Shown piece after piece: positions 1 to 42,667 of a stretch of 42,667 bases of DNA (its first letter is position 1; each line of letters opens with the position of its first letter). The position numbers were made by a program, and so were the translations under genes. Source of the DNA: a virus. Location of the stretch: IMG/VR virus record IMGVR_UViG_3300009100_000021, positions 1-42,667 of that record; one strand, 5' to 3'. Under the pieces are notes generated by a model. That model did not search any database. It saw nothing but the letters and a program-made list of their open reading frames with translations, and had not been told where the DNA came from.

Positions 1-161
1 CGGGCACGGGAGATCTCGCGGGTGAGGACACGCTCGTATGCCCATGTGGGCAGGAGCTGCTGATCTCTGTGACCGCGGCGGACCTGAAGCGGCTGGCGTT
101 CAAGTGCGCCCGGTTCGGTCAGTTCCCGGGTTGCGGTGAGTACCTCATCGTTCCCCCTTGA
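1..161 (+). CDS. 3' end of a small cysteine-rich protein (partial)
   Basis: The reading frame starting at base 3 is open from the window edge to a TGA at 159-161. The last ~52 residues contain a CPCG knuckle followed by two more cysteines (FKCARF and PGCGEY), ending EYLIVPP. The CxC...C...C spacing suggests a small zinc-binding ribbon, a protein type frequent in this phage's early region. The start lies outside the window, so length and function are unknown. It is followed by a long AT-richer non-coding stretch, so it probably closes a rightward operon. Confidence 0.6.
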   Translation, partial: GTGDLAGEDTLVCPCGQELLISVTAADLKRLAFKCARFGQFPGCGEYLIVPP

Positions 162-441
162 TTGACCAATAATCAACGTTACAGAATCATCGTGATTTCT
201 CGATGGATTTGCACGAGTCTGTCCGGTACCGGATTTATCTCGTGAGATAAATGCGCGGCTGAGTGCAGTAACACTGGGTTTGCCCGCGATAAGCACAAAA
301 TAATTATTTGCGCAATCCGGTTGACTCCGAATGTCGTGTGGCGCAAATTCCCCCACAGGTGGGTGAAAAAAACTTCCTATTGCGTCAGCGGCCGGCCGCT
401 CGCGATGGATTGCGTCATAAGATTCAGGGGGCGCCCACATG
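162..441. promoter_or_regulatory. 280-bp non-coding region rich in palindromes
   Basis: I see no convincing gene here. The stretch is AT-richer than its surroundings and holds several symmetric elements. One is a palindrome with 9-bp arms, ATTTATCTC-GT-GAGATAAAT (233-252). Others are the 12-mer AAATAATTATTT near 298-309 and TTGCGCAA overlapping its right side. The direct repeat ATTGCGTCA occurs at 379-387 and 409-417, 30 bp apart, with the 12-mer GCGGCCGGCCGC (388-399) between. This density suits an operator/promoter region or an origin/partition site. Function is inferred only. Confidence 0.5.
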
Positions 442-894
442 TCAGCCTTTCCCCTTGGTAAAGGCGAGCTGGAACAGCCGCTCGTAATCAGCCACCTTCT
501 GGCGCAACTCTGCGTTCTCACGCTCCTTGTCGTCCTGCACCTTTCTCAGAGTCGTCAGGTCGTATCCGTGGATGTGGTTCAGGTAGAGCAAATACGCGTC
601 GTTGTTGACGGCGCTGTTGAATCTGCGAATGTCCCGCCCATCCAGGTCAAACTCCCCGCTCATGATTCGCGACCAAACCGTCTTGTCGCAGTCCATGTGC
701 GGATAGACCTGTTTCGGCGCCAACCGCGCCAACTCCATGCCGTATTCGAGCGCTTCGTGCGTGTTCGCCAGCCTGTAGATGCGTTCGACATCCGCCGGCC
801 GACTGACGGCCCTCTGATCCGGGATCAGCGGCAGTTGCTCAGCGTCCCGATGCTGTGCTGAAACGTCCTGCAACTTTGTTGAGCGTCGTTGCAT
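442..894 (-). CDS. putative phage regulatory protein of the switch region
   Basis: This is a 150-residue leftward gene. The centre (about residues 70-115) reads like the recognition end of a compact helical DNA-binding domain of phage regulators (KTVWSRIMSGEFDLDGRD ... NHIHGYDL). The C-terminus (about 118-140) is a short heptad-like helix with KVQDDKERENAELRQKVADY, suggesting dimerisation by a coiled coil. It lies next to another leftward HTH gene and opposite two rightward ones, the usual arrangement of a lysis-lysogeny switch. The start is uncertain because no strong ribosome site precedes the chosen ATG. Assignment as a regulator is inference. Confidence 0.6.
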   Translation of the reverse strand: MQRRSTKLQDVSAQHRDAEQLPLIPDQRAVSRPADVERIYRLANTHEALEYGMELARLAPKQVYPHMDCDKTVWSRIMSGEFDLDGRDIRRFNSAVNNDAYLLYLNHIHGYDLTTLRKVQDDKERENAELRQKVADYERLFQLAFTKGKG

Positions 895-982
895 ATCGAT
901 TCGCTAGGCAAAAAAACACTGGATGGGCAGCATGGGGAAAACAACGAAACGAGCGCGAGCAAACAATGTCATTCGATTTCCG

Positions 983-1198
983 TTACACACTTCGACGGCG
1001 GCTATGCATCGCCAAGAGCGTATCTGCGGACAGCTTCTTGCCTTTCCGGGACAGCGCCGCTTGGACGGCGGGCCAATGAGCGGCCGGGATACGCCCCCGC
1101 TGGCGCCACTTCTTGGCCTGCCAGACGCTCGCCCCGGTATCGCTGGCCATCTCCGGTATGGTCGACCAGGTCTTGAACAGCTCATCGAGGGTTTTCAT
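983..1198 (-). CDS. small HTH regulator, carph-isopro type
   Basis: The protein has 71 residues, starting MKTLDELFKTW. The start at 1198 is chosen because AAGGGGGTC precedes it; an upstream in-frame ATG at 1273 would read through the operator region. The pattern is LFKTW..IPEMASDTGASVWQAKKW followed by RGRIPAAHWPAVQAAL. It matches the family of short phage Cro/CI-like proteins called carph-isopro, where the IPAxxW segment follows the recognition helix. It is divergent to the Xre gene at 1289 across a 90-bp operator region. It is a likely repressor or Cro-like partner in the immunity switch; which state it favours cannot be told. Confidence 0.7.
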   Translation of the reverse strand: MKTLDELFKTWSTIPEMASDTGASVWQAKKWRQRGRIPAAHWPAVQAALSRKGKKLSADTLLAMHSRRRSV

Positions 1199-1213
1199 GA
1201 CCCCCTTATAGCC

Positions 1214-1284
1214 GGGTACAAATTGTCCCGTCAAGTGATTCCTATTGTTCCCGTGACCCAAAATGAGGCTCACCGGACAATTGG
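1214..1284. promoter_or_regulatory. divergent operator region of the switch
   Basis: The gap between the two divergent HTH genes holds GGTAC-AAATT-GTCCC (1215-1229), one mismatch from the GGGAC-N5-GTCCC symmetry seen again at 1654-1668. It also has a half-site TTGTTCCC (1245-1252) and a half-site GGACAATTG (1275-1283). Three spaced sites between divergent promoters are typical of temperate-phage operators. I could not place convincing -35/-10 boxes here. Confidence 0.5.
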
Positions 1285-1288
1285 CGGC

Positions 1289-1561
1289 ATGGGACGCGCC
1301 AAAACTCCGGTCCAGTTCAACAAGGACCTAGCCATGCGACTGAGGGCGGCCAGGATCGCCGCCGGCTATGACACCCAGGGTCCATTTGCCAAGGCCCTAG
1401 GGATCGAGCTAGAGCGCTATAAGAAATGGGAATCTGGCCGTACGCCAATTCAGCATGAATATCTGCCCCGCGCCTGCGAGCTCACCGGCAAGGATGCAAA
1501 CTACTTCTATGCCGTAAGGCCGTTAGAACAGGTCCAGGTTATCCGCCGTACCGGCACGTAG
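1289..1561 (+). CDS. Xre-family helix-turn-helix regulator
   Basis: A 90-residue protein starting MGRAKTPVQFN. Residues 10-65 form a classical Xre/Cro HTH: RLRAARIAAGYDTQGPFAKA, then LGIELERYKKWESGRTPI, then the helix with YLPRACELTG. There is no C-terminal peptidase domain, so it is a Cro-like protein or a short repressor. It diverges from the gene ending at 983 and is followed 30 bp later by a strong terminator, so it forms its own transcription unit. A longer upstream reading frame exists but would run through the operators, so the ATG at 1289 is preferred. Confidence 0.75.
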   Translation: MGRAKTPVQFNKDLAMRLRAARIAAGYDTQGPFAKALGIELERYKKWESGRTPIQHEYLPRACELTGKDANYFYAVRPLEQVQVIRRTGT

Positions 1562-1588
1562 TAGAATCCGCCACTGACACCAGTACTG

Positions 1589-1616
1589 AAAAGCCCCGGC
1601 CGATGCCGGGGTTTTC
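1589..1616 (+). terminator. intrinsic terminator after the Xre gene
   Basis: CCCCGGC (1594-1600), tetraloop CGAT, GCCGGGG (1605-1611), immediately followed by TTTTC. An A-run (1589-1592) lies on the other side, so it could act in both directions. It separates the first rightward regulator from the promoter that drives the early operon. Confidence 0.85.
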
Positions 1617-1630
1617 ATTGGTTCGTCTTG

Positions 1631-1674
1631 GGGACAAATAGTCCTTGACATACGGGACGGATTGTCCCTAAAGT
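1631..1674 (+). promoter_or_regulatory. early rightward promoter with two overlapping operators
   Basis: A consensus -35 TTGACA (1645-1650) and a -10-like TAAAGT (1669-1674) are 18 bp apart. GGAC-AAATA-GTCC (1632-1644) sits just upstream of the -35. The perfect GGGAC-GGATT-GTCCC (1654-1668) fills the spacer. The site centres are 23 bp apart, about two helical turns. A bound regulator would block polymerase, so this is very likely the repressed early promoter serving the genes from 1715 on. Confidence 0.75.
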
Positions 1675-1714
1675 ACGCCCATCGCATCCACCCACGGATG
1701 CAAAGAGGGCGGCA

Positions 1715-2116
1715 ATGGCAGACGCAGGCGGAAACGGGCTCGGCACGCTGGGCGAGCGATTGGCCTATGCCATGGAAATGCGCGGGGTCACCACGCGCCC
1801 ACTTGCTGATGCGGTAAGCGCTCGCGTTTCCAGGTCAGTCTCATACCAGACGATCGTCAACACGATCCGCCGCAAGTCCAATGGCTCTCGCTACTCCGCT
1901 GACTTGGCTCGCATCCTCGGTGTGAACCTGCAGTGGCTGGTTACTGGCACTGGCGAGATGGACGCGCAGCCTTCAGCGCCCGACGCAGTCGTCAAGCGGC
2001 TCGAATCTCAGCTTGGTCAATACGTCCGAGCTGAGCGCGTCCTGATCGCCGCCGGTCTGGTCACAGAGGAACAGGTTCGGGCCGCTCACGAGATGGTCGA
2101 AGGGAGCGCGTCATGA
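1715..2116 (+). CDS. Xre-family repressor-like protein without peptidase domain
   Basis: A 133-residue protein. Residues 10-75 form an HTH domain of the lambdoid repressor N-terminal type: LGERLAYAMEMRGVTTRPLA, then YQTIVNTIRRKS, then YSADLARILGVNLQWLVTG. The latter half ends in a short helical segment (ESQLGQYVRAERVLIAAGLV). The S24 LexA-like self-cleavage domain common in such repressors is absent, so induction would need another route, such as an antirepressor. It is the first gene after the operator-bearing promoter and may regulate it. The next gene overlaps by ATGA. Confidence 0.75.
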   Translation: MADAGGNGLGTLGERLAYAMEMRGVTTRPLADAVSARVSRSVSYQTIVNTIRRKSNGSRYSADLARILGVNLQWLVTGTGEMDAQPSAPDAVVKRLESQLGQYVRAERVLIAAGLVTEEQVRAAHEMVEGSAS

Positions 2117-2547
2117 GCGGACTCACCGGACAGAGCAACATGTTTCGCCCTGGCAAGTTCTATGGTCAGGCGAACGACGACGGCCGTTCCTTCTACTTTT
2201 CCGTGGAGAGTACTGGCGATACCTGGAACCGGCTGAGCGGGTACGTCTCTGCTGAAGGGTTTGACGCCTTAGCCACTCGCCTCGATCTACCTCGCCTCGC
2301 AAGCGTCCCGCAAAAAGACAGGTCCACGGAGAAGGCCCTTCAGCGCGCCATGGATCGCTTCCAACAGGCGCTGCGCAATGTGAAGAACGGCACCTACCAG
2401 ACCCCTGAGTGGATGGCGGATCTCTCACACGATCTGGAGAGACGCTTCGAGCCCACGGGCCATCCCTTTCAGACGAGCGACGAGGCGGACTGCTGCGGCG
2501 TGTGCGCGCAACCGCAGCTGGGTCACAAGGTGGAGGAGCGCTCGTGA
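2113..2547 (+). CDS. hypothetical early phage protein
   Basis: A 144-residue unrecognised protein overlapping the preceding regulator by ATGA, so probably co-translated. The N-terminal half is beta-rich and aromatic (RPGKFYGQANDDGRSFYFSV). The middle is helical (EKALQRAMDRFQQALRNVKN). The C-terminus carries a CCGVCAQPQ cysteine cluster that might bind metal. No family was recognised. Confidence 0.6.
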   Translation: MSGLTGQSNMFRPGKFYGQANDDGRSFYFSVESTGDTWNRLSGYVSAEGFDALATRLDLPRLASVPQKDRSTEKALQRAMDRFQQALRNVKNGTYQTPEWMADLSHDLERRFEPTGHPFQTSDEADCCGVCAQPQLGHKVEERS

Positions 2548-2696
2548 CCTCCTGCCAAGAAATCAGTGGCACCCGTAGTTCTGCAGCCGGTGGCAACCGC
2601 GGTTCTGACCCCGGCGCGGGCGATAGCGAAACCAATGCTGGTTCAAGCCCAGCCGGGAGCCATACCCACTGTGTAGAAGAACGAGGAGCCGCGTGA
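2544..2696 (+). CDS. small hypothetical protein (50 aa)
   Basis: A GTG start at 2544 overlaps the preceding stop by GTGA, and its own stop overlaps the methyltransferase start by GTGA. The protein is Gly/Ser-rich and probably disordered (SAAGGNRGSDPGAGDSETNA). The overlap pattern is the main argument that it is translated. Confidence 0.4.
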   Translation: MTSCQEISGTRSSAAGGNRGSDPGAGDSETNAGSSPAGSHTHCVEERGAA

Positions 2697-3394
2697 ATGT
2701 CCTCGACATCTTCAGTTGTGTCGGCGGACATGCGCTCGGACTCCACGCTGCCGGCGACTTTCGCACCGTCGCTTTCTGCGAATTCAACCCGCAGCGCCAG
2801 GAGCTCCTGCGTCACCAGTTCCCTGGTGTGCCCGTCCACGGCGACGTTCGCACCCTTCGTGCAGAGCGTGGCCAGGCAGACATGCTCATTGGCGGACCAC
2901 CCTGCCAGCGCACCAGTGTCGGGGCAGCTATCACTGGCAATCGAACCGGTGAAACTCTCTGGCCCGAAATGCTCCGTCTCGCCGACGAGCTGGCATGCGA
3001 ATGGATTGTCGTGGAGCAGCCCCCCGGTAATGCGGCGTGGGAAGCCGCGGTCGCACGTGATCTGGCAGGAGCTGGCTACTTCAGCGCCCGAGCTGAGTTC
3101 TCGGCTGCAGATCTTGGTGCGCCTCATATTCGAAGGCGCGTGTTCATTCTTGCCAACCCCTGTGTGTCGAGACTGGCGCTCGCCTGGTCTGCGATCCCAT
3201 CCGAGATTGAACGGTTCGCGCGGTCAGCCGCTGCCGGAAACCATTGGATCGAGGGTCCACCCCGAGCTCTGCGAGTGGCTAATGGGGTTTCCCATTGGCT
3301 GGACCGCAATGCTGCCGTCGAAGCGATCGGCGATAGCAACCCGCCAGGAATGGCGACTGTCATCGGCCGAGCAATCCTGAGGTGCACGCAGTGA
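2693..3394 (+). CDS. DNA (cytosine-5-)-methyltransferase
   Basis: This 233-residue enzyme would transfer a methyl group from SAM to cytosine C5. Visible motifs are I (DIFSCVGGHALGLHAAG, residues 5-21), IV with the catalytic cysteine (GGPPCQRTS, ~67-75), VI (VVEQPPG; usually ENV, here the Glu is kept but Asn-Val is replaced), VIII (HIRRRVFILA) and X-like (GDSNPPGMATVIGRAI). It is short for a Dcm (usually 300-400), with almost no target-recognition insert between VIII and X. The GTG at 2693 follows AGGAG. A likely role is self-protection against host restriction. The same DNA is open in a second frame from 2697 (separate entry). Confidence 0.85.
   Translation: MNVLDIFSCVGGHALGLHAAGDFRTVAFCEFNPQRQELLRHQFPGVPVHGDVRTLRAERGQADMLIGGPPCQRTSVGAAITGNRTGETLWPEMLRLADELACEWIVVEQPPGNAAWEAAVARDLAGAGYFSARAEFSAADLGAPHIRRRVFILANPCVSRLALAWSAIPSEIERFARSAAAGNHWIEGPPRALRVANGVSHWLDRNAAVEAIGDSNPPGMATVIGRAILRCTQ
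2697..3380 (+). CDS. overlapping out-of-frame ORF inside the methyltransferase gene
   Basis: An ATG four bases after the methyltransferase start opens a second frame that stays open for 227 codons, almost the whole gene. Its C-terminal third resembles a pattern I know from phage proteins linked to cytosine methylases. It has SFLPTPVCRDWRSPG near residue 155, then SRGQPLPE, then ELCEWLMGFPIGWT near residue 190. The DNA that encodes motif IX/X in frame 1 therefore encodes the EWLMGFPIGWT block in frame 2. It may be a genuine dual-coding gene, the C-terminal half of a frameshifted product, or coincidence. Confidence 0.45.
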   Translation: MSSTSSVVSADMRSDSTLPATFAPSLSANSTRSARSSCVTSSLVCPSTATFAPFVQSVARQTCSLADHPASAPVSGQLSLAIEPVKLSGPKCSVSPTSWHANGLSWSSPPVMRRGKPRSHVIWQELATSAPELSSRLQILVRLIFEGACSFLPTPVCRDWRSPGLRSHPRLNGSRGQPLPETIGSRVHPELCEWLMGFPIGWTAMLPSKRSAIATRQEWRLSSAEQS

Positions 3395-3549
3395 ACGAGG
3401 TCGAAGAACTGAAAGCCGCGCTCCGTGAAGCCATGGAGTGGAACTGGCTCGACGAGCAGGAGCTGCCGCCACGCGAAGTAATTGAGCGTTGCTACAAGGC
3501 ACTCGGCGAGCCGGTGCCGGACGACGTGCAACGGCGCTGGGGGTCCTGA
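3391..3549 (+). CDS. small acidic hypothetical protein (52 aa)
   Basis: A GTG start overlaps the methyltransferase stop by GTGA. The protein is helical and acidic (NEVEELKAALREAMEWNWLD) and ends with YKALGEPVPDDVQRRWGS. The next gene starts within its stop (TGATG). No function recognised. Confidence 0.5.
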   Translation: MNEVEELKAALREAMEWNWLDEQELPPREVIERCYKALGEPVPDDVQRRWGS

Positions 3550-3821
3550 TGGCGACTACCTCACACACCGCCACCACTCCTCTGCAGCACGTATACCCGC
3601 AGTGGGAAACGCCGGGCGATGACCCGTACGGTGACGAGCGCCAGGTATGGCGTGGAGAAATGCGGATCGTACATGCCAAGCGTGCGCGCAAGTTGCGGCG
3701 CCGTGGGGTGCCGCTGATGAATCTGCGACCAAGGATGCGTGAAGGCTGCGGGACCGGCAGAGGTGCCGCCGCGGGATACGACGGGCGCGCGAAGTACGCG
3801 TGGTTTGTTGAGGCGCGGTAA
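3549..3821 (+). CDS. hypothetical protein (90 aa)
   Basis: Starts MATTSHTATTPLQHVYPQWE, overlapping the preceding stop. The C-terminal half is strongly basic (HAKRARKLRRRGVPL), which may mean nucleic-acid binding. No family recognised. Confidence 0.5.
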   Translation: MATTSHTATTPLQHVYPQWETPGDDPYGDERQVWRGEMRIVHAKRARKLRRRGVPLMNLRPRMREGCGTGRGAAAGYDGRAKYAWFVEAR

Positions 3822-3851
3822 CCCGCTCACGAATTCTCAGGAAAGCACGAC

Positions 3852-4094
3852 ATGACATCAAAGCTCGCGAACTGGCTTGGCATACCCGGACCAACGTGGA
3901 TGGGCATGTTCGAGCGTATGTGCCCGTACCCGTTACGAGCGGCGCGACTCTCCATCAGCTTCACCCTCTTCCCGTGGTTGCGTCCGCAGGCGCATTGGAG
4001 CCGCAATCTCACTGAATCTGCGAAACGAGATGGCGAAACGATTTGGTACGTACGCTGGCTGTGGGTGCAGATCAGCTACTCCCGCTGGGCGTAA
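3852..4094 (+). CDS. hypothetical tryptophan-rich protein (80 aa)
   Basis: AGGAAAG precedes the ATG at a good distance. The protein is rich in Trp, Arg and Tyr (NWLGIPGPTW near the start, WYVRWLWVQISYSRWA at the end). The composition suggests a compact beta fold or membrane-peripheral protein. Function unknown. Confidence 0.55.
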   Translation: MTSKLANWLGIPGPTWMGMFERMCPYPLRAARLSISFTLFPWLRPQAHWSRNLTESAKRDGETIWYVRWLWVQISYSRWA

Positions 4095-4115
4095 CTACTG
4101 ACGGAGGGCCAGGAA

Positions 4116-4307
4116 ATGCAACACGAACTTTGCGCGCCCGAGGGCCTGCTACGAGCCGAGCAGCTCGAATATTGGCGAACGCTTGCGCAGGAACTGTTCA
4201 ACGCACTCAACGACGCAATCGGCAGCTTTGAGCGCCACGGTACGTTGTCAGACTCAGTTGTAAAAACCTCGTGCGAGACGCTTGCAAAAGCACTCGGCGA
4301 GACCTGA
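4116..4307 (+). CDS. hypothetical helical protein (63 aa)
   Basis: Preceded by GGAGGGCCAGGAA. The protein is helical and slightly acidic (LRAEQLEYWRTLAQELFNAL ... VKTSCETLAKALGET). Its stop shares TGATG with the next start. Unknown function. Confidence 0.55.
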   Translation: MQHELCAPEGLLRAEQLEYWRTLAQELFNALNDAIGSFERHGTLSDSVVKTSCETLAKALGET

Positions 4308-4459
4308 TGACTGGAGTAGAGCACGTCATGCGCCCCTTCACCATCCGCATCCGCAAAGACAAGCACGGTATAGCGCGCGTGCAAATCCTGTGCGGTCGGA
4401 CGTGGCGGGTGCTGCTGGTGGTTAACGACCTGATTACTGCCGGGGAGCTCGTGCGATGA
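4307..4459 (+). CDS. hypothetical basic protein (50 aa)
   Basis: The start at 4307 is chosen because it overlaps the preceding stop; an upstream ATG would overlap that gene extensively. The protein is basic and beta-like (RPFTIRIRKDKHGIARVQIL, then WRVLLVVNDLITAGELVR). The next gene starts in an ATGA overlap. Confidence 0.5.
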   Translation: MTGVEHVMRPFTIRIRKDKHGIARVQILCGRTWRVLLVVNDLITAGELVR

Positions 4460-4644
4460 AAGAGTTTGATGACCCGAAGATCGCCCTTGCAGTGGCTGAG
4501 TACATGACACGCGAGTCCGGCTGCAAGTACACGGTCACAGGCGGCGTGAACAAGCTTTACGCAGTACGGAGGCAATCGCTATGGGAACCGTCCTTTCTCG
4601 CTTGGCGTCGCAGTTTCTATCGAGAGTTTGGGCTTGTGCCGTAA
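4456..4644 (+). CDS. hypothetical protein (62 aa)
   Basis: Starts by ATGA overlap with the preceding gene. Short acidic N-terminus (KEFDDPKIALAVAEYMTRES) and an aromatic basic C-terminus (SFLAWRRSFYREFGLVP). No family recognised. Confidence 0.5.
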   Translation: MKEFDDPKIALAVAEYMTRESGCKYTVTGGVNKLYAVRRQSLWEPSFLAWRRSFYREFGLVP

Positions 4645-4649
4645 GGCGC

Positions 4650-4742
4650 GTGGAATTCCGAGTCATTGACTGGAGCAAAGAGTGGCGGACCCAGGCACAG
4701 ATCGACGCACTGAAGCGAGCCCAGACCAAAGCTGGGAAGTGA
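4650..4742 (+). CDS. tiny ORF (30 aa), doubtful
   Basis: A GTG-started frame encodes a basic helical peptide (EFRVIDWSKEWRTQAQIDAL). It lies in the gap between two likelier genes and overlaps the next tiny frame by GTGA. Kept only because of the coupling pattern. Confidence 0.3.
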   Translation: MEFRVIDWSKEWRTQAQIDALKRAQTKAGK

Positions 4743-4828
4743 AGTACGTGGACGACCCCGAGCGGTTCGCAACGTGGGACGAGATTCAAGCCGATGAAGC
4801 CGGAATGCCGCAATTCGGCCCGATTTAA
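4739..4828 (+). CDS. tiny ORF (29 aa), doubtful
   Basis: A GTG start overlaps the preceding stop. The peptide is acidic (KYVDDPERFATWDEIQADEA). It ends 43 bp before the Erf start. Too short to judge by composition. Confidence 0.3.
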   Translation: MKYVDDPERFATWDEIQADEAGMPQFGPI

Positions 4829-4871
4829 CTACTGGGACGCCATGGTGCGGCCCGTGATGAAGGATGAACCT

Positions 4872-5603
4872 ATGAACGCAGTCGTCCAGAGAATCGATCA
4901 ACCGCTCGCGCTAGCCGAAGGCTCCACTCTGCTGGAGATCATCTCCCGCGCCGCGTCCGATCCCAACGTGGACGTGGACAAGATGGAGCGGCTCATGGCA
5001 ATGCATGAGCGCATCACCGCCCGCCAGGCTGAGGCCGCCTTCAACGCCGCTATGGAAGCATGCCAGGCCGAAATGCACCCAATCTCAGCGGATGCTACGA
5101 ACCCCCAGACCCGCAGCAAGTACGCGACATACGGGAAGCTGGATCGGGCCTTGCGCCCAATCTATACCCGGCACGGGTTCTCGCTTTCGTTCAGCGACGG
5201 AGAAACGACAAAGCCCGATCACGTCCGCGTTCTGGGCGTCGTGCGTCACAAAGCCGGTTACAGGGAAACGCACTGGAAAGACATGCCCGCCGACGGCAAG
5301 GGCGCGAAGGGTGGCGATGTCATGACCAAGACGCATGCGGCGGGAGCGGCCCAGCAGTACGGCATGCGCTACCTGCTGAAAGGCATCTTCAATGTGGCGA
5401 TCGGCGAGGACGACAAGGACGGCAACGAGGCGGAAGCGACGCTCACCAAGGAGCAGATCGCGAATGTCGAAGCGCTCCTGACCGAAGTCGGCGCGAACAA
5501 ATCCGGATTTCTCAAATGGGCAAAGGTCAATTCCCTCGATGAGATCCCGGCCAAGAACTACAAGGCCGTCATTCAGGCGCTCGAAGACAAGAGGAAGCGG
5601 TAA
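4872..5603 (+). CDS. erf: Erf-family single-strand annealing recombinase
   Basis: The 243-residue protein matches the ERF superfamily, which anneals complementary single strands independently of RecA. The block ITARQAEAAFNAAMEACQAE leads into the signature around NPQTRSKYATYGKLDRALRP, then IYTRHGFSLSFSD, with THAAGAAQQYGMRYLLKGIF as the last conserved helix. The C-terminus (TLTKEQIANVEALL...) is the usual variable tail. The start at 4872 is chosen for AAGGAT six bases upstream; two in-frame ATGs lie further up. Together with the exonuclease and SSB that follow it forms a complete phage recombination set, used for circularisation and repair. Confidence 0.88.
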   Translation: MNAVVQRIDQPLALAEGSTLLEIISRAASDPNVDVDKMERLMAMHERITARQAEAAFNAAMEACQAEMHPISADATNPQTRSKYATYGKLDRALRPIYTRHGFSLSFSDGETTKPDHVRVLGVVRHKAGYRETHWKDMPADGKGAKGGDVMTKTHAAGAAQQYGMRYLLKGIFNVAIGEDDKDGNEAEATLTKEQIANVEALLTEVGANKSGFLKWAKVNSLDEIPAKNYKAVIQALEDKRKR

Positions 5604-6271
5604 TGCTTCAGGTATTCGACTTCGAGCAGGGTTCACCCGAGTGGTACGCGGCGAGGCTAGGCATACCGACGGCCAGTGAGTTCGCAACCGTGATGGCGAA
5701 GGGCAAGGGCGGAGCCGATTCAAAGACGCGGCGCACCTATCTTCTCAAGCTTCTTGGCGAGCGGATCACCGGCGAGCCGATGTACTCGTACAGCAACGAG
5801 CACATGGAACGCGGGAAGATCATGGAGGATGAAGCACGGGACTTCTACGCTTTCATGACAGACAACGAGCCGCGGAGGGTTGGGTTCATCCGCAACGATT
5901 ATGCGGGCGCGAGCCCGGACTCTCTCATCGGGAATGACGGCGCGTTGGAGATCAAAACGAAGCTCGCGCACCTTCAGATGGATGTTCTGCTTTCGGGGGA
6001 AGTCCCGAGCGAGCACGTTGCTCAACTTCAGGGTCAACTCTGGGTAGCTGAACGCGAATGGGTGGATTTCGTCAGCTACTGGCCGAAGACACCGCCGTTC
6101 ATCAAGCGCGTCTACCGTGACGAAAAGGAGATCGCCAAAATCGCTGGTGCAGTAGAAGTCTTCCTCAATGAACTGCAAGCGATGCTGAGGCAAATCGACA
6201 GCGGCTACAGCCGCTCTGATGACCGCGCGCTGCACGACCAGCTTCGCGAGTCTCTGAGGGGCGCAGCATGA
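5603..6271 (+). CDS. YqaJ-like / lambda-type 5'-3' exonuclease
   Basis: A 222-residue PD-(D/E)xK nuclease. The N-terminus [19 protein letters not shown] is the family entry motif. [18 protein letters not shown] carries the conserved Glu helix. [20 protein letters not shown] gives the catalytic Asp and the ExK, followed by [11 protein letters not shown]. It would resect double-stranded ends to give single strands for the Erf protein. It starts on the last base of the Erf stop (TAATG) and overlaps ssb by ATGA, so the three are coupled. Confidence 0.88.
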
Positions 6272-6687
6272 GCAGCCTCAACAAAGTCCAGATCATCGGT
6301 CATCTCGGCGCAGATCCTGAGACCCGCGCTATGCCATCGGGTGAGACCGTGGCAAACATGCGGATCGCCACCACCGAGAAGTGGAAGGACAAGAAGACCG
6401 GTAACCCGCAGGAGCGTACGGAGTGGCACACGGTCGCGATCTTTGGCCGATTGGCAGAGGTTGCCGGCCAGTATCTGGTTAAAGGCTCTCTGGTCTACAT
6501 CGAGGGCCAGCTTCGTACGCGCAAGTGGAAGGACAAGCAAGGGAGCGACCGGTACTCGACAGAGATCGTTGCACGTGAGCTGAAGATGCTGGGCGGAAAG
6601 CGACGCGAGGATGACGATGCGCCACCACCAGTTCAGACGCCGCCCGAATCAACCCGTGACGATTTTGACGACAATATTCCATTCTAG
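6268..6687 (+). CDS. ssb: single-stranded DNA-binding protein
   Basis: A 139-residue SSB. The OB fold starts [20 protein letters not shown], with [20 protein letters not shown] and [17 protein letters not shown] as core strands. A proline-rich linker leads to the acidic tip DDFDDNIPF, which in bacterial SSBs recruits partner proteins. Size and layout are normal for a phage SSB. It overlaps the exonuclease by ATGA and protects the strands made by it. Confidence 0.95.
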
Positions 6688-6689
6688 CC

Positions 6690-7130
6690 ATGCGCTCATT
6701 CCTCAGAAAACGTCTTGACGGCTCATTCGTCCCGGTCTGCGAGATGAGTGAACACCTTGCGCGCAAGATCAGCGTCGATGAGCTGATCGAGATCGACTGG
6801 CCGTCTCGCAAGACGAGATCCGGTAAGTGGCACAAGCGTTACTGGGGCCTGCTCCGGCTGATCTACCAGAACACCGAGCGGTTCAAGTCTGAGCAGGACG
6901 TGCACTTCTGGCTCAAGCGGGAGACGGGTCTATTCGATGGCTGCGTAGATCTGCCGGACGGGAGCAAGGCGTACTTCGTGAAGTCCATCTCCTACGACGA
7001 AATGACCGCAGACGAATGGGCGGCCTATTGGCCGCGCGCAGTGGACGTGGTTCACCGCGAGATTCTGCCGACAGTCGATCTGCCGGTGATCGAGTACGAG
7101 ATCGAGAAGTGCGCGGGGTTGGCGGCGTGA
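6690..7130 (+). CDS. DUF1367-like phage recombination-region protein
   Basis: A 146-residue protein starting two bases after ssb. The segment SGKWHKRYWGLLRLIYQNTE, then VHFWLKRETGLFDGCVDLPD and YFVKSISYDEMTADEWAAYW, resembles DUF1367 phage proteins, which sit in the same place beside recombination genes. Biochemical role unknown. It overlaps the Ref gene by GTGA. Confidence 0.65.
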   Translation: MRSFLRKRLDGSFVPVCEMSEHLARKISVDELIEIDWPSRKTRSGKWHKRYWGLLRLIYQNTERFKSEQDVHFWLKRETGLFDGCVDLPDGSKAYFVKSISYDEMTADEWAAYWPRAVDVVHREILPTVDLPVIEYEIEKCAGLAA

Positions 7131-7507
7131 AGCACTCGACCGGCAACCGGACAAAGGCAGAGGCGGCCCGCCGAGAGCGCATGATCGCCTTGGGCTGTGT
7201 CGCCTGCCGCGTTCAATTCGGTGTCGTGGACCAGCCGGCCGAAGAGCACCACATCGTGGTCGGTAATCGCCGACTTGGGCACGGGTACAGCCTACCCCTT
7301 TGTGCTGGCCATCACCGCGGTGTCTGGCCGGATTTCGAAGCGCTCGGCACCAACCTGGTAGAGCCGCCTGTTTCTATCGCGTCTGGCGTGCCGTTGTTTG
7401 AGGAAGCCTACGGAACCCAGCGCGAGCTCTGGGAGATGACTCAGGACGATCTGGGTCTGCCGAAGGATTGGCCCGAATCAAAGATCGTTCCGAGAGTAGT
7501 TGCATGA
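7127..7507 (+). CDS. ref: Ref-family RecA-dependent nuclease
   Basis: A 126-residue HNH-type protein with a GTG start overlapping the preceding stop. GCVACRVQFG supplies a CxxC. The central EEHHIVVGNRRLGHGYSLPL then CAGHHRGVW is the signature of the P1 Ref family, a recombination-enhancement nuclease that cuts DNA within RecA filaments. Family members are often 120-190 residues, and this one has essentially only the catalytic globular part. It sits just after the Erf/exonuclease/SSB block. Confidence 0.82.
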   Translation: MKHSTGNRTKAEAARRERMIALGCVACRVQFGVVDQPAEEHHIVVGNRRLGHGYSLPLCAGHHRGVWPDFEALGTNLVEPPVSIASGVPLFEEAYGTQRELWEMTQDDLGLPKDWPESKIVPRVVA

Positions 7508-7602
7508 TCGGGGCCGGCACTACCGAAAATCACGTGACCCGTGACGAGACCGTCAGTCCGGTAAGTGTCGGCCCTGGTCTCCAAGGCGAGATACGACCAT
7601 GA
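7504..7602 (+). CDS. tiny ORF (32 aa)
   Basis: Overlaps Ref by ATGA at its start and the next gene by ATGA at its stop. The peptide has no recognisable feature (MIGAGTTENHVTRDETVSPV). The double overlap is the only support. Confidence 0.4.
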   Translation: MIGAGTTENHVTRDETVSPVSVGPGLQGEIRP

Positions 7603-7829
7603 GCAACGAAAAGAAAATGAAAACGGTAAGCGCTATAGAAACTTTGCTGCATATCTATTGGTCGCCTGAGCCATGTCCATCAGTCCGCGACCGCGAGTTA
7701 CAGTTTCTACTGGACGAGGGACTGATCGAGAAACACGACACGTGGTATAGCGCGACCGAGCGCGGCAAAGTCTATTGCGAAGCGATCTGGGAACTTCCGT
7801 GGCCCGTGCAGAAATGGACGATGCCGTGA
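7599..7829 (+). CDS. small winged-helix-like protein (76 aa)
   Basis: The pattern AIETLLHIYWSPEPCPSVRD, then ELQFLLDEGLIEKHDTWYSA and TERGKVYCEAIWELPWPVQ, reads like a minimal winged helix. It has a helix pair, then the DEGLIE turn and the TERG wing seen in many PadR/MarR-like domains. It could be a transcription regulator or a host-takeover protein. Confidence 0.55.
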   Translation: MSNEKKMKTVSAIETLLHIYWSPEPCPSVRDRELQFLLDEGLIEKHDTWYSATERGKVYCEAIWELPWPVQKWTMP

Positions 7830-7839
7830 GTTACCGGAC

Positions 7840-7989
7840 ATGACCGACGAGAAGCCTCTCGACGATGGAGATGATTTTGAAATCGACGAGTTCGAGGACG
7901 AGCACCAATGGCTCGATGCGTGCGCGAGCTGCGGGGCTGACGTTGATGACGAGGACATTACATGCTGGTTTTGTGGTGAAGATCTATGA
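7840..7989 (+). CDS. small acidic zinc-ribbon protein (49 aa)
   Basis: The N-terminus is highly acidic (KPLDDGDDFEIDEFEDE). The C-terminus has two knuckles, CASCG and CWFCG, spaced for one zinc. It overlaps the PAPS-reductase-like gene by ATGA and could be its partner or an adaptor; that is inference. Confidence 0.6.
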   Translation: MTDEKPLDDGDDFEIDEFEDEHQWLDACASCGADVDDEDITCWFCGEDL

Positions 7990-8765
7990 GTGAGCAGCGT
8001 ATGGCCGAACAGCGCGTCGTTAGCTGGTTCTCGTGTGGCGATGCCTCAGCCGTCGCATGCGCGATGGCACTGAAGAAATACATCAATCGGGACATTGTGA
8101 TCGCGAGAATTGTGTTAACCAGCGAGCACCCAGACAATGATCGCTTCGCCGCGGACTGCTCACGCCTGTACGACCGCGAGATCGTCAATCTGATGAGCGC
8201 CGAGTATCGGGATACCTGGGACGTGTGGGAGCGCCGTCGGTACATTGCAGGCATTGCCGGTGCGCCCTGTACTACCGAACTAAAGAAGGCCGTTCGTTTC
8301 GCGTTCCAGCGCGCTGACGACCTACACATCTTCGGGTTTACTTCGGAAGAACGTAGCCGCGCGGAGCGCTTCCGCCGATCCAACCCAGAGCTATTCGTTG
8401 AGTTTCCGCTTATCGATGCTGGTTTGGGGAAAGCCGACTGCCATGCACTGATTCGCGCGGCTGGCATTGAGTTGCCGGCGATGTACCGCCTCGGCTTCGA
8501 CAATAACAACTGTATCGGCTGCCCCAAGGGCGGGGCTGGCTACTGGAACATGATACGGCGACATTTTCCAGACACGTTCAGTCGCATGGCGACGCTGTCG
8601 CGCGAACTCGGCGCCAGGCTCGTACGCCAGAATGGCGAGCGCATATTTCTCGACGAGCTCCATCCGGAGACAGGTCGCCAGAAGGACGAAATTGCAATCG
8701 ACTGTTCGCCATTCTGCGCAAGTGCTGCTGAGACCTTAGATCTTCACGTAGGAGACGTCGCATGA
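7986..8765 (+). CDS. phage PAPS-reductase-like (PP-loop) protein
   Basis: A 259-residue protein of the adenylylsulfate/PAPS reductase superfamily. The N-terminus SWFSCGDASAVACAMALKKY is a PP-loop variant (usually SGGxxS). RDTWDVWERRRYIAGIAGAPCTTELKK is the substrate-side segment, and GAPC supplies a cysteine. FGFTSEERSRAERFR and the C-terminal NNNCIGCPKGGAGYWNMIRR complete the fold, with CIGC suggesting an iron-sulfur or metal site. Phage homologues are common but rarely tested. Sulfur assimilation, DNA phosphorothioation-like chemistry or tRNA modification are all possible. It overlaps both neighbours by ATGA. Confidence 0.78.
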   Translation: MSEQRMAEQRVVSWFSCGDASAVACAMALKKYINRDIVIARIVLTSEHPDNDRFAADCSRLYDREIVNLMSAEYRDTWDVWERRRYIAGIAGAPCTTELKKAVRFAFQRADDLHIFGFTSEERSRAERFRRSNPELFVEFPLIDAGLGKADCHALIRAAGIELPAMYRLGFDNNNCIGCPKGGAGYWNMIRRHFPDTFSRMATLSRELGARLVRQNGERIFLDELHPETGRQKDEIAIDCSPFCASAAETLDLHVGDVA

Positions 8766-9208
8766 CTGACCCGCTCTCCAGTGGAACGGTAGCCGACATC
8801 ACCGAGCGCCTGCGATTCCTGCGTCCTACGACGAAATTCAAGTTCGCCAAGGATCAGTTCTACATGGTCGGCCAGGTGATGCACGAGGCTGCCGCCGAGA
8901 TCGAGAGCCTACGCAGGCCATGGATTCCAGTCACCGAGCGATTGCCCAAAAGCGGCATCAAGGTGCTGGTGTTCTGGAAAAACGAACTCGGGAACGGCCG
9001 ACGTACCTGCGCTGAATACGTCGCCCCGCGCAGCCGCGCCGCTGATGATTTTTGGGACGATACACCGGACGACTGGTTCGACTGCGACGAAACCGGGCAA
9101 TCCTGGGTCCCTGAAGGCTGGTACGAGCGCACCGAAACACAAGAGGAGCGCATGTACTGCGCGATCAATGTCACGCACTGGGCACCACTTCCGGAGATGC
9201 CTGCATGA
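8762..9208 (+). CDS. DUF551-containing protein
   Basis: A 148-residue protein. The N-terminal 55 residues are helical. From WIPVTERLPKSGIKVLVFW to the closing VTHWAPLPEMP the sequence is the DUF551 module, a beta domain found in many phage early operons. Function unknown. ATGA overlaps on both sides. Confidence 0.75.
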   Translation: MTDPLSSGTVADITERLRFLRPTTKFKFAKDQFYMVGQVMHEAAAEIESLRRPWIPVTERLPKSGIKVLVFWKNELGNGRRTCAEYVAPRSRAADDFWDDTPDDWFDCDETGQSWVPEGWYERTETQEERMYCAINVTHWAPLPEMPA

Positions 9209-9453
9209 CCGCAGAAACCGTGACGCAGCGCCAGCTCGTTGAGAAGTTCCGCCGAGGCGAGCGCATTACGAAGGCTGACACCGAGCATTCGCTGGTTGAG
9301 GCCATCGACGAGGAACGTCGAGAGATCTGCCGGGCACATGGCCATCGATGGCGCGTGATCGTCTGTTGGGACTCGGAAGCCGACATCTGTGAATGCACCA
9401 ACTGCGGAGAGCAGATCGAAACGAGTTGCTCACTCGATGAGGAATGCGCATGA
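9205..9453 (+). CDS. small zinc-finger-like protein (82 aa)
   Basis: A helical, charged N-terminus (QLVEKFRRGERITKADTEHS) is followed by WDSEADICECTNCGEQIETS, a CxC..C ribbon, with a late cysteine near the end. Overlaps both neighbours by ATGA. Confidence 0.6.
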   Translation: MTAETVTQRQLVEKFRRGERITKADTEHSLVEAIDEERREICRAHGHRWRVIVCWDSEADICECTNCGEQIETSCSLDEECA

Positions 9454-10319
9454 CCGACTCCATCCCTACCGAAACCTATCTCGCTGGCAATTGCGCCTCA
9501 TGCGACACCCGCACCGATTCTCGTGAGGGGACGATCAAGGATGGGAAGATCTACTGTCCGCGATGCCTGACTCGGCCGCTGTCCTCAAATGAGGAGTGCA
9601 CTGGACGGCATGGATCACAGGTCGAGTGCGGCATCGTCGGCAGGCTCCGAGCCGAGGTAGCACGCCTACGGCAAGCGCTGGACGACTTTGGGCAGCATCA
9701 ACAGAAGTCGTGCCTCGATCTTCCCGCAAGTGAAACGAAGTTTTGCTATTGCGGCCTGAACTTCGCGCTGAACGGTGAGCAATCCGCCGTCGAGACGCCA
9801 GCGCTTCACATTGACCAAACTGCTGGCGGAATCCGTACAGAGGGATTCGAGCGCACTGGGCCGCTCGCATGTCCAGATTGCGGCGTCACTCCGCAGGAGT
9901 TTGTCCGCCAAGGATGTCCACGCAATCCGCACTGCATGCGCAGTGTCACTGTGAGCACTGCCGGGAAAACGGCTCCACCACAATTTCCGCCCACGGCTCG
10001 GCTGCCATCGCTGACCCTACCTATCGTTGGCGTGATCAACGTTGATAACCCGCGGGACCTACGGCATAAAGAGCTGGTTCCCGAGCACGCTCAGAAAACG
10101 ACCGGCGACCTTCGATACGACCAGGACTACACGGTCGCAGAACTCGCCGCGCTCTGCCGTACGAAAGATCGGCACATCGCTCGAATTGAAGCGCAGCGAG
10201 CACAAGTGAAAGTGAAAGCGCCTAACTGCGCTCGCCACGGCCAGATTGTCGAGACCGGATGCCCCACGTGCGAAGCGGCGCTTAGCCGACTCGCTCCCCC
10301 AAGGACATCTGAGCCATGA
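9450..10319 (+). CDS. large early protein with several zinc-knuckle motifs
   Basis: A 289-residue protein. The N-terminus has CASCDTRTD ... YCPRC (residues ~15-40). The middle has CYCGLNF (~98) and CPDCGVTPQEF (~139), and the C-terminus has NCARHGQIVETGCPTC (~265-280). A short helical stretch (RLRAEVARLRQALDDFGQHQ) lies at ~67-88. It seems to be a chain of small ribbons joined by flexible linkers, possibly a fusion of the tiny zinc proteins common here. The start at 9450 (ATGA overlap) is preferred to the ATG at 9444. Confidence 0.6.
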   Translation: MTDSIPTETYLAGNCASCDTRTDSREGTIKDGKIYCPRCLTRPLSSNEECTGRHGSQVECGIVGRLRAEVARLRQALDDFGQHQQKSCLDLPASETKFCYCGLNFALNGEQSAVETPALHIDQTAGGIRTEGFERTGPLACPDCGVTPQEFVRQGCPRNPHCMRSVTVSTAGKTAPPQFPPTARLPSLTLPIVGVINVDNPRDLRHKELVPEHAQKTTGDLRYDQDYTVAELAALCRTKDRHIARIEAQRAQVKVKAPNCARHGQIVETGCPTCEAALSRLAPPRTSEP

Positions 10320-10507
10320 CCGAGCAGGAGTTGCAGCAAGGTCTCGACGCCCTAACCCGCGCGTACGAATCGGGCGACCTGGAGCAGATTGAGTACAGCC
10401 AGATGCGTAGCCAGTTGGATTGGGACTTCGAACACGGCATCGATCTCGCTAACAGCTTCGTGGTGGATTTCATTATCAGTTCACCGGAGAGCGAGCGAGG
10501 TGAGTGA
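10316..10507 (+). CDS. small acidic helical protein (63 aa)
   Basis: ATGA overlap with the preceding gene. All-helical acidic composition (EQELQQGLDALTRAYESGDL, then EYSQMRSQLDWDFEHGID). DNA mimicry is conceivable but not shown. Confidence 0.55.
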   Translation: MTEQELQQGLDALTRAYESGDLEQIEYSQMRSQLDWDFEHGIDLANSFVVDFIISSPESERGE

Positions 10508-10740
10508 TGGACATCGTTAATAGCCGTCGACTGAGAGTGACGCTGCGCCGTTTCAATCCTGGCTACGGGGAGCGATTCCGATGGTGGATCTTCGGAACCT
10601 ACAAGAGCCGTGACCACGGTAGGCCGCGAGCGGAAACGAATCTGCATGGCGCCATCGCTGGCGTGCTGTGGCACGTGAAGTGGCGGCCAGACGGCCGCAC
10701 TGGCGATGGCTACGCGGTGGGCAAGGACGGTAAGCCATGA
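10507..10740 (+). CDS. small basic protein (77 aa)
   Basis: The ATG shares the last base of the previous stop; a GTG lies one codon earlier. Basic and aromatic (RLRVTLRRFNPGYGERFRWW, then AIAGVLWHVKWRPDGRTGDG), suggesting a nucleic-acid-binding beta protein. No family recognised. Confidence 0.5.
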   Translation: MDIVNSRRLRVTLRRFNPGYGERFRWWIFGTYKSRDHGRPRAETNLHGAIAGVLWHVKWRPDGRTGDGYAVGKDGKP

Positions 10741-10907
10741 AAGAGTGGGCACTAGCGCATCCGTGGATGACGTTTTTTATTGTGATCTTCGCGCTGATGG
10801 TTCTCGACAGCATCCAGGTCAATGTCGCCAATTACTTCTTTCGACGGCGAAGCGCTCAGACTGGGAACGGTAACGTTTTAAAAACGGAGAAGAACGATGG
10901 GACTTGA
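10737..10907 (+). CDS. small single-span membrane protein (56 aa)
   Basis: ATGA overlap with the preceding gene. Residues ~10-26 (MTFFIVIFALMVLDSI) form one hydrophobic segment, followed by NYFFRRR, a positive stop-transfer patch. Its end overlaps the next gene by 11 bp. Confidence 0.55.
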   Translation: MKEWALAHPWMTFFIVIFALMVLDSIQVNVANYFFRRRSAQTGNGNVLKTEKNDGT

Positions 10908-11358
10908 TACGACTCACGACGCATGGCACGGGGCTTATAGCGCGTTCATGCGGTGGCGAACCGAAATAGCCCGTGCGGCCGGATTGCCGCCTCTGGAGCT
11001 CATGGAGGGCTTCTTTTGCCCAAGGAATGGCGGACACGGAATTCCAACCATCTACGTCGATCCGAATTCGAGCGAACTGGCACTGAGGGGTATCGCGCGT
11101 ATCGAAGAGCGGCTACCAATCAAGTGGGAATGCTTAAAGCCATCACCACTGCACGAGTTGCTGTACCACTCCGATTGTGATGGAGAGATTCCGGCTGAGA
11201 GTTGCGGGCCGATTGCGGACGAACTGGAAAAGCTTCTGCCGCTACTCCCGGAAGGCGAAGCCGGCGGTCATGTCGGGGATTGGCGTGCCAAGACCCAGCA
11301 GTTCATAGACGGGTTGCGTCGCGCCGCTGCTGCGAGTGAGCCGCTCGGATTCCACTGA
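10897..11358 (+). CDS. hypothetical phage protein (153 aa)
   Basis: GGAGAAG precedes the ATG. Soluble mixed alpha/beta composition (HDAWHGAYSAFMRWRTEIAR, then YHSDCDGEIPAESCGPIADE, then a helical end). It recalls conserved proteins of unknown function in proteobacterial prophages. The HSDCDGEI segment is acidic and could bind metal. Confidence 0.6.
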   Translation: MGLDTTHDAWHGAYSAFMRWRTEIARAAGLPPLELMEGFFCPRNGGHGIPTIYVDPNSSELALRGIARIEERLPIKWECLKPSPLHELLYHSDCDGEIPAESCGPIADELEKLLPLLPEGEAGGHVGDWRAKTQQFIDGLRRAAAASEPLGFH

Positions 11359-11455
11359 GCTGAGTTGATCGGATCAGAGTAATAATTGAATGCTCACCGT
11401 TCAGAAAAACAGTGGAATCTTGCGCACGGAAGGATTCAAACGAAGAATCCTTCGT

Positions 11456-12247
11456 ATGGCTGCACAAATACTCACGCTTGATCAGATCCATTGGATTCGC
11501 ACGAGCGGTCTCACCGATGCTCATATGGCGCGAACCCTTGGCGTTGGCTATGTGACTGTTCACAACGCGCGGCGAGGAATCACTTTCAAAGATCATCCGA
11601 CCCCACCGGATACAGCGCTGCGCAAACCAGGCGGAAAGGGTGGCGGATCTTTGGCTCTCAAGAGCACAAAGAATTGTGGTGTTCGCGCCCTGACAGACGA
11701 CGCCGTCCACTTCATACGAACTAGCGGGCTGCCAGACTCAATCCTGGCCACTATGTACGATGTGTCACGTGCGCTGGTTACAAGAACCAGACGGGGTCTC
11801 GCGCGACAAGACCACTCCACGCCACCAGACCTGTTTCCGAGGACACGGGGGCAGCATACCTATGCTGGCAACGAGGCCCTTCTAAGGGCGCCGACAATCG
11901 ACCTCGGATTCGAGCCGGCCAATCGAACCCTATTCGATCGCCTTCGCACGTGGTGCAGGATCGATACGGATGGCTGCTGGATCTGGACGGGATCAGTTAC
12001 CGGAAGCGAACCCCGTCCAAGCGGTCATCACGGCCGGACATCCATAGATGGCCATGCCGTCAGCACGCATCGCGCTATGTGGATCGCCGTATACGGCGAG
12101 ATCCCGGATGGACTCTGCGTTTGCCATGAATGCGACAAGCCGCCCTGCATCCATCCATTGCATCTGTGGCTAGGAACACACTTGGACAACATGCGCGACT
12201 CGATAGAAAAGGGTCGTCACGTTAACGTACGGGGCCGACGCAAGTGA
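11456..12247 (+). CDS. HNH endonuclease with two tandem HTH modules
   Basis: A 263-residue protein if started at 11456; an in-frame ATG at 11390 would add 22 residues. Two repeats of a ~45-residue HTH occur: QIHWIRTSGLTDAHMARTLG and AVHFIRTSGLPDSILATMYD, each ending with an RRG and an H...TPPD tail. The C-terminal 100 residues are HNH_3: CWIWTGSV, then HRAMWIAVYGEIPDGLCVCH, then CIHPLHLWLGTHLDNMRDSI. HTH plus HNH is typical of site-specific homing nucleases. A third copy of the HTH module lies just past attP. A 9-bp hairpin (11429-11453) sits just before the 11456 start. Confidence 0.8.
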   Translation: MAAQILTLDQIHWIRTSGLTDAHMARTLGVGYVTVHNARRGITFKDHPTPPDTALRKPGGKGGGSLALKSTKNCGVRALTDDAVHFIRTSGLPDSILATMYDVSRALVTRTRRGLARQDHSTPPDLFPRTRGQHTYAGNEALLRAPTIDLGFEPANRTLFDRLRTWCRIDTDGCWIWTGSVTGSEPRPSGHHGRTSIDGHAVSTHRAMWIAVYGEIPDGLCVCHECDKPPCIHPLHLWLGTHLDNMRDSIEKGRHVNVRGRRK

Positions 12248-12251
12248 CGTC

Positions 12252-12461
12252 ATGTTCCTGACCGAGACTGAAATCGAGCGTTTAACCGGCCTGAAGCGCT
12301 ACAGCGCTCAGGTTCGGTGGTTGCGCAAAAAGGGGTATAGACTCGAAGTGAATGGGCTCGGTCAGCCTATTGTCGCCGTGGCCGAGTACAACAGAAAGAA
12401 TGTCGGCGGCAGCGCGGTACGAGAACAAGAACCAAACTGGGGAGCCATGCAGCATGGGTAG
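12252..12461 (+). CDS. DUF4224 protein, integrase-associated
   Basis: A 69-residue protein. FLTETEIERLTGLKRYSAQV, then RWLRKKGYRLEVNGLGQPIV, is the DUF4224 pattern, usually found directly upstream of a phage integrase. It resembles a small winged-helix/MerR-like fold and could act as an excisionase, which is inference. It overlaps the integrase by 8 bp. Confidence 0.8.
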   Translation: MFLTETEIERLTGLKRYSAQVRWLRKKGYRLEVNGLGQPIVAVAEYNRKNVGGSAVREQEPNWGAMQHG

Positions 12462-13521
12462 ACGGCGGCGCAGTGATCTTCATCTGCCCAAGCGCATGTA
12501 TCAGCGCCGCGGCAAGTTCTACTTCGACTCGCCAACCTCCGGAAAGTGGGAGCCGCTGGGCGAGGATTATGCGTCAGCTCTGACACTCTACGGGAAACTT
12601 GCCGGCCCGATCTGGGCGGGACGCACGCTTGCTGATGTGTTCACGCGGTACAAGACAGAGATTACACCGCTGGCGATCAGAGGGCGCGAACGCACCAGCG
12701 AATCCATCGTCAACGAGCTCCGCACACTCGACCGCTTTACGCGCCTCTTCGGCCACATGCATCAGGACAACCTGACGCAGCAGCATCTATACAAGTACAT
12801 TGACACTCGCATCGACGAGCGTGTGGAGTTCAAGGGGCTAAAGAAGAAGGCCCCATCAGCCGCACGTCACGATGTTCGATTCCTAAAGAAGGTGCTGGCC
12901 AAAGGAATCAAATGGAGCTGCGGCACAGTCAATGCAGTTCTGGGATTGGAGTTCGACCCCGATCCCGACGACGCTCGGGATGTCACACCGGCCGAGTATG
13001 ACACCGTCTACAAGATGGCGAACGTGCGCGTTCAGATCGCAATGGACCTGGCCGACATCACTGGCCAGCGCATTGGAGACATTCGCCGCATCAAGCTCTC
13101 AGACTTTAAAGACGACGGCATCCTGATCCGACAGGGAAAGACTACTACGCCGGTATTGATTGAATGGACACCCGCCCTGCGCGCCGTTGTGGACCGCGCC
13201 AAGGCGCTGAAGCCGGACATCCCGAAGGAGTTTCTGCTCCGCAACCGCGTGGGCCAGCCTTACACGAAGAACGGATTTAAGGCGATGTGGCAAAAGCTGA
13301 TGCGCAAAGCCACTCGACCAGGTAAGAACGGCGAGCCGCCGGCACTGGCCCAACGATACAAGTTCCACCATTTGCGCAAGAAGGCCGCCACCGACGCTGC
13401 GGAGCAAGTGAGCGAAGAGGCGGCGCAGAAGCTGCTCGCGCACGCCGACATTAAAGTCACGCGGAAGAACTACATCCAGCCGAGGGGTCGAAAGCCCGTC
13501 CGTGCGAGGCCCATCAAGTGA
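12454..13521 (+). CDS. int: tyrosine-recombinase phage integrase
   Basis: A 355-residue enzyme that would insert and excise the phage by strand exchange at att sites. The N-terminal ~60 residues (GRRRRSDLHLPKRMYQRRGK) form the arm-binding domain. The central SAM-like core domain lies at ~65-160. The catalytic part has TGQRIGDIRRIKLSDF (first Arg), QGKTTTPVLI (Lys), HHLRKKAATDA (HxxR) and LLAHADIKVTRKNYI (second His and the Tyr nucleophile). The start at 12454 is chosen for GGGGAG upstream and the short overlap with DUF4224. The attP site begins directly after its stop. Confidence 0.93.
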   Translation: MGRRRRSDLHLPKRMYQRRGKFYFDSPTSGKWEPLGEDYASALTLYGKLAGPIWAGRTLADVFTRYKTEITPLAIRGRERTSESIVNELRTLDRFTRLFGHMHQDNLTQQHLYKYIDTRIDERVEFKGLKKKAPSAARHDVRFLKKVLAKGIKWSCGTVNAVLGLEFDPDPDDARDVTPAEYDTVYKMANVRVQIAMDLADITGQRIGDIRRIKLSDFKDDGILIRQGKTTTPVLIEWTPALRAVVDRAKALKPDIPKEFLLRNRVGQPYTKNGFKAMWQKLMRKATRPGKNGEPPALAQRYKFHHLRKKAATDAAEQVSEEAAQKLLAHADIKVTRKNYIQPRGRKPVRARPIK

Positions 13522-13523
13522 AG

Positions 13524-13743
13524 AATTCTGGACAACTCGCGAAATTCTGGACGCCAGATGAGTGTTTTATGGTCGGAGCGCCGAGATTTGAACTCGGGAC
13601 CCCTTGCACCCCATGCGAGAGTTCTATCGCACGTAAGTGCCTGACAGACCAGCTAAAATTACCCCTCGAATCGTCCAGAATCATCTCACAATCAGCGCGT
13701 CTAAGTCTCGGATTTGCCAAGAACTGGCTCGGTAATTCTGGAC
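13524..13743. other. attP: tRNA-Pro 3' core with flanking arm sites
   Basis: On the minus strand, 13618-13570 spell the anticodon loop (ATGGGGT, anticodon GGG), the T arm (CCGAG-TTCAAAT-CTCGG), the acceptor strand CGCTCCG, and ACCA of a tRNA-Pro. The 5' half of a tRNA is absent. This is the duplicated 3' end that phages carry to restore the tRNA on integration. Arm-like repeats AATTCTGGAC lie at 13524-13533, 13543-13552 and 13734-13743, with an inverted 9-base copy at 13673-13681. The site directly follows the integrase, and phage genes continue beyond it. Confidence 0.85.
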
Positions 13744-13748
13744 GCCTT

Positions 13749-13970
13749 TTGAGCTCCGCGCAGGTCGAGTATATCCGCGTCTCCGGGCTCACTGATGCAG
13801 CCGTCGCCAGGGTGCTGCGCAGGTCGCTTACCACCGTCCGCAGGGCCCGCATCGGGCTGACCCACTCCCAATACCCCGTCCGACCTGATCGCGCCCCACG
13901 GGAAGGCGCAGGCCGGCGGGCATCCCCTATCGCGCGCCCTGCCCGGGTGCGCAGGAGCTATTTCGCATGA
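13749..13970 (+). CDS. HTH-module protein abutting attP
   Basis: The frame is open from a GTG at 13518 (overlapping the integrase stop) straight through attP to 13970. Only the part from about 13749 (TTG) looks like protein: QVEYIRVSGLTDAAVARVLR, then TTVRRARIGLTHSQYPVRPD. This is a third copy of the HTH module in the HNH gene at 11456. The C-terminus is very basic (RRASPIARPARVRRSYFA). It is a remnant or a stand-alone DNA-binding protein. If translated from 13518, its N-terminus would be replaced on integration. It overlaps the next gene by ATGA. Confidence 0.5.
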   Translation: MSSAQVEYIRVSGLTDAAVARVLRRSLTTVRRARIGLTHSQYPVRPDRAPREGAGRRASPIARPARVRRSYFA

Positions 13971-14161
13971 GCATCGAGATTATCCGCCAGTCACCCATCC
14001 GGCTCACACAGGGCGAATACGAGCGCCTACAGCATCAGTACCAGCAGGAAACCATGTACCACGCCGGGCCGCCCATCTCGTTCGAGACGTGGCTAAGGGA
14101 GCGCCGCAAACCACGACCGTACACGTACGTGCCAATCGGCGGCCAGCCGGAGTACACATGA
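13967..14161 (+). CDS. hypothetical protein (64 aa)
   Basis: ATGA overlaps at both ends. Charged and soluble (IRLTQGEYERLQHQYQQETM, then SFETWLRERRKPRPYTYVPI). First of a long chain of coupled small genes. No family recognised. Confidence 0.55.
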   Translation: MSIEIIRQSPIRLTQGEYERLQHQYQQETMYHAGPPISFETWLRERRKPRPYTYVPIGGQPEYT

Positions 14162-14319
14162 CCAAGCAAGCCACACCCGAAACCCTTGAGCAGCGCCAGC
14201 AACGCGCAGCCGACTGGCTGTTCCTGGACTACATCAAGCGCACACGCCCTTGGTGCACGCGGGCCATTGCCGAGATGGAGCAGCGACTTGGTTCTGATTC
14301 CTCAGAGGTTCGCACATGA
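14158..14319 (+). CDS. small helical protein (53 aa)
   Basis: ATGA overlap at both ends. Helical (ETLEQRQQRAADWLFLDYIK, then CTRAIAEMEQRLGSDSSEV). Unknown function. Confidence 0.55.
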   Translation: MTKQATPETLEQRQQRAADWLFLDYIKRTRPWCTRAIAEMEQRLGSDSSEVRT

Positions 14320-14540
14320 CTCCATACAAGCAAGCGGTGGACAAGTTTATGGGCTCGCCCGAATGGGAAACCTTAAGCGAGCCTCGCAGCCTGCGCGCGC
14401 CACCGGAAGTACGTCAGTACCTAGAGAACCGGCTCAAGCGTGCCTTCGAGGCAGGCTGGAATGCGCGGCTTTCTGCCGACTGCGATGAGATCGCCAAAAG
14501 GCGCGGCTTACCGGGCGGTTCCACAGCGAGGCATCCATGA
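14316..14540 (+). CDS. hypothetical protein (74 aa)
   Basis: ATGA overlap at both ends. Helical (PEVRQYLENRLKRAFEAGWN), ending with a basic tail. Unknown function. Confidence 0.55.
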   Translation: MTPYKQAVDKFMGSPEWETLSEPRSLRAPPEVRQYLENRLKRAFEAGWNARLSADCDEIAKRRGLPGGSTARHP

Positions 14541-14818
14541 GCACAAGAAAACGAGTCTCCTACAAAGAGGTTGGAAACTGGAACGTCAACACCGGAATCA
14601 CGGTGGAAGACGACGGATCCCAAACGGCCGATACAGACACGATCATCATGTGCATGCTCGCCACTATAAGGGACGAGCTGCGGCGGCTGAATAGCGTTCT
14701 GCAATGCCCCAACTTCATCGCCGTCCCGGCGAAGCTGGATCGGATCGAGCGCAACACTCGCAAGCGCCGAAAGCCGAAGGTTGCGGGCAAACCAAAACTC
14801 CGCGTAGTCCGCTCCTAG
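14537..14818 (+). CDS. hypothetical protein with basic tail (93 aa)
   Basis: ATGA overlap with the preceding gene. Residues 30-75 look helical (IIMCMLATIRDELRRLNSVL). The C-terminal 20 residues are strongly basic (RNTRKRRKPKVAGKPKLRVV), suggesting nucleic-acid contact. Confidence 0.55.
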   Translation: MSTRKRVSYKEVGNWNVNTGITVEDDGSQTADTDTIIMCMLATIRDELRRLNSVLQCPNFIAVPAKLDRIERNTRKRRKPKVAGKPKLRVVRS

Positions 14819-14833
14819 TGCGAGCGGTGATGC

Positions 14834-15187
14834 ATGAGACGCGCACTTAATCTCAGATTCCATCAATGCCTGAAATGGCCCAAGCCCATCCCGCCGCGGG
14901 GGCCGGAACGCAGGTTATACAAGGGCGAGTGGCAAGTAGGAATTGCCCCGAGACGGGCCGTGTCGTTTTACGAAAACAAGGCGTTCCATCTTGGCTCAAA
15001 TCCAGTACCGCCGCCCTGCAAACACGCGATCCTCGCGGATAAAGAATACGTGATACCGCGTTCTCTATTCGCTGGACATGAATGGGCAACTGGGGATCGG
15101 CAAGTCGTGTGGTTATGCGTCGACTGTTTGGCTGAGTACATCAACAGACTATCTGCCAAAGCGGGTGCTGAGCATGCGTCCTCCTGA
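14834..15187 (+). CDS. hypothetical protein with cysteine pair (117 aa)
   Basis: A basic, proline-rich N-terminus (RFHQCLKWPKPIPPRGPERR) is followed by VPPPCKHAILADKEYVIPRS and VWLCVDCLAEYINRLSAK, giving a lone CxxC plus an earlier Cys-Lys-His. Possibly a small metal-binding domain. Overlaps the next gene by 14 bp. Confidence 0.55.
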   Translation: MRRALNLRFHQCLKWPKPIPPRGPERRLYKGEWQVGIAPRRAVSFYENKAFHLGSNPVPPPCKHAILADKEYVIPRSLFAGHEWATGDRQVVWLCVDCLAEYINRLSAKAGAEHASS

Positions 15188-15596
15188 TTTCATCATCGGC
15201 GGCAATGACAACCCGTATCTGCTGCGCTGGTGGGTCATTCCTCGCAACCGATGGTTCAACGTCTATCTGCACAAGATCCTGCGCGATGACGATGACCGTG
15301 CCTTGCATGACCACCCGTGGTGGAACGTCTCAATCGTTCTGCGTGGCGGGTACGAGGAGATCACACCGAAGGGACGCAAGTGGCGCGGCCCCGGCTCAAT
15401 CGTCCTCAGGCGCGCGACAAGCGCTCACAGACTCGCCCTACCCATCCGCAATGGCGGCATCCGCTACTGCTGGACTCTGTTTGTCACCGGCCCACGGGTA
15501 CGCGAGTGGGGTTTTCACTGCCCGAAGGGCTGGCGTCCGTGGTTCGAGTTTGTCGATGCGCGCGACTCCGGGGCAGTCGGAAAGGGCTGCGAATGA
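15174..15596 (+). CDS. cupin-like protein
   Basis: A 140-residue protein. YLHKILRDDDDRALHDHPWW followed by VSIVLRGGYEEITPKG and ATSAHRLALPIRNGGI is a cupin (double-stranded beta-helix) pattern. HDHPW and SAHRL could provide metal-binding histidines. It ends WGFHCPKGWRPWFEFVD. Similar small cupin-like proteins occur in many phage genomes without known substrate. Confidence 0.65.
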   Translation: MRPPDFIIGGNDNPYLLRWWVIPRNRWFNVYLHKILRDDDDRALHDHPWWNVSIVLRGGYEEITPKGRKWRGPGSIVLRRATSAHRLALPIRNGGIRYCWTLFVTGPRVREWGFHCPKGWRPWFEFVDARDSGAVGKGCE

Positions 15597-15721
15597 GCAA
15601 TATAGAAATCGCGCTCATCGCGGCCTGGGCGTTTCACGTCACCGTGATGCTGTTTGCACTCATGTACGTCTACCGGCTCGGCGTCAGACATGGGCGTTCG
15701 GGAAATGGAGACAGTAAGTGA
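15593..15721 (+). CDS. small single-span membrane protein (42 aa)
   Basis: ATGA overlap with the cupin gene. Residues 4-27 (IEIALIAAWAFHVTVMLFAL) form one membrane helix, followed by a basic tail (RLGVRHGRSGNG). The next gene starts in a GTGA overlap. Confidence 0.55.
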   Translation: MSNIEIALIAAWAFHVTVMLFALMYVYRLGVRHGRSGNGDSK

Positions 15722-15864
15722 TAGGCACCCATGAATGTCCGGTCTGCCGTAAACCAATGGTATTTGAGCCCGCTGACGAGCATCAGCCAGCAGGTTACGT
15801 TTTCGACTGCGATTGCCTCGATAAGGTGCCCGCTGACAGCGCAGGAGTGCAGCATGGTGACTGA
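15718..15864 (+). CDS. small zinc-ribbon protein (48 aa)
   Basis: GTG start in a GTGA overlap. HECPVCRKPMVFEP followed by YVFDCDCLDK gives a CxxC...CxC ribbon. Overlaps the next frame by 11 bp. Confidence 0.55.
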   Translation: MIGTHECPVCRKPMVFEPADEHQPAGYVFDCDCLDKVPADSAGVQHGD

Positions 15865-16057
15865 GGACTGGAGACCGACAGCCCATCTGCGCTGGTCGAT
15901 TGCTGGAAAGCTCCAGCAGAAGTGGGCGCGTGTCGTCGTCACCTACCTGCGCGAGTATGGCGGACTCAAGCTCAATAGTCCGCTACGGCAGGAGAAGCAC
16001 GAGAGCGAATGGCGTGACGTGCCATCAGAAACCGTGGAAGGAAGTCGCAATGCCTGA
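15854..16057 (+). CDS. hypothetical basic protein (67 aa)
   Basis: Starts MVTEDWRPTAHLRWSIAGKL, then QQKWARVVVTYLREYGGLKL. A mixed helical protein with unrecognised family. The start is set by its overlap with the preceding zinc-ribbon gene; it overlaps the next gene by 8 bp. Confidence 0.5.
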   Translation: MVTEDWRPTAHLRWSIAGKLQQKWARVVVTYLREYGGLKLNSPLRQEKHESEWRDVPSETVEGSRNA

Positions 16058-16259
16058 CATGAGCCTGCCCGGTGCGCACTTTGAAGTGCTGCTGGATGAG
16101 TTGAAGTTCCGCGCTGAGACCGAGGTCGAAGAGGCGCGCAAGCATTCTTTGTGGGCGGAAGCTTATAGCGATGCGGCCAGAAAGTTGGAGCGCGCCATGA
16201 AGGAAGAAGCGGCGAAAGCGAAACCGTCCCCCACGACACCGAGTCACACGAATGATTGA
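16050..16259 (+). CDS. small helical protein (69 aa)
   Basis: GGAAGG precedes the ATG. One long charged helix (LLDELKFRAETEVEEARKHS, then SDAARKLERAMKEEAAKAK), probably a coiled coil. Overlaps the next gene by 8 bp. Confidence 0.55.
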   Translation: MPDMSLPGAHFEVLLDELKFRAETEVEEARKHSLWAEAYSDAARKLERAMKEEAAKAKPSPTTPSHTND

Positions 16260-16500
16260 CCAGATTGGAATTGCCCTCACGGGTGTGACCGCGATCTTCC
16301 TATCGCAGTCAAAACACGAGTGGCTACGCGAGTATGCCTGCCTCTTCGGTATTGCCGGACAACCGTTCTGGATCTACTCAGCATGGCACGCGGCGCAATG
16401 GGGCGTGCTGACGCTCACAGCGCTCTACACGCTGGCTTGGGCCAAAGGTGTTTGGACACACTGGCTGAAGCCTGTTTTACCCACGACCGGTGACGCATGA
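16252..16500 (+). CDS. small membrane protein (82 aa)
   Basis: The N-terminal hydrophobic stretch (IGIALTGVTAIFLSQ) and the C-terminal AAQWGVLTLTALYTLAWAKG suggest two membrane segments around the aromatic loop GIAGQPFWIYSAWH. Unknown function; encoded away from the lysis block. ATGA overlap with the next gene. Confidence 0.6.
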   Translation: MIDQIGIALTGVTAIFLSQSKHEWLREYACLFGIAGQPFWIYSAWHAAQWGVLTLTALYTLAWAKGVWTHWLKPVLPTTGDA

Positions 16501-16793
16501 ACGTTGAAGATCTCGTAAAGAGTCCCGCGAAGTGCGACGAACTCCTCGAAGTGCTCAATGAGATCGCACGAGACATCTGTGCCTACGAGTATGGGCTGCC
16601 GATCCATGACGATGGCTCCAAAGCTCGGCTACGTGAGGCGATCTATCAGTGGTCGTGCGGCGGCCTCGTGCAGCCACCTCCACCACAGCCAGCACCTCAT
16701 TCTCCGCTATGGCACATGTCGGAGGAGCATCGGGCCGCGTGCCACACCTGCAATCCTGGCGGATCGTCGTCGCCGCAGCCCGGTGAGCTTTGA
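16497..16793 (+). CDS. hypothetical protein (98 aa)
   Basis: An acidic helical N-terminus (KCDELLEVLNEIARDICAYE) is followed by a proline-rich linker (QPPPPQPAPHSPLWH) and AACHTCNPGGSS, a lone CxxC. Possibly a short binding domain on a flexible stalk. It is the last gene before the internal promoter. Confidence 0.55.
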   Translation: MNVEDLVKSPAKCDELLEVLNEIARDICAYEYGLPIHDDGSKARLREAIYQWSCGGLVQPPPPQPAPHSPLWHMSEEHRAACHTCNPGGSSSPQPGEL

Positions 16794-16835
16794 TGCGACG
16801 CACACGTATGAGGCGGAATCCGCCTGAAATACCTG

Positions 16836-16863
16836 TTGACTTACGCAAGCGCTTGCGTATACT
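16836..16863 (+). promoter_or_regulatory. internal promoter with an 18-bp perfect palindrome as spacer
   Basis: -35 TTGACT (16836-16841) and -10 TATACT (16858-16863) are 16 bp apart. The spacer holds TACGCAAGCGCTTGCGTA (16842-16859), an 18-bp perfect palindrome whose centre AAGCGCTT resembles LacI/GalR-family half-site symmetry. A second small palindrome, AGGCGGA-A-TCCGCCT, lies at 16811-16825. A bound dimer would exclude polymerase. The first gene downstream starts at 16902 with GGGAGAG. A 44-codon frame (16793-16927) crosses this region and is the competing interpretation. Confidence 0.7.
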
Positions 16864-16901
16864 AGGTCCCATAGGCTGGATAGCCAAGCCGGGAGAGCAA
16901 G

Positions 16902-17159
16902 ATGACCACCGCCCAGATCGCCGCTGACAAGTACATCGTGATCAATGACAGCCAGTTCAAATTCCCCGTACTGGTGGAAGACGTTCGCAAGTCCGGAAAG
17001 ACCCTGACCGACCTCAAGGCGATGGACGGTGAGCAGTACGGCGCCTGGTGTGATGCCGTCCAAATGGACCGCTCGCACGGCGATGTTGGCTCACAGGGCT
17101 GTATCGACTTCTGCAACGAGCTGGTCGAGGCTGGTGCGACCGTGTGGAACATCGGATGA
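16902..17159 (+). CDS. hypothetical protein (85 aa), first gene after the internal promoter
   Basis: GGGAGAGCAAG precedes the ATG. Soluble and slightly acidic (IAADKYIVINDSQFKFPVLV, then GSQGCIDFCNELVEAGATVW). Its place directly behind a regulated promoter marks it as the lead product of that unit. Unknown function. Confidence 0.6.
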   Translation: MTTAQIAADKYIVINDSQFKFPVLVEDVRKSGKTLTDLKAMDGEQYGAWCDAVQMDRSHGDVGSQGCIDFCNELVEAGATVWNIG

Positions 17160-17326
17160 GCCGCAAGAGGAAATCCGGCCGCGAGGTGACTTCCGCTGCT
17201 GCTCTGCTCGGGGCGGCTGGCGGAAGGGCCGGCAAGGGCGATTCGAAAAAGAGAGGAGATCCGGAGTACTACCGGAAACTAGTAGCCAGACGAAAAGACC
17301 GTAACAAGAAAAACGATGGTAACTAA
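17156..17326 (+). CDS. small very basic protein (56 aa)
   Basis: ATGA overlap. Lys/Arg-rich (SRKRKSGREVTSAAALLGAA, then KLVARRKDRNKKNDGN), so likely a nucleic-acid-binding peptide. Overlaps the next gene by 11 bp. Confidence 0.5.
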   Translation: MSRKRKSGREVTSAAALLGAAGGRAGKGDSKKRGDPEYYRKLVARRKDRNKKNDGN

Positions 17327-17552
17327 GACCAAGCAACGAGCGATCCGATTCCCTCCGGAGCCATTCACGACGGAACAATTTCTGGCGCTAAACACAGAGC
17401 GATTTCGCTACATGAAGTACGCATACAGCACAGCCAATCGCGTCCTTAAAGACAGTAGTTATGTGCGGGACGCGCCACCTGTCAGATTTGCGCCTCCGGG
17501 CAACTACGCCAAGCGTTGGCGTCGCGCTGACAACCAAGGAGCGAAGCCTTGA
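17316..17552 (+). CDS. hypothetical basic protein (78 aa)
   Basis: Starts MVTKTKQRAIRFPPEPFTTE, then RFRYMKYAYSTANRVLKDS. Basic and tyrosine-rich. Unknown function. Confidence 0.5.
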   Translation: MVTKTKQRAIRFPPEPFTTEQFLALNTERFRYMKYAYSTANRVLKDSSYVRDAPPVRFAPPGNYAKRWRRADNQGAKP

Positions 17553-17737
17553 TCTCGAAAGAGCAAATGCAGGCCGCTGGATTCACGTGGGACCCTGCTC
17601 GCGGCTATGAGCGCTGGACGCATTTCGGCAAGGACATCACATGTCTGCGCCAGCCCTTCATGGATGATGATCGATGGGACCGCGAGAAGTCTGAGGCGAT
17701 TCAGCGAGCCGGTCACCAACTAACAGGCGAGCCATGA
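17549..17737 (+). CDS. hypothetical protein (62 aa), TTG start
   Basis: A TTG start inside TTGA overlaps the preceding stop. MISKEQMQAAGFTWDPARGY, then ERWTHFGKDITCLRQPFMDD, is compact and aromatic. ATGA overlap with the next gene. Confidence 0.5.
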   Translation: MISKEQMQAAGFTWDPARGYERWTHFGKDITCLRQPFMDDDRWDREKSEAIQRAGHQLTGEP

Positions 17738-17967
17738 TCGAAGTCCGCATAAACATGCCTGATAAGCATTGCCGAGACCCCGGGATCTGGGAGACGGCTT
17801 TATTCGAGAAGCTTACACAAGCAGGCATTCCGGTCCGCCCTGACGGCTCTGTGCCGGGAGCACTAAAGCGCTTCTTCGACTCAGGCGACTTCGGGGTGAT
17901 GATCTACCAGTGGATCTCGCCTGCAGAGTTGTACATGCAACCGGATCAACCAAACGGTGACGTATGA
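17734..17967 (+). CDS. hypothetical protein (77 aa)
   Basis: ATGA overlaps on both sides. Mixed alpha/beta (VRINMPDKHCRDPGIWETAL, then RFFDSGDFGVMIYQWISPA). Unknown function. Confidence 0.5.
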   Translation: MIEVRINMPDKHCRDPGIWETALFEKLTQAGIPVRPDGSVPGALKRFFDSGDFGVMIYQWISPAELYMQPDQPNGDV

Positions 17968-18155
17968 CAGAACAAGACTATATCGATGTCACGAACCTCG
18001 CGAAGCTGCGCATGATGCAGACGATCCTGCGCGATGTCCTGGCCATGCGTCAGGAGGAGCAGTCCATCGAGAAGGATATCGGCATACCGCTGGCAAAGTG
18101 GATCGAGCGGCTGGAAAAGACCGGACCGAGGATCACCGGAAACATCCGCTCATAA
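17964..18155 (+). CDS. small helical protein (63 aa)
   Basis: ATGA overlap. Helical (LAKLRMMQTILRDVLAMRQE, then IEKDIGIPLAKWIERLEKTG). Unknown function. Confidence 0.5.
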   Translation: MTEQDYIDVTNLAKLRMMQTILRDVLAMRQEEQSIEKDIGIPLAKWIERLEKTGPRITGNIRS

Positions 18156-18158
18156 CTC

Positions 18159-18365
18159 ATGAGCACGTCAGAACAACGAATCGCGAACGCGCTGGAATTC
18201 ATCGAGCGCTATGGCGGGATCGATGGGGCCCACCACAAGTGCTGGGTCATTGATCAGGTTGCTCGCACTCTCCTCGAAGAGAGCTATCCGCAATGGGTCA
18301 TAGAAATGAAGGACGGCGAGGATGGTCCGAACACCTACGATTGGGATGAAGGAATACCGCCGTGA
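18159..18365 (+). CDS. conserved small phage protein (68 aa)
   Basis: ALEFIERYGGIDGAHHKCWV followed by IDQVARTLLEESYPQWVIEM is a pattern I recognise from many short proteobacterial phage proteins of unknown function. The GGIDGAHHK core looks like the conserved site. Overlaps the next gene by GTGA. Confidence 0.65.
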   Translation: MSTSEQRIANALEFIERYGGIDGAHHKCWVIDQVARTLLEESYPQWVIEMKDGEDGPNTYDWDEGIPP

Positions 18366-18595
18366 GCGATAACCGTTTGACAAAACAGATACGCATTAGC
18401 CAGCTTCGTGAGGCAGTTGAGGCCGGCAATCACGTTACTCTCTACCCAGGAGCTGCAGCTGAATTGTTGGCTGAGATAGACGGATTGCGCTCTCACGAGC
18501 CGTCCGCATATCAGAAGCGTCTGGCTGAGCGCGCTAAGGGCAAGCCGATTGACGTTGACGAGATCGGTCAACCACATCTCAAAGAGACCTTGTGA
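18362..18595 (+). CDS. hypothetical helical protein (77 aa)
   Basis: GTG start in a GTGA overlap. ISQLREAVEAGNHVTLYPGA, then AELLAEIDGLRSHEPSAYQK. No family recognised. Confidence 0.5.
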   Translation: MSDNRLTKQIRISQLREAVEAGNHVTLYPGAAAELLAEIDGLRSHEPSAYQKRLAERAKGKPIDVDEIGQPHLKETL

Positions 18596-18609
18596 ACCGG
18601 ATGTGACGC

Positions 18610-18942
18610 ATGACAAACCTTCGCCTCATCGAAGTTTCTGGCGATATTCCGGACGACGGCCATTGCTTTCAGATTGTTGACGATGACATAAAGGACCGTA
18701 CCTTTATTGCGGCCTCCTTTCATGGAAAGGAAGACGCGGAACTGTTTCTTCGGATGAAGCGCGCTGCCGCACCGAGCGGTGAGAGCCCAAAGCAACCGGT
18801 TCAGTTATACCTTTCCAGTGATGACATGTACAAGGTATCCGCCGAAGATGCCAAGAATTGGTTCTATGAGTGCATCTTCGTGCTAGCCGCAGACATCGGG
18901 GCCTACCCCGGTGAGATACCTGAAATACCAAGCCATGACTGA
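18610..18942 (+). CDS. hypothetical acidic protein (110 aa)
   Basis: Acidic, mixed fold (RLIEVSGDIPDDGHCFQIVD, then AEDAKNWFYECIFVLAADIG). Overlaps the next gene by 8 bp. No family recognised. Confidence 0.5.
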   Translation: MTNLRLIEVSGDIPDDGHCFQIVDDDIKDRTFIAASFHGKEDAELFLRMKRAAAPSGESPKQPVQLYLSSDDMYKVSAEDAKNWFYECIFVLAADIGAYPGEIPEIPSHD

Positions 18943-19255
18943 TCTAGTCACCGAATTACGCAAGGCCGCGGAGTGCGGGCCACTCTGGTTCTATGATCGC
19001 GCTGCGAACATCAAGCGGCTGCTGCTGGAGGCTGCTGGTGCATTGGAGGCGCGGGATCGTGCAATCCCTCCCGGATTCCACGCCCTGTCAGACGTGATCG
19101 CCGAAACCGAGAAAGACCCTGAGCGCAAAGCACGGCTCGATAGTGCGCGCGAGCAGCTCCGGCGGCACGGCCTAGTGGAGCGAATCCGTCAGGCGCAAGT
19201 CGAGGCGGGTGAGCAGGTCGTGGATGAGTGGATGCGCGACAAGGGGCTGACGTGA
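18935..19255 (+). CDS. hypothetical helical protein (106 aa)
   Basis: The ATG at 18935 gives a short overlap and is preferred to one at 18911. Long charged helices (DLVTELRKAAECGPLWFYDR, then RLLLEAAGALEARDRAIPPG, then ARLDSAREQLRRHGLVERIR). GTGA overlap with the next gene. Confidence 0.55.
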   Translation: MTDLVTELRKAAECGPLWFYDRAANIKRLLLEAAGALEARDRAIPPGFHALSDVIAETEKDPERKARLDSAREQLRRHGLVERIRQAQVEAGEQVVDEWMRDKGLT

Positions 19256-19404
19256 ACACTGGTAGGTGCTTAGGCGGCGATCCCGCAGACGAGCGTGAGC
19301 ACTTCGACACGTGCGACGAATGCGGCCAGAGCTACGACATGCGCAATCTGGGGCACGTACTGCATCATGGGGAGCCGGGGCATGAGCCGTTTCCGAGGAA
19401 TTGA
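19252..19404 (+). CDS. small zinc-finger-like protein (50 aa)
   Basis: GTG start in a GTGA overlap. FDTCDECGQSYDMRNLGHVL followed by HHGEPGHEP gives CxxC plus nearby histidines (CCHH-like). It resembles short conserved phage proteins with CDxCGxxYDMR. Confidence 0.6.
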   Translation: MNTGRCLGGDPADEREHFDTCDECGQSYDMRNLGHVLHHGEPGHEPFPRN

Positions 19405-19413
19405 GGGAGCCGT

Positions 19414-19506
19414 ATGACTTACGCCGCAGTGTTCCTGTCTGGTCTGCTGGTCGGCTGCGCCATCACGGCATGGTACGACTGGCGCTACCATGGGGCGCGA
19501 TGGTGA
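19414..19506 (+). CDS. tiny membrane peptide (30 aa)
   Basis: GAGGGAGCC precedes the ATG. AAVFLSGLLVGCAITAWYDW forms a single hydrophobic segment followed by a basic end. Tiny one-span proteins like this are common in phages. Confidence 0.45.
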   Translation: MTYAAVFLSGLLVGCAITAWYDWRYHGARW

Positions 19507-19507
19507 C

Positions 19508-19768
19508 ATGAACAAAACCAGTCAAAAGATACTGCAATACATGCAGCTGCATCCTCGGTGGCATCACACGCTAGATCTTTGCGAGAAACTCTCGGTATCG
19601 CTCTCTACCATCCATATCAGGCTTACCGACTTGGAAGATGACGGATATGTGGAAAGCCGATGGGACCCAGATCCGCCACCCCCGGAGCGCGGCGGATATA
19701 GGCGGCGACAGTACCGTGCTACCGGGAAGCGTGTCGAGGAACTGCCTTCAGACTTGGTGCCTGCCTGA
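19508..19768 (+). CDS. winged-helix regulator, PadR/MarR-like
   Basis: An 86-residue protein. KTSQKILQYMQLHPRWHHTL, then LCEKLSVSLSTIHIRLTDLE, then DDGYVESRWDPDPPPPERGG is helix-turn-helix plus wing in the PadR/MarR manner, and YRRRQYRATGKRVEEL closes the wing. It could regulate the internal promoter or host genes. The ATG at 19508 is used rather than an earlier one at 19490. Confidence 0.7.
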   Translation: MNKTSQKILQYMQLHPRWHHTLDLCEKLSVSLSTIHIRLTDLEDDGYVESRWDPDPPPPERGGYRRRQYRATGKRVEELPSDLVPA

Positions 19769-19779
19769 GAGAACCAACG

Positions 19780-19959
19780 ATGGTCAGTGAACCGTTCACG
19801 AAGCCTGGATGTGTACACGACATCTTCCGGTCCGACACGACTGTCGTGATCGAAAGTCGTCCGCACGTGACACTTAGCCAAGTGCGTTGCAATGTGTGCC
19901 GTGGTTATGTGGATGTGCGGGACTTCAGCGGCCGAACCGCTCCCGCGTCGAAACGGTGA
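19780..19959 (+). CDS. small protein with a CxxC pair (59 aa)
   Basis: VSEPFTKPGCVHDIFRSDTT, then VRCNVCRGYVDVRDF. One CxxC with an upstream Cys-x-His suggests a single zinc. Unknown function. Confidence 0.5.
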   Translation: MVSEPFTKPGCVHDIFRSDTTVVIESRPHVTLSQVRCNVCRGYVDVRDFSGRTAPASKR

Positions 19960-19962
19960 ACT

Positions 19963-20142
19963 ATGAGCGCATCGACAGACCAGCGCGAAGCACAGTTAGA
20001 CCGGGAGGTCGAGCGGATCATGAAACTCACGCCGAAAGAACTCGAGGCCGAGCTACGAGCTGAGGGCCGCGACCTGCACGAAGAAGCAGAACGCGCGCGG
20101 CGCATCATTGAACGGGCGTTGGCGAGCGTGAAGCGCTGTTAG
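19963..20142 (+). CDS. small helical protein (59 aa)
   Basis: A highly charged continuous helix (EAQLDRE ... MKLTPKELEAELRAEGRDLH, then EEAERARRIIERALASVKRC), a likely coiled coil. Unknown function. Confidence 0.5.
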   Translation: MSASTDQREAQLDREVERIMKLTPKELEAELRAEGRDLHEEAERARRIIERALASVKRC

Positions 20143-20160
20143 CGGAGCAGCGATCCACAA

Positions 20161-20373
20161 ATGAGAGCACCAGACGAATGCGTGCGGCAGGCCCTTCAGA
20201 TTCGGAAAGAAATCATTCTGAGCGGTCGCGCCCCTGAGGATGGGTGGTTCGCGATGACCCTGAATGAAGTCGCCGCATTTACTCGATTCGCGGGATGGCC
20301 CGATGGAGCGGAGCCAAAGAGAATTGCGGGGCTCAATATCGTGAGGCTCGGTAGCGGATCGGGTGACGCATGA
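20161..20373 (+). CDS. hypothetical protein (70 aa)
   Basis: MRAPDECVRQALQIRKEIIL, then WFAMTLNEVAAFTRFAGWPD. ATGA overlap with the next gene. No family recognised. Confidence 0.5.
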   Translation: MRAPDECVRQALQIRKEIILSGRAPEDGWFAMTLNEVAAFTRFAGWPDGAEPKRIAGLNIVRLGSGSGDA

Positions 20374-20771
20374 ACGAACCACAGAAAACAGAGCTGATCG
20401 AGGATATGCTGGTCACCGAGCACGACTTCGGCTTCCGCGTGCGCTGGCGCTATAGCGAATACTGGGCTGACGTGGAAGCCTTCGAGTACATCGGATGCGA
20501 AGTCAATCCGGACGGCTCAAATGGCGCGAAGTTCTTCAACCGCAAGGATCACTTCGGCCCTGAACCCGTCCCTTCGATTGACGAAGCAGAGCCGTACCTT
20601 GCCGGGTTCATCAAGTGGGACGGTTGCTCGGAGTTTGACTTCGGTCACCCGCATTGGTGTGGACCGGATGACTACCGCAAGCATTTCCGGTTGCTAGAGA
20701 CGCTGTACCGGCGTGCGCAGGAACTAATGACACACGGAAATCATGATCCGTGGGACGGGGAGACCGCATGA
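20370..20771 (+). CDS. hypothetical acidic protein (133 aa)
   Basis: Soluble, acidic and aromatic (EHDFGFRVRWRYSEYWADVE, then EAEPYLAGFIKWDGCSEFDF). The C-terminus has HPHWCGPDDYRKHFRLLETL. Unknown function. ATGA overlap with the next gene. Confidence 0.55.
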   Translation: MNEPQKTELIEDMLVTEHDFGFRVRWRYSEYWADVEAFEYIGCEVNPDGSNGAKFFNRKDHFGPEPVPSIDEAEPYLAGFIKWDGCSEFDFGHPHWCGPDDYRKHFRLLETLYRRAQELMTHGNHDPWDGETA

Positions 20772-20950
20772 GCTGCGATTGCGAGAAGCTACGAGTCCTG
20801 CTGATAAAGACCGCTCACGAACTGGACGGCGCATGGCTTGGGGAAGATAGTCAGTTTCGGACATCTTCAAGTCCGCCGGACGCTGAACGGGCCAGCCTCG
20901 TAGCCGAGATTGAATCCGTCGTAGCCTACGAGTTCACGACCCGTGACTAA
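20768..20950 (+). CDS. hypothetical protein (60 aa), last rightward early gene
   Basis: MSCDCEKLRVLLIKTAHELD, then ERASLVAEIESVVAYEFTTR. Mostly helical. The start is placed by the ATGA overlap. It ends 34 bp before the convergent hairpin. Confidence 0.5.
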   Translation: MSCDCEKLRVLLIKTAHELDGAWLGEDSQFRTSSSPPDAERASLVAEIESVVAYEFTTRD

Positions 20951-20983
20951 CGGATAACCAAGTCGATGAAGCCAGCAGAGGAA

Positions 20984-21026
20984 GCGCTGGAAGCCCGGGG
21001 CATTACTCATCCTGGGCTTCCAGCGC
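20984..21026. terminator. hairpin at the convergent junction, possible terminator
   Basis: A perfect 13-bp stem, GCGCTGGAAGCCC (20984-20996) and GGGCTTCCAGCGC (21014-21026), with a 17-nt loop. It lies between the last rightward early gene and the stop of the last leftward late gene. Neither strand has a clear T-run after it, so it may protect 3' ends or act with Rho rather than as an intrinsic terminator. Confidence 0.55.
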
Positions 21027-21039
21027 CGCCCTCAGAACC

Positions 21040-21957
21040 TCAAGACTTCCTCGGCGCATCCAGCGGCTTGCGCAACACGAGTGTCAATGCAGTGCAGCCG
21101 AAATCATCCTTCGGGAGATGGCGGAATTGCGGGTGAATCAGAGATAGATCAATCTCTTTTTTTGGCGCGATACGCTCCAAAATCTGAAAGCCGGCATCGG
21201 TAAACAGCCGGTCCCATTCGGACGCCTGCAATCGATTGATGTATTGCAGTTCGTTCTCGAACAATGTTTGCCAGACGCGATCAGAGTATCTCAGATACTG
21301 TTTCGAGCATGCGCTGCGGTCGTAATGAGCGAGATGATCATCGATGCCAATCTGGTGAATCATGCACGCTCCGGGCTCCAGCGTGCGATACATGTCGTTC
21401 ACCAGTGTATAGACACTGCCTCGCGGGACGTGTTCTAGGACGTGGAAGCTGATGATCGAATCGAAACTGCGGTCAGAGAATTGCGTGATCGCCCCCTTGG
21501 GGTGAATCACATATTCGAAATGGGTACGCTCGTACACGTCCTCCCAGTTGCGGGAGGTCGTGATCCGATCGAGCCGCGCGATAGTGTCAGCGCTCTCGCC
21601 CCGTGAGACCATCTCGTCGCGCAGCTTACGTGCGGTTGCTATCAGCCCCGCGAATTGACGGTTGTCCCAGATATCCAGGCCGGTAAGCTGCAGATCGAAG
21701 TACAGACCCGCGTACAGGGCGTACCAGTGCATCCATCCGGTTCCGAGCTCCAGTAGTCTATCACCGTGTTTGATGGCTCGATGCTTGCGAGCCAGAGCCA
21801 TCAGCAAGTCGCCACGCTCGATACGATAATTCAGACCAGGGGCACTTCGACGTCGTAGCTCGTTATACGAATTGCCCAACATTCGATAAAAACCGCGGGT
21901 TAACGCATTGGCTGAAAATGTTTTCAGCGCAAGTGCGGCCATGGTGTATTTGATCAT
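21040..21957 (-). CDS. class I SAM-dependent methyltransferase
   Basis: A 305-residue protein. Motif I is RLLELGTGWMHWYALYAGLY (about residues 68-87). LTGLDIWDN follows, and SFDSIISFHVLEHVPRGSVY is the post-II/IV region of methyltransferase-11 proteins. IHQIGIDDHLAHYDRSACSK and a C-terminal FTDAGFQILERIAP complete it. Such enzymes often modify sugars or lipids, so a role in altering host surface glycans or the phage glycan is possible. It is the last gene of the leftward region, ~120 bp from the next one, and may be expressed on its own as a lysogenic-conversion gene. Confidence 0.8.
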   Translation of the reverse strand: MIKYTMAALALKTFSANALTRGFYRMLGNSYNELRRRSAPGLNYRIERGDLLMALARKHRAIKHGDRLLELGTGWMHWYALYAGLYFDLQLTGLDIWDNRQFAGLIATARKLRDEMVSRGESADTIARLDRITTSRNWEDVYERTHFEYVIHPKGAITQFSDRSFDSIISFHVLEHVPRGSVYTLVNDMYRTLEPGACMIHQIGIDDHLAHYDRSACSKQYLRYSDRVWQTLFENELQYINRLQASEWDRLFTDAGFQILERIAPKKEIDLSLIHPQFRHLPKDDFGCTALTLVLRKPLDAPRKS

Positions 21958-22030
21958 GCCCGATACCCCCTGTTGTATTTTGCGGGACTATACCGAGCGA
22001 CTCAGCGGTGCGCTAGCGAAACTACCTGGA

Positions 22031-22056
22031 TAGGTTCTATGTAAACATAAGACCTA
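22031..22056. promoter_or_regulatory. 26-bp imperfect palindrome upstream of the methyltransferase
   Basis: Outer arms TAGGT...ACCTA and inner arms ATGT-AA-ACAT are joined by mismatched TCT/AAG, giving about 10 of 12 paired positions. It lies in the only non-coding stretch (21958-22074) ahead of the leftward methyltransferase gene. No T-run follows, so an operator is likelier than a terminator. Confidence 0.45.
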
Positions 22057-22074
22057 AGTGTGCGAGTAATAGTG

Positions 22075-22350
22075 TTAGAGGCGCACTGCGCGCGATGTAT
22101 CCGGCGGGTGATCAAATTCAACGACCAATTCGCCGTCTACCATCAGAAACCGCGCGCCCGTCGGGGCCTGGCATTGAATCTTGGCCAGGCGAAAATTCCG
22201 GTCGATGTACTCGAAATGGCCGAATGTGGCGCAGCTTTGCAGGATCAGAGCCCCGACGCGGGATTGCTGATTGGTCTGGATTGAATACCGCCCGCCAACG
22301 AAGGCTGCGATTACGGCTGCTGCTGCTACGGCGTAGGTATACTTATTCAT
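22075..22350 (-). CDS. membrane-anchored or secreted protein (91 aa)
   Basis: The N-terminus KYTYAVAAAAVIAAFVGGRY is a signal anchor with a short basic lead. The rest is soluble (SRVGALILQSCATFGHFEYI, then GARFLMVDGELVVEFDHPPD) and probably periplasmic. No lipobox cysteine is seen. It lies downstream of the lysis genes on the same strand, so a lysis accessory or superinfection-exclusion protein is possible. Confidence 0.55.
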   Translation of the reverse strand: MNKYTYAVAAAAVIAAFVGGRYSIQTNQQSRVGALILQSCATFGHFEYIDRNFRLAKIQCQAPTGARFLMVDGELVVEFDHPPDTSRAVRL

Positions 22351-22436
22351 GCCGCCCCCTTATTCGATGGATGGGGCATCCTAGCCGGGCATGGTGATTG
22401 CGAGCAACAGGCGAATTCAATTTTGGAGTATTCGCC

Positions 22437-22631
22437 ATGGCAAACTTTGATGCAGTACTCAAGCAGGCCAAGGGCCTACAGGGTCCTCAGGAGCGTGCAG
22501 CGCTCGTGCTGCAATCCATTGAGGAGCAACTTGGGGCAGCTGGGGAAGACAAGGCAGCCCGGCAGCAGTTTCTCACCAACCTGCACACGAATCGCGCTCA
22601 GTTGGCCGAAGCGATTGCGGGCGACGAGTAA
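22437..22631 (+). CDS. lone rightward gene in the late region (64 aa)
   Basis: TTTTGGAGT precedes the ATG at good spacing. Helical protein (NFDAVLKQAKGLQGPQERAA, then LVLQSIEEQLGAAGEDKAAR). It is on the opposite strand to all its neighbours, so it needs its own promoter and may be a lysogenically expressed moron. No function recognised. Confidence 0.5.
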   Translation: MANFDAVLKQAKGLQGPQERAALVLQSIEEQLGAAGEDKAARQQFLTNLHTNRAQLAEAIAGDE

Positions 22632-22668
22632 GTGAGCCGCGCCCTGCCAGGGACGGCGGGGGTGTTCG

Positions 22669-22854
22669 TCAGGTACCGAGGTGCAGGCTCCCGTCCTGCA
22701 CGACATTCAGAAGCCACAGCAGCAGGACAACGCCCACAATGACATACACAACTACTTTGACGATGGGCGGTATGCCGGGGATCTGCTGAATTCCCCATAA
22801 AATTAATCCAACGATGCAGAGCACTATCAGCGCAGTGATCAACAGCGTAATCAT
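22669..22854 (-). CDS. two-span membrane protein, holin-like (61 aa)
   Basis: GGGAGCTCGAC precedes the ATG. Two long hydrophobic stretches, MITLLITALIVLCIVGLILW and VVVYVIVGVVLLLWLLNVV, are joined by QQIPGIPPIVK. Small two-helix proteins of this kind occur in phage lysis cassettes and as host membrane proteins. It sits just downstream of the holin and could be a second holin or antiholin. Confidence 0.6.
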   Translation of the reverse strand: MITLLITALIVLCIVGLILWGIQQIPGIPPIVKVVVYVIVGVVLLLWLLNVVQDGSLHLGT

Positions 22855-22907
22855 GTCGAGCTCCCGCAGCCGAAAATGGCTGGTTTGGGTGAGCAAGGAA
22901 CAGATCC

Positions 22908-23327
22908 CTATCTCCCCTGAGGCGATACGCCCCGGACCCGCTCGTAGGTGCGATATGCCCCGAGGCCCAGCATGCCAAACAGCAGCGTCAGAAGCGTGTC
23001 GAGCTCCAGCGCCGGGAAATCGGTCCCGGAGAGCCCCACCGCGATAGGCCGCACCACGAATTGATACGCGAGTCCTGAGGCGCAGATCCAGCCAACCGCG
23101 GGCCTCCATCCTCTCGTGAAGAAGTCCGGTGCCTGAGCCTCCTGCTTGTTCACTTCGAGCTGCGCGAGGGCCAGTTGCACATCAGCTTCGAGCGCCCGAC
23201 CTTCAGTTCCTTGCAGAAGCTTGAAGGTCTCGAACTGCATTTCCGCCGCTTTGGCTTTGTCCGGAACTACCCGGTCTATGACCTTCCCGAGTACTTCAAA
23301 AATAGGACCAATAATCGCAGGTGCCAT
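22908..23327 (-). CDS. holin (3TM family)
   Basis: A 139-residue protein. A helical, charged N-terminus (DKAKAAEMQFETFKLLQGTE, then LALAQLEVNKQEAQ) precedes FFTRGWRPAVGWICASGLAY and TLLTLLFGMLGLGAYRTYER. The GWRPxxGW motif followed by hydrophobic segments is the mark of the 3TM holin family. It would form membrane lesions that release the endolysin. It begins on the last base of the endolysin stop. Confidence 0.82.
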   Translation of the reverse strand: MAPAIIGPIFEVLGKVIDRVVPDKAKAAEMQFETFKLLQGTEGRALEADVQLALAQLEVNKQEAQAPDFFTRGWRPAVGWICASGLAYQFVVRPIAVGLSGTDFPALELDTLLTLLFGMLGLGAYRTYERVRGVSPQGR

Positions 23328-23746
23328 TAATCCCCCGTCAGCTCGATGTGCGGACCGTCTATGAATCGTTCATCGGGGTCATGTCCGGCCGTCCGCCAGT
23401 CACCGTCCCAATCTGCCCCCCATCGAATCTTTACGCCCTGTTCGTCAGCAATCCGCTGGATGTACCCCGCCAGCCGTGCGAACGCGGGCAAGTCCTTCCA
23501 GTCGATCTTGATGCCGGGAAAGTACGGGGCAATGTCCACGGCTACAGATGGGGAACGGTTGTGCTTTGAATTGGGCCAGCGCTTCGTAGTCGTACCACGG
23601 CGGAACGCGTCTTCTTGTTCCTCCTCGTTCCGATGGCCGCACAGGACCACGAAGTCCACCTGCTTGATCGCCTCGCGCAATAGGCGCTGCAGGCGCTCGT
23701 CACAGGTAGACAGACGCTGCTCAGAGAGCTGAGAGAATTGCGGCAT
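23327..23746 (-). CDS. endolysin, M15-type peptidase
   Basis: A 139-residue protein starting MPQFSQLSEQRL. EQEDAFRRGTTTKRWPNSKH, then SPSVAVDIAPYFPGIKIDWK, contain the zinc-binding His and Asp of the M15 family. WDGDWRTAGHDPDERFIDGP followed by HIEL gives the last metal His. Such enzymes cleave peptidoglycan cross-bridges (L-alanyl-D-glutamate or D-Ala-D-Ala peptidases). No signal peptide is present, so release depends on the holin. A longer upstream frame is rejected because it lacks family similarity. Confidence 0.87.
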   Translation of the reverse strand: MPQFSQLSEQRLSTCDERLQRLLREAIKQVDFVVLCGHRNEEEQEDAFRRGTTTKRWPNSKHNRSPSVAVDIAPYFPGIKIDWKDLPAFARLAGYIQRIADEQGVKIRWGADWDGDWRTAGHDPDERFIDGPHIELTGD

Positions 23747-23775
23747 ACCTACTTCCCCCGACAACCGCCGATCAT

Positions 23776-23940
23776 TTATCGATCGCCGCCTCTTAGGCGC
23801 CCTTCGAGTCTTGCGACACGGTCGCGCCAATCGATGTCGTTCTGGATGTGTTTGTACAGCGCGCCCACCATAGCGACGTTGATCACGATGGAAAGGCCCA
23901 GCGCCCAGCGTAGAAATTCAAGCTGAGCGCTGGCGTCCAT
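23776..23940 (-). CDS. small single-span membrane protein (54 aa)
   Basis: LRWALGLSIVINVAMVGALY forms one membrane helix, followed by KHIQNDIDWRDRVARLEGRL, a charged helix. The topology is like a short inner-membrane spanin or holin regulator. It is directly upstream of the endolysin in the leftward unit. Confidence 0.55.
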   Translation of the reverse strand: MDASAQLEFLRWALGLSIVINVAMVGALYKHIQNDIDWRDRVARLEGRLRGGDR

Positions 23941-24131
23941 TATTCGTCCGGACCGTCGGCAATCGCCGGCAAGCGCTTCATGATGCGCGTGACGGTCTGG
24001 CCGACCTGTTGCGGAGTTGCGGAGTCGCTCGGGCGATAGGTAATGCTCGCCTCGACTTCCGGGTGATGATCCTCGGCGCCAGGAGCGGCGGGCACAACGG
24101 TCGAAGAAATAATGATCGTACTGTGGCTCAT
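23940..24131 (-). CDS. hypothetical protein (63 aa)
   Basis: Ser/Thr/Pro-rich (STIIISSTVVPAAPGAEDHH, then QVGQTVTRIMKRLPAIADGP). No membrane helix or family seen. Abuts the previous gene and overlaps the next by ATGA. Confidence 0.5.
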   Translation of the reverse strand: MSHSTIIISSTVVPAAPGAEDHHPEVEASITYRPSDSATPQQVGQTVTRIMKRLPAIADGPDE

Positions 24132-24490
24132 TTATCATCCTTTCGGAGTTGATCTTCGTTTACCGGAATCCCGTGTGCGATCATGGTTGCCTTGAGCAAC
24201 ATGGCGTCCTGTGCCGCAAGACGTGACTCGCGCTCTGCCTTTTCTACGCGATCCTTGAGGTTCACGATCTGCTCTTCATACAGCCTTGGCACAACGATCA
24301 CTACGCCGATGGCAACCGCTGACAAAAGAGCTGCGATGATGCTGAGATACAGCCCCGTGCGATCATGGATTTCCGCGTTTGATCTCGATCCGCTCGATCC
24401 GTCTTTCAAATCCATCGACTCGTTTTTCGAGTCCTGATATGCGACCTTGTACGGTGTCGATTCCGGCGCTGAAGTCGGTCTGTCGGACAT
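24128..24490 (-). CDS. membrane protein with coiled coil, spanin-like candidate
   Basis: A 120-residue protein (start MSDRPTSAPES). A ~50-residue hydrophilic N-terminus precedes one membrane helix (LYLSIIAALLSAVAIGVVIV). A charged coiled coil follows (EEQIVNLKDRVEKAERESRL, then AAQDAMLLKATMIAHGIPV). Its first 128 bp overlap the upstream gene in another frame. The later ATG at 24415 is an alternative start. Membrane helix plus periplasmic coiled coil in a lysis block suggests an inner-membrane spanin; no lipoprotein partner is obvious. Confidence 0.55.
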   Translation of the reverse strand: MSDRPTSAPESTPYKVAYQDSKNESMDLKDGSSGSRSNAEIHDRTGLYLSIIAALLSAVAIGVVIVVPRLYEEQIVNLKDRVEKAERESRLAAQDAMLLKATMIAHGIPVNEDQLRKDDK

Positions 24491-24692
24491 ATGGTTGCCC
24501 CGTGAGCGTATTAACGGACGCAGCAAGGTACTCAAACTTCGTCTTGAGTGCCACCAGTTCGCCCTGTACCGCAACCAGCGTTGCGCTGTCGTCCTTGTCT
24601 TTCGCCAGGAGGTAGTTAGTCCCCGCCACCAGGACACCAACAATGAGCGCGCTGACGATGCTAGCGACCCAATCGTTTCCCTTGACATTCAT
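24363..24692 (-). CDS. membrane-anchored coiled-coil protein
   Basis: A 109-residue protein with GATGGGGGTCC before the ATG. One membrane helix (VASIVSALIVGVLVAGTNYL) is followed by a long coiled coil (VAVQGELVALKTKFEYLAAS ... GRISGLEKRVDGFERRIERI). It overlaps the downstream membrane protein by 128 bp in a different frame. The size and layout resemble phage inner-membrane spanins or virion-associated anchors. Confidence 0.55.
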   Translation of the reverse strand: MNVKGNDWVASIVSALIVGVLVAGTNYLLAKDKDDSATLVAVQGELVALKTKFEYLAASVNTLTGQPYVRQTDFSAGIDTVQGRISGLEKRVDGFERRIERIEIKRGNP

Positions 24693-24787
24693 CGGACCCC
24701 CATCGTCATCATCGCCTCTTAGTTCTGTTGCAAACCCATCACTTTCTGGCACGACTCAATCGCCCGTTTCGGGTAGCGGGGAGTCGG

Positions 24788-24940
24788 TCACGACTTCTCC
24801 CAATTCACTCCGCTGATCTGGACAGGGTTCAGATCGGATGTTCCGATAATTGAGCCCTTTATTGAACCTACTATCACGTTACCCTTGATCACGCAGCCTT
24901 CGCCGCTGGTTTCACACTGAATCGCCTCAGGCTCGCTCAT
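24788..24940 (-). CDS. small hypothetical protein (50 aa)
   Basis: MSEPEAIQCETSGEGCVIKG, then VIVGSIKGSIIGTSDLNPVQ. Beta-rich with two cysteines. It lies 18 bp after the second tailspike's stop, so it may be read from the tail transcript. No family recognised. Confidence 0.5.
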   Translation of the reverse strand: MSEPEAIQCETSGEGCVIKGNVIVGSIKGSIIGTSDLNPVQISGVNWEKS

Positions 24941-24958
24941 ATCGGATTGCCCCGCCGA

Positions 24959-26833
24959 TCATGTAATCGCGTTGTACACAGGCAAGTACCCGAGACTTGC
25001 GCCGGTCTGATCGTAAACCTGAATCTTCTTGACGACGGTACCCGGCGTCGTTGCAGCAGCAGAATTGCCTACCCCAAGCACGTCTCCGTACACGTAACCA
25101 TCTGTCACAGCAGAGCCCATCCGAACCGCCGCGTTGCTCCAGTTGGTCGCCACGTTCGCCAGGCACATGGGATTGGTCGCTTGGTTGTATACGCCGATGA
25201 ACTGGTTGGGCGAGGCTGAGCCGATGCAAAGATTGAATGCCGCAACAGCGTCAGTGGTCGTGGTGTCAATCTGCACGCCGTTAAAACTGCTGTTGGCGAG
25301 ATTGGCGTTGTGTACGTGATTTCCGATTACGGTCCCGTGTACGGTGGTGCCCGTCAGACGAATCCCGTGTTGCTGGGTATCCCTGACCGTATTTCCGGTG
25401 ATGGTTGCGGATGTCGTGTTGTTCGTGACAATGCCTTCCTTGCCGCTCGTGTCCACCGAATTTCCGGTGATCGTCACATCTTCACACTGAGACGCTTGAA
25501 TGCCCCCCGCGGCCGAGAGATTCCCCGAGTTATAGACACTGTTACCGCTGATGGTAACGGCCTCGGCTACCTGCCCCGAGATCCCCGTAACCCAAATTCC
25601 TTGCTCGCCCGGGTCGCGCACCACATTCCCAGTGATGGAGATGCGCTTCATCGGGGATGTGTCGCCGGTCGTTGACGCAACGGAGATGCCGTTCTCCAGC
25701 TGTCCTTCGCAGACATTTCCCGTGATAGCGACATCGGAAACTCGTTTCTCAACACCAATACCCTTATTTCCCTTATAGCATTGGTTGCGCGCGATTCGGA
25801 CCTTCGCGCAGTCGGTTCCAACGTTGATCAGCGGACCGTCCGTTGCGCCAGTCGCGGCGCAGTAGATCTGGTTTCCGCTGATGTCCATATCCTCAGACGT
25901 GCTGGCCTTGATCGCTTCTTTTGCGTGGTTATAGATGAGGTTGTCGCAACATGAAAACTTCTTCATGTAGTAGAAGTTGATGCCCTCGTCTACCTGATCC
26001 TCGATGTAGTTGTGATCGACGCACGCGCCATAGCTGTACGCAGACGCCCCGCCCTGATTGCCGGCAAATGTCACGCACCAACTATAGAAGCCCGTGAATC
26101 GACAGTGATGAACGTGGCAATTCTTTTCCACGCCGTCGGTCGTGTCCTCGCTCTTAACGGCGCAATTGGAGTACGTGGAAAGCACGTTTCCTTGGCCATT
26201 GCCGTCTACCCAAATACCGGTGATTTCCACATTCACAGCGTCATCGAGTACGAGAAAGTTGATGTTATGGCCGCCTTGCAGGAACTTTGGCCAGCCTTGC
26301 CCGATGATGCGCCTGTTGGACGGTACCGTCACCGACGCCGTGTATGTGAATGACGTTCCCAGATTGACGATGTAGACGACGTTATTTGCCGCAAGCGCAT
26401 TGGTCAGCGCGGTATGCGTGGCGGTCGATCCATCGCCAAGGCCGTAGCGTCGCGCATCCCCCGGCTCATACGCATAGTTGCTGGGCGTGACGCTGGCATT
26501 GGTCTCGGCCGTTGTACGCGGATAGAGAATTGCGCCAACTTGCGATTGGGTCAGTGGCTGAACCGGAACATTGTCATCCGAGCTGATTTGTACGCCGTTC
26601 GCATCCTGCAGGGTGATCTTGACTGCACCGCCGTCAGGATTAATGTAGACGGCCGGAAATCGCCCGTCCGCTAGCGACAGCACCGGATGCGCGTGCGGCT
26701 GAGAAAATGAATTTGTTGTGTACGTGGCCCTCGGGGTGCTCGTGCCGGCATCGAAAACATAGAGCTTGGCGCCTGAGTACGGGTTGCCGTTCGCATCCGT
26801 CAGTAACTGGCGCGGCAGAACAAGCAGTGTCAT
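24959..26833 (-). CDS. tailspike A, parallel beta-helix
   Basis: A 624-residue protein. Residues 1-130 are a head-binding-like module: LLVLPRQLLTDANGNPYSGA, then TSTPRATYTTNSFSQPHAHP, ending in NYAYEPGDARRYG. It is shared with tailspike B. From ~160 to ~560 there are short repeats of the type ITGN-V, each about a beta-helix rung (VAITGNVCEGQ, ISITGNVVRDPGEQGIWVTG, VTISGNSVYNSG). This fold binds or cuts surface polysaccharide. No catalytic triad can be assigned. The C-terminus (VKKIQVYDQTGASLGYLPVY) resembles a trimerisation end. Confidence 0.85.
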   Translation of the reverse strand: MTLLVLPRQLLTDANGNPYSGAKLYVFDAGTSTPRATYTTNSFSQPHAHPVLSLADGRFPAVYINPDGGAVKITLQDANGVQISSDDNVPVQPLTQSQVGAILYPRTTAETNASVTPSNYAYEPGDARRYGLGDGSTATHTALTNALAANNVVYIVNLGTSFTYTASVTVPSNRRIIGQGWPKFLQGGHNINFLVLDDAVNVEITGIWVDGNGQGNVLSTYSNCAVKSEDTTDGVEKNCHVHHCRFTGFYSWCVTFAGNQGGASAYSYGACVDHNYIEDQVDEGINFYYMKKFSCCDNLIYNHAKEAIKASTSEDMDISGNQIYCAATGATDGPLINVGTDCAKVRIARNQCYKGNKGIGVEKRVSDVAITGNVCEGQLENGISVASTTGDTSPMKRISITGNVVRDPGEQGIWVTGISGQVAEAVTISGNSVYNSGNLSAAGGIQASQCEDVTITGNSVDTSGKEGIVTNNTTSATITGNTVRDTQQHGIRLTGTTVHGTVIGNHVHNANLANSSFNGVQIDTTTTDAVAAFNLCIGSASPNQFIGVYNQATNPMCLANVATNWSNAAVRMGSAVTDGYVYGDVLGVGNSAAATTPGTVVKKIQVYDQTGASLGYLPVYNAIT

Positions 26834-26842
26834 GAGTGCCCT

Positions 26843-28540
26843 TTAAGTGGTTGCTGACCAGCGCAAGATGACGTTGCCGGTGCCCGCAATCGGCGCGACT
26901 GTAAATGTGACTATGATGTTGGTGGCATCTGAAGCGACGGAGCGTGCGCCCGATGCATCCGGGGAGCCCGCCGTCACACTGACACCTCGTGGTTCATCCG
27001 GGGAAAGCTCGTGCGGGATCAAAAACTCGGTTTCCGCTCCATCGCCGTCGAATGTGGCTGTGCCGCGGTTCAGATCGATGCGCCCATAATTGTTCTTGCA
27101 GAGCAAGAAAGAGTTGTTCGCGCCGGTCTCATGCAAAACCGAGATGGTTCCGGACGAACCCGAGACCGGGCACGAATTGCCCTGCACGATGTTTGGACCA
27201 TCAGAAGTGCTGTTTTCCTTGATCCCGTAAGCAGATTTGGTTGCGCCATCAATGTTGATGACGTTTCCCGCAATGACATTGAACTGAGAGCGGGTCAGGG
27301 TATCGGCCACCTGACTGTCAAGATGAATCTCTTGATAGCCGCCGTGAGTATCTTGTGAGTTGTTTCTCAGTTGATTGCCCAGCACGATCGCGCGCTTGAT
27401 CCGAAACAGATAGATTCCGGTATAGCCGTTATAAGCCACAATGTTCCCGGAAACGACCGCGCCCTTGACCTGGTCGAATATCGTGATGCCATACTCGCCA
27501 TTGTTCCGGACCGAGTTTCCATGGACCGTGATGTCCTCGGTCAGCGGACCTTGCACGGCAATGCCGTACTGTGTGTTGTCGTGACAGGCATTCGCCGAGA
27601 CGATCAATCCCTTGCTGCCGGTTGCGCCCACCTCACCCTCAAACACGTAGATGCCGTGACGAAGGTTTGAATAGCAGTTGTTGGAGCTCGCAACGCTATC
27701 CCGGGTCTGCTCCAGCTCAATGCCGTGATACAGATTGTCGAACGACTGGCATCCCGTGATCACACAGCCGTCGCTGTCATATGCGTGAATGCCGTCGCCC
27801 TCGCACGCGTGCACGTACACGTTCGTGAGCGAGCACTGATCGGCCCCGCCAAAGTAGAACCCGTACCTTGTACCGCCACCGGTACTGGCTCGATTGCCAT
27901 TGATCCGGATGTTGTCCGCGCTCGCCTTGGTGATCGACTCGAACTTGAGGACGTTGTCGGACCAGTTGGCGCCATTCGGGACGAATATCTCGGACTTGTA
28001 CCCGTCGCCCGTGATCCGTACGTTTGAGCGCATGTTGATGGTGCTGGCGCTTGCCTTCGTGTACTGCCCGGCCGGCAGGTACACACAGCCACCGCTGGCG
28101 GCGTTCGCCACATTGATTGCGGTCTGGATCGCGTCCCACGTCGTGCCATAGCGCTGCACGTTCAGCGGTGGGTAGGCGTAGCTGGTGGGCGTCACACCGG
28201 CTGCAATCTCCGCGGCGGTACGCGGCCAGAGCACGCTTCCAATGACTGCTGCAGAAAGGAACTGATCGCTTGCCTTGTTCGTCGAGTACAACTCAACGTC
28301 AGCTGAGGTCTTGAGGGTGACCTTGTATTCCAGTGTGGGATTCAGATAGATCGGCGCGAACACGCCAGCCGCATCTGCCACAACCGGATTTGTATGCGGT
28401 GTCGCTAGTTCCGGGTCAGAGTAGGTATCGCGCGGCGTTGTCGTCCCGGGCACATAGAAGTACGCCTTCGCGGCAGAGAGCAGCGTGAGATTGCTGCTTA
28501 TGTTGAGCTGGCGCGGGAGCTGAAAGAGTTGGTAGGCCAT
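26843..28540 (-). CDS. tailspike B, parallel beta-helix
   Basis: A 565-residue paralogue lying nine bases upstream of tailspike A. The N-terminal ~130 residues match it closely in plan: FQLPRQLNISSNLTLLSAAK, then TTTPRDTYSDPELATPHTNP, ending NYAY-like TSYAYPPLNVQRYG. The body is a different beta-helix (DAIQTAINVANAASGGCVYL pectate-lyase entry, then rungs such as GIYVFEGEVG, ITVHGNSVRNNGEYGITIFD). The C-terminus is a separate beta domain (FDGDGAETEFLIPHELSPDE, then ATNIIVTFTVAPIAGTGNVI). Two spikes with one anchor suggest two receptor specificities. Confidence 0.85.
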   Translation of the reverse strand: MAYQLFQLPRQLNISSNLTLLSAAKAYFYVPGTTTPRDTYSDPELATPHTNPVVADAAGVFAPIYLNPTLEYKVTLKTSADVELYSTNKASDQFLSAAVIGSVLWPRTAAEIAAGVTPTSYAYPPLNVQRYGTTWDAIQTAINVANAASGGCVYLPAGQYTKASASTINMRSNVRITGDGYKSEIFVPNGANWSDNVLKFESITKASADNIRINGNRASTGGGTRYGFYFGGADQCSLTNVYVHACEGDGIHAYDSDGCVITGCQSFDNLYHGIELEQTRDSVASSNNCYSNLRHGIYVFEGEVGATGSKGLIVSANACHDNTQYGIAVQGPLTEDITVHGNSVRNNGEYGITIFDQVKGAVVSGNIVAYNGYTGIYLFRIKRAIVLGNQLRNNSQDTHGGYQEIHLDSQVADTLTRSQFNVIAGNVINIDGATKSAYGIKENSTSDGPNIVQGNSCPVSGSSGTISVLHETGANNSFLLCKNNYGRIDLNRGTATFDGDGAETEFLIPHELSPDEPRGVSVTAGSPDASGARSVASDATNIIVTFTVAPIAGTGNVILRWSATT

Positions 28541-28593
28541 TAGAAATCACCGGCCGGCGAGTTCACTTGCGGCAGTGCAAAAAGAGCGGGCAT
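28540..28593 (-). CDS. 17-residue leader-like ORF before tailspike B
   Basis: ATG at 28593, peptide MPALFALPQVNSPAGDF, stop TAA overlapping the tailspike ATG (TAATG). The peptide resembles the first residues of the tailspike module (LFxLPRQ). It may be a leader, a coupling peptide or the remnant of a third spike. An even shorter 11-residue frame lies at 28597-28632. Confidence 0.25.
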   Translation of the reverse strand: MPALFALPQVNSPAGDF

Positions 28594-28630
28594 GGCTCAG
28601 GCCGCTGCCGGGTAGTATTCTGGTTGGTTC

Positions 28631-28879
28631 ATGGTCTTCGACTTGCTCAAAAAACTGGCCGACTTTTGGTTGTGGGTCTGCGTGGCGATTGGCGCGCTGA
28701 GCGGCATCGGTGCGCTCGTCGGCCGGATATCACGCCGTGAGGTGCGGCGCGAAGAAGCGCGGCGCAAAAGACTCGGATACGACCTCACTGCGCCTCCTGA
28801 GAAACGAGCCCCGACTCCGCGCCGACTGTGGAGGCACGGGCCGATTTTGCGAGCTCGTCAGCAAAGCGACGAACGTTAG
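28631..28879 (+). CDS. possible rightward membrane protein (82 aa)
   Basis: VFDLLKKLADFWLWVCVAIG, then ALSGIGALVGRISRREVRRE, reads as one membrane segment with a basic cytoplasmic tail. It fills the 245-bp gap between tailspike B and the gp16-like gene and overlaps the latter's 3' end by 95 bp. No clear ribosome site is seen. Otherwise this gap holds nothing convincing. Confidence 0.4.
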   Translation: MVFDLLKKLADFWLWVCVAIGALSGIGALVGRISRREVRREEARRKRLGYDLTAPPEKRAPTPRRLWRHGPILRARQQSDER

Positions 28880-30764
28880 CCGTAGTCCCTTCTCTCATGA
28901 GTTGGCCGGCCAGTTTCGGGTCGAGCATCGCATCGACCAGTAGCTCTCTCACGGCCTCGTCGGGCAACTTGTAGACGAATGCGAGCGGTCGCGTGATCGT
29001 ACCCAGCGCTGGCGGTAAGTTCCTCGGGGACGTGCCGAGTGCCCGACCGATCACATGCGCGACGGATATCTGTCCGGAAACAGCGAGGTTCGCCGCGGTG
29101 TCTGATCCGGGGAGCTTGTTGGCTGCCGCAACCGCTGCCCCGCGATCCAGGTCCGCGCCAATCCGTTGGAGCTTCGTGATCTGCCCCTTGGTCATCGTCT
29201 TTTGCAGGTCTGGAAGCGCGTTTGTGACGACGTTCTTCCACTTCGCCTGCGAGAGATAATCCCGGCCCGTGGCAAGATCCGGAGCAGCCATACCGGTTTT
29301 CTGGCGTATGTCCTGTATGGACTCTGCGCGCTCAATTGGTCGGGAGAGCTGCGCGTATTTCGTCAGGTACCTCTTCCAATCAGGCGCAACCTCGGTGATC
29401 GCGTCATCAATTGAGCCGCGCACCTTTGAGAGCTGCCCTCCTGCGTATCGGAGTACGGACTCGTCCGCTCCGACGTAGCGCCCTTCGAGAATTCGATTGA
29501 TCTCCTTCCGAACGGCATACAGAGCTCGCGCATCTGTGATGAGCTCGTCGCTGTCGTTAAACATCTGGCGGCGTATGCTCGTAAGCGCTTGCTGTACAGA
29601 CCGCCCGGCGTTCTCAGGATCTGCCCGGAGTTCATCAATTCGAGACAGCACATCCTCGGTCTGTACGCGCTTTCCCGCGGCTTGCTTGAAGGCGTTGTCT
29701 CGCAAGGTGGTTGTGACCTGCTCCCGGTGCGCCACACGCTGGGTGATCTTTTCCGGTATGCCACCGTCAGCGACTGAATCGAGCAGCACCTGGCGGGCAC
29801 TGTTCTGCTGAGAGGCACGTTGACCGAAGCGGGGATCGCCGAGCGCTCTTAACCGAGTCTCGAAGAACGCAAGGCCGGGATCACGAGCAACCTGCCCCGT
29901 CGTGGCCAATGATCCTGGGACAAGATCATCCGCGCCTTGGGCAAGTCTGGCGGCTGCATCATCTGCGTTCGTGGCGGCCGTATTCAGCGCTCTGCCGGCA
30001 ATCGTGCGTCGACCGGAAGTCGTCAACGGGTCTACAAGGGCGCGTGTACCGCGACCTCCAGCGCCCACGGTCGGCACCGCGGCCCCTGCTGCTGTTCCGC
30101 CAATAATCCCGGCGGCGATCTGCACGGGCACGGGAGCACCCACTGCAGCGGCAATCTGAGATGCAGCGGTACCGCCGACAGACCCAGCCCCCTGAGACAT
30201 CGGCGCCGCGGCCAGCATCTCGCCTGCGGCCTGAGGTAGTGGCGCTCTGGCCGGCGCATTTACAACTGCCATCGGTACAGGGCCTGCCGGGGAAGGTGCG
30301 CTCTTGAGCGCACCCTGAATGACTGGAATGGCTGGAGCCATCAGCGCTTTGCCGACCCCAATCGTTCCAGCAGAGCCGCTCAAAGCGCCCACGACACGAC
30401 TGGCGAACTTCTCGCTACCGGTCTCAGGCACCGGCAGTCCAGCGGACGTCAGCCCTTCACTGATTGACTCGGACGCGAGTTTGAACGGCATAGGCTCACC
30501 ACGCTGAGCCTGAATGAAGTTCACCAGACCGAACAGTGCATCTGATGGAAGCGCGGCCAACTGGCCAAGTCCTTCGACCACCGCGCGAGTACCGATACCT
30601 GCCTGACGAGCCGCGTGATCGATAAACGATGACGATTCACCGGCTGGCTGAGCGGCCGCCTGGGCGCCCAGGATCTGCTCGACAATCGCCGATGGATCGG
30701 AGCCCTCCGGGCCATCAATTTCGTACACGCTCCCATCGGGAGCGGTGATTTCGTAGGTGGCCAT
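28785..30764 (-). CDS. DNA ejection protein at the P22 gp16 position
   Basis: A 659-residue virion protein. The N-terminus YEITAPDGSVYEIDGPEGSD is a small module common in internal virion proteins. Residues ~90-250 are Ala/Gly-rich amphipathic stretches (AAGEMLAAAPMSQGAGSVGG, then QIAAAVGAPVPVQIAAGIIG) that could insert in membrane. The C-terminal half is helical. In P22, gp16 (609 residues) enters the host with the DNA and helps form the ejection channel. Position after the gp20-like gene and before the tailspikes fits. It starts on the last base of the preceding stop. Confidence 0.75.
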   Translation of the reverse strand: MATYEITAPDGSVYEIDGPEGSDPSAIVEQILGAQAAAQPAGESSSFIDHAARQAGIGTRAVVEGLGQLAALPSDALFGLVNFIQAQRGEPMPFKLASESISEGLTSAGLPVPETGSEKFASRVVGALSGSAGTIGVGKALMAPAIPVIQGALKSAPSPAGPVPMAVVNAPARAPLPQAAGEMLAAAPMSQGAGSVGGTAASQIAAAVGAPVPVQIAAGIIGGTAAGAAVPTVGAGGRGTRALVDPLTTSGRRTIAGRALNTAATNADDAAARLAQGADDLVPGSLATTGQVARDPGLAFFETRLRALGDPRFGQRASQQNSARQVLLDSVADGGIPEKITQRVAHREQVTTTLRDNAFKQAAGKRVQTEDVLSRIDELRADPENAGRSVQQALTSIRRQMFNDSDELITDARALYAVRKEINRILEGRYVGADESVLRYAGGQLSKVRGSIDDAITEVAPDWKRYLTKYAQLSRPIERAESIQDIRQKTGMAAPDLATGRDYLSQAKWKNVVTNALPDLQKTMTKGQITKLQRIGADLDRGAAVAAANKLPGSDTAANLAVSGQISVAHVIGRALGTSPRNLPPALGTITRPLAFVYKLPDEAVRELLVDAMLDPKLAGQLMREGTTANVRRFADELAKSARASTVGAESGLVSQEAQ

Positions 30765-31915
30765 TACTTCTTGCGCTTAATGGTGAAACCACTCAACTGC
30801 GTACTCTGGCCAACATTCAGCGCGGCCGGTGGAATGTCCACCCTCACCTGATCACCGAGCACATCCGAGGCGTTCAGCCCATTACTCTCTGCGATCTTTC
30901 GGTAACGCTCGCGGCGCTTGTCATCCAGTCCTTTCTGACCCTCGTACAGTTGCCCGGCCTTCTTGACGAAATCCGAGCGCTGCTCGGGCGCCAGCCGCTC
31001 ACCCTTAAGTATTTTGTTGTACTGAGCGGTCACGCGAGCAGGGATGCCGCCGGCGTTCTGTGCATTGGCAAACTCGCCCTCGCGCACGGTCGACCCCGGG
31101 TCGAGTGTCTTCATGTACGAGAAAATCAGCGCCAGATCACCGGCCGCTGACGGATCGCGCGATGCAGACAGAACAGACTGATACCCCTGCGTTGCGGTCT
31201 GGAAGTCCTTCGATTGACTGTCGTATTCCTTGCGCAAAGTCGTGGCGTTCTCGAACGCCTTCTCCGGCTTGCTCGCTTCCCCTTCCCGCTTGAGACGGGC
31301 TTGGTCCGCCTCGAACTTCTGTTTCTGACGAGTCTGGTCGGCCTCAAATGCTTGCTGGTCTTCGCGTGATTTGCTTTCCGCCTCGATGCGGGCAGTAGTG
31401 TCTGCATCGACCCGCTCCGGCAGTATCCCCGCCTGCGACCCCGACCGCGCCGCAACCTGCTCCGCAAGTCCGCGTACGTCATCGTCAGTCATGGAATCCC
31501 AATCGACTCCGGATTCCTTCAACTGCTGGATCAGTTGCGGCAACTGTGATTCTGCAAGTGCCTTGGGGGATTTGGACTGCAGAACGTATTGAGCGGTCGC
31601 GTAATTGCGCTTGGCATCTTCGACCCGCTTCTGTCGCGCAAGCTGGTTCTGCTGAACCTGAAATTGCCGGACCTGCATGGCCCGCTCAGGATCTGCCGCA
31701 TAGAGCGCCGCGAGATTGCCAGAGCCGCCCTGAAGATACGTTGCGAGCTCGTTGCGGAACTGCTGATCGCGCTGCATGCCTTGCTGGGCTTGCTGGAGTT
31801 GCATAGCGCGCAGTTGGTTCTCTTGGGCTGCGCTCTGCTGGCCCTGTTGGAACTGCTGGCCCTGCATATAGGCACCTACAGGGTTGAACTGGAGAATGTT
31901 GGGGAGTTCGTTCAT
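30764..31915 (-). CDS. DNA ejection protein at the P22 gp20 position
   Basis: A 383-residue protein. The N-terminal 90 residues are Gln-rich helices (MQGQQFQQGQQSAAQENQLR, then AMQLQQAQQGMQRDQQFRNE). Long charged coils follow (ESKSREDQQAFEADQTRQKQ). The C-terminal half has KTLDPGSTVREGEFANAQNA, a segment I recognise from podovirus ejection proteins. It would leave the capsid before or with DNA. It overlaps the HNH gene, which separates it from the gp7-like gene, by ATGA. Confidence 0.75.
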   Translation of the reverse strand: MNELPNILQFNPVGAYMQGQQFQQGQQSAAQENQLRAMQLQQAQQGMQRDQQFRNELATYLQGGSGNLAALYAADPERAMQVRQFQVQQNQLARQKRVEDAKRNYATAQYVLQSKSPKALAESQLPQLIQQLKESGVDWDSMTDDDVRGLAEQVAARSGSQAGILPERVDADTTARIEAESKSREDQQAFEADQTRQKQKFEADQARLKREGEASKPEKAFENATTLRKEYDSQSKDFQTATQGYQSVLSASRDPSAAGDLALIFSYMKTLDPGSTVREGEFANAQNAGGIPARVTAQYNKILKGERLAPEQRSDFVKKAGQLYEGQKGLDDKRRERYRKIAESNGLNASDVLGDQVRVDIPPAALNVGQSTQLSGFTIKRKK

Positions 31916-32469
31916 GGGCTAAGCCCTTCAAAACCAAGATGAGCCCATCGTTTTCCGTTGAGCGTCTTGCTGACATGCGAGCTATCAACGCCGAATCTCT
32001 CGGCAATCTGTCGCTGCCGTGCTCCTGCACGTCGCATCTCGAACATCGCTCGAATATCCGTGCTTGTCAGGCGCGCCGTCCATTGGCGCTCACCTTGATT
32101 ACTTGTCCCATGCGCTGCTCTATCTCGCTGGTTTGACGAACGTGTATCCCATCGCAGATTACTCAAGCAATTGTTTGCTGGATTACGATCCGGATAGTGG
32201 CAGCCTTCCATCCCCGCTGGACATGGCCCCACGAATGCAGCAAGGACGAGTCGATGAACGAGTCGGTACTCTACGCGTGCGTCACGATTCAATAAGACCA
32301 CGCGGTATGGGATCTGTTTTCCCAACACCCTCAGTTTTACGATGCGCTCTTTCCATGTGCGGCCCTGCGCATCAGTTCTCCGGAGACGCCTCACACGACC
32401 ATGAGTACTGACTTCGTACAAGCCTTCCCAGCTTGGTACTGGCGCCCACTGCTCTGTGTCAGTCGCCAC
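31912..32469 (-). CDS. free-standing HNH homing endonuclease (NUMOD4 type)
   Basis: A 185-residue protein with a GTG start at 32469. EQWAPVPSWEGLYEVSTHGR is the NUMOD4 DNA-binding motif. HRLVLAAFVGPCPAGMEGCH, then RNPANNCLSNLRWDTRSSNQ, is the HNH core. ARLTSTDIRAMFEMRRAG ... QIAERFGVDSSHVSKTLNGK is a C-terminal HTH. It sits between two ejection-protein genes that are adjacent in P22, starting next to one stop and overlapping the next start. That is the usual placement of mobile homing genes. Confidence 0.88.
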   Translation of the reverse strand: MATDTEQWAPVPSWEGLYEVSTHGRVRRLRRTDAQGRTWKERIVKLRVLGKQIPYRVVLLNRDARVEYRLVHRLVLAAFVGPCPAGMEGCHYPDRNPANNCLSNLRWDTRSSNQRDRAAHGTSNQGERQWTARLTSTDIRAMFEMRRAGARQRQIAERFGVDSSHVSKTLNGKRWAHLGFEGLSP

Positions 32470-33345
32470 TTATGCAAACCCTCCGAATCGTGGGCCGCCC
32501 CAGTTATAGGCCATAGAGTTTGATCCGCCTCCTCCGAATGGAGCGCCACCACCAAACGCGCCCATGCCGTAGAGCATCGCGAGCTGGTTACCAAGCCCCG
32601 TCACGGCGTTGCCCTGATTGATGATTCCCGATGCGCGGGTATTCCCAGCGCCGACCATCAGGTTTCCCATGTTTGCCCCGGTCTGCATCGCGCCCTGTCC
32701 GACAACGTTCGCCGCGGTCTGGCCGACTCCCGCGATGCCCGCGAGGCGGTTCCCGTAGTTGTTCAAATACTGGCTCGCTGAGCCCTGCCCGAACTCCGTG
32801 AGCGCTCTCAGGGCATTGCCCGAGTACAGACCGCCTTGCGCGGCTGCAGAATTCTGGACAGTTTGCTCGCCTTGCTTCAGGGCAAATTGATAGTCGGGAG
32901 ATGCGAAGAAGCTTGAGAAATCCATGCCGGGTTGACCGGGTTGACCAGTCATTTCGGGCGGCTTCCACCCATCGACGTACTGTTGATACTGCTGTTGCAG
33001 TCTTGAGTTCTGAAGCGCATTGCCCATCGCTCGGTTTAGTGGGCTGCCACCAACGCCGAGCGGCGGGCCGCCGTTCTGCTCTACCCATTCATCAAACGTG
33101 AGCGGTTTAGCCGCCATGTCGGCGCTGTACTGCGGTAGTCCATAGAGCGCCGCCAACTGATTGAGCGCTCCTGCACCAACCTGCTCGTACGGTCGCTGCT
33201 TATCCTGCAGGACGTCGAACTGACGAGCCTGCTCCGCTGTTGCAGCATCGTACGAGGCGGCCTGTGCGGCAGCACCCTTCTTGGCTTGCCGTGCGCCGTA
33301 CGCGCCGCCAACAATGGCAATGCCGGCTAGTGCTGCGGCTGGCAT
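32470..33345 (-). CDS. DNA transfer protein, P22 gp7-like
   Basis: A 291-residue protein. The N-terminus is hydrophobic (AAALAGIAIVGGAYGARQAK) and followed by helices. SFFASPDYQFALKQGEQTVQ, then SAAAQGGLYSGNALRALTEF, then QYLNNYGNRLAGIAGVGQTA is the conserved block of gp7-type ejection proteins. The C-terminus is Gly-rich (GAFGGGAPFGGGGSN). In P22, gp7 is ejected first and participates in the periplasmic channel. Overlaps the upstream gene by 19 bp. Confidence 0.82.
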   Translation of the reverse strand: MPAAALAGIAIVGGAYGARQAKKGAAAQAASYDAATAEQARQFDVLQDKQRPYEQVGAGALNQLAALYGLPQYSADMAAKPLTFDEWVEQNGGPPLGVGGSPLNRAMGNALQNSRLQQQYQQYVDGWKPPEMTGQPGQPGMDFSSFFASPDYQFALKQGEQTVQNSAAAQGGLYSGNALRALTEFGQGSASQYLNNYGNRLAGIAGVGQTAANVVGQGAMQTGANMGNLMVGAGNTRASGIINQGNAVTGLGNQLAMLYGMGAFGGGAPFGGGGSNSMAYNWGGPRFGGFA

Positions 33346-33782
33346 ACGAATCTCTCCCGTGTCAAAACGTAACTATCCACCGGAACGGTCTGCCCATTCG
33401 GATATGTCCAGGTCCCCTCGCGGCCTCGATGCTCGAATCTCATCGCGAGCACTAGTCGAGTCGCGCCGTCGTTTCCTTGTGGCACAAATGTTGTGATCTC
33501 CTGCGCGTCAGTCTTCGAGAAGATGTAGTCCGCCGCCTCTTTCGCGGCTTTCAACGATTCACCGCGGCCCTCAGGCAGAAACTGGGAGTGCACCTCGTAT
33601 CCATCGCCACGCGGGACGAAGATGAATCCGCCGTGCTCGTTCATCAGAACGACGTTCTGTGGGTCTTCCGCTATATCACTCAAGTCCAGCCGCTCCATAC
33701 CGAGCATCGCAACCCACGGGAACACATCAGGATGATTCAGTACCTGATTGAGCTTTTCGGCTGTGAACGTGCGCTTAAGCAT
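33327..33782 (-). CDS. head assembly protein, P22 gp14 position (DUF2824-like)
   Basis: A 151-residue protein. HPDVFPWVAMLGMERLDLSD, then VVLMNEHGGFIFVPRGDGYE, then HSQFLPEGRGESLKAAKEAA has the look of a GNAT-like fold without an acetyl-CoA loop I can identify. P22 gp14 (DUF2824) occupies the same place between gp26 and gp7 and is needed for functional virions. Starts on the last base of the preceding stop. Confidence 0.65.
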   Translation of the reverse strand: MLKRTFTAEKLNQVLNHPDVFPWVAMLGMERLDLSDIAEDPQNVVLMNEHGGFIFVPRGDGYEVHSQFLPEGRGESLKAAKEAADYIFSKTDAQEITTFVPQGNDGATRLVLAMRFEHRGREGTWTYPNGQTVPVDSYVLTRERFVCQPQH

Positions 33783-34204
33783 CAGTCGAGCGGATACACG
33801 ATCTTCGAGCCCTTGATCCCTTTGGTACCGGAGCCCGTAAAGAACCCGTTATCAAGGTCCGGGTACAACGTCAGCCCCGTATCAGTCCCGACGAGTACCA
33901 GGCCCATCGCAGTCACGCCGTTGTCCACGATGCGCGCCACGCATGTCTGATCGCGATCAGGAGTAATCTCGCTGGGAAGTCCGGTCAGTAGCGCAAACAC
34001 ATCGTTGGATGTGGCCGTAAGAGTCGGAAGGGACAGACAGACAATCCCCGCACTTACCGTGTATCGCGCCGTTCCGCTGGGAATCGTGTCGCACCCGCCC
34101 AGCTCGGTCGCAAACGAGCCTGTAAAGAAAAGCCCCGAGAGATACCGTGTCCACTCACGGACATCCGTCGGCTCCGTTGAGAATGTGCGGTTAACGCGCG
34201 CCAT
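33782..34204 (-). CDS. virion protein at the P22 gp26 position
   Basis: A 140-residue beta-rich protein (SGLFFTGSFATELGGCDTIP, then LTLYPDLDNGFFTGSGTKGI). P22 carries the tail-needle gene 26 here, but this protein lacks the long coiled coil of a needle and is much shorter than gp26 (233). It could be a different plug, a tip domain or an unrelated tail protein. It shares a base with both neighbours. Confidence 0.6.
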   Translation of the reverse strand: MARVNRTFSTEPTDVREWTRYLSGLFFTGSFATELGGCDTIPSGTARYTVSAGIVCLSLPTLTATSNDVFALLTGLPSEITPDRDQTCVARIVDNGVTAMGLVLVGTDTGLTLYPDLDNGFFTGSGTKGIKGSKIVYPLD

Positions 34205-35610
34205 CAGGCCGCCTTGCCAAAGGGCTTCGCGCCGCGCGCTTCAAGCTGGGTGTCGATCAGTGTGACCTTGACCGGATCGCTGATCGCTCCGCGGTATACG
34301 CGATCGTAGGACGATCCCAGCTGGTTCCACACAACGCTCTGCTGGTACTCGCCGATCCTGCCGATCTTGTTGTTCGGCAGTGACTCGAACGTACGGCCAC
34401 CGTCGTCCGACGCCTCCATCATGATCTCGGGATCTGAGCCCTGGCCTGTTGTAAGGCCAACGCCGGTTTCCATGATGACTTCCAGTCGATCGTGGAAGGC
34501 TCTATTGCCCGCCGCAAACACGGGCTGATACGTCCACTCCATGCGCTGGATGCCGCTCCAGTCGGCATAAGTGGTCGGTGAGAGATAACCGATCTTGTTG
34601 CTGGAGACATCACCGACGAGCTCTAAGCCGGCGAACTGCGCATGGCTCCATGGCAGCCAGTAGTCATACCCGTGCGTCTGCCGCTCGTGCCACTCCTTGG
34701 TCTTCGCGTCGTAAACGAACGTGCCTTCAGGAAACTGCAGGACATAGAATTCATGGCCTTCCTGCGCGTACGAAAACGCCTTCCCGCTGGCCATCGTGAC
34801 CTGGCCGAGCGCCTGGGTGATGCCTTCCTGGCTCACCTCAACCGGGGTGTTGCCTTCGAGTCGGCGCACGGTGTAGTCAGGCGCCACCCACATCACAGAT
34901 TGATCAATCTTGACTGCGGTCTGGCCGTTGAAACATCCCTTTTCGATGAATCCGTTTGCCGCACGGATCAACGGGAATCCCGCGCCGCCGCCGATCTCCA
35001 TTATCTCCGTCGATTTCTCACCAAACGCGAGAAGTTGCCGATGGTCCGCTTTGATACCCACCAGATTGTCCGGCGAGCCTTCTGCGGTCAGGAAATTCAG
35101 CGCATTGAATGAGGTGGCGGTTCCAACATCGGCACCAAAAATGCGCCCGGAATCCGGCTCCACGAACAACAGGAGGTTGTCCAGAAACTCCACATCCGTC
35201 GCACCACGAGAGGTGAAGTCCACATCGGTGATCTGGCCGAACGTGCTCGTGCTCGTGTCGTAGTAGAACGCATCGGGCGCGTTGACCACGACAATGGTGG
35301 TGATGTTGTTGTCGATGTCGATCCGGCCCGGCGCTCCGATGTCGCCCAGCTCGGTGGCCGTCATAGCGCTGTCCACCTTGTACAGCTTCGTGCCGCTGAC
35401 GACCCAGAGATAGCCCAGCGCCGCATACAGGGCAGAGATCGGGCCGTTGCCTACCGTCGTCCATGTCGCAATCCCTGGCGCTCTGGTCAGCGCGTAGCGC
35501 GCCTTCGCTCCCGGGGGAAGCGGGGTCGCGTAGCAGTTGACTAACCTTGCAGGACTCGCCGGCCTCGATCTCAGTTGATACGAGTGGACCGGAAGCGGTA
35601 GAGATCCCAT
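34204..35610 (-). CDS. packaged DNA stabilisation protein, P22 gp10-like
   Basis: A 468-residue protein; P22 gp10 is 472. SRPASPARLVNCYATPLPPG, then TRAPGIATWTTVGNGPISAL, then LEVVSG-like YLWVVSGTKLYKVDS form the N-terminal conserved beta-propeller-like part. FLDNLLLFVEPDSGRIFGAD, QLLAFGEKSTEIMEIGGGAG and FIEKGCFNGQTAVKIDQSVM follow. It closes the portal channel after packaging and forms part of the tail hub. Between gp4-like and gp26-position genes, as in P22. Confidence 0.87.
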   Translation of the reverse strand: MGSLPLPVHSYQLRSRPASPARLVNCYATPLPPGAKARYALTRAPGIATWTTVGNGPISALYAALGYLWVVSGTKLYKVDSAMTATELGDIGAPGRIDIDNNITTIVVVNAPDAFYYDTSTSTFGQITDVDFTSRGATDVEFLDNLLLFVEPDSGRIFGADVGTATSFNALNFLTAEGSPDNLVGIKADHRQLLAFGEKSTEIMEIGGGAGFPLIRAANGFIEKGCFNGQTAVKIDQSVMWVAPDYTVRRLEGNTPVEVSQEGITQALGQVTMASGKAFSYAQEGHEFYVLQFPEGTFVYDAKTKEWHERQTHGYDYWLPWSHAQFAGLELVGDVSSNKIGYLSPTTYADWSGIQRMEWTYQPVFAAGNRAFHDRLEVIMETGVGLTTGQGSDPEIMMEASDDGGRTFESLPNNKIGRIGEYQQSVVWNQLGSSYDRVYRGAISDPVKVTLIDTQLEARGAKPFGKAA

Positions 35611-35611
35611 A

Positions 35612-36025
35612 TCACCCGGTGCTCACATTGAACCGCTCACCCCGATCTGCGGGCTCAGGAACATCCAGCTGCATCGTCACCTCTTTCGCGGTGATCTTGT
35701 CGATGACGGCCACCCCCTTCTCGTTCACCGCTACGAGCTCCTGCGGCACGCTCGCGCCGAATGACGGTGCAATCAGAATGGCCAGGCTCGAATAGATGCC
35801 CGTGAGCGCGCCATCCGGCACGGTCATCGTGTCCGTAACCGTGCCGATCGGGATGTATCCGAGGTTCCGCCCATCCGCTTCCCACAGCGCCATCATCTGG
35901 TTCAAGCGACGAATACACACCGACTGCTGATCCGCGGTCGGGGTCTGTGTCTCGCGGATGACATTGAGGGCAACAAGCGCGTCCTTGATGACCTGCGACG
36001 CGGCTTGCGAGGTGGGAGTGGCCAT
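35612..36025 (-). CDS. tail accessory factor, P22 gp4-like
   Basis: A 137-residue protein; P22 gp4 is 166. IKDALVALNVIRETQTPTAD, then CIRRLNQMMALWEADGRNLG, then YSSLAILIAPSFGASVPQEL matches the gp4 family, which binds under the portal and extends the tail. The gp4 of P22 also has muramidase activity; no catalytic residue can be assigned here. The upstream head-fibre-like stop overlaps its start. Confidence 0.82.
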   Translation of the reverse strand: MATPTSQAASQVIKDALVALNVIRETQTPTADQQSVCIRRLNQMMALWEADGRNLGYIPIGTVTDTMTVPDGALTGIYSSLAILIAPSFGASVPQELVAVNEKGVAVIDKITAKEVTMQLDVPEPADRGERFNVSTG

Positions 36026-36279
36026 TACGAGCTAGCGAGAATCCCCAGCGATTCCAGCGACGCGAGAAGTGTGTTGAACTTCGTGCGCAACGAGTCCAGA
36101 TCCGTCGTGAGCGCGGTGGTCGTGGATGTCGTGGTCGTCGTATTCGTGGCATCCGCAATGGTCGCGGGCTGAGTCGTCGGCGTGGTGCCGAAGAACCCGG
36201 CCGTTCCGCCTGTGCGATGCTGCAAAACGTCTGCTTTGACGTGTGACGTGGCGCAGCCGAAACTTTCTTCTCGTGGCAT
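36025..36279 (-). CDS. head-fibre/decoration-like protein, copy 1
   Basis: An 84-residue protein with AGGAG before the ATG. Order: a short variable N-terminus (KADVLQHRTGG), GFFGTTPTTQPATIADATN, a linker of only Thr/Ser/Ala/Leu (TTTTTSTTTALTT), then a coiled-coil end (LDSLRTKFNTLLASLESLGI). The C-terminal ~55 residues are nearly identical to copy 2 at 38594. The helical-tail layout is like trimeric phage head-fibre anchors. The Thr/Ser linker is a plausible O-glycosylation target for the neighbouring glycosyltransferases. Confidence 0.65.
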   Translation of the reverse strand: MPREESFGCATSHVKADVLQHRTGGTAGFFGTTPTTQPATIADATNTTTTTSTTTALTTDLDSLRTKFNTLLASLESLGILASS

Positions 36280-36295
36280 AAAGATCTCCTAGAAG

Positions 36296-36769
36296 TTAAA
36301 GCCGTTCCTCGAAGGCATGTGCAATTCTTCGATCATTGCGAATCCGAGTTTGCGATGCGCTCTTGCATGTCTTGCAGAATCGCCTTCGCGTCCTCGGGTT
36401 GAAGTAAAGATTTTCACCGGCGTACTCGTGCCCAGCCGGGCAGTGTGTTTTAGCGACACGGCCGCGCACGTACTTGTTTCGGTTGCTATGCTGCTCCTCT
36501 TGAGTCGCCCACCGGCAGTTTCCGGGCTCATAGTTGCCATCCTTGTTTGGGTAGCGATCAAGTGTTTTGCCCTCTGGTCTCTGCCCCATGTCCGCAAGAA
36601 AATTCTCGAACGACTCGACCCATCGATCACATACCTTGATTCCACGCCCGCCATACAGATAGAACTTTTTGTAGTTCGGATTAAGGCAACGCAGCTTCAT
36701 CGCGCTCCAACTTTGATAGGTCGGGGAGCGCTTGGTCCGAGTGTTATGTCCGTGCCGCCAATCACTCAT
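36296..36769 (-). CDS. HNH homing endonuclease
   Basis: A 157-residue protein. RSPTYQSWSAMKLRCLNPNY, then FYLYGGRGIKVCDRWVESFE, then FLADMGQRPEGKTLDRYPNK and NYEPGNCRWATQEEQ is the AP2/HNH-type endonuclease found in many phages. The C-terminus adds a ribbon (THCPAGHEYAGENLYFN, then RRRFCKTCKSAS). It overlaps the first glycosyltransferase by ATGA. A mobile gene sitting inside the structural operon. Confidence 0.87.
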   Translation of the reverse strand: MSDWRHGHNTRTKRSPTYQSWSAMKLRCLNPNYKKFYLYGGRGIKVCDRWVESFENFLADMGQRPEGKTLDRYPNKDGNYEPGNCRWATQEEQHSNRNKYVRGRVAKTHCPAGHEYAGENLYFNPRTRRRFCKTCKSASQTRIRNDRRIAHAFEERL

Positions 36770-37350
36770 CGAGTGGCAGCCTCCTCCGAGTAGTTACCGC
36801 GCCATTCGTGCGGCCCGGAGTGAGTAATGGTGATGTTGGGTTCTGCCCAGATGCGACCACCGGACTTGCGGTATTCGCGGCAGAACCATGCGTCCTCGCC
36901 CATGAATCGCGGGCCTTCGTACCCCGCATCAAAAGCTCGGGGCATGCTCTCAAGTACATTCCGGCGGATGCGAAGCAGCGCGGTGCCGATGTACGAACAC
37001 TCAAGTAACTCGCCTTCCTTGCCGATCACGCGCGCATTCCACTCACGCGGATACTTGCGACGCGGACAGATCGCTCCGATTACATCGACATCCCGCATCA
37101 ACATTTGCAGGAATCCGCCCGTCTCCCACCCCATGTCATCATCGATGAACACGAGGTCAGTGCAGTCTGAGTCGAGAAACTCGCCGGCCAACTCATTGCG
37201 CGCACACTGAATGAAGTTCGCGAACGAAAGCGCGGACCATTGAAAGCTGATGCCCGCCAGCGTCAACGCTACTGCCGTCTCGATCATCGAGCGCGTGAAT
37301 GCGACCGATGTCGACCCGGTCAGGCACGGCGTGCAGACACGAACTTTCAT
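36766..37350 (-). CDS. GT-A glycosyltransferase (family 2-like)
   Basis: A 194-residue protein. VRVCTPCLTGSTSVAFTRSM opens a GT-A fold. ARNELAGEFLDSDCTDLVFI followed by DDDMGW gives the DxD metal/nucleotide-sugar motif (~67-72). DVDVIGAICPRRKYP, then CSYIGTALLRIRRNVLESMP, and FMGEDAWFCREYRKSGGRIW with a late THSGPHEW complete the family pattern. It would transfer a sugar from a nucleotide donor to an unknown acceptor. It overlaps both neighbours by ATGA, tying it to the glycosyltransferase-methyltransferase fusion upstream. Confidence 0.85.
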   Translation of the reverse strand: MKVRVCTPCLTGSTSVAFTRSMIETAVALTLAGISFQWSALSFANFIQCARNELAGEFLDSDCTDLVFIDDDMGWETGGFLQMLMRDVDVIGAICPRRKYPREWNARVIGKEGELLECSYIGTALLRIRRNVLESMPRAFDAGYEGPRFMGEDAWFCREYRKSGGRIWAEPNITITHSGPHEWRGNYSEEAATR

Positions 37351-38597
37351 TGCACCACGCCGAATGGGCGCATCGCCTCAAACACTGAGAGCCTGCGTCC
37401 AGCGCTTGCGCAGTACTCGTCCACCGCATCCCGTGTGTCCACGTGCGCGATGTCATCCACGATGATGGGAGCGCGTGATATCTCATTCGTCATGAGGCGG
37501 AACAATCCGTTGCGTCCAGTTTTTCGTGGCGGGCCATCGCACAGAACGAGCCCGTAGTTCTCCCGCGGTGCATCCGCGTACCACTCGAATCCGCCATGGT
37601 CCTTCACTTCGGTGAGATGCACGCGGACATTTGTAAGCCCGTTATCCCGCGCGAGCCGGTCTATACGGGATGCCCATGTCGGTGAAGACTCCAATGCATA
37701 CACCGGCTGGTCAGTGGACGCTGCAAGACAAAGCGTTGACAGGCCAGAGCCGCATTCGAGGATCGGGCCTTTGGACTGCCTAGCAAGCAAACTGGTCGCG
37801 TACAGCCCTTCCGGTGACAGCGCCCAGTTGTTATGCCAGACGTTGTACATCTCCAGGAACGTTGCGGCGTCCGCTCGGTTTTCTCGGATTGCCCGAATGC
37901 CATCTGGAATGGCTACATCCTTACGCCAGAAGTGACCGAGACATCCTTGCCAGAGTTTCTGGCCCATGTGGCCGAGCTGCATGCTCGGGTCTACGTAGAC
38001 TCTGAATCCCGCCTCACGAGCCTTTCGACAAAACTCGTAATCGCCGCCACGGCGAGACAAGCCCTTGAGCGTGCGCTCGAAGAGCACCGGAATCAGCATG
38101 CGTCCGTAACCGTCTTCACGACTTCGATGCTGTGGCACGGTGTCGTAGAGCTTCTCGAACACCCTGCGACGAATCTTGAGGAATCCCGTGGGAACTCCTG
38201 CCACTTCGACACAGCCGTCCGATTCCGCCCAGCGCTCACCGGGAAGCGGTGCGACAGGGTAATCCTCGTCATCGTTCTTCAGCGGATAGATACCCGCGAC
38301 GATGTCCCGGTCGTGCTCGATCAGCTTCTTGAGGTCGCAGTCGAGCCACGTCACATCCCCGTCGATGAATATCAGTTCGTCACAGTCGCTCTCAAGGAAG
38401 TCCCGCACCAGCCGGTTGCGCGAATCGTCAATGTGACAATTGCCGCTGAAGACTTCCAGGTCCAGCCGATGCGGCAGATTGACCAGAGAGGAATGCAGGG
38501 ACGTGACGAAAGGCGCTGTAATACCTTCGTAGGCCGGCACGGCCAGGAAATACCCTTTTCCCGGCCGTGGCGACTTTACCAACTGGACGAAGCTCAC
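37347..38597 (-). CDS. glycosyltransferase-methyltransferase fusion
   Basis: A 416-residue protein with a GTG start. Residues 1-~230 form a GT-A domain: KGYFLAVPAYEGITAPFVTS, then SRNRLVRDFLESDCDELIFI with DGDVTW as DxD, then DIVAGIYPLKNDDEDYPVAP, VAGVPTGFLKIRRRVFEKLY and RRGGDYEFCRKAREAGFRVY. Residues ~265-416 form a Rossmann methyltransferase: GPILECGSGLSTLCLAAS (SAM-binding), VYALESSPTWASRIDRLA, then YGLVLCDGPPRKTGRNGL. It could add and then methylate a sugar. Coupled to the head-fibre copy 2 upstream (GTGA) and to the second glycosyltransferase downstream (ATGA). Confidence 0.85.
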   Translation of the reverse strand: MSFVQLVKSPRPGKGYFLAVPAYEGITAPFVTSLHSSLVNLPHRLDLEVFSGNCHIDDSRNRLVRDFLESDCDELIFIDGDVTWLDCDLKKLIEHDRDIVAGIYPLKNDDEDYPVAPLPGERWAESDGCVEVAGVPTGFLKIRRRVFEKLYDTVPQHRSREDGYGRMLIPVLFERTLKGLSRRGGDYEFCRKAREAGFRVYVDPSMQLGHMGQKLWQGCLGHFWRKDVAIPDGIRAIRENRADAATFLEMYNVWHNNWALSPEGLYATSLLARQSKGPILECGSGLSTLCLAASTDQPVYALESSPTWASRIDRLARDNGLTNVRVHLTEVKDHGGFEWYADAPRENYGLVLCDGPPRKTGRNGLFRLMTNEISRAPIIVDDIAHVDTRDAVDEYCASAGRRLSVFEAMRPFGVVQ

Positions 38598-38830
38598 GAA
38601 CTTGCGAGCAGGCCCAGAGTTTCCAGCTTCGCCAGCAACGAGTTGAACTTGGTCCTCAGTGAATCGAGGTCCGTGGTCAACGCCGTTGTGGTCGAAGTTG
38701 TGGTGGTGGTGTTGGTCGCGTCGGCAATCGTTGCCTGTTGCGCGGCCGGAGTGGCTCCGAAGAAGCCGATCTTCGTGTTGGCGAACTGCACGCCGTCCGC
38801 ATGCCCGTCGCCGATCTGTTGTGCTGCCAT
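38594..38830 (-). CDS. head-fibre/decoration-like protein, copy 2
   Basis: A 78-residue protein with GGAGGACAA before the ATG at 38830. A short N-terminus (AAQQIGDGHADGVQFANTKI) precedes GFFGATPAAQQATIADATN, the TTTTTSTTTALTT linker and a coiled-coil end (LDSLRTKFNSLLAKLETLGL). The C-terminal region differs from copy 1 by only a few conservative changes, while the DNA has drifted at many silent positions, so both copies appear under selection. It lies directly after the coat gene, as decoration proteins often do. Confidence 0.65.
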   Translation of the reverse strand: MAAQQIGDGHADGVQFANTKIGFFGATPAAQQATIADATNTTTTTSTTTALTTDLDSLRTKFNSLLAKLETLGLLASS

Positions 38831-38887
38831 CGTATTGTCCTCCGAAATGGTGAAGGCATCCGCCGCGAGCACGGATGCCTATGGCGA

Positions 38888-40105
38888 TCAGCCGTCTGCG
38901 TGGATGCGAGAGGCCAGTTGCGGGTACTGGGCGACGTAGCCAAACAGCACGTCGATACGGCAGGGCATCTGGTCGTTGTTGATGTCAAACGCGCGCACAA
39001 TGCGCATGCTGACGCCGTCGAAGACCTCCCGGGCCGCAAAGTCCACACCGTCCGGCAGGATCAGATCCGCCGTTGCCACGGTGAACGCGCTCTTGTGGTA
39101 CACGAGAGAGCTGTTGATAAGCCCCGCGTTGCCCGCGGCAAGCTTCGAGACCGCCCCGGCGTTGGTCGGATAGCCGGATACGTTCTGAAGCGCCCCGGAG
39201 ACGACAATCGGCGGGCTGATGGACAGGCTCGTGGCGTTCGCGCCCGAGTTCGCCGTCACAACGAACTGCTGCAACACGCCCGTGCTGACCTTCGTCTCCG
39301 GATGAACACGGAAACAGCCGGCGAACGTGATGACATCGCCCGCGAGGAACGTGGTCGTTCCGGTGTCCACCGTGATCGTTGCGCCGTCTTCGGTCGCCCC
39401 GTTCACGTTGTACAACGTGTCGCCCTGTGCCGCGGTGCCCGTGGTGTGATCCGTCACATGGGTGCTCGACATGAAGTCGAAACCCTGCGTACGGCCCATC
39501 ATGCCCTCGCGGTACTGCTGCTCGATCGCGGTGGACTGATGGAACAGGCCCTTGAGGGCATTCACCAGCTTCACCTCGTGAGTCGTGCTGAGCAGTGCCG
39601 AACGCTGACCATCGTCGGGCGCGAGATTGTCCTGCAGCTTCTGACGGCCCAAGCCAAAGGCCAACAGATCCACCGCCGTACCGTCCTGATCCACCAGGTT
39701 GTAAACCTGCTTCGTCAGTCCGGTCAGACACGTGGCCTCCATGTAGGACGCTACGGTCGCCATTGCCGGCTCGATGATGCGCTTGGAGAAGTCCTCCAGA
39801 TCGAGGGTCAGTTCCTTGGACGTGAAGTTCATGTCCACGCCCGCCTGATTGGTCACTTCCAACGTGACCGACTGCTCCTGCGTATCCTGCGCACTCATCG
39901 TCCGACCGGTACGGATGACGTACTTGTTCGGCAGGCGAATGCGCAACGAGCTACCGTTTCGCGATCCCTCACGGGCGCGGGCACCGCCTTCCTTGAAGGA
40001 ATCGTCGTACTGCTTGTCCACGCTTCCAAGGAACGTGGCCTTCTGATGCAGAATCCTGAGCGCTTCGCGCAGGATCACATCAGAGGTGAGAATTGTCTGA
40101 GTCAT
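38888..40105 (-). CDS. major coat protein, P22 gp5-like
   Basis: A 405-residue protein; P22 coat is 430. The N-terminus TSDVILREALRILHQKATFL, then NGSSLRIRLPNKYVIRTGRT, then AGVDMNFTSKELTLDLEDFS matches the P22-type HK97-fold coat, with its N-arm and extended loop. YREGMMGRTQGFDFMSSTHV, then a beta-rich domain (TTTFLAGDVITFAGCFRVHP), and RIDVLFGYVAQYPQLASRIH at the end follow the family. AGGAGCTGTAC gives a strong ribosome site for the most abundant virion protein. Confidence 0.9.
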   Translation of the reverse strand: MTQTILTSDVILREALRILHQKATFLGSVDKQYDDSFKEGGARAREGSRNGSSLRIRLPNKYVIRTGRTMSAQDTQEQSVTLEVTNQAGVDMNFTSKELTLDLEDFSKRIIEPAMATVASYMEATCLTGLTKQVYNLVDQDGTAVDLLAFGLGRQKLQDNLAPDDGQRSALLSTTHEVKLVNALKGLFHQSTAIEQQYREGMMGRTQGFDFMSSTHVTDHTTGTAAQGDTLYNVNGATEDGATITVDTGTTTFLAGDVITFAGCFRVHPETKVSTGVLQQFVVTANSGANATSLSISPPIVVSGALQNVSGYPTNAGAVSKLAAGNAGLINSSLVYHKSAFTVATADLILPDGVDFAAREVFDGVSMRIVRAFDINNDQMPCRIDVLFGYVAQYPQLASRIHADG

Positions 40106-40133
40106 GTACAGCTCCTATCGAGCTGCACCGCCT

Positions 40134-41009
40134 TTAGCGGCCCTGACGCTTTTCGCGCAGTTGCTTCGTTCTCCAGGCCATCCAATCGTTGATCGGCATC
40201 TTGGACGGATCAATCTCTCCGCCCGCAGACCCGCCACCGATTGGCGCCGGAGGGGGCGGCGCAGTGGTGACTTTCGGGGGAGGAGCGGGACGTGACAGTT
40301 CAGCCTCGATGCGGCCGAATTCTCGCAAGCGCTGAGAAACATCCTTCGCCGCGAGCCGCGCAACGAGTTGCGGGTTCTTGGCGATGTGATAGGCGATCTC
40401 CGGGCCCTTCTCGGAATCCTTGATGGCTTCCAGGAATTCACCGTGCATAAACGTCAGTGCCGGGTTGCTGATCGTGACCAGATAGTCCGGCGTCTTCTGC
40501 GCGAACTCCTGATGACGAACCGCAAACTGGTCGTCTAACGCTTTGGCACGCTGCTTTTGCTGCTGCTCGGCAAACGCCTTTTCAGCGGCAACCTTGCCTT
40601 CGGTACGGGCCTGCTCGATAGCTCGCTGGACGGCTTTCTCGTTTTCCTTTCGCGACCACGCGGCAAGTGCCTTGTTGAACGCTTTGGGATCGTCGTAAGC
40701 CTCCGGATCGGGCTCCGGTTCGGATTGCTCCTGAACCGGTGGAGCTGCCGCCGTTGGGGCTGGCTGTCGCTGTTGTTCCTCGAATCGCTGACGGAAGAAC
40801 TCGCCATACTCTCGTAGGGCTTTGTTCTGTGCTGCCAACTCCTCGATACGCTCCTGAGCCCGGTTGGGCCTTTCGCCGTTTGGAGCCTCGGCGGATGTGC
40901 TCTCTTGCGGAGGAGCGCCCGAAGTCACCTCTTCCGGAGTCGGGGAGACTCCAGCAGCCGGTGAGGCTGCGCCCTCTTGCGCTTGGGGCGATGCGATAGG
41001 ATCAGGCAT
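40134..41009 (-). CDS. scaffolding protein, P22 gp8-like
   Basis: A 291-residue protein; P22 scaffold is 303. The N-terminal ~45 residues are Pro/Ser/Glu-rich and disordered. Long charged helices follow (RIEELAAQNKALREYGEFFR, then WSRKENEKAVQRAIEQARTE, then AAEKAFAEQQQKQRAKALDD). The C-terminus ends NDWMAWRTKQLREKRQGR, a basic helical end like the coat-binding domain of gp8. It directs coat assembly and leaves the procapsid. Its gene is just upstream of coat. Confidence 0.83.
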   Translation of the reverse strand: MPDPIASPQAQEGAASPAAGVSPTPEEVTSGAPPQESTSAEAPNGERPNRAQERIEELAAQNKALREYGEFFRQRFEEQQRQPAPTAAAPPVQEQSEPEPDPEAYDDPKAFNKALAAWSRKENEKAVQRAIEQARTEGKVAAEKAFAEQQQKQRAKALDDQFAVRHQEFAQKTPDYLVTISNPALTFMHGEFLEAIKDSEKGPEIAYHIAKNPQLVARLAAKDVSQRLREFGRIEAELSRPAPPPKVTTAPPPPAPIGGGSAGGEIDPSKMPINDWMAWRTKQLREKRQGR

Positions 41010-41057
41010 TAATGTAACTCAGGTTTCGCACTGAACGCCAGTGCTAGCGGAATGAGA

Positions 41058-41089
41058 AAGGCCCTGAGAGCTTTCGCCGTCAGGGCCTT
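41058..41089 (-). terminator. intrinsic terminator or attenuator between peptidase and scaffold genes
   Basis: Read on the minus strand: AAGGCCCTGA, a 12-nt loop, TCAGGGCCTT, then a TTCTCATT run. The perfect 10-bp stem ends in a T-rich tail in the direction of late transcription. It would reduce read-through from the portal/peptidase genes into scaffold and coat, or be overridden by late antitermination. Confidence 0.7.
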
Positions 41090-41117
41090 GTAAAAGCCGT
41101 TAGGTTGAATTCGACTC

Positions 41118-41555
41118 TCAGGCGATGAGCCTGACCACCTCGGTGGATAGTTCGAGTGTCTCAACCGGCCCGATGCTGTTGGCATCGAATATCAGAGCGA
41201 TCTCCACTGCCTCGCGCGCCGACTTTCCAAGATGCATGGCCGCAATGGCGAAGTCTCGCCCAGAACCTATAGCGTGGAAATGCTCTAGGATAGGTGTTGC
41301 GATCAAAGCGCATTCCAGCTTGAAAGGCCCGGCCGGCGTAATAAGCAGTCCGGAAAAGTCCTTCAAAGCTGGTTTACTCTTGCTCTGATCCTCCAGCCAC
41401 TCTTTCGCCTGAAGTAAGTCATCGAGCTCGCCGGCAGCACCGAACAGATCACCATTCGATAAGCGGTAGATCTTTTGCACTCGTCGCTTAAGACATGCGG
41501 AAATCCCTGCCGTATCACCGGCCAAGGTCTTACCGTCCCATGCAATGGTGGTCAA
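41118..41555 (-). CDS. HslV/proteasome-like Ntn peptidase
   Basis: A 145-residue protein starting with TTG inside a TTGA overlap, so the product begins Met-Thr-Thr-Ile-Ala. After Met removal the N-terminal Thr of TTIAWDGKTLAGDTA would be the nucleophile, as in HslV. VQKIYRLSNGDLFGAAGELD carries a lysine at the expected place, and HFHAIGSGRDFAIAAMHLGK with SAREAVEIALIFDANSIGPV matches the C-terminal half of HslV. HslV is ~175 residues. No HslU-type ATPase is in the window. Position between portal and scaffold suggests a role in procapsid maturation, which is inference. Confidence 0.8.
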   Translation of the reverse strand: MTTIAWDGKTLAGDTAGISACLKRRVQKIYRLSNGDLFGAAGELDDLLQAKEWLEDQSKSKPALKDFSGLLITPAGPFKLECALIATPILEHFHAIGSGRDFAIAAMHLGKSAREAVEIALIFDANSIGPVETLELSTEVVRLIA

Positions 41556-41704
41556 AGCTGTGTCAACCCCTGCTCCCGAAGCAACTGCCGCGCCTTCAGG
41601 AATACGGCCAGTTTGTTTTCCGCCGTGATCGTCTGGTCCCGGCCGATACGCTCGCGGAGCACGTCGTCTAGCGTGGGACGGGCGGCTATGGCGACGGGGA
41701 TCAC
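41552..41704 (-). CDS. small hypothetical late protein (50 aa)
   Basis: A GTG start in a GTGA overlap; its TGA is shared with the peptidase TTG start. IPVAIAARPTLDDVLRERIG, then TITAENKLAVFLKARQLLRE. Helical. Supported by tight coupling on both sides. Confidence 0.55.
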   Translation of the reverse strand: MIPVAIAARPTLDDVLRERIGRDQTITAENKLAVFLKARQLLREQGLTQL

Positions 41705-41835
41705 TTCTGCCTGCTCCGCTTCTCCGCCTCGAAGCGCTTGTTGAACTGCTCCCGCTGCACATCGCGGCGTTCGCGGTCGGTCATGCGCGGGGGAATGGCG
41801 GGAGCGGGCTTTGTGGCTGGTTTGGGCTGTTTCAT
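41701..41835 (-). CDS. small basic late protein (44 aa)
   Basis: ATGA overlap with the upstream gene and GTGA with the downstream one. MKQPKPATKPAPAIPPRMTD, then RERRDVQREQFNKRFEAEKR. A Pro/Lys-rich start and a charged helix. Unknown function. Confidence 0.5.
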   Translation of the reverse strand: MKQPKPATKPAPAIPPRMTDRERRDVQREQFNKRFEAEKRSRQK

Positions 41836-42017
41836 GTCTGTTGACTACTCAGGAACGTAATCACGCCGGCCGCATGCACAATGGCCGTGCGGATGGACTC
41901 ACTATCGCGCCCCTTCTTGCGGCCTGCTTTCCACAGTTCCGCCAAGTCGGCCAGTTCGTCCAGCTTCTCAGCGATTGGGTCGCGGGCGACTTCGATCTTT
42001 CCGGGGTCTGTGCTCAT
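41832..42017 (-). CDS. small late protein after the portal gene (61 aa)
   Basis: ATGA overlap with the portal stop. VARDPIAEKLDELADLAELW, then SESIRTAIVHAAGVITFLSS. Mostly helical. Unknown function. Confidence 0.55.
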   Translation of the reverse strand: MSTDPGKIEVARDPIAEKLDELADLAELWKAGRKKGRDSESIRTAIVHAAGVITFLSSQQT

Positions 42018-42667
42018 TGCATATCCATCGTGACAGGCGTGCGACGCCTCGGAAACGCAAACTCATTGTATCCGCCCTGATCGTCTTTCAGATACTTCAT
42101 GAGCGCATATTTGCCCGTGCGCGGGTCCTGTCCAACCTCGCCGGCCAGCAATAGATTCTTCAGCTGCTGGCCCATCGTGTCCGCGATCAGCTTCTGGAGT
42201 TGCGCGGGCTGCATCTGAAGATCCGCGGCAGCCTGAGCGGCTTTGACCTGCGCTTCCTGCGCCTGCGCAGCGGACTTCGCTGTGTCCGCCTGTAGCTTGC
42301 CCAGTAATGCCTGCTCAGTGGGGCTCGGCTGCGGCGGGCCCTGCGGCAGCATCGCCTTTTCGTCGTCCGTGAGCTGATCCGGCGGGATGATGCCCTGCTG
42401 GATGAGCGGGATACGCAAACGCCGCTCCAGCTCCTCTGCACCGTCGAAGTCCAGGTTCTTCGCAATGAGGTCGGATGCAATCTGCTGGACGATCTCCGAC
42501 GCGCTCGCGAGCTTCATGAGGTTGTCAGCAGCCATCTGGCGCTGGGTCGTGTACGCCGGACCAACGTCCACGGCTATGTCGAATCGGCCGGCGGACAGAT
42601 CGTTGAGCAGCGTTCCATCCGGGAGGCGCTGGTTGATCTCGACGAATTCTTCCTTACCGTCGAGGCC
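42014..42667 (-). CDS. portal protein, P22 gp1-like (C-terminal part)
   Basis: The frame runs off the right edge; 217 C-terminal residues are present. VEINQRLPDGTLLNDLSAGR followed by FDIAVDVGPAYTTQRQMAAD is the conserved end of the P22-type portal crown region. The remainder is a Gln/Ala-rich helical barrel (AQAQEAQVKAAQAAADLQMQ, then LQKLIADTMGQQLKNLLLAG). The full P22 portal is 725 residues. It forms the dodecameric channel through which DNA is packaged and ejected. Terminase genes should lie beyond the edge. Confidence 0.8.
   Translation of the reverse strand, partial: GLDGKEEFVEINQRLPDGTLLNDLSAGRFDIAVDVGPAYTTQRQMAADNLMKLASASEIVQQIASDLIAKNLDFDGAEELERRLRIPLIQQGIIPPDQLTDDEKAMLPQGPPQPSPTEQALLGKLQADTAKSAAQAQEAQVKAAQAAADLQMQPAQLQKLIADTMGQQLKNLLLAGEVGQDPRTGKYALMKYLKDDQGGYNEFAFPRRRTPVTMDMQ

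Follow-up and report, generated by a model that had tools for sequence, protein, structure and literature searches.

In a P22-like phage, two glycosyltransferase (GT) genes lie within the head operon, and the locus raises the question of what these enzymes glycosylate. Phage particles are usually regarded as unglycosylated. The window (the whole stretch of DNA analysed) is the virus record IMGVR_UViG_3300009100_000021, of 42,667 bases. It encodes an integrase, Erf/RecE recombination proteins and P22-like structural genes, from which the phage is probably a temperate podovirus. Its head module is that of the P22 coat family with gp4/gp10 order (PF11651, phrog_637, and phrog_578 for gp10/head closure). 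The segment between genes 5 and 4 is, on sequence evidence, quite likely a self-contained virion-glycosylation cassette, and the best-supported reading is that its enzymes act on the fibres of the phage itself and that the sugar is methylated.

The gene order described in the earlier note (coat, fibre A, a GT fused to a methyltransferase (GT-MT), the second GT (GT2), HNH and fibre B) was confirmed, with gp4 next and all genes on the minus strand (Table 1), as was coupling by overlap, with GTGA between fibre A and GT-MT and ATGA both between GT-MT and GT2 and between GT2 and HNH. Fibre B is preceded by its own AGGAG ribosome site and meets gp4 at TAATG. Where P22-like relatives lack the cassette, the coat gene is often followed directly by gp4 (gap about 25–110 bp), which identifies the coat-gp4 junction as the insertion site.

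Table 1. Features of the cassette and its borders in the window.
Feature	Position	Strand	Remarks
P22-type major coat protein	38888..40105	-	PF11651, 2.4e-26; upstream border of cassette
Fibre A, head-fibre-like	38594..38830	-	78 aa from ATG; phrog_6994 head fibre, 0.0038
GT-MT, GT-A glycosyltransferase fused to class I SAM methyltransferase	37347..38597	-	416 aa, GTG start
GT2, second GT-A glycosyltransferase	36766..37350	-	194 aa; phrog_1574, 5e-22
HNH endonuclease	36296..36769	-	157 aa; phrog_8790, 1e-38
Fibre B	36025..36279	-	84 aa; linker same as fibre A
gp4-type tail accessory/head-tail adaptor	35612..36025	-	phrog_637; downstream border of cassette

The HNH gene had been counted as a cassette member, which was not borne out: it is missing from relatives L004, L005, L006 and L007 and is therefore placed outside the cassette. 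A functional role in the cassette was rejected on this absence and on the presence of other HNH genes at other junctions (L005 carries a different gene, HNH_3/AP2, at another junction), and the gene is a probable homing-type intruder or passenger. Three separate HNH endonuclease genes were seen in the 42.7 kb phage (the others at 11390-12247 and 31912-32469), two of them inside the virion operon, and in neighbouring phages this operon has HNH genes at different junctions. Elsewhere in the window, a stand-alone Methyltransf_23 enzyme (21040-21957, minus strand), which could modify a sugar or the host surface, lies beyond the tailspike gene, and a PAPS-reductase-like gene (phrog_424; 7986-8765, plus strand) lies in the early region.

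Identification of the small proteins as head fibres is suggested by their position and by weak PHROG matches (phrog_6994, head fibre, E=0.004 and 0.002; phrog_12102, 0.0002). A match of fibre profile A3 to a major capsid protein (3jb5, 0.07) was judged to be chance; the A3 alignment was too diverse for use as a collection query. Across relatives the fibres consist of a head (…GF[FY]G.TP..Q), a variable Thr/Ser/Ala linker and a C-terminal heptad coil. The capsid-proximal head of fibre A ends in GFFGATPAAQ and is followed by the Thr-rich linker IADATNTTTTTSTTTALTTD and the coil. Fibre B has a different N-terminal head, an identical linker and a similar coil; IADATNTTTTTSTTTALTTDLDSLRTKFN was found exactly, at the protein level, in both. 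The differing heads of the two copies look as if made for two docking sites on the particle.

Twenty of the first 24 codons of IADATNTTTTTSTTTALTTDLDSLRTKFN differ between fibres A and B, all synonymously, so the identity is due neither to recent duplication nor to chance; gene conversion was rejected on the same count. In four phages (the window clade), both fibre copies have an identical 24-residue linker. Between A and B copies of this clade, pN/pS was 0.010/0.86 in the linker, where synonymous sites are saturated, 0.32/0.76 in the head-proximal segment and 0.18/0.57 in the coil, making the linker the most constrained of the three segments. Low-complexity linkers usually drift. The strong constraint would fit an acceptor recognised by an enzyme, with a structural stalk as the alternative.

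Mean Thr content was 0.24 in fibres accompanied by a fused methyltransferase and 0.145 in those without (p=3e-6; the fused group includes L014, which has a truncated GT that is 89% identical to the fusion). The motif TT[TA].?TT, picked after inspection of the data, occurred in 13/14 of the former and 0/43 of the latter. Thr-richness as a universal fibre feature was rejected: long Thr runs are found mainly in the fused GT-MT branch and are weak elsewhere, which means that the precise acceptor motif does not hold for all branches. Homologous phages with the enzymes and without Thr-rich proteins, which the earlier note had named as evidence against fibre glycosylation, were found in part: linkers in other branches are less Thr-rich, but the fibre is still present.

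GT2 is a paralogue of the GT half of GT-MT. Both match phrog_1574 (annotated as function unknown; 4e-21 for GT-MT), and the DxD motif is invariant in both alignments (D79/D81 in GT-MT, D70/D72 in GT2). The predicted GT2 model (AlphaFold, pLDDT 94.5) has a GT-A fold, with LH3, COLGALT1 and mimivirus R699 as nearest structures and POMGnT1 and Fringe further down. The top matches are remote (8–14% identity, TM about 0.5–0.6); such likenesses support a protein-type GT-A fold for the model but fix no substrate. The GT profile matches STIV A197 (2c0n, E=5e-5), as does the GT-MT profile search. GT relatives in phiM12, Cr30 and OC (L172, L173, L175) adjoin the sliding clamp and gp46/47 in T4-like replication modules. 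GT relatives in T4-like phages probably act in DNA hypermodification, and membership of the GT-A family therefore leaves the acceptor unfixed. The C-terminal half of GT-MT belongs to the class I methyltransferases (3cvo, 3e-7; O-methyltransferase folds), with a match to Methyltransf_24 (0.0011) below the cut-off. Among 80 loci with fibre and GT, 18 have a methyltransferase fused to the GT, and 23 have one as a separate gene next to the GT, belonging to another Pfam family. The recurrence of unrelated sugar-tailoring enzymes argues for a modified sugar as the product. At L089 (11213-13754), fibre and GT are accompanied by a DegT/DnrJ (DegT-type) aminotransferase and two hexapeptide transferases, possibly an amino-sugar version of the cassette.

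Two records from other samples (L002, L003), 100% identical over the proteins compared, are by sequence the window phage or a very close phage. Four further relatives (L004, L005, L006, L007) keep the order fibre, GT-MT, GT2, fibre, with GT-MT 65–67% identical. Bracketing of the enzymes by two fibres, as originally described, thus holds in the window clade; most relatives instead have one fibre or a tandem pair followed by one GT. One fibre with one GT-MT was found in L001, L010, L012, L016, L017, L135, L157 and L170, and two fibres with one GT-MT in L011. L170 is a contig of a Deltaproteobacteria MAG (OFTM19) with the order coat, fibre, GT-MT, gp4, and is the sole host hint found. Fibre and GT also occur behind an SU10-type major capsid protein (PF17236) in L030. 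In several HK97-type phages the capsid gene is followed by a protein of ~160 residues and then a related GT, and some of these loci add radical SAM and FkbM-type or other methyltransferases. L024 (6064-10639), L027 and L032 combine an HK97-type capsid, the ~160-aa protein (phrog_5707-like in L022), a radical SAM protein and a two-domain GT, with an FkbM-type methyltransferase in L024 and a similar gene in L032; this arrangement is possibly a related virion-decoration cassette of non-P22 phages. Searches of GenBank by tblastn (50,697 phage records; queries were two GTs, the GT-MT and fibres of the cassette kind) returned the cassette only from the metagenome-assembled MW202691 and MW202573. Fibre A gave no match among GenBank phages in tblastn, and no fibre+GT(+MT) module was found at the coat-gp4 junction among the cultured isolates searched.

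Conserved co-occurrence of fibre and GT in P22-like genomes, a search for which had been proposed, was found. Loci were recruited from IMG/VR by coat similarity only and clustered by coat identity. At 80% identity, 9 clusters had both genes, 1 the fibre only, 0 the GT only and 21 neither (Fisher p=5e-7); the association persisted at 95% (11/1/0/29, p=4e-9) and 65% (p=0.0014), these p-values being indicative since clusters are related by descent. Fibre-less coat clusters in this set never had a GT, and a single fibre-bearing phage (L054) had none recognisable. Separate recruitment by a fibre of another type (L118) gave a P22-type coat before the fibre and a GT after it in 45/45 loci (27 GT clusters at 80%, 11 at 60%). 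The near-obligate linkage of fibre and GT is real.

GT distance correlated with fibre linker+coil distance across 49 non-identical loci (Mantel r=0.58, p=0.0005, the minimum attainable with 2000 permutations; partial r=0.57 with fibre head and coat controlled). The correlation of GT with the fibre head was r=0.08 (p=0.09, 49 loci), and that with the coat dropped from 0.13 to 0.00 once the fibre C-part was controlled. Part of the co-variation may be linkage, because the fibre 3' end and the GT are neighbours. Linkage alone would tie the GT to gp4 too, yet r was only 0.21 for gp4 against 0.66 for the fibre C-part (same 33 loci). In 17 loci with a fibre-GT gap of >350 bp, r was 0.68 (head 0.37, coat 0.34). 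In at least two cases, similar heads were joined to unlike linkers and accompanied by GTs of different classes (L006 vs L134, with nearly identical coats; L118, L131 and L132 vs L135).

Three other targets were weighed. The GTs could hypermodify phage DNA (glycosylated pyrimidines), the fibre neighbourhood being incidental: GT homologues in the cultured phages phiM12, Cr30, OC and HTVC027P lie in replication modules amid clamp, endonuclease, primase and helicase genes. Cr30 encodes thymidylate synthase (TS) and Tet/JBP, and phiM12 encodes TS. Neither TS nor Tet/JBP, which would supply hydroxymethyl-pyrimidines, was found in ten cassette records (the window and nine others, some possibly fragments), although OC also has a GT in a replication module without either gene, so this test is not absolute and, as several records may be incomplete, absence is no proof for any single record. 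Given also that the cassette genes sit in a late structural operon, that the GT co-varies with the fibre linker and coil and that the nearest folds to GT2 are protein GTs, DNA hypermodification was rejected as highly improbable. Modification of the host surface (O-antigen or capsule), giving superinfection exclusion or receptor change, is likewise highly improbable. P22 and its kin do carry seroconverting gtr operons (PMC3688519, PMC2909390) and the window phage has an integrase, but no flippase or membrane GtrA/GtrB/GtrC was found among the cassette proteins scanned or in the part of the remaining window checked, the GT-A folds are of soluble type, the genes are coupled inside the late head operon, and the GT is tied to a capsid fibre in all 45 fibre-recruited loci.

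Rather unlikely, too, is glycosylation of the coat or another virion protein, with the fibre as a neighbouring decoration protein whose linker is conserved for structure. The Thr segment could serve as a structural stalk, the STIV coat is reported to be glycosylated (PMC10551542), and mycobacteriophage glycans are on capsid and tail-tube C-termini (PMC12619734, citing Freeman 2023); against this, the GT-coat correlation disappears when the fibre C-part is controlled, and P22-like coats lacking the fibre are never accompanied by a GT in the coat-recruited set.

Most likely, then, the head fibres of the phage are glycosylated, and probably methylated too, by its own enzymes. For the acceptor residues, sugar, reaction order and benefit of such fibre glycosylation, we infer the following course. 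Fibre proteins would be produced together with the coat, dock on the particle via the GF(F/Y)G head and oligomerise via the coiled coil at the C-terminus. The GT-A enzymes, whose genes are translationally coupled, would use the host's nucleotide sugars to O-glycosylate linker Thr/Ser. The fusion enzyme probably both attaches a sugar and methylates it or the one next to it; a second sugar is probably the work of GT2, which would add or extend it. Methylated glycans would then be presented on the particle surface, where they could plausibly change adsorption or hide the capsid. An evenly balanced proposal is that fibre, matched GT and sugar-tailoring enzyme form a mobile module of P22-like and some SU10- and HK97-type phages, each GT being specific for the linker of the adjacent fibre, with linker, coil and enzyme exchanged together behind a constant docking head to give interchangeable sugar coats. 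The same fibre-enzyme pair in dozens of uncultured relatives suggests a common, undescribed way of sugar-coating heads. If fibre glycosylation is correct, sugar-coated heads would be common in a large uncultured phage group that encodes enzyme-acceptor pairs side by side, co-expression would offer a direct test of acceptor specificity, and the cassettes would be a source of small enzymes able to O-glycosylate proteins and methylate sugars.

Among known systems, LH3, COLGALT1 and mimivirus R699 have the nearest folds, but act on collagen or collagen-like proteins. GT2 is also structurally similar to the mycobacteriophage protein Ardmore gp87 (Ardmore is presumably a cluster F phage). PHROG 6994 head fibres and 'B2 Dec Gp45' (9d82) resemble the fibres in coil and C-terminus, a weak and partial similarity. 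Virion glycosylation has been reported for mycobacteriophages, Che8 and others (Freeman et al. 2023, as cited in PMC11256854 and PMC12619734). Mycobacteriophages resemble the cassette in having phage-encoded GTs, the virion-protein sugars being known there and predicted from genes here; their acceptors are capsid and tail-tube C-termini, and the GTs of Maravista (Che8-like) lie near the genome 3' end. The cassette, unlike these, sets a dedicated fibre gene directly beside the GT gene, with the two coupled, between coat and gp4. For STIV, virion glycosylation has been proposed or suspected and a glycosylated coat reported (PMC10551542); A197 (PDB 2c0n) is, like GT2, a minimal viral GT-A enzyme (profile match E=5e-5), but belongs to an archaeal virus, with the coat as proposed acceptor (PMC10551542). 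The Manatee Spring metagenome phages MW202691 and MW202573 share the order coat-fibre-(MT)-GT-gp4, but have one fibre and one GT, annotated only as polysaccharide biosynthesis or A197-like; no published interpretation of their arrangement was found, nor, in partial literature coverage, a paper describing the cassette in P22-like phages. Virion glycosylation itself is known; what appears to be new is the dedicated fibre+GT(+MT) module that P22-like phages carry between coat and gp4.
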